Part shown: positions 1-64,000 of the stretch, piece by piece | Position numbering within the stretch: the stretch's first letter is position 1 | Layout of the letters: the number at the start of each line of letters is the position of its first letter | Origin: Thunnus maccoyii | Taxonomy: Eukaryota > Chordata > Actinopteri > Scombriformes > Scombridae | Assembly: GCF_910596095.1 (NCBI RefSeq) | Contig: NC_056554.1 | Coordinates: 1,860,001 to 1,924,000 of the forward strand | Direction of reading: 5' to 3' | DNA: 64,000 bases | Position numbers and translations under genes: made by a program | The notes under the pieces: model-generated | Seen by the model: the letters and a program-made list of their open reading frames with translations, nothing else | The model's database searches: none | What the model was told of the DNA's origin: nothing

Positions 1-884
1 TTATGAAGACTATCACATGTGTTCTCTAAAATAAGAATTTAAAAACTGACATTTGAAAAGTTTGTATCCTGATGTGAAAGCTAAACAGAGTAGAGAACCT
101 TGAATAAGTTTCCATGATTGTTTTTCGTGTCTTCTTTTGTTACTCACAGCTCTCATGGGGAAACCACTGTGGTATAAATAACAAGGTTGATGTCATATAC
201 TCATAAGCTCCAGCCCTGAAAACAGAAGTGCACTGCTCTAAACTCAACACAAACACACAAACAGCTATGTAGACAAGACACACACTCTCCCCCATGTCGG
301 CTCTACCATTAGCAGGCTTTGGGAGGGTAAGTGGTGGAAATAATCCCCACACACTCGACACTGTTTCTGTCACCTGTTCACTGAGGGAGAAAATCAAATG
401 AGCATTCAGCCACCTCTGTTCAAAAGCAGATTTTTATTTTCACGTTGTATATCTGGGCATGTAAATGATATGTTGAAATCTAACTCACCACAATGATGCT
501 TTATGTACATGACTGACTGTAAGGTAAAGGTAAATCAAGTGAAACATGTTTTCTTCTACATTTGGACCAAAATCGTCATCCCAGTTTCATCAAATGTGAT
601 ATATTTCTTTCATCCTTTTCATGAAAATATCTTTTTAATCTCAGTTGTTATATTTAACAATTCTAGTGCTCAGTTAAATACTTGACAACTGTCCTACGCT
701 TCTTTGTTTACTGAAATTTCACTGACAAACTGTTGTTTGTTGTGTTCACTTTTTGTGAACACAACAACATTTGTGTGTAAAATGTTTGACCTAATTCTGT
801 TATGAGACAAAAATTTAATTGAGTTTAAACTTTTATCCTTTTAAAGTAAAACAATCTGGTGTTGTAATTGTTGATTGAATTTAT

Positions 885-1275
885 TTAAAGGTGCATTGTG
901 TAGAATTTAGTGGCATCTGGAGGAACAGACTTGGCAGAAATGTAATATAATATTCATAAGTATATTTTAATTAGTGTATAATCACCTAAAAATAAGAATT
1001 GTTGTGTATTTGTTACCTTAGAATGAGCCCTTTATATCTGCATAGGGAACGGGTTCTCTTCCACGGAGCCCGCCATGCTGCACCGCCATGTTTCTACAGT
1101 AGCCCAGAATGGACAAACCAAACACTAGCTCTAGAGAGGGCCTTTCGCATTTTTTGCAAGTTTTGCAGCCACCATAGGTTATCCAACACACTTGGAAGGT
1201 GAGGGGAAAGGGTATTCATTTGATTGCAATCTGCAATCTCACCACTAGATGCCACTAAATCCTACACACTTTTAG
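885..1275. mobile_element. piggyBac-type MITE, family A, copy 1
   Basis: Starts TTAAAGGTGCATTGTGTAGA and ends with the inverted GATGCCACTAAATCCTACAC. Shares its interior (stretches such as GCTCTAGAGAG, TTATATCTGCATAGGG and ATTAGTGTATAATCACC) with copies at 6.4 and 15.3 kb. The TTAA at the left end points to piggyBac-style insertion; the right-end TTAA is eroded. Confidence 0.75.
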
Positions 1276-4200
1276 GTGTTCTGCATTAGTTCTTGTCTTG
1301 TTTTCTTATTACTATTCAGTGCTGTTCCCAACACTGTGCAATTTGATGAGTGAGAAATAACAACACACAGCACATGAATACAAAGTTGATCATTTTAAAA
1401 ATGCCAAACATTAAGTTTCTCTCAGAGTTTGGTAAAAGCTGCTGTAAAATCCTCCGAAAAGCATTTAGAGCAACAGTGGACAGTAAAGTTCTCCACTACA
1501 GCACCATAACATGACAAAAGTCTCTTGATATAACAAGAATGTGATATTTTTCATGTTTCAACATATGACATTTGATATATTTCATACCATTACTGTTTAA
1601 ACAAGACTCTTTTCTCATCATTTAATAAAGAAATATTCTCATTTTAATTTATTTGATTTAATGCTACTTATTTTATTTGTTACGGGCCATGTACTCCATG
1701 TATTGTAGCTTACACAGTTAGCTAAAAGCTAATTTTCATGACATACTGACTTATCTCAGTAAAACAAGAAGCTGTTTTGGGGTGTCTTGGTGGCATGGTG
1801 GTTATAACCTGAGTCAGAGCTGCTTGTTTTTTAATTCAGTTTTTTGTGATCATAATTGTATTATTTCAGATAGATCTTATTGTGGTTTGCTCCAAGACTG
1901 TGATATTGTCACACAGGCTCTATATTGGGTGGATGCTGCCTTTACATTATAGGATATTTTGAGTTTGAAAGTGTGCAGTGATTTTATTGGCTCCTTGTCA
2001 AAGTGGGTCTGAACAGACATAAGTACCTTAAAGATTCCATGAGGAACCTTACCACCTGCTCAGACTCCAGATAACTGCTACAATGAGCTCCTGAACACTT
2101 ACTGTACAATATATTATTGTTATACTCCAGCATAAAGAGCATAAAAACACAACACTTTTATAAAACAGAAGTAAAATCCAGTTTAAAAAAGTTTTTAACC
2201 TCAGAATAATTCCTGTATATAGTGTCAGTTTTGGTGTCCAGTGTTTTATGGAAGTGGTCACCCAGATATTTATACATGTCTGTCTCTACATCAGTTTCAT
2301 TAACACTGACAGGTCTCCTCTTCTTGGTGAAGAATCATTTTTATTATTTACCATTAAATTGAATCATTACAAAATACTATTAGTAAAAACGATGGACTGC
2401 TGATAGCTTCGGGTCAAGAATATCAGTATCTGCGTTAAATGGCCTCAATCAACGGAAAACCAGTGAAATGTTAAAAGATGTAAACAGTCAGAGGGAAAAT
2501 CAATCTGAAAGGTTTCCAGTTCCATAGTCCATTTAGACTGGAATATATGTTTATTAATGGTTTAGTTGCACAAATACAAGTCAAATGGATTTCAGCTGGA
2601 AAACACACTGGAAACACAGTCATGCTCAGCTGCAAGCTTAATGCTCTGTAAAATGCAGATGCCATGAAAACACAAGGAATTATTGACTCTCTGACACACA
2701 CACACACACACACGATCATGTTCAGTATATTGAACGACTTCTGAAGGATTTTAAGGATTATAGTGACTATTGAGACTATTAAATCTAGTCATTTTTCATG
2801 TCATTATGTACTGTAATTTTAAAAATGTGTATATTGTATGTTTTCAAAACAAAATAACCATATTTGTACATTATGGTTATATGTAGTTATGTAAAACATC
2901 CTACTTCCACTTATACTTGTAAAATTATAATAAAAAAATGAAAGTCCCCCTCCACTCAAAAAATGTGTTTTATTTATTGTTACTTGACTGTGCAGAATGA
3001 CACCTTTTTTTTTTTTTTACATATAAAATAATCAGAAGAGAATGTCTATTTTTGGCTGATATAAATGGAATACCTGACAAATAAAGTTCTTCATTAAATT
3101 GCAAAAACGCAAAGTCCAATTTATTGGATTCCATCTAATATATTTTTAAAAAGCAGCAACATTTCCTGCAATACAACAGAAAATGTGAAGCGATTGTTAT
3201 TACAATATAAACAGTAAAGAAAAATCTCAAATTTACAGCATATGGCATACATGGCATATTTATCACCCAACCTTGGTTCAATAATATTCTGCAGTCTGTA
3301 AATGTTACCTCCAAACATGAAGGATGAACTGCTGCTATGTGTTGACCTAAAAGTAGTTGAATTTAAATGTAATAACTCTAAATACTGTGATCAGCCTATA
3401 AAATGTCCACTGATGTAGGACCTGACTATCATATTGCTGAACTTACCTGTCAATATTAATTTACTTTTGAAATCCTCTACTCTAAAAACACTGATAAATA
3501 TACACATAATTCTGTACAGCTAAGACTCAGAGAATGACCAGTAAGTGGAGGCAGGTCTGATATCAGCAGTGTCTCAGGTGGCGGAGCCCTAAAAAGAGCT
3601 GCAGACTGATCAAAGCACACAGGCAGGAGGTCTGCCTGCTCTGAATGTCTTATGGAGACCTCTGTTAACACACACACACACAATATACATGTGCACCAGA
3701 TACACTATATTGACCTTTTACAACCCCAAGAGGCTGCAGTGTTCATGACTATAGATGCTTAGTTTAAGTTCAAGTTCATTTGTCATTTTGGCTGTAAAAA
3801 ATAAAGTTCACATGAAATATTGTTGGTTTAGAACCAGAGGAGAAAACTGACAAAACAAAACATGAAACATCTACAGTGTATGGCTGCATCCAAACAAAAA
3901 AATCTGAGCCCAGTATACGTCACTGCCACAGCCTTACTAGCAGTGGAGATAAAATGTACATCAGGTCATCAAAACAGTTCATCCTGTTGGAGCTGACTGT
4001 GCTCAGCAAATTTCATGGAAACCTGACCAATCAGTTTTATGACCGGTCATCATGGACCAAAGTGTTGGTTAAGGAGAATTTTTTTTTAGCAATGCTAGCT
4101 GCATGGCTTTACAGATGATGATGTCAGTCAGTTTGTCCACCACTTTGGTTCAGACTGAAATATCTCAACAACTACTAGCTGTTTGTTGCTATGACATTTT

Positions 4201-4498
4201 GTACAGACACTGATGTTCCGCAGAGGATGAATCCTGCTGACTTTGGTGATCCTGACTTTTCCTCCAGTGCCACAGTGAGGTTGAGGTTTGTGGCTCTGAG
4301 TGAACTATTACATGGTTTGCCATGAAACTGACAACAGATAGTCCAGAGGATACATTCCAACCATTTTGGTGACACTCTGACTTTTCCTCTAGTGTTTCCT
4401 CTGTGTTTTGGCTTGACTTTTTTGTTTGTTTTGTTGTAAAAGTGGTGATAGCACTGGTGATGTCATCTCAGAAATTTAGTGCCTATAATGGTCTAAAT

Positions 4499-4640
4499 CA
4501 GTGGTTCCCAACCTTTTTGGCTTGTGACCCCTTCAAATGGGGTAATGTGTACTTGTGACCGCCTATCACAGGTGGAAATAAGTTGAGAGCATTCCAAGTG
4601 GTTTTTCCTTGTTCCCTGTTGATTTCAAGAAGGGTCGGGC
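4499..4640. mobile_element. hAT-like element end (CAGTGGTTCCCAACC)
   Basis: The motif CAGTGGTTCCCAACCTTTTT followed by a TGTGACCCCTT-like stretch is a common end of teleost non-autonomous hAT elements; a relative (CAGTGGTTTCCAACCTTTTT) sits at 19834. The far end was not identified, so the end coordinate is approximate. Confidence 0.45.
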
Positions 4641-5187
4641 AATATGTCAATATAAATCAACAGACAATATAAATGTTTAAATCGTCAGATATTTCAGCAT
4701 GCTGTTGATATAGTGGTATCTAATCCTTTAATATGTGTGAGTGTGTCAGGCAGTAGGCAGTGTTGTAAATCTATGAGCAGGACTGTTTAATATTGGATTT
4801 TTATGATTCTTGCATCAGTGTGATGATATACTTAATTTGCTGAATGATCCCAACTAGGCATTCAATCTGATTATTCTATCCATAAAGTTTATAAATGGAT
4901 TTTTCCAGAAAAATGTACTATGTAACATCAATATCACAATATAACATTACACATACTGTGATTGAAAATGTTATTCATATTACTGAACACTAATTTGAAG
5001 GACATTAAGAAGCCTGGATTATCCAGTATTTTACAAGAAAAAAAAGTAAAATTAAGAAAAGCAATGAAAATAATAATGGTCTAAATCAGGACAAGCTAAA
5101 ACAATGTTTTTTCAAAGACTTGGGCTAGTTGATAGATTATTACTTTACAGGAAACAACCAATAAAGACAAAATATAGCATCAATGTG

Positions 5188-5193
5188 TTTTAT
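5188..5193 (-). terminator. bola2: Poly(A) signal of bola2
   Basis: On the minus strand this reads AATAAA, about 143 bases past the bola2 stop codon. It is the nearest canonical signal, giving a short 3' UTR. Not proven without transcript ends. Confidence 0.6.
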
Positions 5194-5335
5194 TGCCACC
5201 GGAACATTCCATTGCATTTATATCCATATTACAGAAATGAAACACATGCATGTGTCTGCGGTCTACATATCAGAGAAGTGTAAGGCTTGTTTTATAGCAG
5301 AAATTCTACACTGATGTGAGGGTGATGTGTGTGTG

Positions 5336-7978
5336 TCACTGTGACTTCTGTTTCTCCCACTGTTCTGGTGTGAGGGTCTTCTGTTCAAACGCATGGATCT
5401 GTTTCAGCTCCTCGGCTAAGCACGAATTCACCATCCTGACAAAACACAACACACAGGTTAGGAGTTTATACATGTACAGTAGTCAAAGCCATGTTTTACA
5501 TTTGATGAGCAATTTATGAAAAATTCTTTTTTTTGTTCATTTGCAGCCAGGAAAACCACACAACAAATGTTACTTAGACTTCAGGTTAGCTGAGTTTCCA
5601 TCCAATTATATGCACATTTGAACAGTATTTCCAGAAAATAGACAAAAGACATTTTGAATGAATGCATGGATGGACATGCACCTGGTTCATTGTTTTGGTT
5701 TTGTTTCAGGTTTTTAAAAAAATTATTTTTACCTTTATTTTGATACCAAACAGTAGAGAAATTAGGAAACAGAGAGGAGGGATAATATGCAAACAGGATG
5801 CTCATGTACTTTATTAAACTTATTTTCAATGAAATTTAAGTGAAACATGTATTACATTAATCTGAGAAGAAGAAAACAACATTTATTATCTCTGTGTATT
5901 TAACAAGAAGACTTAGACCAAGCTGACGGGGCTCAAGCTACCACTGAGGACAGTGACGTCAGGTCCTTGATAATATTTCAGGGAATTTGGTGGTTATTCA
6001 ACGATTACAAGCATATAACATGTTGGGGTTTTTAAGACTGATTCAGATCATTTTTAGACTGAATATTTTTTTAATTTTACGTTTGACACATTTTAAAATA
6101 AATGGGATTTAAATGTTAAATGTTGTTTATCTACATATGCCATGGGTAGAAAAAACAACATTTAGACCATAGTGTTGTGAAATGAACTATACAGAAAATA
6201 TAATTGAACATTTACATGAATAAATACAATGTGAAATGTAGGTTTTTTTTTGTTTTTTTTTAATATACAGAAAATTTCATAAAGTTTGGTTGGTGGCTTG
6301 GTTGGGGTTCTGCTAGGGGAATTGTAAGACTTCCTGACCTCAGTGTCTCTAAAACCCTGCTAGTTTAAAGTGTTGCAGAAATGTTAAAGGGCCAGTGTGT
6401 AAGATTTTTAGTGGCACCTAGCAGTGAGATTGCAGATTGCAACCAACTGAATACCCCTCCCCCTCCACCTCCAAGTATGTAGGAGAACCTATGGTGTCCA
6501 TGAAACTCAAAAAACACAAAAGGCCCTCTCTAGAGTCAGTGTTTGGTTTGTCCGTTCTGGGCTACTGTAGAAACATGATAGGCTGCGTGGAAAAGGACCC
6601 ACTCCCTATGTAGATATAAAGGGCTACCTGGTTCTTATTTTCAGGTGATTATACACTAATTAAAACATACTTATGAATATTAAATTCCATTTCTGCCAAG
6701 TCCGTTCCGCTAGATGCCACTAAATCCTACACACTGCACCTTTAATGGGTCCAATTTCATCAGATTGCTTTCTTGACTTTCACATAAAAGTGACTGAGGC
6801 ACTTATTCAGACATGAAACCAACATGTAAAATTGCTGTCACATTTACAAAATGAAGTGAATGTCTGAAAGGAGCTTAGCTGAGGTACTCGACACCTCACC
6901 TGTCAATCAAACAATGTTAAGTGTGCTTGAAAAAGGAAGAATTGGCTGACTGGTGTATATTTTGTCAGTCACAACAACTTCACTTCTGTCCATCACCACA
7001 GAGATAAATGGGCTTCAGGTATGGTGAAAAATCAAAACATTACATTTTTATAGTGGTGGTAATGTTGGCCCTGTACTTTGAACTAAATTGGAACCAAAGA
7101 CCTGAGTACAAACCACACTGTAAACATGCATTATCTGACAGTAATACCTGTGTCTCTGTAACAGTGGTTTGCCCTCAAACTGGGGTGATACCACCAGGAC
7201 TTTGTAGCTAGCAGCACATCTGTTGGGTGATGTATCCTCCACTTCCTGGAGAAGGCAAGATAAAGGTTGGTACCATCCAGCGTCAAAGGTTAATCAGCAA
7301 AAATCCAAGAGATACACAACTCATTCACATTCTGCTGGTTCTGAATCGTATGTGATGATGTACTCTATCTTGTTCCTGCCTGAGTGAACCTTCTAACTAA
7401 CAGTCAATCATTATTGTCACCTACATTGTTATAGAAGCAATGTTCTGCCTTGTTTGATTAGCTGGGGGCCTGCTTTCTCAGAGCTAAACCAGACTTCAAT
7501 GAAAAAATGTTATTTTTAGTGCTGCGTTAATTATCAGCCGTAGAACTACTATATTGACAAACAGCACATCCAACATCAGTTCTGCTTACACGTCATGAAA
7601 CTGCACAAACACAAATAGGAATTGTACTTTTATATATTAACATTTATAACCAGACTCTTCTAACGCACCACTGTAGCTAACACAGGGGTTGCACCGTGGA
7701 GGCGGGAGCGAAAGTTAAATCATTTCTTAGTGAATTACGTGTGTGCCGAATTGTTATAAATATGAAATAATGATATCATCTCTAAGTTGTGATGAACTAT
7801 GTTCGTACTTTAGCAGATACGTGATGTAATGATAAAAACTGGGTTTTTGAATGGGGTTTAGCGCATGTGTCTGCTGGGTTAGGAGAACATATGCAAATAA
7901 CAACCAGAAACCTACCACGTGCACTGCCGCGAGCTCCTTGACAAGTTTATCCCGGATGTGATCAGCTGTTATAGCCAT
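5336..7978 (-). CDS. bola2: BolA family member 2, 3 exons, 86 aa
   Basis: Exons on the minus strand are 7978-7916, 7245-7148 and 5435-5336, all with GT-AG borders and matching phases; the joined reading frame is 86 codons plus stop, the same length as human BOLA2. The protein starts MAITADHIRDKLVKELAAVH and contains EVEDTSPNRC, FEGKPLLQRHR and IHAFEQKTLTPEQW, all hallmark stretches of BOLA2. By family knowledge it is a cytosolic partner of the monothiol glutaredoxin GLRX3 in [2Fe-2S] cluster handling. Cys31 (NRC) and His68 (IHAF), the cluster ligands described for human BOLA2, fall at the same residue numbers here. The start is the only in-frame ATG before the conserved helix. It lies head to head with slx1a. 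No defect seen; identification is firm. Confidence 0.95.
6384..6745. mobile_element. piggyBac-type MITE, family A, copy 2 (bola2 intron 2)
   Basis: 362 bp bounded by TTAA at 6384-6387 and 6742-6745, with inverted ends TTAAAGGGCCAGTGTGTAAG and CCTACACACTGCACCTTTAA. Oriented opposite to copy 1. No protein coding. Lies in bola2 intron 2. Confidence 0.85.
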
Positions 7979-8848
7979 GTCTGTATGAACAATGATTAAG
8001 CTAATAAATCAGGCTGTTAGAGAGATTAAAGTTCAATTGTCATATAACGTTATATCTTCATGTGTCTGCTCAGACAGACTGACACCGGAAGTAATCTATT
8101 CTGCATTCAAGTTTAAATATTAATTTTCATCCAATACACAGCTGCAGCACAGCTGTGAGCCGCTGTTTTAATTTAGAAATATATTATTACTACAAAGTGA
8201 ACATAGAAGTAATGTTTGAACAGCGTTCTTACTGAATTCAGTCACCGTGTGTGAAGTGGTCCTCGGCCGAATAAATATCCAATCACATAGCGGTACTGAA
8301 AGCTATGGCCAATCAGATCCAGTGAGTAGAAACGATGGGCGGGGTATATTTTTTGAAGTAGCGAATCATAATATTAGGGGTTCTCACCGAAAGACGAACT
8401 AAATGTTTATAGTGATTAATGAAACAAAAGTATATTTATTTTTCAACTCTCAGTTTAAGATACGGTGCTGTCAAACGTTTGCTATTCATGTAGTTAGTTT
8501 TTATTAGCAGCCCTGCGAGACACAGTGCGTCTTTTGAACATTATTTGTAATCAGGCAACTTGGTGAACTACTAATACAGATTGTTTGTACGCTTAACATG
8601 AATAAAATTAAACATAACATTTGTAGTAACTCGAAAGTCCGCGACTGTAAAACGTAATTACATTAAATGGTGATATAGCCACGAGAATGGCAATATTACC
8701 GCAATTTAATTGTCGGATATGTTACTTTGATTCAATACTTTTTGTTTATTCCGCACACACGCTAGTTATCTGATATTTTACAGTTTGTGCTTTTAGCGGC
8801 CGTTCGAAAATCAGCTTAACAGTAAACCTGCTGTTAGTTTCCTCTACA
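7979..8848. promoter_or_regulatory. Shared bola2/slx1a head-to-head promoter interval
   Basis: The 870 bases between the start codons of bola2 (minus) and slx1a (plus) must hold both 5' UTRs and promoters. No clear CpG island or TATA box stands out; the segment is AT-rich with scattered CpG. Bidirectional use is inferred from the arrangement, not from a motif. Confidence 0.5.
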
Positions 8849-11800
8849 ATGGTAGTAGAGGTGGAGAGCTTCTTTGGTGTGTACATGCTGTACTGCATCA
8901 ACCCGAAATTCAAAGGCTGCATCTACATTGGCTTCACTGTGAACCCCGAGCGCAGGATCGGACAGCACAACGCCGGACGGCACCGCGGAGGAGCCAAGAG
9001 GACCAGCGGCAGAGGACCGTGGTATGAATACTGCACTGAACTACATATCTATACTGCACTGTACTGCATATCTATCCTGCACTGTACTACATATCTATAC
9101 TGCACTGTACTACATGATCACATGATCATACTGCACTGTAAAACATATATATAGGTACTGCACTGTACTACATGTCTATACTGCACTGTACTACATGATC
9201 ATACTGCATTGTACTATATGATCATACTGCACTGTACTACATATCTATACTGCACTGTACTACATGATCACATGATCATACTGCACTGTACTATATGATC
9301 ATACTGCACTGAACTACATATACATACTGCACTATACTACATATCTATACTGCACTGAACTACATTTCTATACTGCACTGTACTATATGATCACACTGCA
9401 CTGTACTACATATCTATACTTCACTGTACTACATGATCATATTGCACTACACTATATATCGGCACTGCACTGTACTACATACTCATACTGCACTACACTA
9501 CATATCTATATCCACTGTACCACATGATCATACTGCACTGTACTACATATCTATACTGCACTACATGATCTATACTATACTGTACTACATGATCACTCTG
9601 TATTACATGATTTATACTGTCCTACATCTGTGTAATCTGGTATGAATACTGCATTGTACTACATGATCATTCTGTACTACATGATCTACTACATCTGTGT
9701 AATCACATAGTGATATTCTGATTATATTCCTTTGTCTTGTTCAGGGAGATGGTCCTCATTATACACGGCTTTCCCTCTGATATTGCTGCCCTGAGGGTAA
9801 GTAAGATTTTGATATGACTAATATTGAATGTCAATATATTCTAATCATGTTTAAAGATATATAACAGTAAACTGTACTGTGTCATAGTCATCATTTGGAC
9901 TCATTATCTATATTTATAATAGGGCTTTAACTAACAATTATTTTCATCATCAAATAATCTGTCGATTATTTTCTCGATTAATCGATTAGTTATTTGTTCT
10001 ATAAAATGTCATAAAATGGTGAAAAATGTCAATCACTGTTTCCTCAAGCCCAACATGCAACCTTAGATGTCTTGTTTTGTCCTGACCAACAGTCCACAAC
10101 CCAAAGATATTCACTTTACTGTCACAGAGGACTAAAGAAACCAGAAAATCTTCACATTTAAGAAGCTGGAATCAGATAAATTGGACATTTTTTCTTTAAA
10201 AAAATGACACCAAACAATTAATTAATGATAAAAAAAAAAATAGTTGACAGTTCAATAGTTGGCAACCAATTGATTAGCTCTATGCGTTGCAGTTCTCTCC
10301 ATCATTTCAAATATTGACCTGGAAATGTTCAAAATACGTCCCCTTTAAAATAAAAAAGTAAGAGTGTTAAAGAAACCTATCAAATGTCTAATGCCAAGCA
10401 GGTGTAGTTGTACTGTATGTTTTATGTCATTAGTTATGTCAGTTTTTAGTCAGATATTCCTTAAATATTCATTTGCTCCATGAAAACTGGGCAATTCATT
10501 CCATTATTTTCATTATAAATTGCTCTTAAATCCAATCCCAGTACATGACTTTGCTTTAAGCCATGAATAATTCTGTCATTGTATTTCTCTGTCAGTTTGA
10601 GTGGGCGTGGCAGCATCCTCACTCCTCCAAGCGTCTCTCCCACGTCTCTCGGCGCTCCAGAAAGGAGTCGAGCCTGCAGTTCCACTGGCGCGTCGTATCC
10701 AACATGCTGCGGGCGGCGCCGTGGAACAGGCTGCCGCTGACGGCCCGCTGGCTCAAGCAGGAATACAGGATGGACTTCGAGCCCAGTCTGCAGCCTCCTC
10801 TGCACATCCCCATCGCATTTGGGAGCGTGAGAGCCAAGAAGAAGCTGCCGTTGCAGTCTTCTGGGGAGGAGGAGGAGACATCCAGGTGCTTCCTCTGCAG
10901 AGGTCTGGTCAAGGTAAAATCTCTTTACATATACAGTATAAGCACCCGGTGTTAACATGTGATCTGTATCTGGGTTTGTTATCACAGGTTTTTGGCATTT
11001 ACAACTCAAATCCTTGTTTTCCTCAGGTGTCGGAGAAGCTGAGCTGTTTCCACCCGTCCTGTGGGATGAGCAGTCATGTGATCTGCCTATCTAAGCATTT
11101 CCTGAAGTCAGAGCCATCCCACCTCCTGCCTGTGGAGGGCCAGTGTCCAGCCTGTCGTCGCTCAGTGCTGTGGGGGAGTCTCATCCGTCAGAAACACGGC
11201 TGTTTTGGAGACCTGGAGGAGTTCACACCGTCTGCATCTCAAGTAAGTTACAGGAGAGTTAGCTTTGTGTGTGTGTGTGTGTGTGCGTGTGTGTGTGTGG
11301 AGGACAGACAGATCTAATAGTTACTGTTCTTATTGGATATTGCCATGTCCCACTTCATTTTTGTTTACCTCATGATATGGACATGATGCAGTTTCACTTA
11401 CATACAGTGTATCACTATATCTTGAAGACACTAATTCAAATAAATATGAGGAGTGAGTATAAAGCTTCTTTCAGACATGCACATTTGAATAAACACCTGA
11501 GACATTTTTAGCAAAAGTCATGACAAAAATCTTACTGAGTCAAAGCTGTAACATTTCTGTAACACTTAAAAGCTGTACAAATCATTCACAATAATAATCA
11601 GACCAGCACTCTATATGACAAAAAGCCAGACAGCAATGTTACATAATACATGTCTGAAAAGGGTTCAGTGTGTCAGTGCTGTATGGCTCAGGCATGGAAA
11701 TGAACAGTGATTAAAGCAGCCTCAGCTATAGAGAAATCTGATTAGGGAAGTAGACAGGTAGTGGTGGCATCTCACCTCTAAATCTGCATATCACTGTAAT

Positions 11801-13371
11801 GTATGTAAAAAATGTCACTTTTTGGGCAATTTAAGAAAGAAATCTGTCCAGGAAATCCAGCTGAATCAGTTCTATGTTTGTCTTGTGTGATAGTAAACTG
11901 AATATCTTTAGGTTTTGGACTGTTGGTGAAACAAAAGAAACAATTTGAAGTTGTTACCTTGGGTTTCAGGAAATTGTGATGGACGTTTTCTCTGTTAGCT
12001 TGGTGCTAGTGTCACATTTACTGACTGAAATTCCACTTTTATACTATTATGTGTTTCAGATTTGTATGAAATGATACTTCTGATTGCATCATGTCAATGA
12101 TGTCAGGAAACTCACAGGTGTAGTTAATGACTGAGTGAGTGCCCGGCAGCTTCAGGGCTCTGCTATCGTGCTTGCTGGCTCACTGAGAACATAAATAGAT
12201 CAGAGCCATCGTTAATGTTATTAATTACACCTGTGCTTTTTCTGCAATGATAAGTGAAAGTGTTCGCTGCACCAGTCGACATTTTAAACGACCAAATATC
12301 AGTGTGAGTTAAAAGCATAAAGCTAAACAGGAATGTTTGTACACGAACTGATGGTGAAGACAAAGATGATGCACAACTCATGTACTGTATATTATAGGAC
12401 TTATACTCACAGCCATACACATATGCCCAAAATGAAATCTATTATAATAAATTTATGATTATTTAACAGAATAGTTGTCATTGGCTATCTTCAATGGCAG
12501 AGTTGATGTTTTTGAATGTTATGTGATGTTCAGAGGAAAGCTATATAAAACAAATGAAAATGAATATTGGTTTGATCTAAACTCATCCTTTCTGATCAGC
12601 AAATCCAGTTAAAATACACTGTTATTTTTTCCTCCAAAATAAATTTAATTGAAACAAATTTAAAGTTACTACAAGGAATTTTTACCTGGTTATGAAACAG
12701 TCTCATGATGCTTCTATATGACTTGCATAAGCAAATGAGACCATCAGCGAGACGCATTGTAGCATGAGGGAGTATAAAGATGCTACTAGGATGAGGGGGA
12801 TCATGTTAAAGTAAAGTTAGACTTGTTGTCGGCTTCCCAACTCATTTTATAGAAAGATGAGTGATGTTTTAAGACATACTTGAAAAATGATGAACCTATC
12901 CTTTAAGTACAGGTGATGATCACTGTGTGCAATAGACAAATACTTAGTTATAAATACACTGGAACTGAATGGGCCTCCATACACTTTAATGCATTGTATC
13001 AGTTATAATAACTCACAAGCTGTACATGTCATCAGAAGGGAATTGATTTTTAATAACTCGTACCAGTTATCTACAAAAAAAATTCAAAATTTGAAATCTA
13101 TAAATTGTCACTGTAAGAAGATGTGCACCAAGAGTGTCATTACAAATGTTTTTTTTAAGAACGGAGCATTAAATATGCAAATGTCATACAACTGCAGGAA
13201 ACATTTGACATTTTCCTGTACAAAAGTTCATATTCAAACTATTTATTTTAATAATTGATTAAGCTAGAGGTTGTGACAGCAAGAGATTTCATATGTATAA
13301 CAAGTTTATGCTTTACTAATTTGTCCTATTTTCTCCCACAGAGCCACTGGGCAGATGAACTGCAGATGTGA
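8849..13371 (+). CDS. slx1a: SLX1 structure-specific endonuclease subunit, 5 exons, 262 aa
   Basis: Exons 8849-9021, 9745-9796, 10596-10913, 11027-11242 and 13342-13371 join in phase to 262 codons plus stop (human SLX1 is 275 aa). Residues 10-35 form the GIY-YIG nuclease core (GVYMLYC near 10-16, YIG at 26-28), followed by the catalytic-type Arg in [10 protein letters not shown] (35-36) and the conserved Glu77 in FEWAWQHP. The C-terminal half carries the Cys/His RING-like zinc module (CFLC, CFHPSCG, HVICL, CPAC). By family knowledge it is the catalytic partner of SLX4, cutting Holliday junctions and flap structures in the nucleus. The last exon encodes only SHWADELQM. Oddities: a 23-bp-type tandem repeat begins at the exon 1 donor, and a GT tract follows the exon 4 donor. 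Confidence 0.95.
9023..9700 (+). repeat. Tandem repeat (about 23-bp unit) in slx1a intron 1
   Basis: About 25-30 imperfect copies of a unit close to TACTGCACTGTACTACATAT, with variants carrying CATGATCA. The array fills nearly all of intron 1, starting in the bases of the exon 1 splice donor and ending about 45 bases before the exon 2 acceptor. It creates spurious open frames on the plus strand. Confidence 0.9.
9921..10295. mobile_element. Non-autonomous inverted-repeat transposon (MITE) in slx1a intron 2
   Basis: Begins AGGGCTTTAACTAACAATTA and ends with a degraded inverted match (ATTGATTAGCTCTATGCGTT, then GCAGTTCTCT). The left end contains repeated ATCGATTA-type words. This pattern is a common teleost non-autonomous DNA element. 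No coding capacity; superfamily not settled from sequence alone. Confidence 0.6.
11263..11299 (+). repeat. (GT)n microsatellite after slx1a exon 4
   Basis: Near-pure GT tract with one GTGC interruption, starting about 20 bases past the exon 4 splice donor. Confidence 0.9.
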
Positions 13372-13672
13372 GGGAGTGAACTTATTATTTCCTTCTTAAT
13401 GAACTGTGGAGCCACATGACGCTGTCATAGAGAATTATTTAGATTATGTGTAATTCCTTTTCAAACTGAACAGTAAGCTGTCTGTGTATATAATATATCT
13501 GTACAGGTCCAACATCTCTCAGGATCCACTGTAACCACTGGCTATGTTCCATTTTTATCTGATCATTATCATTATCATCTGATCATGAAGTATCTTTTTT
13601 TAACCATATGTATACGTGTTTAATGTATTGAATATTTGTGGGAAAAAACATTTTTTAATGCAGTTTGTGACA

Positions 13673-13678
13673 AATAAA
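13673..13678 (+). terminator. slx1a: Poly(A) signal of slx1a
   Basis: AATAAA about 300 bases past the slx1a stop codon, preceded by AT-rich 3' UTR. First canonical signal on this strand after the stop. Confidence 0.65.
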
Positions 13679-14847
13679 ACAAGAATGTTTTGTACTGTGT
13701 TTGAAGTGTATTTTTCTGTTAAGGTGATACTGTACAGCACTGATGGTTGAAACAAGGTCAGGTCCATTGAAAAGTTATGAACTGTGTGCCATTTCATACA
13801 CTGAATGTAAAAATGATGTATAAGTTATGTAATTTGGGTAAATACTGATTCATCATTCGTGTTATTAGTTGCACCTGTGTTTATCCTGCTATGACTAGTT
13901 AAAAAGTTGCTGTGAAAGTACATTAGCTGGATATAATGTAACAAATGTTCCAATTTAGCAGATAATTTATATCACTAAAATGAATGCTTTTTGCTGGTCA
14001 CACAGAAAGCTTGCAAATAAAAACTAATTTTATGACAGGATGCTATTATATAATTTTCAAATGTTTCATAAACTAAATCAAAAAATCAAAGATGAATCAG
14101 TAAAATAATCATTAATTGCAGGCCTTGTTGGGAGGTAAATGGAGTATGAATGATCTTATGAGTTTATTAGTATGTGTATTAGTGTGTATAGTATGTGTAT
14201 AGTATTAGTATATAACAAGTGTTACAATATCAAACATACCCATAAAAATCTTTGTCTCCCTTTTGCCTCTGTAATATTGTTGATTCCTTCCACTGATCGG
14301 CAACCTTTGGGAAACTTGGTGCAGATAGTTCGGAAAGCTCATGAACAGTTTCAGAGCAATATGCAGAATTTTAGAAAACCTGAGGTCATGAGTCAAAATT
14401 CCCCAAATGCAATTCCCCACTTTAGACTGGACGGGATTGGGATTAACTAACTACTAACTGGTCTGTGAAATTTCATTATTATTTTTTCTTATTTCATTCA
14501 TTAATGTTACTGTTCAGTTATGTTTTCAGTGAATTCTATCAACAGATATGATGGTTTAACACCAGAACAACATCTCTTTCAAAAAGAAAAACAAACTATT
14601 GTGAAACATATTTAGATCTGTCTTTATGTTATCCATAGTTGTTAGCAATAGAGACAAATAAAACAAGGTAGTGATCATCATAAACTAACCAGCAATCTGA
14701 ACAAACACATTTTAGAAAAGCAGTGTATTAATTTGTGATTTTAGTGGTGTATAAATGTTCCTCTACACAGTTAGTTTCAGTGATGTTAATTACATGTTCA
14801 AGTTAGACTATTTAAAAATGAAATGTTGAATTCAGTGCAACACACCA

Positions 14848-15122
14848 GGGGGCAGCTGTGGCTCAGGAGGTAGAGTGGCTTTTCCACTAATCAGAAGATC
14901 AGCAGTTTGATTCCCTGCTCCTTCAGTCCACATGTCAAAGTGTCCTTGGTAAGATACTGAACCCCAAAATCGTTCCGGATGGCTGTGCCATCAGTGTGTG
15001 AATGATGAGATCCTCCTGATGAGCAGGTTGGCACCTTGCAGACTATGTGTGTGAATAAGTGAATGTGAATGAATGAGTGGTTGGAAGACTAGAAAGGTGC
15101 TATATAAGTGCAGTCCATTTAC
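14848..15122 (+). mobile_element. tRNA-derived SINE
   Basis: The head GGGGGCAGCTGTGGCTCAGG carries a polymerase III A box (TGGCTCAGGAGG), and GCAGTTTGATTCCC about 30 bases on is a B box. The tail ends GCTATATAAGTGCAGTCCAT, the shared 3' end of a widespread teleost SINE class thought to be copied by an L2-clade LINE. About 275 bp. Not a functional tRNA: no cloverleaf or anticodon arm. Confidence 0.85.
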
Positions 15123-15332
15123 CTTTTGTTGTTACAACCTTAGGTCTGGTATGACTGGTAGCTGATGGTAGTTATGTTAGCTAATGTTAGCAAACTACAG
15201 ATATGACATTACTGAGCCAGTTCACTGACTTTATGACTCTTCTCTACTTATACTGCTGTTATGCAATGTTTATGCATTTATCATTTTCATGTAATTGCCA
15301 CAGTTGAGCAAGTTACAAACTATAGAGACATT

Positions 15333-15629
15333 TTAAAAGACCAGTGTGTAGGATTTAGTGGCCACGAAACTCGTGAAAAATGTAAAAGGCTCTCTCTAGA
15401 GCCAGTGTTTGGTTTGTCCATTCTGGGCTACTGTAGAAATATGGTGGTGCAACATGGCAGACTGCTCCCTATGTAGATATAAAGGGCTCATTCTAAGGTA
15501 ACAAAAACACAACAGTTCTTATTTTCAGGTGATTATACACTAATTAAAACATACTTATGAATATTATATTCTGTTTCTGCCAAGTCTGTTCTGCTAGATG
15601 CCACTAAATTCTACACACTGCACCTTTAA
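15333..15629. mobile_element. piggyBac-type MITE, family A, copy 3
   Basis: 297 bp, TTAA at both ends, inverted ends like copy 2 (ACCAGTGTGTAGGATTTAGT and CTACACACTGCACCTTTAA). About 36 bases beyond its right TTAA match the flank of copy 2. Confidence 0.8.
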
Positions 15630-15878
15630 TGGGTCCAATTTCATCAGATTGCTGTCTTGACTTTACTATTTGACTTTACTTTTTGACATACTTTGATAAA
15701 AGTTCACATGAACAGAGAGTTAGTACATATAAAAACATGTTATCTAGTGTAAAAAAATATATGGTTCATGACAACAAGCATTCATTAACATAAAAATATG
15801 AATGAGTGCAGCTTTAACTTTGTGTTACGTTTGTATGTGGTTGTACATGTGTCTTCTGCGCTGGTCCAGTTTGTCTCC

Positions 15879-18800
15879 TCACTGCTGGACAGGGGGGGTT
15901 TGTACTGTGATCACCGGCTGAAAGGGACAGAAAAGAAGGTAGAGGACAAATGTAAGCCAGTGAATGGTTGATGCTGCAATGAAATGGTGAAGTATAATAT
16001 TTACTTTGTTAAGATCCTTGCCTTTGTGGGGCTTAATGAAATTCTGCTCCCAAAAATGATCATCTCTCTTTTTCTAGCATGGCTGGTTTATTTATACATT
16101 TTAGGGAACCCTGTTGTACAGAGGACGATTTGTGACACAACTGGAAAGCCTCTGCAGCTGTATTACCACAGCCACCATCGACATCTACTCACCATTTTGG
16201 GAGCTGGCGAGCAGCAGTTGACCACCTTGCAGCAATAGGCAGCCAGAGCAGCTGAGATGGCCAACAGAGTCGCCTGGATGACCGCACCTTCAGCATAAAA
16301 GTGGGCCTGGGTGCCCTGTAAATTGGATAAGATTTATAGAGATTATGTGTGGACAAAAGAAAGAAAAGGTAACCTTTTAAAAAGGTATCTTTGAATGTTC
16401 CGTATGTATGATACTTTGCTTTATAACCCATCACGACATAAGGGTGACACTGTTACAACTCACCTGAATAACATGGCAAATCTCAGCATTAGTAAATGAG
16501 GTGTTTTCGTAGTAATAATGCCAGCAGGAAGGAGGCACACTATCCACTTTCACCAGATTAAAGAGGATGTTGAAGACGGAGGCGCCACAAGCCACAACCT
16601 GCATCCCCAAACAGCCCTGCAGCTGAGACACAGACAGAACAGGAAATACATCTTTAAGAGAAAAAACATTTTTCTCAATAACTGCCACTGTTCTGAGGAT
16701 ATTTCCTATCTACTATCTAGATGAGAACATAATCTATCTGCTGCATAATGACAAAAATATTTAACCCTTCCATTTCCTAATCCACAAAGATGAGAGCTGA
16801 ACATTTGCTCGCTCAATTTCTCTTTTATGAACCAAAACTTCAACGTTTTATTAGGTTATATTTCTCTATATTGTTACTTTATTTTTACCTTTTTTATCTT
16901 CACATCACTAACTGGACACAAGTATCTTTGCATTAGTTAGTTAGTTAGTTAGTATCTGATAACACCGATGGTTAAAACTACAAAAATAAAGATGTGATAA
17001 ATTATACTTCTTTAAAAAAACAGATGAGTTTTATGACTCTTTGGTCCAACATCCAGAGTGTCTCACAGTCCAGCAGTTGTCTCTTTCCAGCATCAACCAT
17101 CATATGTAGCCCCTCAAGTCATCAACACTTGTATGTTTAGTGTATTACGTTTGTCTCTTGCCTCATGTCAGTCCTACATTGTCTCCATCCTGAGCACATG
17201 CACTCATGTCATACATCACTCAGTTGCCATGTGTGTGTTTGCCTCCTCACTGTCCCCTCTTACTGCTAATCCTGCCAGTTAATGGAGCAATGCAGCTGCA
17301 TGTTACAGTTCATGTTTCTTGTTCTGAAAGCAGTCCATAGCCTGGATTTATATTTGCTGGTTGGTATTATTATATATTGTTTGATGCTTGTGTTATTTTG
17401 TCTGCCTGCTGCTGTACATAGACTACTCCTCCTCTGCAGCCCTGTACTGTAACTCACCGTGGGCAGGTGGAGGTTCTGTGCTGCTATAGCCACACTGCCT
17501 GCTATTACCACCTGTGAAGAGAGCAAATATCACACAATCACCACAAAGAGTCACAGACAGCTGAAAAATGTCCTCTGTAGAGTGGATTCCAGCAGGAAAT
17601 CACACACGGATAAATAAGGGAACCTGAATAGAATTAAGAGAGCAATTATCATTGGTGAGTCAAATAAATTACAAACAACTGACAATTTCTGACATGTAAA
17701 ATAATGAATTCAAAAGTATGAAAAACATTATGAGGATACAGAATATGTATTATACCAAAATATACCAATATATAGAATAAATTCAGTATGAACAAAAGTA
17801 TCATTATGTTTTTTTTACATGAAAAAAGAGATCTGTTTGGAAGGAGGTATAAAAGTTTAAAGGGACAACAGTGTTTGTAGGGAGTGGAGCTGTGTAATAG
17901 CTGGTTGCAATGCTCTATTCCTAATGTATTGTGGCTCGGTTGCCTTTGCGAGTAAAAATAGACAAAAGACAAAAACTTTTCAGTAAGGCTCAACTTTTTA
18001 TCAAAGATTAGTGAGGATTCTGATATTCGTTGAGGATTCTGGTTCAGATATAAATGACAATGAGTCAGTTATTGCTCAGTTTGACAATTAGGCCAAAAGA
18101 TGCGTTGCAAGTATCAACTTGACATTCAGTCAGTAGTAAAAACTGACTAAAGAAAAGAAAAAGGAAAAAGTGGAACAGTAATGACAGACAGTTAAACTGA
18201 GAAGGAAATAAGAGAGGAAGAAAAGAGAAAAGGCAATAAAGAGTAGATGATCCCATCCCATCATCCTAACTCACCACAGTGACACTGAAATCTTATAGAT
18301 GGAAAATATAGTTTGTCTTCTATTTTAAGCTGCAAAGTGTTTAATGAGGGGTTTCCAAATTCTATCAAATTGAAAGTTTGTTTTTTTAAAGCATATCGAC
18401 TCTTTTCTAAATGTAAGGTGTTAATTAAGTCATTCAGCCACATCTTAATGGTTGGGACAAGGCTCAGCTTTTTAACTGTGCTGATCAAACACTTCATAAG
18501 GAGTTTGACCTGTCTTATATTCCCAGAGCAATTGAAAGCCTCATTCTCTTTGCCTTCTACACAACTCTAACGCACATATTTCCACATACAGTCTGAAAAG
18601 TGAGATTCAGCCTACTTTTACAAGTCCCAGATTTTCCCAGACTCCCCTCTTTTCTTGCTGAGTTATACAGAGACACCTGCGCTGTAATGGAACTTGAGCT
18701 GCACTTGATTTGGCTCTCTTTTATAAAGTATGATAGAGGTGTTTTTATCTTTGGCTTACTGTGATCAGTGTGTTATGACCTGTGTGTTTAATTCCTGGCT

Positions 18801-19541
18801 GCAAAATAAATTTCCTTCAGGATATTAATAAAGTGTAAGTTAAAGGGGCAGTCCATCAATTTTATATATTAGGTTCAGTTTACTTGTCAAGGACAGTACT
18901 AGCTTTATACTATCATCTGTGGCTCTGGAGGAGCTTTGTCAAGTCTAAAATAACACCTGATGATGTCACAATGATGTCATCTCAGCCCAGTCAGGGCTTG
19001 GAGGATACAAATCTATGAGTGAAAGATTTGCATGCATGGTCTGACTTTAAATATTGCATTATGGGAAATGTAGGACTGAGAATTTATGGAGTTTTATCCA
19101 TACTACAGACTAAAAGTCAGGATATGTCAGCCTCTGCTGCTTCCATTATACCATTCATCTGTGTTAAGTAAGTCCCTCAATCACTGGAGTGCCCCTGCAA
19201 ATTAAAGTACCACAAAGAAAAATCAAAGTACGTCATCACACACATCAAACATTAAAAAAATAAGTACCGCCATAAAGTAGAACAGAATAAACATTCACAA
19301 CACTTATAATAAAATAAATATCGTATATTTATTTCATTGTTGTCCACCTCTACTGATGATGTGACAACATACTGTTTGAGTTATCCATGTGCTTACCAGC
19401 AGAGATGCAATGAGGAAAGGTATGTCATTCTCCATGACACTCAGGCCTTTAGCCAGGAACACAATCACACAATTGACCTGAAACACACTCAGGCCAATCT
19501 GAGTGATCTGGAACACACAACAGCAAAGAGAATACGTCAGC

Positions 19542-19622
<81 letters not shown>

Positions 19623-20268
19623 CAGTGGTGAAAAGTAACATTCACTCAAGTGCTGTTCTTTATTACAATTTTGAGGTACTTGTACTTTACTTGAGTATTT
19701 CCATTTGATGCTACTTTATACTTCTACTCCACTACATTTATTTGACAGCTTTAGTTACTTTTCAGATGAAGATTTGACACAATGGATAATATAACAAGCT
19801 TTTAAAATACAACACATTGTTAAAGATGAAACCAGTGGTTTCCAACCTTTTTGTCTTTTGACGTCTTACAAAAAGCAGTGTGTAGTCGGGGTCACATTTC
19901 ACATGTCTGTGAGTTGTTAACAGCTCCACCAAATAGTGATTTTTCCCTCTAAACTTCTCACATGCTTTCATTTCAATAAATGTTCAAATGATCCAATATT
20001 TCACCAAAATCAAAGATTAGAGAAAAAGTCCAAAAACTGAAAATAGATTTGTGTATCAGAACTTTGTTTTTTTCTTTTGTCCTCTCCCATTAACGGTACT
20101 GTAACTGTAAACTAGCTCCACCCCCAGCAGCTACATGTTAACATGTTGATGTACTTTTATGGTAGTAGGATTTTTCATGCAGGACTTTTACTTGTAATGG
20201 AGTACTTGTACATTGCTGTATTGGTACTTTTACTTAAGTAAGGGATCTGAGTAGTTCTTCCACCACTG

Positions 20269-20336
<68 letters not shown>

Positions 20337-20720
20337 TACCCCCAGAGCTTTGGGTTCAGCCTCCAGATACTTCTCCTTCCTGTGGACGTTTCTCTGGAAA
20401 GTGACTGCTACCAGAGGGTTCTCAACTGAACCTGCCTCCACAACAGCTGCTTCATCTGAAACACACACCATCAGCTCCTCTTAATGTCTATTATATACAG
20501 TGTGTTGTTATTTAGCGGAAACACACGGTGGAAAAGAAAAGACTATGCATTGTGCAGCCAGCGGAAGTCAGCTTCAGTATCACAAGCGGAACACAACATC
20601 TGGATTCCATCAATCTGGACAAACAACATGGATCTTCATACGCAGTTTCCTCACTAAAAACTCTGAGATGGTGTGTTAACAGAGCGTCTTTTTACCTGCC
20701 GTGATCACGGTGTCCGCCAT
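15879..20720 (-). CDS. CD20-like four-span membrane protein (MS4A/TMEM176 superfamily), 7 exons, 208 aa
   Basis: Exons 20720-20696, 20455-20340, 19507-19397, 17511-17458, 16622-16464, 16315-16193 and 15917-15879 join in phase to 208 codons plus stop. The N-terminus (MADTVITADEAAVVE) is cytosolic and leads into EAEPKALGITQIGLSV, matching the PKALG-x-x-QI entry to span 1 in MS4A proteins. Spans lie near residues 49-68, 77-99 (with AGSVAIAAQ, like the SGSLSIAAE motif), 105-127 (CLGMQVVACG, like LGMNIVS) and 165-190 (ATLLAISAALAAYCC). The loop between spans 3 and 4 holds SCWHYYYENTSF...EIC with an NTS sequon. Family role: tetraspan membrane proteins of immune and other cells; the ligand is unknown. 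MS4A versus TMEM176 cannot be settled here. Intron 2 is almost entirely repeat. Confidence 0.8.
18840..19205. mobile_element. TTAA-flanked MITE, family B (CD20-like intron 3)
   Basis: Bounded by TTAA at 18840-18843 and 19202-19205, with short inverted ends TTAAAGGGGCAGT and GTGCCCCTGCAAATTAA. Non-coding; contains GATGATGTCACAATGATGTC. The TTAA borders suggest piggyBac-style mobilisation. Confidence 0.65.
19543..19620. repeat. (CA)n microsatellite, left half
   Basis: About 39 uninterrupted CA units, reading as (GT)n on the gene's strand, ending about 35 bases before the exon 3 acceptor of the CD20-like gene. Confidence 0.98.
19623..20268. mobile_element. hAT-type non-autonomous element inserted in a CA microsatellite
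   Basis: 646 bp with inverted ends CAGTGGTGAAAAGTAAC (left) and, reversed, CAGTGGTGGAAGAACTACTC (right). The interior has the TACTTGTACTTTACTTGAGT and CCACTACATTTATTTGACAG words of a widespread teleost hAT family. The 8 bases outside the ends (ACACACCC and ACACACAC) fit an 8-bp target duplication with one mismatch, though CA flanks make this weak. CA repeats lie directly on both sides, so it split a pre-existing microsatellite. Confidence 0.85.
20270..20335. repeat. (CA)n microsatellite, right half
   Basis: About 33 CA units with one CACG variant. On the gene's strand it begins immediately after the exon 2 donor GTACAG as (TG)n. Confidence 0.97.
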
Positions 20721-21229
20721 GACTTGTCGGAGGAACCTTGTTACGTATCTGGTGATTCCAGGCTGTAGGTCAGATCAGAAAGTTTAGCAGAAACTTCGTG
20801 GGTGTTGGTGGTCGTGTCCCACCCCGCCGTCTGTCAGTGCAACATGACTCCTGCTGCACAGCTCCTCTCAGGAACCACATCAGCTGTTTATAACAGACAG
20901 TATGATTGGCTGAGTGGCACCTAATGAACCACCAAAATCTGCTATCATCACTAAAACAGCTGGTAGAGATCACTTATGTGACAAGATGTTGTCATTTGTT
21001 CAACTTGATAAAGATGACACACATACTGCCTTGTAATAATCTCCAGCGATGTGAAACTTATTTAGAGTGATGTAAGGAGTTAAGTAGTGTTTTAAATTCA
21101 TGTTAGTATCATAGTAGGACAATATACATCCATCTGAGGTGATTTAATGAACTCTACATATGTTTTTAATGTTTTTTATTCACATTGACAAATTATTAAT
21201 TACAGTTTAAACCACGCAAAAGGGCACAA

Positions 21230-21556
21230 CAGTTACACTTACTTTAGATCCCCCTGTTTAACATTAATAAACAGTATATAAAGAGTTAATAAATGGTTTA
21301 CAACACACAATCATGTAGTTGTCAGCAGATGTAAGTTTGTATAAACAGATAATGAATGACAATATAGTAAAACACAGTTGTGATAATACAAAATATGTCT
21401 TCATAGAAGTGTTGACATATACTGTACATTAATACACACTTAAATATGTATTTTTTATCTGCTTATAATGACTTTATAGGGTGTTATAAACCATTTATTA
21501 AATGTTAATATACTGCTTAAAAATGCTAAACACAGGTAAAGTGCTGCCAGTGTAAC
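21230..21556. mobile_element. MITE, family C, copy 1
   Basis: Ends CAGTTACACTTACTTTAGAT and GCTGCCAGTGTAAC. Interior words (AGTATATAAAGAGTTAATAA, GTAAAACACAGTTGTGATAA, TTAATACACACTTAAATATG) recur in the copy at 28.0 kb in the other orientation or in parallel parts. Non-coding. Borders approximate. Confidence 0.6.
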
Positions 21557-21587
21557 AAATCATTTATTTACTAGAGCTTCTATATTA

Positions 21588-21830
21588 ACCCTTTCACACA
21601 TAGTGGTCACTACAGTGGACAGCTATTTAAAAGCCGTTTTCTTAGATATGCATGGGGTTTTAATGGTATAGTTGCACATCAGCCACCACAGTGAACGCTA
21701 GTGTGTCATCCCATACGCTGCCATCCACTGGCCAGCCTTTGTAAGTGCAACATAAATTTCTCAAAACCAAGATGGCCGCCGGCCGGCCGGAAACGCTCAG
21801 CAGCTCAGGAATATGTTCCCAATCCTTCCA
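21588..21830. mobile_element. TTAA-started MITE fragment (TTAACCCTTTCACACA)
   Basis: TTAACCCTTTCACACATAGT followed by GGTCACTACAGTGGACAGCT is a repeat head I know from several teleost genomes. The expected inverted far end was not found, so this looks truncated. GC-rich GGCCGCCGGCCGGCCGG lies inside. Confidence 0.45.
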
Positions 21831-22129
21831 TGGTAGTAGACACTTGCAGGTATATAAAATTTTGTAACATCAAGTAACAACCAAGGAGTAATACAATTGT
21901 TAAAATTTCCACAAGTACAAGGGCAAATGTGACTCCAGTGAAGACAAGAACTTACTTTATAAAGCATGACAAATAGGGAAATTGTACTTTGTGTTCCACT
22001 TACTCACACATTCCCTTATTTACGTATAAAGTGTCAAATTTGCCTCTGAAATGTAGCTGAGTGGAAGAATGAAGTAGAGTAAAATGGAAACACTGACATC
22101 ACTGAGATATAATTACCTTAAACCTTTAC

Positions 22130-22613
22130 TTAAAGAACCCTCCAAAAATACTCTGCTTTGACGAATGATTTGTGTCTGATATTTTTTCACAGAAAATTTC
22201 AATTACTTGATTAAAAATTCTTAAAATGGCATCTCTTCCTGCTCCCTCATTAAAATCCACAATGTATGAATATGCAAATGTTGTTCATTTCAGAAGTTTT
22301 CCTGCTGGACACAAGATGTCTCCTACTACTGTAAAGTCCATTCTTAGTGTTTGTGTACTGGAGGATTCAAGATTCCACATCACACTTGTGTAAGTTGAAT
22401 ATTGCACCACGATTGGCTTCTAAACTAGTTGTGATGTCACAAATCAATCAAGTACACGCCTTAAACTCACATTTAAACGTTCTTCTTTCAGCAGATGAAT
22501 GTGAAAACCGCTTTCTAATGTCAAATTCTGCACATACATCATTGTGCACAGTGAAGCTCATTCAATGGAAGGAACGAGGAGAAAAAAAAAATTTGACTGG
22601 AGGGGGACTTTAA
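22130..22613. mobile_element. TTAA-flanked MITE, family D
   Basis: Bounded by TTAA at 22130-22133 and 22610-22613, inverted ends TTAAAGAACCCTCCAAAAA and GACTGGAGGGGGACTTTAA. A lone end of the same family (AAAGTCCCCCTCCACTC) sits at 2942. Non-coding. Confidence 0.7.
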
Positions 22614-23089
22614 GTACAGTACTTGAGTCACATATTTCATGATCTTAATATTGACAGCTAAAGATAAATCACACTGCTGTGGAGGCTGCCGATCAAAGAG
22701 ACAGACATTTAGAAATATATCGGTCTTTATTGGCACAAGAGGTTAACAACAGGTATAAGTGCTCACACACTGTGGATAACTGTACATACAGTGAGGTCCT
22801 TCATTTCTATCCACTTGCCAGACTTCACAGCATCACCTGGTGGACACGATGTGGAACTACAGCTGTGAGCAGCAGGTCTGATCCTTGATGAATTCAATGA
22901 GTCTTTAACTGCACAGTTCTCTAACTACTACAGAACAGTTATTCAGGAACATTTACACTGAGATGGGTTGGAATCAATCAATCAGTGACCTACGTTTTAC
23001 TCATAACATCGCATCCAGACAGCCAACCCCCTGCCATGCCATACTGACTATTATTAAAGCTAAGTTTGGCCTACTTTTCAGAAAACTTT

Positions 23090-23410
23090 AAGGGCCAGTT
23101 CACACACATTAAACTTCCCTCTTGTGGTATCTCTTCATGCAGATAGTTTTAGGTTTATTTGTCCAGGTTTTGAGATATCCGTCTCTGAGATTTCTGCTGC
23201 TATCTCAATACAATGGAGGTGAATGAAATTCAGTTTGTGACGCTCACATCACTGAAAAATGACATTTTAAAGACTCATTGGACAACAGCTTGTCTTTCCA
23301 GAAACAATGTCCTGGTTACTCTGGATAATCTACCAAACGGTTTTATCGGAACTACTTTCTACAGAAGAAATAGTCCCTATGAAAACTGTTGGTAGCTGAG
23401 TCTGTGAATT
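23090..23410. mobile_element. Probable MITE (AAGGGCCAGTTCACAC head)
   Basis: The head AAGGGCCAGTTCACACACAT resembles a common teleost MITE end (AAAGGGTCAGTTCACC-like); a short relative starts at 48643 (AAAGGGTCAATTCACCTGAA). The right border is unclear because the palindromic element begins just after. Confidence 0.45.
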
Positions 23411-23425
23411 ACTGAGTAATCTATG

Positions 23426-24125
23426 GGCCTTTTCCTATCTTTATTAAAGAGCGTAGTCTTTCAATTTGAGAGCATGATTTACTGATTTCACGTTCAGATT
23501 TTGTAATTCTTTCTCTTAAAACCCTGCCCTCGCACTTAATAGCCCCTGCTTTGCTTAGAATCGCTCTGCTTCTATTGCAAACTGTATGCTTGCACTCAGA
23601 TTTATTGTTGCTTGCACAGATTCCCCACTTTATCCCTTTACCCCGCTTTAGCCCTTCTCCTCGCACTCTGACTCATGAAACATCTACTATCAGATTTCTG
23701 TACTTTTCTCGGATATTTTGTGCAACAACCCTGTTAAAATTCCCCAACCAATAGAAGGCCAGGAGGCAGGGATCATGTCATTGGTCAACACTACACCTGG
23801 CCTTCGATTGGTTGGGGGATTTAGGGTTGTTGCACAAAAAATCTGAGAGCAGAGCAGAAATCTGAGAGCAGACGTTTCAGCAGCCTGAGTGCGAGGAGAA
23901 GGGCTGAAGCTGAAGCTGGAGCAGGAAATCTGTGCAAGCAACAATAAATCTGAGTGCAAGCACACAGTTTGAGCAGAAGCAGGGCAAATCTAACTGCAAG
24001 TAGGGGCTAGTTGAGTGCAAGGGCAGAGTTTTGAGGGAAAGAATTACAAAATCTGAACCGTGAAATCAATAAATTATTCTTTCAAATTGAAGGACCACGC
24101 TCTTGAATAAAGATAGGAAAAAACC
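23426..24125. mobile_element. Foldback (palindromic) transposon, about 700 bp
   Basis: Two inverted arms of about 335 bp: the left starts GGCCTTTTCCTATCTTTATT, the right ends AATAAAGATAGGAAAAAACC. Matching inverted words continue to the middle, where CCCCAACCAATAGAAGGCC faces GGCCTTCGATTGGTTGGGGG across about 35 bases. Small frames in the two arms encode near-mirror peptides and are not genes. No protein-coding capacity, so a non-autonomous foldback element; superfamily unknown. Confidence 0.85.
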
Positions 24126-25795
24126 TTGACGTGAGATTGTTTACTCAACAGCATTCTGTTTATTTATTATTCTCACTCTGTCATTGTCAGTTCAGCATAT
24201 AGAGATATAAGGTATTACAGTGTGTTAGGGTAGACTTGGTGGTGGAGAGATAGACTCATGAGATGTAATGAATGTATAACCCATTAGAAATCAAATCAGG
24301 TTGAGACTACACTCATAGCCGGCTCACATGAACAGTATGTCCCATCTATGAATACAAAGCATCAGCTACATATAGCATGAAAAAAAGCAATCAGTGCAAT
24401 TAATGTTGACCAGGTAGAACTATGATCCCTTAAAAACATCCTCCTAATTTCCCTTTTTAAATTTGTACACTCTGTATAATTACTTGTAAAGTTAGTGATT
24501 GGATTACTTCCCTTGTCTGCATCGGAAACAGTAAAAATAAATCCTCAATCTGACAGAATACAAAAGATGATTGGATTCTTTAAAAAACAAAAGAATGACA
24601 AAATATTAAAAACATCATGCTTAAACAATGAAGCAAAATTAAAATGAATATATTTGTAGAAACAAGCTGCGTATAGTTTTGATAGAAGATATAGTAAAAT
24701 CTGACTGCTATTTATTTTACTTAAAACGTTTTATGTGGGGTTAGACAGATATTTGAAGCCAATATTTGGGGGAAGAATAATGCAAACTGATTCTAATGAG
24801 ACATTTTGGTCAGTTTATATGTAAGTATTACATTAAGATGTCAGCCTGTATGATGTGTCATTACTAGTATTGTCATTTTTTTCAGGTGCAAATATAGAAA
24901 TACTGTTTCAGAGGCTTGTCCACCGTGGTAAGAATAACATTCTGGTGGGCAAATGCTTGAAATGTGTAATTCTTTAGCATGAAAATGGACATTGAAAGAC
25001 TAAATGTCAGCATAAAACAATGGCTATTGGCATGATACATTTAAAAAACCTCTATGTATGGAGACTGCAGTGTGCCACTGGAAGAATTATACATAATCTA
25101 TTATAAATTGATAAACTCAAAGTAAAAGAGTAAAGTGTAATCCAATTATGATTGGCCAGACAATTGCCGACACATAATAGCTGGCCAATCAGTGATCTGC
25201 CATCTGGTCTGTGGGCTGGATTTAGGGTTTAACTTTTAGGTGGCAAACTGCTTTGATGTCTTTACAAATTACAGAGAGAAGTGTTGTTAAATTCAAATGA
25301 TCACAACTGCAAATGTTCAAGCAGGAAACCAATTAATTGTGAGACTGAATAAAAAAGGTAAGCATATGTAAATGAGATTTAAAAAAGTAACATTTAAATG
25401 CCTTTTAAAAATAATTTTTTGGAATTCATTTTAAAATGTAAATATTAATTCAGAATGTAAATACACAATAAAAGGATTAATCTGCAAACTAAATGGTCTT
25501 TTGATTATATTTTTTTCACTTAGGGGCTAATTTTGTGCTTTTTAAAATGATAAATTTACTAGTTCATTATAATAAAACATTGTAAAAGCCTACAATTATT
25601 CCAATGGCACACTGTAGCCTCCATATATAGAAACCTCTGGTTAAAATACTATCAATATTAGTAAGATTGGTAAACCAAGACATAAAAGGACAGAAAAATG
25701 GCAGGTTAGGCTTCAGTGGAAGTGCCCTTTAACCCCTGAGAAAAATCACAGCCTCACTGATTTTGGCATATAATAACAGTGACCTCTGGGTGACT

Positions 25796-26333
25796 TTACA
25801 GAGACTGGTAGCCATCAGCCCTCTTCCTGCGGCCCAGCAGGTAGGCCACCACCACAATGACAATGAGCACCAGCAACGTCACTCCCACTGCAATGGCAAC
25901 GCGGTAATCTGGTCGGTCAGCAGCACAGTGGTCAGCTGGAAAAACATACGATACACACATATCAGATTTACTTCTGACAACCAGGTGAATCATGGACCTC
26001 TATTCAGTAAACCCTATGTAACAAATTACTACTACACAAAAACAACACAATACAAAATTTAAGATATTCATATCTTCAGAAATTCATTTATTTTTTAATA
26101 ATTAATAAGATGTTCAAATTAAGAAGTGCAAACGTCAGTAAAATCAATGGAATCATCAACCACTAGCTTCACTTGAAAGCTGACTTAGGAAGGGTTTATT
26201 TACCAAGTATGGAAGTCTATGGTTGCCAATATTAAAAATGAAATAATTTATTCAAGCTGAATCTTCATTTTCTATCTGTGCTTGTATGATGTATGACAAA
26301 AGTTTACATAACTATAAATAATATATATTCAAA

Positions 26334-26365
<32 letters not shown>

Positions 26366-29300
26366 ATAATAATAATAATAATTTACATAACTCAATTTTC
26401 ATTTTCATGTTTGAAAATGCATAATTATTACTAAATGAAAACTGAAATGAAATTAATTCCATCTAAAAAATATCTTTTTGGTTAAAAATAAACTAAAATC
26501 AAGTTCAAGTCCAATATTCAATATCCCATATGAGAATGAAAAGTCCATTTTACATACAATGTCATTATCATCATGGCAGTACAATGAAAAAAGTTATGTT
26601 TTCATTTTTCGCAGAAATTATGCATTTTCAAAAAATCTGATATGTGCTGCCCCTCAGCAGCTTCCAGAAAGCTGGCCAATCAGAACAGAGTGGGCTCATT
26701 GGGAGGCGGGCTTTAAAGAGACACGAGTTAAGACTGCCTGTTAGAGAAAGAGACTGAACTGAGTTTTTTGAACTGTGAATCACGCAAAGCTACTCTAGTG
26801 GAGTCCAAAAATAAAAATTTAGAGCTGGACAATAGCATAATAGGTCCTCTTTAAGCACTTTTGCGTGTAAAAGTGCTATATAAATAAAGCTATTATTATT
26901 ATCATTATTATTATTATTGTTATTATTAGTGTTGACTGTTCTGATGGTTTCACACTTATTAGGTATATATAAGTCATATAATATGTCCAGTTCTGAACAT
27001 GATGCTGCTTTCTTCTGCTATTGCTGCTCATGCGAAAACCAGCTGACAATTGTTCATATTAAACATTGGCCATTTATAAAATCATAACCAATATGATGAT
27101 ATTCAAGTGGTAGAGGTAGCTTAGGGATTTGAACCTTGAACCTTATTCGAGTACTGTACTTGTGTACAATTCTTAGGCACTCGTACTCTACTTAAGTCTT
27201 TTTATTTTATGCTACTTTATATTTCTACTCCACTACATTCATTATACTTTAAAAATATATATATATATATATTGTACTTCTTACTCCACTACATTTATTT
27301 GAGAGCTATGTTAGGGTTTTACATACAAAACATATGATTGGTTTATAAAATATGATGCATTGCAAGGGGCCATTCTCCATGACACGTACTTTAAATACAT
27401 TTAGCTGATAATACCTCTGTACTTTTGCTTAAATATATTTTTAATAGAAAGCACATACATGTTTTAATGAGAAGCTCTCACAAAGCCAAAAATGCTCCCT
27501 GATTGATTTTTCTTCAGAATAAATAAATGCCATTTGAGGACACTTACGATTGCCAAAATCATTATTGGTCAGATTGAAGGCCTGCATCCTGTCTTGGTTG
27601 ACATCCAGGTACAGTCCATTGCCCATGTAAATGGATTCAGCCCTGCAGGAGTAGGAGCGTCCGACCTTTGCAGCGAAGAGATGCACTGACGAGTTTTTGG
27701 CATTGTACTCCTTAACTGCAACAGAGAAGCAAAGCAAAGCTCAAGTCTGCTTAGAACATAATGACAATTCCCATAAAAACAAATGTAGATTGTCAGATAT
27801 GGAACAAAACTTGTTAAACTGAATAGCACTGAAATAGGCTGGATATTACTGGCAACACATGCTTAACAGTAATTCCACAGATTGTGTCTATACATAGTTG
27901 AACACACAAACAAGGAAGTTGACTCTAAAATGCTCCTTGTCTATGTTAATATTTGCCAGTCTTGTGCAACACCCACTGCAGCTGAAATATCAGTGCCAAT
28001 GCAGTGACCCAATAAGAAGAGTCTAAAGTTTAATCAGTAACACCTTACTTTGAGTCCCCATATTTAGCGTTTAAAAGCAGTATGTAACCATTTAATAAAT
28101 GTTTTTTAACACTATAATGTAGTTATAAGTAAGATATAAAGACATTTTAAGTGTTTATTAATGTGCAGTATTTGTCTCCTATGGAGACATATTTCATATT
28201 ATTTCAACTGTGTTTTACTATATTGTTATTCAATATCTGATTATGTGTGCCCACAGGAGGAGTTATAGCTATTGACCAATACACTAACAAACAGTTACAT
28301 CTGCTTATTACAGTACTACATTGTGGTGTGTAATGAAACATGTATTAACTGTTGATATACTGCTTATAAATGCCAAAAAGGGGTAGATAAAATTAAAGTG
28401 TTACTGTTTAATCAATAAAATAGTAGTACACGATATATGTAGAGACAAGAATAAAAGTAAGTAAGTATTTCTGACTTACGGTCTTTGCTTAAGGGGTAGG
28501 ACAGGGTGAAAGACAACTCATCAACGTAGGCCGTATTTTCAGAAGCACTCTGAGGAAATAAAGTAAAATACAGGGTAAAAGACAAATCATCAACGTAGGC
28601 CGTATTTTCAGCAGTACTCTGAGGAAATAAAGTAAAATACAGGGTGAAAGACAAATCATCAACGTAGGCCGTGTTTTCAGCAGTACTCTGAGGAAATAAA
28701 GTAAAATAGGACAGGCTTTCACTAAGGTAGTCATCCAATGGAATTGAGTAATTCAAGGTGACGATTCAGCATTTTAACGTCACTAGACACAGTAGTGTAA
28801 TTAAATGTGAGTTACTGTTCTTAATTCATTGTCCATGGAATAATGTGATGGGGAATTTACTGGAATCCTTTTCATCACAAACAGAGATTGTTTTAGGCAG
28901 CTGTTGTTTCAGCACGTCTACAGCTAAAAACAGACAGAACTTGTCTGTCTGGTCAACCAACCGTTTTATTATAGTATTAACCCTTTACCACTCACAGCTC
29001 TTTCGTGTTTCTAAAATGGTTTTCATATAGTTTGACATTATTTGTTCACACTAGGGTTTCGATAGCTGGTTTCAAGTTGATATGTTAGTTTTGTTAAACT
29101 CCTTTAGTTAGCTATAAAGCAGCGCAGCATTTATTAGTTCTCCAAATGTCAAATTGATTTTCACTTTTCAACTATAAGGTTGTAACCTTAGAGCAAAATC
29201 TTTCTCACCAGTATGTTGAGCAATTCACTCCAAACATCTTTATAAGTATGGAATTTTTTTTTAATTTATAGGTTTTTTTATTTAATATTCATGATTTTAG

Positions 29301-32300
29301 TGTCCTTTAACAAACACAATTCCCCACAAGCTCAAGCCAAACCAACATTTATGATGAGCTATTATGTGTACTGCAGCACTGGTAGAACTTAATGGGAGCT
29401 GTAGTTTTTGGGTTTTTTTTACAATTTAATTGTTGTTTAACTGTGTTAAAATCCCAAATGTTTCATGCTAATAGCCAGTGATGTAGTAGATGCTCATTTG
29501 TCTTAGAATATTGATAGAATACCCAAAAAACACGTTTCAATTCCCAAAAAATGAAAAAAACGAACTATCAATCATATTGCGTTGGCTTTACAGAAGCTAA
29601 TGGAACAGTGCCAACCCGGACAGGATGTCAAGACTTTAGCTCTCAATACAGATCAAATCTGAGGTTGCTTACCAGTATAGATCCAGTCGGTCTGTCTGGA
29701 GAACTAACCTTTACTGTATTGTTATTGATTCCTAGCTCACAAGCAGAGGCTAAAATACAGAACAACAGATACTGGCTAGTAGTTACATGTAAGCATTTCC
29801 ATTACTTGCTTTGCTAAATTATCTTGCTAGCAAGTTAGTTAGCTGACAAAGTCAAGAACCAAGTGATTGTTCAGGTAAACTGAGTTTATGCTTTTCAACC
29901 TATGAGGAAACAGTCGTTTTCATTGTATTATTAAACTAGATTTAAAGGACTTTCATTTTACCAGACTTTACTACTACTTCTACTTGTAAAATAACTAAAT
30001 GGATCAACACACAATGTACAACAATATTTTTCAGGTATCCTGTTTGCTAAAATGGTTCTTAAATATTTCAACCAATAGCGGCCAGCCAATAGAAGGCGCA
30101 CGCAACACCACACCAAAGCTTTATTCAGAGTCAGTAAGATTAAGAAATTATTTTTAATTATTTTTTTACATTACTATATTAGCAGATAATGTTTTTACTT
30201 TTTAGGCCTTATCTTACTTCATGTGAAGTAATACAGTCCTAACCCTATTTCAGAAATGTTTCTTTAAAAGATCTCCATGACTTCACCACCTGTTGTTGTT
30301 GGGAGATTTGTGTTGCATTTGCTAAAATACAGTGTTAGATAAAGATAAGGCACATGTTCTTGTTAGTTAACTGTATCTGTAACTAGGTTTTGTTGTTGAC
30401 AATGATACATTGATGTTATGCTTCCTTGAAAATTCTCGAATTCTCAATTCTCTCTCTGTTCGGGAGTGTCCCTTACAAATCTAACAATAACTGAATCACA
30501 CAAGCATTGTGCAGTGAGGCAGTGTGATACAGTTTTGTCTGTCACATGCTGTATGGCCAGGCTTGTCAACTAACCATACTTCCCTTTTTTAACAATTCTT
30601 CACTGATTCCACTTCCTATATGAAGTTACCAGTCAAACAATTTGTTATTCATCAAGAGACTGACTGGGACAATTGTGTTAATGTCACAGAACTAAAAATG
30701 GTTACTCAAGAATTTGAGCAAAATTCCAAATCAGTGTGAGCAGGTCAAAGATGCATGTCCTGTCCTTACTTTCTTTATCACCACATGCACTCATCATTAC
30801 AATGCCATATTTGAGACAAATCTAGGGAAACAAAAGTACCTTGTTGAACATGAAGGTGATATGGCCTTCCTTGAAGACGAGGGTAAGGTTGGCCTTTTTT
30901 TCTCCACAAGATCCGTCTGCTTTGGTCAACGCTGGCTGAACAATGAAGGTTCCATTGGCCTGAAAGATGAACAGAGAGAAAACAGGCAATTAGATGGCCA
31001 CCTTGTATCAGAATGATCCAGTAGATACCATGGCAGCCACATTGTTTCTTAAGAGAAACAATATTGCTCTGTCATGCAGGATTAGCAATTGTCTCATGAC
31101 ACAAAGATGACACACATTTAACCTACTGCAGTCATTAGACACACTGCATTGAGGAAATAAAAACTTGCATGAAAACTTTTTTCTCAATTCCTGAAAACAG
31201 ATTGCTGACGATCGCATTGCCAAAAGCTGAGCCAGGGGCTTGTGCTGAAAGTTCTATACATGCTGACATATTCTGTGATTCATATATGAAAAAAAATTGG
31301 CCAGAGAGATGATAGCCTTGAATTGTCCTTATAAATCCATAAATGCAGTTTTTAAGATTAGAATCTGATGATCTATCTTTGTAGGGGCTCTTGTTGTGTC
31401 TATTGTGACTAATGAAGTGTACCTTTGGTGTTGCCAGCCGAATCTGCACTGCCATCTGAGCCATCAGGCAAACTTTCTTGTCTTTTGTCAGGTTGTACTT
31501 TCCTTCAGTCAAGTTGGCAGGAGGAGTAGGTGTAGGGGTTGTAGTAGGCTTGGGGGTGGTAGTTGTAGGCTTGGTGGTGGAAGTTGTAGGCTTGGCGGTG
31601 GTAGTTTTAGGCTTGGCGGTGGTAGTTGTAGGCTTGGGGGTGGTAGTTGTAGGCTTGGCGGTGGTAGTTTTAGGCTTGGGGGTGGTAGTTGTAGGCTTGG
31701 GGGTGGGAGTTGTAGACTTGGCTGTGGTAGTTGTAGGCTTGGGGGTGGGGGTGGAGGTGTTTGTCTGGGTAGTTGTAGCACCAGGAGTGGAAGCTGGAGG
31801 ACTGTTCACAAACTCACCCGGAGCGGACATGGTTGCAGAGGGTTTGGACCTCTTTTCATTTTCAGCCAATGATAGCGCTTCAGTTAACAAGACAGAGAAG
31901 GAGAAACAAAGCCATTTGAATATTCATACATATACCACTTCCCAACTCAAGAATATTCTACTTAAAGCTGCATTGACTTGTTATTTTTGGCCACTTGGGG
32001 GCAGCTGAACAAGCTGAAGACACAACATATATCATCACCTTATGAAGTCAAAAAACAGTTGTCTTCTAGCAGTCACGAAGCAACATTAGCATTCATTTTT
32101 TTGTGTCCACCTGGTGAATTTAAGTCCAATATTCACTCTCCTTTTAGTTCTGTCTTAGTCTCCATTAACTCACGAGGAAATATCTTTCTCTTTAGCTGCT
32201 AAATGCTTCACTATGTTCACCAGCTATTTGCTAACTGTGTCTGTCTGCTGTTTGGTGCTGGATGGGTAGTGTACAGTGGGTTTATCAGAGCTTTTTCACT

Positions 32301-33598
32301 TAAAACATCTGTCTGCTGCTGCTGGAAATTAAGTTGATAAGAGCTGAAACCAAAACAATGAGCTAAAAGAAGCTAAAAAGCTCTGTAGAACTGTGGGGAA
32401 CAGCAGATTTGGTAATAATTATCTGGGGGTTCATCACCATAATTGACCTCTATCACATTATACATAGTCATTTGATCCACTGCTAATATAAAAAATACTG
32501 ATTAGTGCAGCTTTAATGTTGGTTGTCTAGCAGCTTTAGACCATTAATCAAAAATTAAAATTAGCTGTTAGACTTAGCCTGACTGCTTTGCATGCCAACT
32601 GATGTCATCATATTTATTGAAGCACAGAGTCCACAGCACATTTATGATGCTTGTGATGTGTGTTCAGTGCACAGTTTATCTGCAGGTCCAGGCAGTGGTT
32701 ACTGAAATGTCCTAATTTAGGATTCAGATAGAAAAGGTGACTGGGTTTTAAACACAGATGGTGGACTTGAAAAGTGTTGCGTTAGCACTTTTGTGTTACT
32801 GATTGTGCTCAGCTTGAGCTTGACAAATGGACAAGTGATTTTAAGCAGTGATAAATGAGTAAATACAACCTATGACCTCCACTCAGTGGTCAGCATTAGG
32901 TAAACAACTGCCAGAGTGAACAGAAATGTGTAATATATTTTTTTTAAAGACAATGTGATTTAACATCTAATTTAGAGTAATTAGTAATACCTAATTGCAC
33001 TTAAATATTCTTTGAAAACTTGATTGTACATCCCAATAAAGACAAGAAAACTTGCTTAATTGGCGTATAAATGTCAGAAAATGTCGAATATCCACTGCTG
33101 ATTTCAACACCGAGATTTGGAGTTGAACACAAGTTGCAGATTCATCCTGTCCTCTAAAAAACATCCCTCCCCAGCAGACATGTGACTCAAGTGCAACACT
33201 ATCGAAAGACTGCGGAAATTTCTGTTCCCTAAACAATCCAGGAAGTCACAGAGAGGTCGTATAAAACATCTGTTAATTTTCACTGCACAAAAAAACATGC
33301 AAAATTCGCTCCATAACCCAAGTAAGGCAGCAATAATCTAACATAAAGGCTGCATAAAATAAGCTATAACACTGTAGTTTTGACATATGTCACAACGTGA
33401 AGCAACACAAGCGACAACACTCCGTTGTGTTATAAAACAATTAGTAATGTACTGGAGCAAAGCTGGACAAAGTCCTTCGCTAACTTGCTAAAAACACCTC
33501 ACAGCTTGTTTTTGTTTTTACAGAGTCGTCGAAATTGAAAGCGACTTACCTGAGACAGCACAGCAGGCCATGAAAATGAACACAACAGCCTTGTTCAT
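25796..33598 (-). CDS. cd68: Mucin-LAMP lysosomal membrane glycoprotein (CD68/LAMP3-like), 6 exons, 333 aa
   Basis: Exons 33598-33550, 31877-31423, 30959-30840, 28549-28480, 27715-27548 and 25935-25796 join in phase (333 codons plus stop, using the innermost exon 4 acceptor). Residues 1-16 form a signal peptide (MNKAVVFIFMACCAVS). Next comes a Thr/Pro mucin stretch built from KPTTTTA-type 7-residue repeats. One LAMP domain follows with four Cys (KKVC, GSCGE, YSCRA, DHCAA), as in the two-disulfide LAMP fold, and sequons NLT, NGT, NSS. A single span (VAIAVGVTLLVLIVIVVVAY) precedes the tail GRRKRADGYQSL, whose GYQSL fits the GYxx-hydrophobic lysosomal sorting signal. Mucin plus one LAMP domain fits CD68, but LAMP3 has the same plan and the span resembles LAMP1, so the symbol is tentative. 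Expected role: late-endosome/lysosome glycoprotein of phagocytes. Confidence 0.8.
26333..26381. repeat. (ACT)n then (AAT)n microsatellite
   Basis: About ten ACT units run directly into six AAT units, within the last intron of the LAMP-like gene. Confidence 0.95.
26640..26853. mobile_element. MITE fragment ending GGTCCTCTTTAA
   Basis: The right end ATAATAGGTCCTCTTTAA is the reverse of a widespread teleost MITE head (TTAAAGGGGACCTATTAT-like), with typical interior GGCCAATCAGAACAGAGTGG. The left end was not located. Confidence 0.5.
26857..26930. mobile_element. SINE/LINE 3' tail fragment
   Basis: AAAAGTGCTATATAAATAAAG followed by ATT repeats is the shared 3' tail of L2-clade LINEs and their SINEs. 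No body sequence recognised upstream. Confidence 0.5.
27130..27320. mobile_element. hAT-type MITE fragment (same family as 19.6 kb)
   Basis: Contains CTACTCCACTACATTCATTA, an AT tract, then CTCCACTACATTTATTTGAG, words shared with the elements at 19623-20268 and 42823-43381. Neither terminal CAGTGGTG is present, so only a fragment. Confidence 0.6.
28035..28406. mobile_element. MITE, family C, copy 2 (LAMP-like gene intron 4)
   Basis: Inverted ends CAGTAACACCTTACTTTGA and AATTAAAGTGTTACTG. The outside bases share TTTAAT on both sides (a 6- to 7-bp putative target duplication). No open reading frame. Confidence 0.7.
28550..28687 (-). repeat. Two extra 69-bp copies of splice acceptor plus exon 4
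   Basis: Beside exon 4 (28480-28549) lie two further copies of a 69-bp unit (28550-28618 and 28619-28687). Each contains the exon start (AGTACTGCTGAAAA...) and the end of the intron (TTTACTTTATTTCCTCAG). The copies differ at only two positions, and each is 23 codons with no stop in the exon frame. Three AG acceptors (before 28549, 28618 and 28687) are therefore all usable in frame. Confidence 0.95.
31535..31750 (-). repeat. 21-bp coding minisatellite (mucin repeats)
   Basis: About ten tandem 21-bp units inside exon 2 encode 7-residue Thr/Pro/Lys repeats (KPTTTTA or KPTTTTP variants). They expand the O-glycosylated stem. The opposite strand shows a long Val/Gly open frame that is only a shadow. 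Confidence 0.9.
31962..32516. mobile_element. TTAA-flanked MITE, family E, copy 1 (LAMP-like intron 1)
   Basis: Bounded by TTAA at 31962-31965 and 32513-32516, with inverted ends TTAAAGCTGCATTGACTTG and ATTAGTGCAGCTTTAA. Words such as GTGTACAGTGGGTTTATCAG and CCAAAACAATGAGCTAAAAG recur at 53.7-54.1 and 62.9-63.2 kb. Non-coding. Confidence 0.8.
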
Positions 33599-35744
33599 GG
33601 TGACAGGTGTTGACTGACTGACGGTTACTGGTTCACAGCTGCACTTCTCTGCAGTGACGCTCAATTGTGCATCGAACGCGCTGAGTCTCCGCTGATAAAC
33701 AAACTGCTACGTCAAGCTGCTGAAGGTACAGAGAAAGTGACCGGAAGTTATCAGAGTTTCATTTAAAAAAAAAAGAAAAGTATCACTAATTTTCAAAAAC
33801 ACAACTGCCACAAGTACCAGTACAACAATACAACAAACAATAATACAACAATAGCAAATTAGCATATTAACCCACCTATTATGTTGAGAATCAATCTGAC
33901 CCATTTTTACTCTTGAGTTGTCTGAAATAGTGGTTACTGATTCTTTTCCTGCCTGAAATTCTTTGACTTTTCCTCATTTCTTTTTTTTTTTTTTTTTTAA
34001 TTTCTTTTTTTATTTCTTTCTTTACTGAATTTGTGTCTGCGGGTCAATTTGATCCGGAGGCTTTCATGTAGGTAAATAGTTGCACAGACACAAAATAAAA
34101 ATGTGTCTTTGATGTATATTGTTGGTTTTATTCTGTTGACTGGTTGGCTCAACCAATCAGATTGGTTGACACTCAGGTCGGCATAACCTGCTGTCGAGTG
34201 TAGGGAGGTGTGTGTATCGGCTCCTCTGTTAGCCTCTGTGACCTATAGTTACCCATAACACCCTGCTGTTTTTAGATTTGCATAGACATATAACTTGTAT
34301 CTCTGCAGGAGCATAATTACTCAACAAGACAGTGAAATCAGCAGCATGTGTGTACAGAGCAGGAAATACATGTACAGTTAGCAAACATTTAGATTGTGCT
34401 CATCATGTGGAGGATGATAAAAAAAAAGTGAGGGGATTGATAAACATGATGACATCATATCTATAGTGAGTGTGAGTGGACTTGCCTTTACAAAATATAA
34501 GAAAATATGGGACTAATAAAGAAAGTGAGCACCCCTGTGACATGTCAGTATAAGAATTGTGAGAATGTAATGTGTTTGTATGAAAGGAAAAAGTAATAGT
34601 TGTTAAAAAATAATGTATACATCGAATGATTTCTTTTTTTTGTATCATTTGACAAACTATAATGACATTTTTATTGATGTCAATTGATTATTTGCCTGTT
34701 TGTGAGGGTATTCAAACAGTGTGAGTCAGTTTGAAACATAACATAATGGATTTTTTTTTCAACATAACTGGAGTGTAAAGAACAAATAATGCTTTATTGA
34801 AAAATTATGTTGAGACTTAATGTATTAGATGCAAAATACTATCATATTTGACAAAAAAAATGTATGCAACTGACAGATTCAGTCATTTTATCGTCAATAT
34901 GACTTCACTCAAGCAATGCAAAGGACAGGCCCACTTTGTTATGGAGTACAGATCATTGAGTGTTTGATAAGGTAGGCATTAATCCTTTAAGGAGCATGAT
35001 TTGTATTCATTTTGATATCATCTTTCTTATGTAAAATTTGAAATTTTGACCATGGTCAGCGCTGGCTCATATGGTCATCAAAAACATTTGGATTTCACAT
35101 CTTTCTATTTCAAACGTGACTTTTAGATTTTATGGCCAAATGGGAATTTTAACTTATGAGCAGCGTTAGACGAGTAGGAGGATGAGAACAGACTACATTG
35201 AAGGTAACCGATGTGGTGCATGAGAGTAAAAAAGCATTAATATAAACTGAAATAAACAGTCATGTCATTCTAAGGGACACAGCAGCACTTTTCAATTGTA
35301 ATTATATTTTGAAAGCAGTAACCGGAAGCGCTAGTGTTGATAGTGCAAGCGATTCTATTGACTTTACTGATTGGTATCATTGCTACGGAAACGAAACCGA
35401 TGTGAAGCAACGATCTGCCTAAAACTGGACAAAAGGTTCAATGCTATTTTCCACCATATTGAAACGAAACCTGTACCAAGCTGGATTCACGCGGTCTGAA
35501 CTGTACCCGTTCATACATTCGATTCTCTGTGATTCTCTGTGATTTAGTACTACATTATGTTCAAACCTCAACTATCTCAACTTACATTTTTACTGAGGAC
35601 AGTAACCTCTAGCTCCTCTCTATATTGCATAAGAACACAGACTTTTAACAAAATGCAATAAAGAAAGCCGGCTCACTGACACAGCATAATTCTGTCTTAG
35701 TTAACTCTCATGAGGCATTAGAATACTAATAGAAACAGTACTAA

Positions 35745-36125
35745 TAGGCCTAGAGGGAGTAGTAGTAGCCTAATTGTAATTTTGATTGTAGTAATAGTGG
35801 TAGTATTAGTGATTTTAGTAGTTGTAACAGTATTAGTAATGGTAGTGGTAGTTGTGATAGTAGTAGTAGTTATAGCAGTAGTGGTAGTAGTACAGTCATA
35901 ATAGTAATAGTACTATAGTACTAGTGGTAGTTAGCTTAGTAGTAGTATTAGTGGTTATAGCAGTGGTAGTAGTAGTTATAGTCATAGTAGTAATAGTACC
36001 ACTGTACTGGTAATAGTAGGCTTAGTAGTAGTAATAGTGGTAGATTTTGCAGTAGTTGTAGCATCAGTAATAGTTACAGCAATAGTCAGAGTTGTAGCAG
36101 TAATAATATTTCTGATAACAGTGGT
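35745..36125 (+). repeat. Imperfect (TAG)n-type simple repeat, about 380 bp
   Basis: Long run of GTAGTAG/AATAGTGGTAG words with a larger-scale repeat: the phrase around AGTACTATAGTACTAGTGGT recurs about 80 bases later as AGTACCACTGTACTGGTAAT. Non-coding. Confidence 0.85.
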
Positions 36126-36944
36126 GTTATGTTAGTAACAGTACACAGAAAAGAATTAATCAATAACCAGAATACTGACTATATTGGCAGACTTCATGTT
36201 TTATGACTATATGTGACCTAAAGAAGGAAACTGACTATCACACAGTCAGGCGTGTTCTCACCTAAACCTCGTGACCAAATGTACAGCAGCTGCTTTAGGA
36301 GTTCTTTGAATTTAGTCAAATACGTGTCCTTTTAGTTTCATTCTTCGTTGCTTTCTTTTGTCTTGTGGTTTAGTTGTTGCAGTATTTACTGCAGATCCAT
36401 TAAATCCAAATTTCAAATGTCACTATGATATCCATAACATATATATATTTAAACATTTTGAGGACTAATTGGAACAATGAAAACTAACAATGTTTTACAT
36501 TAATTTGATTTATTAATAGAAGTAAGTTACCATATTCACCTCAGCAACCACAGTAAACCCGCATAGTGTGCATCTAATGCAAGCTGTCGTAGAGTACTAC
36601 TCAGCCTGTGAAGCTGGCAGCTTTGTTAAGTCTGATAAACTAACCAGATGATGTCACAGGGTTGTCTTAATTTGAGTTTAGAGAAATTTATATCCAAAAG
36701 CCTGCTTAAGACAAATGGGGACGTTCTTATTATCATATTTTTATTTCAAGGTTCAGTCTGTGTTCAAAACATAATCATGATGGCAGCCAACACTTTAAAA
36801 TAGAGAATTGGAACAGTTATTATGTATTGATGTGAAGAGTTTATGCATCAAAGCTGAAGACTTTACTGTTCGCTGCTGTCTTTTATTGAATCAAAGTTGA
36901 GGCTTTTGATTAATATCTTACACTGCACTGTAATTTTCATTCTC

Positions 36945-37133
36945 CTGTTTTATCTCTTATTCTGTCTAGTTTTTTTTTTTTTTTTAACCATTTTTAATTG
37001 TATTTCAATGTCTTTTTATGTTGTCTTGTGTTGCTTTTACATTTTGTCTTGATGCCTTTTATGTTTTATGTAAAGCACTTTGAATTACCTTGTTGTTGAA
37101 ATGTGCTATACAAATAAACTTTCTTTGCCTTAC
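36945..37133 (+). mobile_element. L2-clade LINE 3' end fragment
   Basis: GTAAAGCACTTTGAATTACC followed by TTGTTGAAATGTGCTATACA and AATAAACTT is the typical 3' tail of teleost L2-like LINEs. No reverse transcriptase coding is left in this piece. Confidence 0.7.
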
Positions 37134-37667
37134 AGTAATAATATATGTAAACATTGCTGTAAAACAGGTTTAGATTTTAAAGTCTGATTATGAAACACAA
37201 ACATTTTTATAGATTATAAAGATTTATATCATTTCTTAAACTATGTGAATAACCTCAAGTTAGTATGGTAAAAAAAAAAAGACAACTTTTGAAGTTTTTA
37301 AGTTTTGCTGATGCACTGCTCTAATATTTAATAAAAACAAGGTCAAATGGTCTCCGTCTAAACTATGGCAGCACTGTGTTTTCGGTTTCCCCATCGGTTT
37401 AATTTCCCGGGAAAATGTTATGATAATGAGGTAACTCTCTGCCAATCCTGATGCTCAAAAACCAACTGGCCCCGCCCTCGATGACGACGAACGAGAGGAA
37501 ACTGTACAATACCATAAAAGGAAAATACTCCCGCATGCGCAGTAGATTGAGTTTTGTTTGAAGTGAACTGCCCTACAAGCTGCAAAGTCGCTAAGCAATT
37601 GATTTTAACAGTATATTTCTCACATTTCCTCCGTGTTGTTTTAGTGCCTCTATGCATCGTAGAGACG

Positions 37668-40600
37668 ATGTTAGGCCATCACTATCCAAATGCCGACAAG
37701 TCGCAACAACTGGTCAACTATGTGGAGGATTATCTGGAATGTGTGGAGTCCCTGCCTTTGGACATACAAAGAAATGTTTCTTTGCTTCGGGAAATTGATG
37801 CAAAGTATCAAGGTATTGTATTTACATCTTTTTAATCTTTAATTCCATCTGTGTGTTGTAATGTGGCAAACATTAGCGGTGTCTGAGAGGGCGTGCTGAA
37901 ATGGTGGAGCAGGCGCCAGCCTTGTCTTCCCATTTTATAAAAACCGAGCGCCCCTTGCTCGTATCTACTTCGATAAACAGTAATGTGACCCGCTGAAATG
38001 TGGATAATTACACTGATGAGCCATGTGTTCAATAAACAAGTCAGCCGTCCGTCAGTTAGCATAACCCGGACACACTCCGTCCTGTTTTGTGTGTGGCACC
38101 AAACTCAACTCGAAAATCTTGAAATTTGATATTTCTTTCTCTCGGCACACGCACATATACTGAATAACTTTGTCCAAGATATGCTCTGAATACGCTGTGT
38201 CCAATGGCAAATTCGGCATTAATGTAATGCAAAAAATAGCACTGTGTAATAATAAAATCTCAACTTTTTCAATTGGTACATGCTGCCGCCCACCACGGTG
38301 TTTCCGCGGCTTATTATTATGGGAAAACCAGGAAAAACAATGAACAAACTCAGAAATGTATTTAAAATAAACACTGCTTGTTGTATTGAATGGATGCCGA
38401 ACGCAAGAACGCAGCATAAATATTTGTAAATATCATAAATCGTGTTGATTGAGGTGTGAACGTTTGCCTGAAGACTATGGTTACTACACACCGTCGTTTT
38501 TTCAATGAAAGCTGGTGTTTCATTCTGCATACGAAAGAATGCTGGTTAACAGTTCATTTTCGCCTTGTTTGTGAAACAGATAGATGCAATATGTTGCTGA
38601 TATCCCCATTATTAATGACACTTGAGCATGCTGGCGTTTGTTAACAAAAGCCCACAGTACAGGAAAACAATCCTCATTGTTGCTTTATGTTGACGCAGGG
38701 TGAGCAGCGGCTAAACCAGCCTTCGTTACCAATACGTTCAACGACACCGTCGACAGATAATGTGACACACACTGACAGAGTTAACGACGTTTTCGCCTTA
38801 AATTGTTTTTAAGCGAGATTGTACGACTGCTTAACCACTGTTCTCCTCGAGTGTGAACTGCAGAGCCGGAGAGCTCCTCTTCTAGGCAACCCCCTTCAAT
38901 ATTACTGCCGTCATTTCCTGGAGGCAGGAACTCACTGCGGTTCAGCCCTCCTCCTCCAGGCTGTAACTGCTGCAAACAACATGTCCAACTTCAGTTTCAC
39001 TTCAGTTGAAGTTGTCTACACTTGACTTGAGGGAAGATTTAAATGGAATTCAACCCGGCTTTTAAATAAAAGTATGAATATAATCCCTAGTCAAAAAGTC
39101 CTACAAGACTTTCATCTTTTCCAATAGAATCCTTAAGGATACCCACAATTTTTTAAAAATCCTATAGGAATTCCATAGGAAAAAGTTTTTAGGATTTTCT
39201 CAGTCCTATTGGAAATCTGTTTTTTTTCTGCTAGATCCAATAAAATCCCTTAGGATTCCTATACATTCTAAACATCCTATAAGACTTTTTATCCCCTTTT
39301 ATTAGAAAAAAAAGTTTGGTTCTTGTAGGATTTTCTCAGTCCTAATGGAAATCTGTTTTTTCTATTGGATCTTATATATATTTCAAACATCTTACAAGAC
39401 TTTCATTCATTTTTTTTTAGTTTTACAAGAATTACCAATAGGAATCTTATTTCTCATTTAAAATCTTACTTTAATCAAGACCACACTTGGTTCCAGTGAT
39501 CAGAATTAAAGATATGAACAGACTATAAGTGTTTCCGTCATCTTTGATCAGATGCATGTGGTGGTTGTAAATAACTGTGAACCAAATTTAAGGCATATTC
39601 ATAAAAACTTTGGAATATAGTCTGTCTTTGGTTTGGCCTGTTAAGGATTAAGCTGTTAAATATATTCATTCTTATCACGACCATGCTGTTTAAAAGATTC
39701 AGTATCAGCAGTTTGGTTGAATGATTATTACAATTTAATGTTCAAAATAAAATTAGAATACATCTATGGCTGTTATGTTCAACAACTATTTCAACAGCTG
39801 AACTAGTCTTATGTTGCTGTTATTACCTTAAGCAGCGTTCACATGAATAAACGCATTCAATGAGTAGTTCACCTTTTTGAAAAATGAGTTTATTTGCTTT
39901 CTTTCGGAGAATGAGATGAGAGGATTGATACCACTCCTGTGTCTGTGTGTTAAGAAGATGAACATGGTTAGGCCTAGCTTAGCATAAAGAGTAGAAGCAG
40001 GGGGGTTGCGCGATGGAATTATTTGACATACAACAGTGTATCTATACGCCCACTACGTCTGTGCAGCGCCTCATAGTGCTTTGGCTATTCACCAAAAAAT
40101 AGTTCCAGAGTGTAAACCTCCTAAAACAAAACTGTCATTTTTACATTTCTGTTTGTGTAGAAATTAAGCAAAAATGGCACAATGTGTTAATGAGCTTTAG
40201 AGGTGTTGGTAGGTGTATTTTTGAACTTTGGACAGAGCCTGGCTAGCGGTTTCCCCCTGCTTCCAGTTTTTATCATTTACAAAATGAACATCATGCTTTA
40301 TTAACGAAAACTTGAAACAAGTGATTGAGACCATAAACTCATTAGGAAAGTGTTTACTGGGGTGATAAATCAAGTGAGCAGTAGGGTCATTTTCTCATAG
40401 ACTTTCATACAATTGGACTTCTTTTTGGAACCAAAAGAGTCGCCCTCTGCTGGAATGAAGGTTTAAGTCACTTCTGCATTGGCTTCGCTTTTCAAACCCA
40501 GAGCTTCCTGCTTGGTCTTTATGCTAAGCTAGGCTAACCACATCTGGATTGCAGCTCATCTCATTCTCAGAAAAAAAGTGAATAAGCAGGTTTTCAAAAA

Positions 40601-41734
40601 TGTTGAGCTATTACTTTAAAAGCGACACCAAAGCTGTTGACACAACCAACAAACCATACAGTCTCCCTTTGTTTTAATATGTTGTATTCTGTTAGCTTTT
40701 AATTGCCCACTGGCTATCTTTGACCCTGGTAAACTTGTGATATAAACTCATGATCAACGTACAAGCCTTAAAGCTGGAGTGCGGGACTTTTACATATAAA
40801 TGAATGTCCGTTACATTCCTCTGCTGGCTGAGCTAGCTAACTTCCGATTTAGCCCTTTGCTAACTTGACTATTTAACTATTTACTCTCACTGCCAGAAGA
40901 GGGAGACAGAAGTTCCACACTCCAGGTTTAAATCAAATGAATAAAACAAAACAAACAAAAAAAACCTCCAATCATCCACCGCACTTTCATTAATTTGTGG
41001 AAACCTCTCCTTGTCTTTGTATCCTACTTGCAGAGGTGCTGAAGGAGGTGGATGAAGTATTTGAGAAGTACAAAGGTGAGCAAGATGCAGCTCAGAGAAA
41101 GCGCCTGCAGATCCAGCTGCAGCGGGCACTCATTATCAGCCAGGAGCTGGGCGACGAGAAGATCCACGTGGTGACCCAGATGACGGAGCTGGTGGAGAAT
41201 CGCTCCCGCCAAATGGACTCCCACTCCCTGTGCCTCCAGGAACCCGGCGAGTCTGAGCGGCTCACTACAGAGCGGCGCTCCAACGTCCAAGAGTCCCCAG
41301 CTCCTGAACGCACCTCAGCCCGCCGCCCACGACGCCAACGCAACAGCGAGAGTCGTGACTCCAGCCACCCATCAGCCAACGGCTCTCTAGTAGACGACCC
41401 TGTGGAGGAACTCTCCCTACCTCCGCCCCGAGAGAAGAAATCCAAATCTGCGAAGAAGAAGAAGCGCAAGGCCAAACAGGAACGAGACGCCTCACCAGTC
41501 GACTTTGCAATCGACCCCAATGAGCCCACCTACTGTCTCTGCGAGCAAGTGTCTTATGGTGAGATGATCGGCTGCGACAATGACCAGTGCCCCATCGAGT
41601 GGTTCCACTTTTCCTGTGTGGGGCTGACCTACAAGCCCAAGGGCAAGTGGTACTGCCCCAAATGCAGAGGGGACAATGAAAAGACCATGGACAAAAGCCT
41701 AGACAAGAACAGAAAAGACCGCCGGTCCAGGTAG
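37668..41734 (+). CDS. ing2: Inhibitor of growth protein 2, PHD-finger chromatin reader, 2 exons, 281 aa
   Basis: Exons 37668-37812 and 41034-41734 join in phase (CAA G | AG GTG) to 281 codons plus stop; human ING2 is 280 aa. The N-terminal ING domain (about 14-115) has [20 protein letters not shown] and [15 protein letters not shown] basic stretch near 184-198 ([15 protein letters not shown]) looks like a nuclear signal. The PHD finger (216-259) has the C4HC3 residues in CLCEQ, GCDNDQC, HFSC, CPKC and the YGEMIGCDN and W residues used to read H3K4me3. The polybasic tail ends [21 protein letters not shown] and the tail favour ING2 over ING1. Family role: subunit of Sin3-HDAC complexes linking H3K4me3 to deacetylation. 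The start is the ATG in MLGHHYPN, equivalent to human MLGQ. Confidence 0.95.
39090..39480. repeat. AT-rich diverged duplicate repeat in ing2 intron
   Basis: A block of about 130 bp with AGGATTTTCTCAGTCCTATT and GGAAATCTGTTTTTT appears twice (near 39191 and 39330). Words such as CCTATAGGA and CCTATAAGAC occur in both orientations, suggesting an eroded inverted-repeat element. Confidence 0.6.
39860..40618. mobile_element. Long-TIR MITE with internal insertion (ing2 intron)
   Basis: The left arm (GAGTAGTTCACCTTTTTGAA, GAGAATGAGATGAGA) is mirrored at the right (TCATCTCATTCTCAG, TTTTCAAAAATGTTGAGCTA), as are GGCCTAGCTTAGCATAAAG and ATGCTAAGCTAGGCTAACC. A different repeat (AGTCGCCCTCTGCTGGAATG) seems to sit inside near 40325-40500. 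Confidence 0.65.
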
Positions 41735-42393
41735 TGACCTGTCTTCAGTCACCCCTTGCTCATCTGGAAGATGTATTCATTCAGCCTGAGGGTTAAGACT
41801 ATAAGATGTAGATGATAACAGTACACGTGATGTTGTAAGAGCACAATCGAACATTAGTAGCAGCGTTTATTATTAATCAAGGACAAGTTGTGATTGAACT
41901 TGTGCTGTTACATCACTGATTGTTCCCACTGGCTATAACTGTACTGTAGTCTCTAGGGAGTCCAGCTGCTGCAAGAATCATCAGCCTGAAGCTGCCATCC
42001 TCATGAAGTTATTTGCTTTTTGTGAGATTTTTCTTTTTGACTTATGACAACAAATGAAAGCATCTTTTGGTTTACTGTCACTTTTCATTCTGGACAAGGC
42101 CCTATTAAAAGAATAAGGTATTCCTGCTAATGGTCATTATTTTCTTGTTTTGGCCAAAACAAGCCGTTTTTCCTTCATTTCATTTTCAAACTTCTGAATT
42201 GTTCTGAATTATTTGAAATCAGTGTCTGTCTCTATACAATAATGGCTTGTAGAGAATATCCGTTCACATGTACAATGTTTGTAAGAGATTGATATTTAAT
42301 TGAGGAGATGATTATTGATGGGGCACTGGACTTTGTGTTTGTGGACTTAATGTTTTCACTGGTTCACTATTGTGTATATTTCTTTTTATATTC

Positions 42394-42399
42394 ATTAAA
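42394..42399 (+). terminator. ing2: Poly(A) signal of ing2 (ATTAAA)
   Basis: ATTAAA about 660 bases after the ing2 stop, after which the sequence turns into transposon remnants. A variant signal; no AATAAA was seen before it. Confidence 0.5.
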
Positions 42400-42744
42400 A
42401 CAAAGTATAGTCACTCAGTTACTATTCGGTTTTCTCTTCTTCACTCTCAACTGTTTTAAGCTCTGAAGGCCTGTGACTCTTGCTACAACAAAGTTTCTAT
42501 TCAAGTCTGCCATTAGCCAAGATTTAGCCAACAAACCATACAACCTAATTAATTCATTAGCCAATTAATAAATATTAGCAAAGATTCTTTACCAACAAAC
42601 ATCAGTGTTCTTTTTTTAGCTCTGCTAAAATGTTGGTTTAATACTTTCAGTCCAGAATGAAATATCTCCATAATGTTTTGATAGATCGCCATGAAGGTGT
42701 CACAGACATTCTCAGTCCCTATACGAGGGATTTGGTGATTCAGA

Positions 42745-42822
42745 CTTAACATACATACTTGAGACACACTTTGAAGTGAATGGGAAGGTGTGTCTAAACT
42801 TTTGACTGGTACTGTGTAATGT
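42745..42822. mobile_element. Tc1-like transposon terminal fragment
   Basis: GGAAGGTGTGTCTAAACTTT followed by TGACTGGTACTGT is the typical inner-to-outer end of fish Tc1 elements. Only this end is present; the hAT-type element starts right after it. Confidence 0.65.
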
Positions 42823-43381
42823 ACAGTGGTGGAAGAAGTAGTCAGGTCCCATACTTAAGTAAAAGTAGCAATACCACAATGTAAAAATACGCCAATACAA
42901 GTAAAAGTCCTGCATTTAAAAACCTTGTTAAAGCACAGAAGTATTATCAGCTAGATTAACTTAAAATATTGAAAGTAAAAGTACTGGTTTTGTAGAAATT
43001 CTACAACCGTGACTGATATATTAAATATGTTTAATAAAGTACACCATGTGAGACACTTAGAGGCAATATGTGTCTTTGGTGGAAATGCTAACAACTCAGA
43101 CATCTGAAACATGAACACTGATTTCATAGAAGAGCTCACAAAACAAAAAGGTTGGGAATTACTGGTTTAATCTTAACGATGCAGTATAATTTATAAACTT
43201 ATTTTATTTAAAATTTTAACCTGAAAAGTAACTAGTTATTAAAGCTGTCAAATAAATGGAGTGGAATAGAAGTATAAAGTAGCATCAAATAGAAATACTC
43301 AAAGTACAACAAGGCTACCTCAAAATTGTATTGTAAAAGAACAGTACTAGAGTGAACATACTTTGTTACATTCCACCACCA
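42823..43381. mobile_element. hAT-type MITE, same family as 19.6 kb
   Basis: Starts CAGTGGTGGAAGAAGTAGTC and ends ACATTCCACCACCA; interior CATACTTAAGTAAAAGTAGC and GTCAAATAAATGGAGTGGAA match the reversed element at 19623-20268. About 559 bp, right terminal bases eroded. Confidence 0.75.
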
Positions 43382-44639
43382 TAATATATTTATCAAGTCA
43401 AAGGTTCCACTTGTCCACCACTTCGGTTTATGACAGGACAGGACACTAATGACTGAATTCCCATCAGCTGTACTAAAATATTAATGCTAATGTGATGTAA
43501 ACACTAATAGTCATATTGTCATGCTAACATTAGCATATTACCCTGTTAAATGTTATACGGTTCACACAATGTTACACCAGTTAGCATGTTATTGTTTAGT
43601 CCTTCAGTTACCAGGAGGCAAATGTGAATGTTAGCATGCTAATGTTAGCTCAATCATCATACAGCTTAGACTGATTAATTTAGTCACATAGAGTCAATGT
43701 AGAGCGACAGTCTGAACCGTCCTTAACTGGCTACTGACTACTTTGATTTAGGTAACAATATGAACATTTCTTCTGCATGACACCACCAATAGAACAAACT
43801 TTACCGTTTATGCCTAGTAAGGAGCTTTCTCTTCATCTTTCATGCATCCACCAATTTTGTTTTTTAGCATGAAAGAATACAGTAGGCCAAGGATACTTTC
43901 ACTCCCCACAATTTCATTCCTGTTAGCACAGCTCTTACCAGCATTAAATCCCATAGGGCACTCCAATGAACCCCTAGTAATGTACATAGTAATGATTTAA
44001 ACTCAAGTAGACAATAGTTGTTCTCACCAATGTCAACCAATAAGTTCCCCAGCTAGGTTTCTATTAATTCCATAAGCATTTGAGTTTTTAGGCTTGAGAG
44101 GTGATTATACAGAAATGATTAAGCATGTCATTCATGAATTTTGGAGCTTCGTAAGTGCATATTGGCTATGAGCCTAAGAAACTGAATTGCAGTAGGCTTG
44201 ACATTACATTGTCCAAAAGTCTCTAAGTTGCCTCCAAGTAATGCTTTGAGTTTAACCATTTCCCATGTACATTTACTTGTTTGTTGCAACAACTGCAATA
44301 AATCCTACCCTCATGAAGGTTATAATGTTTTGCTTTTGATAAAACTATGCTGTTGACTCAACTTTATGGTCTATCAGGTTGTTTGCTAGGCCGATCCTTA
44401 ATTTATTGTTCTGTTGAACTGTACTGCATTATACTGGAAGGTGATTCAATATTCACTCTACTGATATAAAAAAATATGTCTTTGTGCTGTAGCCAGTGAA
44501 TCATGGAGTAGCTAACTTCCTAAATGGCCTACAACAAAATTTATTGCTGTATATGACTAAGTATTGTTCCCTCAGATCCAGTTAAATTGGTGTCTGCACA
44601 CTATCGGCACAGTGAAGAAACCATCTGTTGACATTTATT

Positions 44640-46180
44640 AAAATTCATGTATGTATAGACATGTCTCTCTCCTTCCAGTTGAAACAAAATTACTCAACAA
44701 AACCGTCTCAAAAGTCACATTTCTAAAATTATACACCCAGATCAGACTGGGTTTGTTCTCAATCAACATATATATTTCAACATGAGAAGACTGTTCAATA
44801 TTATGTACAGTCATGCCTATAGCATGGAAGACTCAGTTGTAATTTCCCCTGATACCGAAAAGGCTTTTGACCAAATTGAACCGCCTTTTATGCTGTCCGT
44901 CTTAGCTAAATTTGGTTTCAGTTAATCACTTATTAATTGGATAAGGTTTATTTATAAAGTGCCCCACAGCTTCTGTTGTTGCAAACCAAAATATATCAAA
45001 TCCCTTTTGAATATATAGAGGTACACGCCCATCGGCTATCCAGCTGATGATTTAGCCTCTGGTGGCAAGGCTCAGTATTTCGGGGGTTCCGTGTAGCAAG
45101 TGGATATCCGGATAACGGATATATGGGCCAAGACTTCCCCTTCTGTGTGCCAGGTTGTTGTTTACAGTCTGATTAGCAACTTGAGACGGTCCAGACATCA
45201 TTTCGGCTAATCTCTATAAACAGATATATGCATATGAATGCAGATAAATTAAGAAAAAAGCTAATAAAAAGCCAAATCTTCGTCAGACAATAGTCGATGG
45301 GTTCTGAGACTACACTTTGGCCAATGCATTCTGTCCTCTTTTGCTCTCCACACGGACTGTTTACCTGCATGCAACCAAAGCCTGCTCAAATGTGACTGGT
45401 CAATACTACTTGGACTACAAACGGAAACCAGAACGCTTCTGGGACCAAAATCTTGTCCTGTTGCCTAAAGATTCTGCATTCATATGCAGATAGCTGTTTA
45501 TAGAAATTGATTTCACCGTTTATCTTTGCTTGAGTGCTAGAACGCCTGGCTTCACATATACACTTAAGTCCTGAGTTACATCTAATAACACATCAGGGTA
45601 CTTCACATAAGATCTCAGTCTATGCCTATGATGTAATTTTATTAATTTTGGATCCTAAAGCTATATCTATAAACAATTTGACTCATTCTCAGGGTTTAGG
45701 ATAAATTGGATAAAGGGTGAACTAATGCCTTTATCATGACTGGTAGACAAGGCATTCCTGAAGACAATCCCATTTAAGATTGTCTTAGATAAATTCACAA
45801 GTTTGGGTATTATAGCTACAAGAAAACTGGGCCAGCTATTGGGATAAGAAAATGAAACAATTGGAGAACAATATACATTTTTTGGAACACCTTGCCTATC
45901 TTAATGGTGGGACACATTAATGCCATCAAAATGGTAGCATTGCCAAGGGTCTATGTTTTTATACATTTTTCAGTCAGTTCCAGTGAGCATCCCTCAGTCT
46001 TACTTCAAGAAGCTAGACTCTGTTGTGTCATCTCTCATTTGGTCTGGTAAAGTACCTAGAATTTCTAGGTAGTATTTAAGTAAAGGTAAGAGTGAGGGTG
46101 GATTTGGTCTTCCCCAGTCTAAATTGTACTATCCAGCTGTCCATTTAAACATTTTCTCTTTCTGGTGTGGTTGCCAGAAA
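44640..46180 (+). mobile_element. LINE-1 (L1/Tx1-type) reverse transcriptase remnant with insertion
   Basis: Translation in broken frames gives L1 reverse transcriptase landmarks in order: IHPDQTGFVLNQH then VVISPDTEKAFDQIE (44735-44880), NPF-IYRGTR (45000-45030), FIFA-VLERLASHI then ISVYAYDV (45515-45650), and GHINAIKMVALPRVYVF and SEGGFGLP (45900-46120). Stops and frame changes are many, so it is long dead. About 480 bp of foreign sequence (about 45030-45508) interrupts it between the RGTR and FIFA motifs. Confidence 0.85.
45213..45503. mobile_element. Inverted-repeat element nested in the LINE-1
   Basis: CTATAAACAGATATATGCAT (45213) faces ATGCAGATAGCTGTTTATAG (ending 45503), with GCATATGAATGCAG / CTGCATTCATATGC inside. 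About 290 bp, non-coding; family unknown. A further 180 bp to its left (45030-45212) is also foreign to the LINE. Confidence 0.65.
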
Positions 46181-46408
46181 GTAACCTGGCAGTAACCTGG
46201 AAGAAATGCCTGCACAACTCTGTTAGCAGTTTACAGTTTGTATCCAAAATATATGAAAAAGAAATATATGTAAATGTAATAATTACACCCAACATGCACT
46301 GCAATATTACTCGGGGATGTTTAGGTTTTAGTTTATGTTCTATCATGTAGCATGCTCTACATTCTCTGATGTCTGTTCATAATATGACCAGGAGGTGCAG
46401 CATGCGCC

Positions 46409-49400
46409 CTATGAGTCCTCCTCTTCTTCCTCGCTGCTGCTGGACTCTCCAAACAAGTCTCCCTCTGTGGACACTGGAGTTGCTGTGGTGACAGTTTTGG
46501 ATGTTGCCCTGACGGTGACGAGGGCGTGACTGTGGCTGAGGCCAAGCAGAACGGAAACCTTGCACCCACGAAGCAGCTTCATGCAGCAGACGTGTGCATC
46601 CAGGGAAAGAACAGACAGGACACTGCATGCCTCCAGGTCCCAAAGGCTTAACTGTCCTGCATGATTATAGCAACATAAGAAAATCATTGTTTCACATGGA
46701 GAGATACTGCTCTGCCAGATATTACAATGGTGAAAAAAAATACTGTATATTTCCTAAAGTAGTAACATAAATAGTTTTGTACTGGATAGATGCACCTTAG
46801 TTTGATTTGCTAGTAAACACATTTTTGGGGTGGTACGTCTTTAAGACACATAGTCTTTATACATAGATCTATAGTTTTTAAGATCTCAGTCCTGGTTGAA
46901 TTGACAACAACTATGATTACTGAGAGTTACATTTGAAATGACACTTGTATTGACCACTGGAGGCAGCAAACACCACTTGACTGGCTTCTTTGCAAGACCC
47001 AAGGAATAGTGCTGGGCTGTGAGGTGATTTTTGTGCAGTGGCCACAGATGGAATTGCAGGTCACATTACATACACTGGCCCAAAAGGACCCCCCCCCAAA
47101 TAACCATCATTACAGCAGAAACTGCTGTAAAACCACAAGTAATTTATTTTTTGGTGTCACAAACAATCTGAAATGATGCTTATAATATCACAATTTGAGC
47201 CATTAGGTCAAATAAAAAGTAAAAGTTTAAAAGAGTCCTTCATTGTTCTGGGAGTCAGTGGTTAGTCAATAGGAGTTACACCGATTATACACTGAGTATG
47301 GCTGAAAGATTTTACATTGCAATTGCAATTTGAAAGAGTGATTTTCAAATCACATGACCCCTGATTTTAACTGATATAAATAACAGTGTCTTAACAAGCT
47401 GTAGGAGAAGAAAGGTTTTTCTTCACCAATCTTTGATTTCACAGCTTTAATGACATGTTGTTGGCAGATCTAATCTGCTGTAGATAACTGACAACTCTGT
47501 GAGTTGGTGAAGGGACAAACGCATTACTCCTGGCTGGTATCTGGTCATCCCATGGTCTTGTCATATCGGAGTTATCGTAATTATGTGTTTCTAACATGTA
47601 AATACGTCAATATCCAAGTCATAATTATGACTGGGAAACCCAGATTTTTCTGAAAGCTCTGATATATAAGATTTGGTGCCTAATAATACATAAATGCCTG
47701 AAACCAAACAAACATGTACACCTCACATCAGCCAAAGTCCGAAGTTCAATGTGATTAAACCCAAATTTAATGAATATAATGGTATATTGTCAATGTACAG
47801 TATTTTAATCCTCACATGACTAAACCAGTTATCATACAACCATCTTAATGATGTGAACGCTCACAAGTCATTAACATGAGAATCTTTCCCATCTCTGCCA
47901 TCCATTCAATATGAACACAGCATCAATAATGCTCTCAGCATGCTAGTGTCTGTGGTATTTATGTGTTCAAAGATGAGACACTGCTCAAAATAACTGACTT
48001 TTGAAAAAATACATTGTGGACTGTGTCTTTTTGCTTTTCAAAAACAATAACTGAGTGATGGGTTTTGCTGTAGATAAATGATCTGGGTGATGTAAAAATG
48101 TTAATTTTAGCCATGTTTCTAGCAGCAACAGCCTGGTAGTTGTCAAGTGTAAACAACAGACAGCTGGCACAGAGTTGTTGGAATCTCCTTTTAAGCTTTT
48201 AATCAAATCATATAATTGTTTCACACTAAAATTTCTGAGCTCCGTGTGTTATGCTCGCTGTTACTAATAAATATAAGGCTACTTTTGAATGACATATAGT
48301 ACAGTGGATTTGAACTCTGGGAAACAACAATCAACTGTATTTTTTTCTATCAGATTCTATTAATTTAGAAACAAGAAAATTTGTGATTATGCTTGGTACA
48401 AATGCATCTAATTTAACACTATGTAGACTACAAATAAAGGCCTGGGATTGGATAGACGTGATAGCAATTTCAATCTCAATTGCAATATTGGTTAAAAAAA
48501 CAAAACAAAAAAAACCCCAAACACAAATGATTGCAATTTGAATCCCCTGTGGAAGAGGCAGACTCGGCCAGTAACAAAATAAACATACAGTACATTGAAT
48601 CACAGAGAAAACACAGAATATTTATTGGTATTTTTTTGCATTAAAGGGTCAATTCACCTGAATTACAAACAGAACCCAGGATAACTTCAGCTTTGTAGAT
48701 TTTCTTTTATTTGAGTGAACTAACTCTTTAATGTGGTCAAATATTAATCTCAGAACATAAATGTGCTGGTGGAAGCTTCCTTAAAAATAGCTGTGGGTAT
48801 CAGCCTCATTTAATCAAACTCCATCTGGGACTGCATTGATTACACTTATTTGAAAGTGACAAACATGCTGTAATATGTCACCTGAATGTCAAAGAATCGT
48901 TTTCTGCACCAGAGTGTGAATACATGTGAAACCCTAATAAATTCTTCAATGCCTGTTTAGGAGCTTTAAATAACTTCCAATCTGGCTCCTACCTGACAAT
49001 AGAATGGCTTTGGTTCCTCCCTCTGTCATGTACAGCTTACTGGAGATGTCTATTGTCAGGTTCCCATAGCCACAGATGCTCTTATAGTTTCTCTTGAAGG
49101 CGTCCCACACTTTCATGCTGTCAGAGCAAACATGGACAACACTAATCATTATAAATGTAAGAAGCATTTTAACATTCAAACATGTTATACATAGTATAGC
49201 ATATATCAAATGAGATTATATGTGTGGTGATACTTGCGAATATTATACTCCATTTCTGTCAAGTCCGTTCCACTAGATGCCACTAAATTCTACACACTGG
49301 TCCTTTAAATAGTGTTTTCCATATTTCAGTTGTGTTTTATTTGCTATTTCATGCAACAGAGCTTGCAAAGTGTCACAATAAAAGAGTGCCTACAGCAGCA

Positions 49401-52076
49401 AACAGGACAGTGCTTGGGTGGTTGTATTGGGTGTATGTCTTTTTGTACTTTATAAAAGTGAAAATGAATGGTTTGATGGAGAAAGGTTTGACATATTGGG
49501 AAATACATATATTTGCTTACTTGCCAAGTTTGATCAGTGTCAAACAGAAATGTAAAAACAAATTGTAGTTTGATGGGGAGGCAACAAGCAGATACTCCTG
49601 AAAGTCAGTGTGCATGGCCGCTGTTTGCCAAGAAATGTAGTTCCTTTAGTGTATGGATTAAACAAATGGAATACAGCGTGTTAAGCACTGCAACCTGAGT
49701 GATTCCATCCAAGATGGCTGCCACCATGCTTTCCTGAGAGTTTGGGTTTGAGACAATCCACCTGAAATCAACGAAATTATCTGTAATATCTTCCCTAGAC
49801 TGATAATCTGGGGTAACAACAATATATTTGATCCTATTGTGTGTAAATCCTATTCCAAAGATGTTGGATTCGTAACTACTGGATCAGTCTAAATACCAAG
49901 GCTAAATCCCAGCTTCTGCTTTATAAGGACTACTTCCTCTCATAGCAAGAGTGAAGTCATGTCATTAAAGGCTTTTTTGTGATTTTGCACTTTAAATAAA
50001 TAAACTTTAACTTTAACTTCAAAAAAGTGATGAGGACTTAATCACCACTGCACAGGTACATGACCTAGAAAAACAGAAGTTCTCTTACAAGCACTTACTC
50101 AAACAACAGGAGAGTACCTACAAAGACTTTGTCCAGATGCTTATGGACTCCTTCAACAAAAGACTAGATGGAATATTAAAGGAGCTTTGTGACCTCAAAT
50201 CAAGTCTACATACCCCCAGACGTATAATCACTTTCTGACAACTTGTCAATTCTGTGTAAAGAGCTGAACAATGACATCACAACAGTCAGCTCAAGTCATA
50301 ACAACATGAATGGTAAAGTTGATTACTTGGAGAATCAGTCTCGGCGTATCAGTTTGATCTTTGAAGGAATTCCGGAGACTGACCATGAGAAGTGGTCTAA
50401 CGCTGAGGAAAAACTGAAACTTGACCAAAAGCACATGGAACTGGTGCTTCACACTGTTCTGCTGCTGTTCAACATGTGTTTTTGGTATCCTGACTGATGA
50501 TAAACTCCCTTGGAGAGCACCGGTAGGTTTTGTCTGCAATAAGGTCATCAAATCTCTTGGGATTCTGAGAAAAATTAGAGGTATGTATGAAATACATGTT
50601 TCTTAACATTATATTATAGTTTAATTTATTATCCATATGTAACATATTGTAATATTGCATGGGTAAGCACTTTTCCAACTTATCTATATAATGCTGTTGC
50701 TACTGCAATTTATTAGATTTGTTGTTAGGGTGGTATCTATCTTCACGTTGCTATATTTGCAAAAAAGTGAATTAGTGTATTTCCCAAAAAGTCAAACTAT
50801 TCTTTTAAAGTCTTTAATACTGATCATGTGAAAACTAGGCGAAATAATTTACGTGTTGCTTCCTGTGACCCCAAAAACAACCCTGCTGGCGTTGTCTGTG
50901 ATAGCTACGCAGCAAACACCAGGCTCATTCCTCAGTCTCTTCTTCACCTACAAGAATTCAGATAAAACTTAGTTTAATATTACATCAGAAATCATCTATA
51001 GATAAATTGCAGATTTCCTATCTTGATGATAAAAAACTGACAAATGCAAGGAATAATTATTTTAAAGAATCCAATAAACAAACTTGAACAATTTGAAGAG
51101 CACAGTTCTAGTTCAAGTAAATTGGAACAAAGGATTACTACCCACCGTTCCTTTGTGCAGGTCCCACAGAGTGATGTAGGAGGTGTGCTGGTCTTGGTTG
51201 TAGCTATTCAGTACCAGGTGACTGCCGGTATGAGTAAGAGCTGCAGTGTGGAGGCTCAGCAGTGACATGTTATCCTCAAGAGTGTGAAGATGTTCCTGGG
51301 ACACCATGCTGAACACATTGAGGTGGTGGGCAAAATAGGAGCACACCACCACCTAAAAAATAAAGGTGTGGAATGTATTTGAAAGTCAGTAAGACAATTA
51401 CTGGTAATGTCATAAAACTTAGTGTAAAAGAAGCCAATAATGCATCAAGAAAAAAATACTTACAGTATACAGTACACAGCTGATAATTTCATATTGAAAA
51501 ATATTTGAGCATGTTTTGTGTGTTCAATGTTCAGCCTAAAATCATGGTAATGTATGTTCTGCAGGATTTAGATTGGTTTCTACATTACATCCCTGCTTAT
51601 ACTCCATATTCTGTCCTGTTGGTGAATTGCTTTTTTGCTGTGTACCTGTTCATCTTCACTGAGGAGGTACTGGTCTATAGAGTTGTTTTTCTCTCTGTCC
51701 AGCCTCATCTTCTCCTCTTTCTCCTTCTGTGCCTCTCTCTCCAGCCTCCTCTTCTTTGCAGACTGGCTCTCTGTTCGAATATCCCACGGCATCACTGTGA
51801 CAAGGCAAGACATCTCCAAGTTACTTAGAACTACAAGGTGATATAGTATGACCTTTCCAGACAGGTGTTATAATCTAGCCAGACATATGACACTTTAAGT
51901 AGACTTTAAGTAAATATGAAGAAACCCCTCCAAAGTGAGAACATTTTGCACCTCTTTAAAGCCAATGTGTTTAGTATTTGAAAATTACCCAGTGGTATAT
52001 CAAGTAAGACACTCAAGTAGACAGCTCATCACGCTGTCATGTCCTAATATCTCTGGGAATTTAGATAGATAGATAC

Positions 52077-52111
<35 letters not shown>

Positions 52112-55100
52112 CATAGATAGATAGATAGATAGATAATTTGAAAGATGCTATACTAACAAATAAATCTACACAAAGTGGTTTTAAGGACAATAGATGATAG
52201 AATTTTGATTTACAGGTAATAGTAAAAATGGTATTATGTAAGTGTAAAGTTTAAAGGGGCAAAAAATAAAATGTTTTTTTTTTTTTTTTTTACCACTGAG
52301 CATCATGTAAATAAGTATTTTGCTAGAAAAACACCCTCTCCAAAAAGTTTGTCTCCTATGCAGTTTTGTGTTTCTTTGGCTCAATCTTATGTGATCACTA
52401 ATGGTAGGAATACTATTAAGACAGTAGTTACTTGCTATGAATGTGATCTAATTCTAATATTGCACTCTGGATTGGATAAGTGCTGCAGCTAAACACCTAC
52501 AGTAAAATGTTAATGTTGAAGAATCTGGTAGTGAATATGGAAAAGCATGATGATAACTAAATGCAGTTGGGATCAGGCAGCTCACATCTTGTCTCTCTGC
52601 TTGGTGTCACATGAGGCTGCTGGGGTTGGATAGTGCTGCTGCACAGGAGTGACTCTCTGCTGGACAGTTTGATCTGATGTTTGATGGAACCACAATCCAA
52701 ATCCCACAGAATCAGATGATCTCTGCAACAACATCCAATAGAAAGAAATCCAACCAGGGATCTGCTGAGATGGCTCTTTGAAGGACGATATGATCAATAC
52801 AGAGTAAGATTAACATTGTTAACATCTTTGACACGTTCATTTTTTTAAATGGAGTTTATGTGAGCATGAATATAAATGAACTCTGCATGAGAAACAAATG
52901 GCATTACAGTGGTATAGGCAGGGGGTCTGAAATCTATGGAACCTCAAACTAAAAAGGAGTAGGAAATGGCATGATGGCTTTTGTGTTTCACTATGAATGA
53001 AAGGTGTGGTACAAATTAAACATATTATTTATTATAATTTATGTCATGAGTGCAATTTGAACTCATGTACCCTTTGGAGACCAGAAAACATCTTTTCATC
53101 TTGATTTTCCCCTTTTTCTGCGTGGGTCTAAGCAATATGTTATTGATGTTCCTGATGCTGTATTTCTGTAATAGAATTGCCATCCATTTCCAAAGTAGTT
53201 CATTAATGATTTTTTTAAATGTACTGCACATTCATCTAATATTTGATGACAAACTATACTTCTAACTGCAGTCCAGGTCCAACAAGACACCTTTGTAACA
53301 TTCATCCAAAACAGTTTTTGTGAACATCAAAAATCATAAAACAATTCTTCAAACACAACATATAGTTAGATAACCAGAGTTTGGCTCAATAAGTGCAGTC
53401 ATTTTCTATTCCTATCATTGCAGACTTTGCACACTCCCTGTATTTCACACATTAGTTCTCACCTTCTCTCTGACAGGCCCAGTAGGGTCCGTCCATCCTG
53501 CAGAAGACGGTACTCATGCTGAGGACAGGAAATGACTGTGATCCCAGTCTGTCTTCTCACGTAGCTCCGCTTAATCAAATCATACACCAGAAGAGTCTGT
53601 GAGGTCGGACACAAGAGTAATGACGGGGCAGTATGGTAACTTCAAATGATTCATAACTAAGCCAAGAGAATATATTAACTTGCAATGACTTTATGGCAGT
53701 GGAACAAGCTGTAAACACAACATCTGACATATTATCTCCTTATAAAGTTGATATGGCAACAAAGAGTTTTTTTTTTACACATCCAACAGACAAGAGCATT
53801 AACACTCATTTGGAATTGTGATGGTGTCCAGCCAAGTCCAATATTTACTCTCCTTTTTGTTAATTTTATCAAAGCCTTTTCACTGAAAACAGCTGCTGCT
53901 GGAAAAGATGTTGATGAGAGCCGTGAGACTGAAACAAAACAGTAAAGCTGTGGGCTGGAAAACCAAAACAATGAGCTGAAAGAAGCTAAAAACTCAGAGG
54001 AGGTAATTCTCTGTGGTTTTATTGCTGACAGTGACACCTTTCACATTACATGGTCATTTGATCTATTTTCAGTATAAAAATATTGAATAGGGTAGCTTTT
54101 AAATGTGTATAAAAACTAGGAAACTGAAAAGTCTAAAAGAAATTTGATGGTTAAGGATGATCCAGACTATTCACAAAATTTGAACAAAAATTGGCACATA
54201 CTCATTGTAAAGTTTTATTTTAATTTTTGTTTTTATTTTCAAAAATGCAAATTTGACAACTTGCAGCATCATAAGGAATGTTTGTTCAATCTTTTTTTTT
54301 GCCTTGCTTTTCAAGCCACATAAGAAAATCTCTCTTCCAGCATATATTACAGAACTTAATACCTTCCATTAATTTGCTAAGGAACTAAAGAAATAGCTTA
54401 TTTGACTTGTGAGCACTGAACTGTACATTTGCAGGGTGTGGGTGGTGATTGGTGTTGCACACAACACAAGAAATCATTATATTTTGTGTAGAGATGCAGT
54501 GATAAAACATGTCTGTTTTTTCTGTAAATGCAGTATGTAAGCTCAGTATTAACAACAAAAATCTGTTTTTAACTAACACTACATTAAATGACTACAAACC
54601 AACTGACATGGAATCAGGGACTTTTGAAGGGCCTGGGCTCCTGGGGGGCCTGGGGATCCTTGGGCACTTGGTTGCTTTGCTCTCTATGTGATCCAGCCTT
54701 GACCTAGGAAATTTGTCTCTAAATTCCACATCTTGGCAAATAAAGTTGGACTTTGTTTAAGATAACAGTGGTCACCAATATTCTGTTTTTACAGTGATAT
54801 TTTAAAATGTCAGTATTTATTAATAGAGATTTTTTAAGAAAACCGAAATTGTTAAAGGTGCTACATGTAAAAGATCTGGTGCACTCTGTCACTTTTTATT
54901 TTGAAGAGCCAGAAGGGGCTACTATAACCTACATTTAGCAGTGCAACTTTAATAAAGCTGAAATAATGTTTTGGGCTTCCTTAGGGGTTTTGGAAGTTCC
55001 ACACTTAGCTCTTGTGACCATAACTGATCTATTGCCATTATAACTCAGATGCGATAGAAAGCTCTTGAAAAAGTTAGTTAAGAATTTTTTGCAAGGTCAA

Positions 55101-58100
55101 GAATGAGAGGGAAGTTGTGGGTTATTTGTAAAACACAAATTCTGTCTCTTAATGTTAAGATGTACATGAGGGTAAATTAAAAACCAAAAACAATCAAACT
55201 CACTATGCACATGTACACAAATTAACTGGATGAATATTAAAAAATCAACAGCTACTGTAGGAGTGTCTGACCTGAAATTGACATGAAGGGTTGTCAGTGG
55301 AACTGGCTGAGCTTCTGTCTGTAAAGATGTACAGTTTGAAGTCATGAGCTAGCACCACATCAGTGCTGCTGTAGAGGCCGTGCTCCACTCGGACCGGTCG
55401 GCCGATGAAACGCCGTCTGGCCAAGTTCCACACAGAGACAGTCCCGGCTCTGATGGAGCGGCACACAGCATACCTGCCAGCAGAGGGAGCCAGTCTCCAT
55501 CAAAGGATGACTATACCGCAATACAAACCTGGACTGTATGGTAGCTCAGACTGTCTGGGTTTTGATGGATAATGATGATCCTGATACCATTACTTCACAT
55601 TTCCAAATATGACTACTTTCATGGCAGATTTTGGAGCAGATATAAAGAAACTATGTAGCATGGGGTCCTGAACAAAATACTGAGATAATGTTAATAACAT
55701 GATGACTGATATATCAAGAAACTAAGAATTAGAAATGCTGTGTTAATTTGTATATAATCAACTATCATCTTATTATTAACCTGGTCAATTCTGTCACCAA
55801 TAAATTAAAATGTGGGTCTGGGTTATAAACGCTGGACAGTAAACTCTTCCATCTAAGACATTCCATTAATAATGATAATTATAATAACAACCATCATCAT
55901 CATGCATATACAGTGTGTGTGTACTGTCTGATCAAACTGTGTGGAATCAGTTCAGTTTATGGACTGATACATGAACAAGGCCAGATTATTGTGAGTGATA
56001 TATCAGTCTAATGGTTATTCCAAATTCATTGCAAGTAGATCACATCCATCAACATGCAACATGAAACTACTAGTGTTATGAGATGAAAACACAAAGCCTC
56101 TACTGTCACAGTCACCTGTCAGTACCTACCGCATGGTTTTCCCCATAGGGATGACCTCCTGTGTGCCATCACTCCTGGGTTTGTGGATGTTATAGGTAAG
56201 ACTCTGGTCATTGATTCTGGAAGTCAGATCCCACAGGTGAAGGTATTTCTCTCCGCTGCAGATCCCCAGGCAAAAGCGCAGGTCAAAACACAGGCCTGAA
56301 GGCAGAGGAACATGTCATAAAAAGAAGGGATTTTGTCTCATTCACAATTCTCAACCTGAATTTCAAAATTCAAGAAAACACTGGTATAATGAGTTGAGTT
56401 CAGCAATGTTTGTTATTGCATAAGAGAAACCTTTGGTCAGCACTGCGGGGAAGCGTGTGATGTGTTTGTGGTCCTCTGTCTCCAGGTTCCAGGTGACCAA
56501 CTCAGTGATGCCGGTGTGAGTGGAGGGACAAAAGGCTATGATGTGAGTTCCCCCCCGGTTGACAGTGACCTGGGAAATACAGTCTTGGGTGCAGCCAAGT
56601 ATAGACCGCAGGTACTGGAAGGAGACAGTGCTGAAGAGCTCGATGTGGATGATTTCACTGCCTCTCTTGTACGGATACCTGGCACAGAGAAAATACAAAG
56701 TAAGTGGGTGGTAAGAGGAGAATGAGTGCAGAGATCTCCAGGCATATTAAAAGGAAAATTGTATTCCATTCACCTTGACTGTTTCTCAAAACCAAAATAA
56801 AACCCAAACTATAACTAACTAGATACAACTAGGGGTAAATGAGAAAATATGTTTTATTCTCTCTTAATAATTTGAGCGAGATGACCCTTTAAATTGTTTT
56901 TCAGTTTGCAGAAAGTGGCTAATCTTTATAGATTCATTAGTGTTGTCCGTATCCACTCTGCAGTACTTTCTCCATTGTCACCATACCTGCAGAAAAGCAG
57001 CAGGTAGTCTTCAGTCATCTCCACAGCTTGGATAGAGGCAGCACCATGCTGAGCAGACAGGACACACAGCACAATGCCCTCTCTAGCACTGAATACTGCC
57101 GCCTCACCACCAGACCTCAAATACAAAGAGGAACATGTAACAATTAGCTAAAACAAGAGGTAACTTAGCTTTAGCATTTAGCAGTCTTGTTAAATTGAAT
57201 ATTTATAGATCCAGTTCAAAAGCTGTGTCCCAATTCCATTTTATATACTATAAAGCTTACACTATGCACTAATGCTGGCAGGTTGTATACGAGAAATAAA
57301 TACTTAACTGTTTTGCCCTCATAGGAAATGATACAACTTTAAACAGACAAAATAACTTAAAAAACATTTGACAAAAGTATTTTTCCAACAATTTATTATC
57401 TTATTGCTGATGAAAAAAATCTGCATTTTGTGTTTCTTAAATATAGGCCTGGTTCACTGTTGTTTATACATGTAAACAAATTTTAAAAGTCTACTGACTC
57501 TATGTGCTGTAACTTAAGCTGAAGAGTAAGTAAAGGCAGCAAAGTGATCAGTAATGTTGCACAAGAATATCTCATTTAAAGTTTGCTATCATTAGCTAAC
57601 ATTAGCCAAGTTATAGAAAAATGTGTGAAAAATTAAATTACTAAGCAGTAATGTTATTAACTAAAATTTTCATTTGTTAAAGGAAGATTATGTTATTTAT
57701 TCTTTAAAAAGTTTAAGTGTGGCTTTAAAATAACTGTCACTTAGTTCTGGGTCTTAGCAGGCTCCAATACTGTGCTTCTAAACTTTGGTAGTTGGTTGAC
57801 CCATGTGTTGACATTTGGATCACAAATGTCCTTTTAGGTATATTTCATTTTGTTGTTTACAAGTACAAATGCCGAAGATTCTTAAAAAAGGGTTTGAATT
57901 ACTCTATTCTATGCAACAAGGAAAGTTACCCATGCAGTTAGCAACAAATGCTAATACAGGATAATACTTTTTAAGCGGCTTTTTTAAACCAAACTGTGTT
58001 TGCTGATTCTCTACAATGGAGGTGGTTAAAGCTAAGTTAACATGACACATAGTCAGAACAGCTACAATTATGACAACAAGACCCAGGTTGAAAAATACTA

Positions 58101-61100
58101 GAATTTTCCTTCAAGTCACCTCAGAAAGGAACATTTGCTACAAAGCACTTTCTCTGCCTGTAAGTTTGAAGATGAAGGCTTTATCACGCTTATAAGGACT
58201 TTCATTTGACACTTTTAACTGAGCGAACTGTAAATTAGTTAATGCTCTTGAGGCTTACTATATTATTCCCATGCCTGCCATCTCATATTACGAGCAACCA
58301 CCTGTGACCTACTTTGTTGTTTATCTGATACCTCCACCTGTCAGGTGTGAAGGTATGACTGTGTTAATTACTCTGAAAGCATCGCATCACTGTTTTCTAT
58401 TTGGCTTTAATTAGATGGTGACAGAATAAAGAAAAAAGCTTTTATCATCTTGCTGACATCCCTGGAGCATCAGCTTCAGTATCCTTTATTATTTCATTAT
58501 GTGACAGGAGGTAAGGCATGAAGGAATCACCTCTGTACTACATTACACTGGCGAGGCACATGAGAGGTAGCCAGTCTTAATAATTCACAACTGTTCAAAG
58601 CCAGTGGTGAAATTTGTCTGGATACCCTTTGTTAACAAGCCTGGTTTCACAGCTTGTTATCAAAGGGATATGTGATATTATTTAAGAACAAGGTCACTCG
58701 CAGTGACACTTGTGGCTCATGCATTATGAATGTGATGCTGCTGAGATCACCATCATTCGACATTCATGGTGACCAACTGAAATCTGAACATGCTGGCTGT
58801 GTAAAGAGGGATCCAGTAAGACTTATATACACTCAGCGAGCACCTTATTAGGAACACCTGTATAATCTAATGCAATCCAAGACAACAGCTTTGCCATAAA
58901 TTCTACTTTTACAAAGTTTATATATTTTCAGTTTTTGTTGACAGTTGTCAGAAAGGTGATAATTCTACTTTATGTTTATTATTGAGGTTGTATGACTGAT
59001 GGTGTACTGTAGTGTATTATATTGAAAAGTGTTACTAAAAATTCCCCCCCCTCATGTACAGTACCAGTCAGAAGCTTGGACATTCCTACTCATTCAAGGG
59101 TTTTTCTGTATTTCTACTATTTTCTACATTTTAGAACAATACTGAAGACATCAAAACTATGAAATAACATATATGGAATCATGTAGTAAACAAAAAAGTG
59201 TTAAACCAAAATGTATTATATTTCATATTTTAGATTCCTTGAAGTAGCCATTGTTTGCTTTGATTGCAGCTTTGCACACTCTTGGCATTCTCTCAGCCAG
59301 CTTCATGAGGTAGTCACCTGGAATGCTTTTCCAACAGTCTTGAAGGAGTTCCCACATATATGCTGAGCACAGTTGGCTGCTTTTCCTTAACTCTGCAGTC
59401 CAGCTCATCCCAAACCATTTCAACTGGGTTTATGTTGGGTGATTGTGGAGGCCAGGTCATCTGATGCAGCATTCCATTACGTCTCACAAAGACACAGTGG
59501 TTGGAACCAAAAATTGCAAATTTGGACTCATCAGACAAAAGTAAAGATTTGGGTCTGGTCTAATGTCCATTCCTTGTGTTCTTTGGCCCAAGCAATTCTC
59601 TTCTTCTTATTGGTCTCCCTCAGTAGTGGTTTCTTTGCAGCAATTCAAGCATGAAGGTCTGATTCACGCGGTGTCCTCTGAACAAATAATGTTAAGATGT
59701 GTCTGCTACTGGAACTCTGGGATGCATTGATGTGGGCTCTAATCTGAGGTGCCTTAATTGGTGATTTGTGAGGCTTGTAACTCTAATGAACTTCTCCTCT
59801 GCAGCAGAGGTAACTCTTGGTCTTCCTTTCCTGGGGTGGTCCTCATGAGAGCCAGTTTCATCAAAGCATTTGATGGTTTTTGCGACTGCACTTGAAGAAA
59901 CTTTCAAAGTTCTTGAAATTTTCCAAACTGACTGATTTTCATGTCTTAAAGTAATGATGGATTGTTGTTTCTCTTTAGTTAGCTTAGCGGTTGTTGCCAT
60001 AATATGGATTACTATAATAGTGGAATAGGGCTATTTGCTATGTACCAACATTACCTCAGCATAACTGGTGGTCTCAAACGCATTAAGAAGGCAAGAGATT
60101 CCACTAATTAACTTCTAATGGTGCAGTACAGCACAGTGGAATAAGACCTATCAGGCTTTGGATGCACACTTAATACTATACTTGTAAGTAGGATGAGTTA
60201 ATTGTTGGTTTGGCTGTGCACATGAGATTTATTGACAATAAGAAAAAGCTATATCTTTTAATGGACTGGATCAGGAGCCCGTTTAGAAAATGACATTAGT
60301 ATACAGTTTTAGTATTGACTATTTCAACTGAGTTCAACAAATGAAACACTGTTGTGCTATGTCATCCTTAATTTATTTTATGTCAGTAGTTTCTAATTAA
60401 AAGTTAGAGAAAGAAAAAACACTATTGTCAAATTCACATACTGTCAGTGATGAACAAATATATCAACCTGTAGGCGAAGAGGACATAGTCTTTGATGGAG
60501 GTGTTGGATAGGAGAATGGAGCGGTCTTTGTGGATCGCCTCACGCTCCAAGGAAATGTTAACACAGTGCAGCAGAGAGCAGGAAGTGGTCAGGTCAAAAA
60601 CCTATATACACAAGAGACAGCTTTTAATAACTTTAATGAGCATGGTCAATGGTCAAATTGAGTTGTAACTTTTCAACCAAGACTCTTTCTAAATGTAGCC
60701 AGTTTAAAAAATACCATATATTGTAATAAAGTTTATGTTAAGAGAAAGTTAATTAAGGTTAAAAGAGACATCATAAATATGGTTTAAAAAAAAAAAGCAA
60801 TTTCCTAAAAGATTAAAAGGTTCAGTGGAATCAATAAGTTTAAAAATATGCAGATGTATTGTTATAAATATTCATTTTATTTTGAAGAGTTCATGGTAGT
60901 AAAAGGAAGTAGTATTCCAGAGTGAGTTTAATGCTGGTCATTCATTGGTTGAAGTGGGTGGGATCACACCATGGATGTATAAGAAGAGCTGGATAGGGCG
61001 CCGCTGCTCAGCCTTGCAGCCAATTTTTCCCTGTGGCCACTCGCGGTATTGCAGCGAAAAATCCCCCTGCGGCCCAAAAAGGATTTTCCCCATAGACCAC

Positions 61101-64000
61101 CATTGTAAAAGAGACGCCTGTAAAACTATTGACAGGACGCCTTGAACTCAATTATGACTCTTTCTATTATGAACTTTTGATCCATGGAGGTTTTATGTTA
61201 AACTTTCCTCGAGCCGAGAAAAGCGATTTCAAAATCCGTGACGTCATCACAACGTAAAGTCTATGGGCCGAGCGGAAGCTCGCGGGCGGGGCCAGCGGGG
61301 GAAACACTACTGCGCATATTCAGTGGGCCGCACAACGCGGAAGCAAACCTGGAAGCTAGAAACTTTTTTGGCGTATGCGCCAGGCGAGCAACTCCTATAG
61401 GACTGCATGGGCGCCATTTTTAGTCCGGTATCCAGCTCTTATAATACATCTATGGATCACACAGGTGTATGAGAAGAGAGAGGAAGTAGAGTGTGAGTGA
61501 AATCATGTAACTTGTCGGACTGAGTAGCGATGTATGCGCAGTGTTTACAAACAAATGTGTAGCTGGTGTCTGAGATTATCTACCCGACAGTCTATGCTAG
61601 GATACTCATGCTACATATTTTCTGCGAGCAGGTGGAGACACTTCTACTCGAAGTTTGTTGTACAGTTGTTCAAGTTTGTTTGTTTATTAGCTCATTAGCC
61701 GAACGTGTGTTTGTTAGCATTCATTAGCAAAGTGAATGGACTCATAGCCACTATAACTAACACACGAGTGATTTATTAGCATTCATTTGCACAGTGAATG
61801 GACTTGTAGCCACTGTGTAGCTAACTCAGTTTATGCTAAAGGCTTTAGTTCATCGTTTCCGACGTGGAAGCCCTGAGGATTTATCGGACAGTGCCATGAG
61901 CTACTAAGTCAACGCTCAGACAGACTTTTCACTACATGGGCCGGACCCGCCATCTTTAGACTTCAGCGTGTATTCTGTTCCTTCCCGGAGACCGAGGGCT
62001 GGTGTAAACTGCTGATTGGAGTCAGACTTCATGACCAAGGTACCACATTTTATTTTGTTGCTCTTTGAGTGAGTGGCCAAATAGTTCTCCGTTCAGGTTT
62101 TATTTTATTTTAAATACCTGCCGGCTTGTGTGCGTGTGTGCTTGGTGAATGTGGGCCTACAAATTTTGATATAAATTTAAATCAGAGGAAATCTTAATTT
62201 CACTTTGAGTATATTGTTTACATTTGGAGAGAGTTATTGCCATAACTCCAGTAATTGAAAGAGACTATTATGTCATTGTTTATATGGGAAATTTGCCAAA
62301 GTAAATAAGAGAAGTTCATTATTTTGACAACTACTTCCAGTGTGATGTTTGGTTATTTCTTTCACTAGAAGTATTTAACACTGGATATTAGTGACAGTTT
62401 GTTTAAAGGAGCGATACACCTATTTCATTGCATTAGTCTAACTTATCAGGTAGATTATAGTGCATAGATTTAATACAAAGGTTAAGTAAAATAGTCTAAT
62501 AAGTGTATTGCAATTCATTAGCAGTGATTAAAGGAACCCAAGACAAATAAAATAGTCTATATAAACAAAAGAGAAACATTATTGTGACTGTGCTAGCAAA
62601 CAGTTGCTTATTCACACTTCCAGCAGACACAGAACAACATTAGCCTTCGTGTTTCAACTCCTGAGATGTTCAAAAGCTAGCTAGTAGCTAACTTAGTCTG
62701 CTGTTTGCTGGGCAGGTATTGTGTGTATTTCTGAAAATGGAAATAATGTTTAGTACTGGGGGTTTAAGGTGCTACTGCTAATACTTAAAGTAGAATTCTG
62801 AATGCAGGACTCTGCATACCTGCATAATTTGAACAAGCTCAACAAAAAATAGTCTATTTACTCGATCCAGCAGTCACAGCAATATTAGCATTCATTAAAG
62901 GGTCATGTTTCTGGCCACCTGATGAATCTACTTCAAGTCCAACCCCGCTGCTAGTTTCTAACTTTGTCTGTCTGCAGTTTGGTGGTGGGCAGGTAGTGTA
63001 CAGTAGATTTATCAGAGCTTTTATATTGAAAACAGTTGCCTGCTGTTCAAAACAAGGAACTGCTGATTTGGTGCTAATTTCCTGCAAGGTCATAACTATA
63101 AGCAACTCCTTTCTTATTTCACATAGCCATATGATCCATTGTTAATAGAAAAATAGTGATGAGTGCAACTTTTATCAGTACCTTGACAAGATGAACTCCA
63201 TCGTAGAACACCACCAACAGCTGTCCTTCACAAGTTGTCGTAAAAATGGGAACGTCAACTGAGTCACTCTCTGAATACACAACTTGGCCAGATTCCACCT
63301 CTCTCACCTGAAAAACATATATCTTTGATATACTGAATGAATGGGTCTTTCAGTAGTGTGAAACAGCTCTTGGAGTTACGTTGTTTTAATGGGCCTTTAG
63401 ACTTTAACCTGACAGTTCCCCCCAAAAAAACTTTTTTTCTTTTTTTTTGACCACTCCCAGAGTGATGTACAGTATATCCAAATAATTGTGATTTTTACAT
63501 TTTTTACACTTATATACATATAACACTTACTTCCAAGCTACATTTAGATAAGGCAGAGAAATAGTTCCTCTTAAAGTAAACCATGAAGTAAAATAAAATT
63601 TTGCTGAAGTCCAACCTGCAGACTTGGTCCCATGCGGATTATAAGCATCCTATCATCCAGCCCGAGGGTGAGGGAATCTCCCACAACTCCCCCCACCGCA
63701 TCCAGAGTCCTGATGATACGTCTCTGCTCCAGTTCCCAAAACCTCAGGCTTCCATCTGATTCACTGGTGACACCCAAGGGTCCTCTCTGGCCCCCTCCCA
63801 GGGCAGTCACACTGGTCAGGTGACCTAGTTAAATACACCGTTTTTCAATTTGATTATTTCATTATATACAGTCATAGCACGCAGTCACATTAACACTAAC
63901 ATACACATACTTTAAGTGTATTCATTCAACTCTGTGAAGCCATATATGTTTGATGGGTTACCTGCCAGCATGGTGTGTTGGAGGCCTCCTGGGGGCAGCA
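46409..64000 (-). CDS. Large WD40-repeat protein, C-terminal 15 exons (NWD1-like), 5' part beyond window
   Basis: Exons (minus): 64000-63962 (cut by window), 63824-63616, 63307-63182, 60601-60468, 57115-56987, 56678-56431, 56295-56130, 55473-55272, 53596-53463, 52722-52586, 51794-51646, 51352-51146, 50947-50853, 49117-48993, 46656-46409. All phases fit, giving about 781 residues plus stop. WD-type blades are seen: [11 protein letters not shown]...[67 protein letters not shown] charged helix ([20 protein letters not shown]) breaks the array, and the tail is acidic ([13 protein letters not shown]). The layout recalls the WD half of NACHT-WD proteins, and many small exons favour NWD1 over NWD2, but no NACHT domain is in the window; any large WD scaffold remains possible. 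Confidence 0.8.
49235..49308. mobile_element. piggyBac-type MITE, family A, right-end fragment
   Basis: Only the last ~75 bases of the family are present (CTAGATGCCACTAAATTCTA, then CACACTGGTCCTTTAA). Lies about 120 bases 5' of exon 48993-49117 of the WD40 gene. Confidence 0.75.
50040..50440 (+). mobile_element. LINE ORF1-like fragment (coiled coil)
   Basis: Broken frame on the plus strand: [31 protein letters not shown], then [14 protein letters not shown] and [14 protein letters not shown]. The last phrase matches L1-type ORF1 ([14 protein letters not shown]). Lies in an intron of the WD40 gene, antisense to it. Confidence 0.7.
50480..50590 (+). mobile_element. L2/CR1-like reverse transcriptase scrap
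   Basis: Peptide [20 protein letters not shown] then LRKIRG is the thumb-side motif of L2/CR1-class reverse transcriptases (CNK-KS-GIL-K-R). Adjoins the L1-type ORF1 fragment, so two LINE types are juxtaposed. Confidence 0.6.
52062..52134. repeat. (GATA)n microsatellite
   Basis: About 18 GATA units with two CATA variants, in an intron of the WD40 gene. Confidence 0.97.
53675..54102. mobile_element. TTAA-flanked MITE, family E, copy 2 (WD40 gene intron)
   Basis: Same order of words as copy 1 (GCAATGACTTTATGGCAGTG, AACAAGCTGTAAACACAAC, AAAACAATGAGCTGAAAGAA, TAGCTTTTAAATG). TTAA at both borders; shorter by an internal gap. Confidence 0.75.
58825..59040. mobile_element. MITE fragment (ACACTCAGCGAGCACCTTAT)
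   Basis: The head ACACTCAGCGAGCACCTTAT followed by TAGGAACACCTGTATAATCT is a widespread fish repeat end. The interior is AT-rich and no inverted far end is visible before the Tc1 element. Confidence 0.55.
59058..60112 (-). mobile_element. Tc1/mariner transposon, internally deleted, transposase on minus strand
   Basis: The left end reads TACAGTACCAGTCAGAAGCT, a Tc1 terminal repeat. On the minus strand the first ~100 codons of a Tc1 transposase remain ([20 protein letters not shown]..., with the paired helix-turn-helix [19 protein letters not shown] and [14 protein letters not shown]), and later the C-terminal part ([39 protein letters not shown]). NINPVE-W-EL holds the final acidic residue of the DDE triad. 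The middle, with the first two acidic residues, is missing and the two parts are in different frames; about 1.05 kb versus the usual 1.6 kb. The right terminal repeat is not recognisable. Non-functional. Confidence 0.9.
60970..61454. mobile_element. hAT-type MITE with perfect 8-bp target duplication
   Basis: 485 bp; left end CATGGATGTATAAGAAGAGC, right end reversed CATAGATGTATTATAAGAGC, continuing to CTGGATA in both. GATCACAC precedes it (60962-60969) and follows it (61455-61462), an exact 8-bp duplication as made by hAT transposases. GC- and CpG-rich interior, no long open frame. Sits in the intron between WD40 exons 60468-60601 and 63182-63307. Confidence 0.9.
61714..61826. repeat. About 63-bp diverged tandem duplication
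   Basis: TTAGCATTCATTAGCAAAGT...GAATGGACTCATAGCCACT is followed by TTAGCATTCATTTGCACAGT...GAATGGACTTGTAGCCACT. Both lie in a comparatively GC-rich 550-bp segment of the WD40 intron with no recognised element. Confidence 0.75.
62850..63175. mobile_element. MITE family E, copy 3, abutting a splice donor
   Basis: Matches copy 1 (GTGTACAGTAGATTTATCAG; CATATGATCCATTGTTAATA; GATGAGTGCAACTTTTATC). Its right end stops within about 8 bases of the donor of exon 63182-63307. A further partial copy seems to lie at about 62620-62740. Confidence 0.7.

Follow-up and report, generated by a model that had tools for sequence, protein, structure and literature searches.

The presence of three splice acceptors with the same local sequence ahead of one exon raises the question of which of them the spliceosome would choose, and what protein each choice would give. 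The gene concerned is a CD68-like (macrosialin, LAMP family) gene on the minus strand of the window, that is, the whole 64,000-nucleotide stretch of DNA that was analysed, which is part of contig 22, one of the 54 contigs that make up a 782-Mb genome. By reading the splice sites and translating, six coding exons were followed from ATG to stop (Table 1). The boundary between intron 3 and exon 4 sits in three tandem units of 69 bp (28708-28502, minus strand), which TRF reports as an array at 28501-28708 with 3.0 copies, 95% matches and a score of 381. Every unit consists of TATTTTACTTTATTTCCTCAG, the 21 bases that close the intron with a final CAG, followed by 48 exon bases, and TTTCCTCAGAG occurs exactly three times on the minus strand of the window, setting exon starts at 28687, 28618 and 28549. 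Acceptors 28549, 28618 and 28687 lead to open proteins of 333, 356 and 379 residues, respectively. The tripled acceptor and exon start put forward in the original prediction are thus borne out, as are the predicted proteins with 0, 23 or 46 extra residues in frame. Each of the three acceptors reads CAGAG, so that a second AG ends two bases into the exon; its use would shift the frame.

Table 1. Coordinates of the CD68-like gene, the 69-bp units and the direct repeat, as positions in the window
Feature	Position	Strand	Remarks
CD68-like gene	25796..33598	-	splice sites and translation, Pfam, PDB matches
Coding exons 1, 2, 3	33598-33550, 31877-31423, 30959-30840	-	
Coding exons 4, 5, 6	(28687, 28618 or 28549)-28480, 27715-27548, 25935-25796	-	
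Exon 3	30840..30959	-	phase 0 end with HITFMFNK, directly before the insertion point
Direct repeat CCTGTCCTA, intron copy	28707..28715	-	
Unit U0, outermost	28640..28708	-	21 intron bases, then exon; acceptor 1, exon start 28687
Unit U1, middle	28571..28639	-	acceptor 2, exon start 28618
Unit U2, innermost, continuous with the remainder of exon 4	28502..28570	-	acceptor 3, exon start 28549
Direct repeat CCTGTCCTA, exon copy	28497..28505	-	
Probable ancestral 70-nt exon 4	28480..28549	-	phase 0 start; last base belongs to a split codon
Exon 4 donor GTAAGT	28479	-	

Read by eye, the protein begins like a signal peptide and continues with a Thr/Pro/Lys-rich stretch, a single LAMP luminal domain and a membrane helix before its tail, GYQSL. 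In the 333-residue version, Pfam finds PF01299, the membrane-proximal LAMP luminal domain, at 107.6 bits (cut-off 27.2) and PF21222 at 29 bits (cut-off 27), and a PDB search with the protein matched chains of LAMP1, LAMP3 and LAMP2; the LAMP-like family assignment made earlier is supported. CD68 (macrosialin) has a mucin-like Thr/Pro-rich stretch ahead of one LAMP domain. The 333-residue version has a single PF01299 stretch, and its exon 2 carries a T/P/K repeat (31537-31748). LAMP3 (DC-LAMP) is likewise described with a single domain of this type, preceded by a stretch that is proline-rich and O-glycosylated (PMC3409847); because it shares the same general plan, CD68, a name resting on architecture, is the likelier name but is not proven. 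The repeat in the mucin-like exon 2 is given by TRF as a 21-bp in-frame unit in about 10 copies on the minus strand, and is a second in-frame tandem expansion in this gene.

Going by their sequence, the extra units are the product of an internal tandem duplication across the splice boundary. U0 and U1 differ at 2/69 sites, both synonymous, which agrees with the two-site difference claimed for the extra units; U2 differs from each of them at 4/69 sites, three of which give T/A, A/S and D/E. The 21 intron-derived bases, CAG included, are identical in all three units, and all five variable columns fall in the exon part, the chance of 0/5 in the 21/69 intron-derived positions being 0.15. That both U0/U1 changes are synonymous has a chance of about 0.14 for random transitions and 0.05 for any base change, on a tiny sample of two. 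The low divergence of U0 and U1 suits the recent event proposed originally, and "recent" is a reasonable reading of it, but the 95% range of 0.4-10% around 2/69 is too wide to date the event. The simplest history would be that one tandem duplication copied the intron 3/exon 4 boundary, the copies diverged, and the outer copy was then duplicated again.

The direct repeat CCTGTCCTA had been proposed as the template for this duplication, and part of that proposal stands: the repeat is found at both edges of the array, its copies being 210 bases apart (3x69+3), or 72 apart with one unit. The inner junctions, however, read CCCTGTATTTTAC, three bases short of CCTGTCCTA. Because a clean exchange between the copies should leave a 72-bp unit with CCTGTCCTA at the inner junctions, and three bases are missing, the observed junction is not the direct product of such an exchange; the joint would reflect either a loss of three bases afterwards or a joining with about one base of homology. 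Some repeated 9-mer appears in 228/3000 shuffles of the 173-base single-copy model, and the mere presence of a 9-bp repeat is mild evidence; its placement at both edges is what counts. The open frame is likewise a claim that holds for all three acceptors but carries little weight as evidence. A unit length divisible by three has a chance of one third, and seven codons before the exon are open in 8/10 acceptor contexts checked and nine in 7/10, two of the ten contexts being the cd68 exon 4 itself. Since one third of lengths fit and intron tails are often open, the in-frame, stop-free state is about a one-in-four event for such a duplication, and it is inherited by the second duplication.

The LAMP paralogs of the same genome point to the state before the duplication. 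Exon 4 is single in 4/4 paralogs examined, with 67 nt in C1, 73 nt in C7, 55 nt in C8 and 67 nt in C11, and in each it starts in phase 0 directly after the stretch that closes exon 3; the paralog phases and the exon boundaries of C1 and C8 were read by eye, and the comparison covers these four, with the C17 paralog, weaker hits and orthologs left out. With exon 4 single and short (55-73 nt) in all four, the 70-nt exon opened by 28549 is probably the ancestral form, and the extra units are the derived state, as had been supposed. TRF on eight paralog loci gave no array with a period of at least 20 at exon 4, and the sole array of that period in these loci is one of 22 bp, away from exon 4, in two overlapping C7 loci. 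A genome-wide search (782 Mb, 54 contigs) found no second copy or haplotig of the locus among the best-scoring candidates. Nor was a retrocopy recording the junction found: when exons 3-6 were searched as spliced cDNA, the four matches were the four exons of this locus. Relatives were sought among viral contigs as well, and there six stretches fitted a pattern and none was confirmed.

The extra residues would enter a folded domain. The PF01299 score is 107.6 bits for the version with no extra residues, 101.3 bits with 23 and 102.7 bits with 46, and in the two longer versions the match is broken in two. Such a drop and split are expected of an insertion inside a domain, and they suggest that the version with no extra residues has the ordinary fold. 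When the protein is aligned to the DC-LAMP domain (4akm), its insertion point comes right after FTK, five residues past the Asn numbered 291 by matching the glycosylated Asn291 to the NLT site (PMC3409847). From the published strand order, the insertion would fall in the turn that joins S6 to S7 in the back sheet, and the S7/S8 hairpin is described as flexible (PMC3409847). With each extra unit, the protein would gain another S7-like strand and the peptide YFTLFPQ from the former polypyrimidine tract. Since an insertion within the folded domain may do harm, 28549 would be favoured on this count.

Acceptor choice depends on the sequence upstream of the AG, where a branch point of the yTnAy type is expected and AGs before the acceptor tend to be excluded. 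The three acceptors are letter-identical from -21 to +3; thus, local strength cannot rank them, and the differences are upstream. Only 28687 keeps the whole original upstream intron, while 28618 and 28549 are preceded by copied exon. Upstream of 28687 there are 26 AG-free bases, with yTnAy motifs only at the close positions -15 and -10, and weaker candidates lie further up, such as ATGAC at -44, with AGs in between. For the two inner acceptors, the 65 nt upstream are free of AG and contain yTnAy motifs at -27 (TTCAC or TTTAC) and at -41 (TTGAT). Because the original site worked with the upstream sequence now left to 28687 alone, 28687 is expected to be in use, and because plausible branch points are present in the copied exon, some use of the inner acceptors is expected too. 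Indeed, an inner acceptor could win, since the only yTnAy motifs of 28687 are close and its other candidates stand behind AGs. On these features, we favour 28687 as a major acceptor, predicting 46 extra residues, with the inner acceptors as alternatives.

Taken as a whole, the best explanation of the locus is a duplicated boundary at which 28687 would be used substantially and the inner sites as alternatives, and we hold it with about even confidence. As the first acceptor after the original intron, 28687 would turn the copied polypyrimidine tract into coding sequence for YFTLFPQ and add 46 residues between S6 and S7 of the LAMP domain, while 28618 and 28549 would borrow branch points from the copied exon to give 23 extra residues or none. 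Three outcomes are live: isoform diversity, as originally predicted, constant use of 28687 and constant use of 28549. With 28687 alone, exon 4 would carry a constant extension of 46 residues without alternative splicing; this first acceptor has kept the ancestral upstream intron, and the synonymous nature of both U0/U1 differences agrees with it, but the consensus-like branch points and long AG-free stretches of the inner acceptors speak for their use as well, and we consider constant use of 28687 rather unlikely. With 28549 alone, the outer units would be silent intron and the protein the ordinary one of 333 residues. This outcome is suited by an exon about as long as in the four paralogs examined, by the LAMP domain score, which is highest for this version, and by a 65-nt AG-free stretch with TTTAC at -27; however, it would require the spliceosome to pass two upstream acceptors identical from -21 to +3, one of them in the original intron context, and no silencing feature was seen in either, which makes it unlikely.

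Two further possibilities concern the array itself. An assembly error, in which the true genome would have one or two units, fits poorly with units that differ at 2-4 sites, as a plain assembler duplication of one sequence would not produce, and the contig is 27 Mb long with one locus found among the best-scoring candidates; we regard such an error as very improbable. The duplicated boundary could also have created a new small intron, for which potato RdRp, where an intron-exon boundary was likewise duplicated, is a precedent (PMC4974935). The stretch 28715-28470 has 16 GTs, and the one that fits GTRAG is the known exon 4 donor; the GT at 28686, one base past acceptor 1, would leave an exon of one base. 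Because the array holds no GTRAG donor, its units cannot easily become new introns, and the new-intron model, hardly credible here, was set aside for want of a fitting donor within the array. Returning to the duplicated boundary with alternative acceptors, it is conceivable, though doubtful, that the array acts as a copy-number-variable cassette of acceptor and beta-strand, of which individuals or tissues would use 0, 1 or 2 extra units. Were this so, a macrophage lysosomal receptor would gain or lose whole strand-like pieces of 23 residues according to the splice site chosen, and a former polypyrimidine tract would encode part of each new piece.

Other features of the window were recorded alongside the CD68-like gene. 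On the plus strand, a GIY-YIG gene at 9022-9744 (Pfam 38.3 bits), which we take to be SLX1-like, contains a 23-bp minisatellite at 9028-9595 (TRF) that starts from about the seventh intron base, directly past the donor GTATGA. This minisatellite is a second array in the window that begins at a splice site, in this case inside the intron; the donor-like TGGTATGAATACTGCAYTG is found again at 9638-9656, the exon ends having been read by eye. An ING-family exon lies at 40994-41731 on the plus strand, with an ING domain at 45.1 bits (cut-off 23.9) and a PHD finger at 23.4 bits, just below the cut-off of 24. On the minus strand, an open stretch at 59695-60030, perhaps a remnant of a Tc1-type transposase, gives helix-turn-helix matches below their cut-offs and a paired-box match just above its own (PAX, 23.7 bits, cut-off 22).

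A literature search gave no title, among those listed, that reports this array in a CD68 gene, and a text search with four peptide strings of the insert found no match in the papers covered. Teleost CD68 has been reported to be under positive selection in a CD68 cloning paper, the main text of which does not contain "exon", "intron" or "splic" (PMC9656401). The locus offers a natural test of how the spliceosome chooses among acceptors that share their local sequence and are set apart by position and upstream context alone. It further illustrates how intron could become protein through one duplication, in an immune gene and with the frame unbroken.

Several known systems resemble this arrangement. 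In NAGNAG tandem acceptors, rival acceptors stand before one exon and the protein changes by whole codons; the spacing there is 3 nt against 69 nt here, and the CD68-like acceptors come from the duplication of a whole site. Zhuo et al. (2007, PNAS) reportedly described introns arising from tandem arrays in human genes, with recent arrays giving alternatively spliced segments. The array is a known kind of arrangement, with precedents published for human and potato genes. In human duplicated genes, internal tandem repeats at exon-intron boundaries are described as altering splicing and coding (PMC2812944, Genome Biol 2009); 27 intron modifications stood after manual inspection, 66% of them also being supported for an alternative transcript that keeps the repeat (PMC2812944). 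As in that set, the CD68-like tandem units contain a splice boundary (PMC2812944). The human cases are paralogs from segmental duplications, backed by RNA evidence, with units averaging 30 bp (PMC2812944), whereas the CD68-like gene was found once in its genome, has a 69-bp unit with a complete acceptor and is described here from the DNA sequence. Tandem duplications have also been placed behind some novel introns in Drosophila (PMC2891723), and in potato RdRp an intron is described as gained via tandem duplication across an intron-exon boundary (PMC4974935). The potato and CD68-like duplications both copied the tract, the acceptor and the exon start, and the potato one also a putative branch site (PMC4974935), whereas the native branch site may be outside the CD68-like unit. 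In potato, the outcome was a new intron with its own donor (PMC4974935); in the CD68-like gene, it is only extra acceptors and possible coding sequence.
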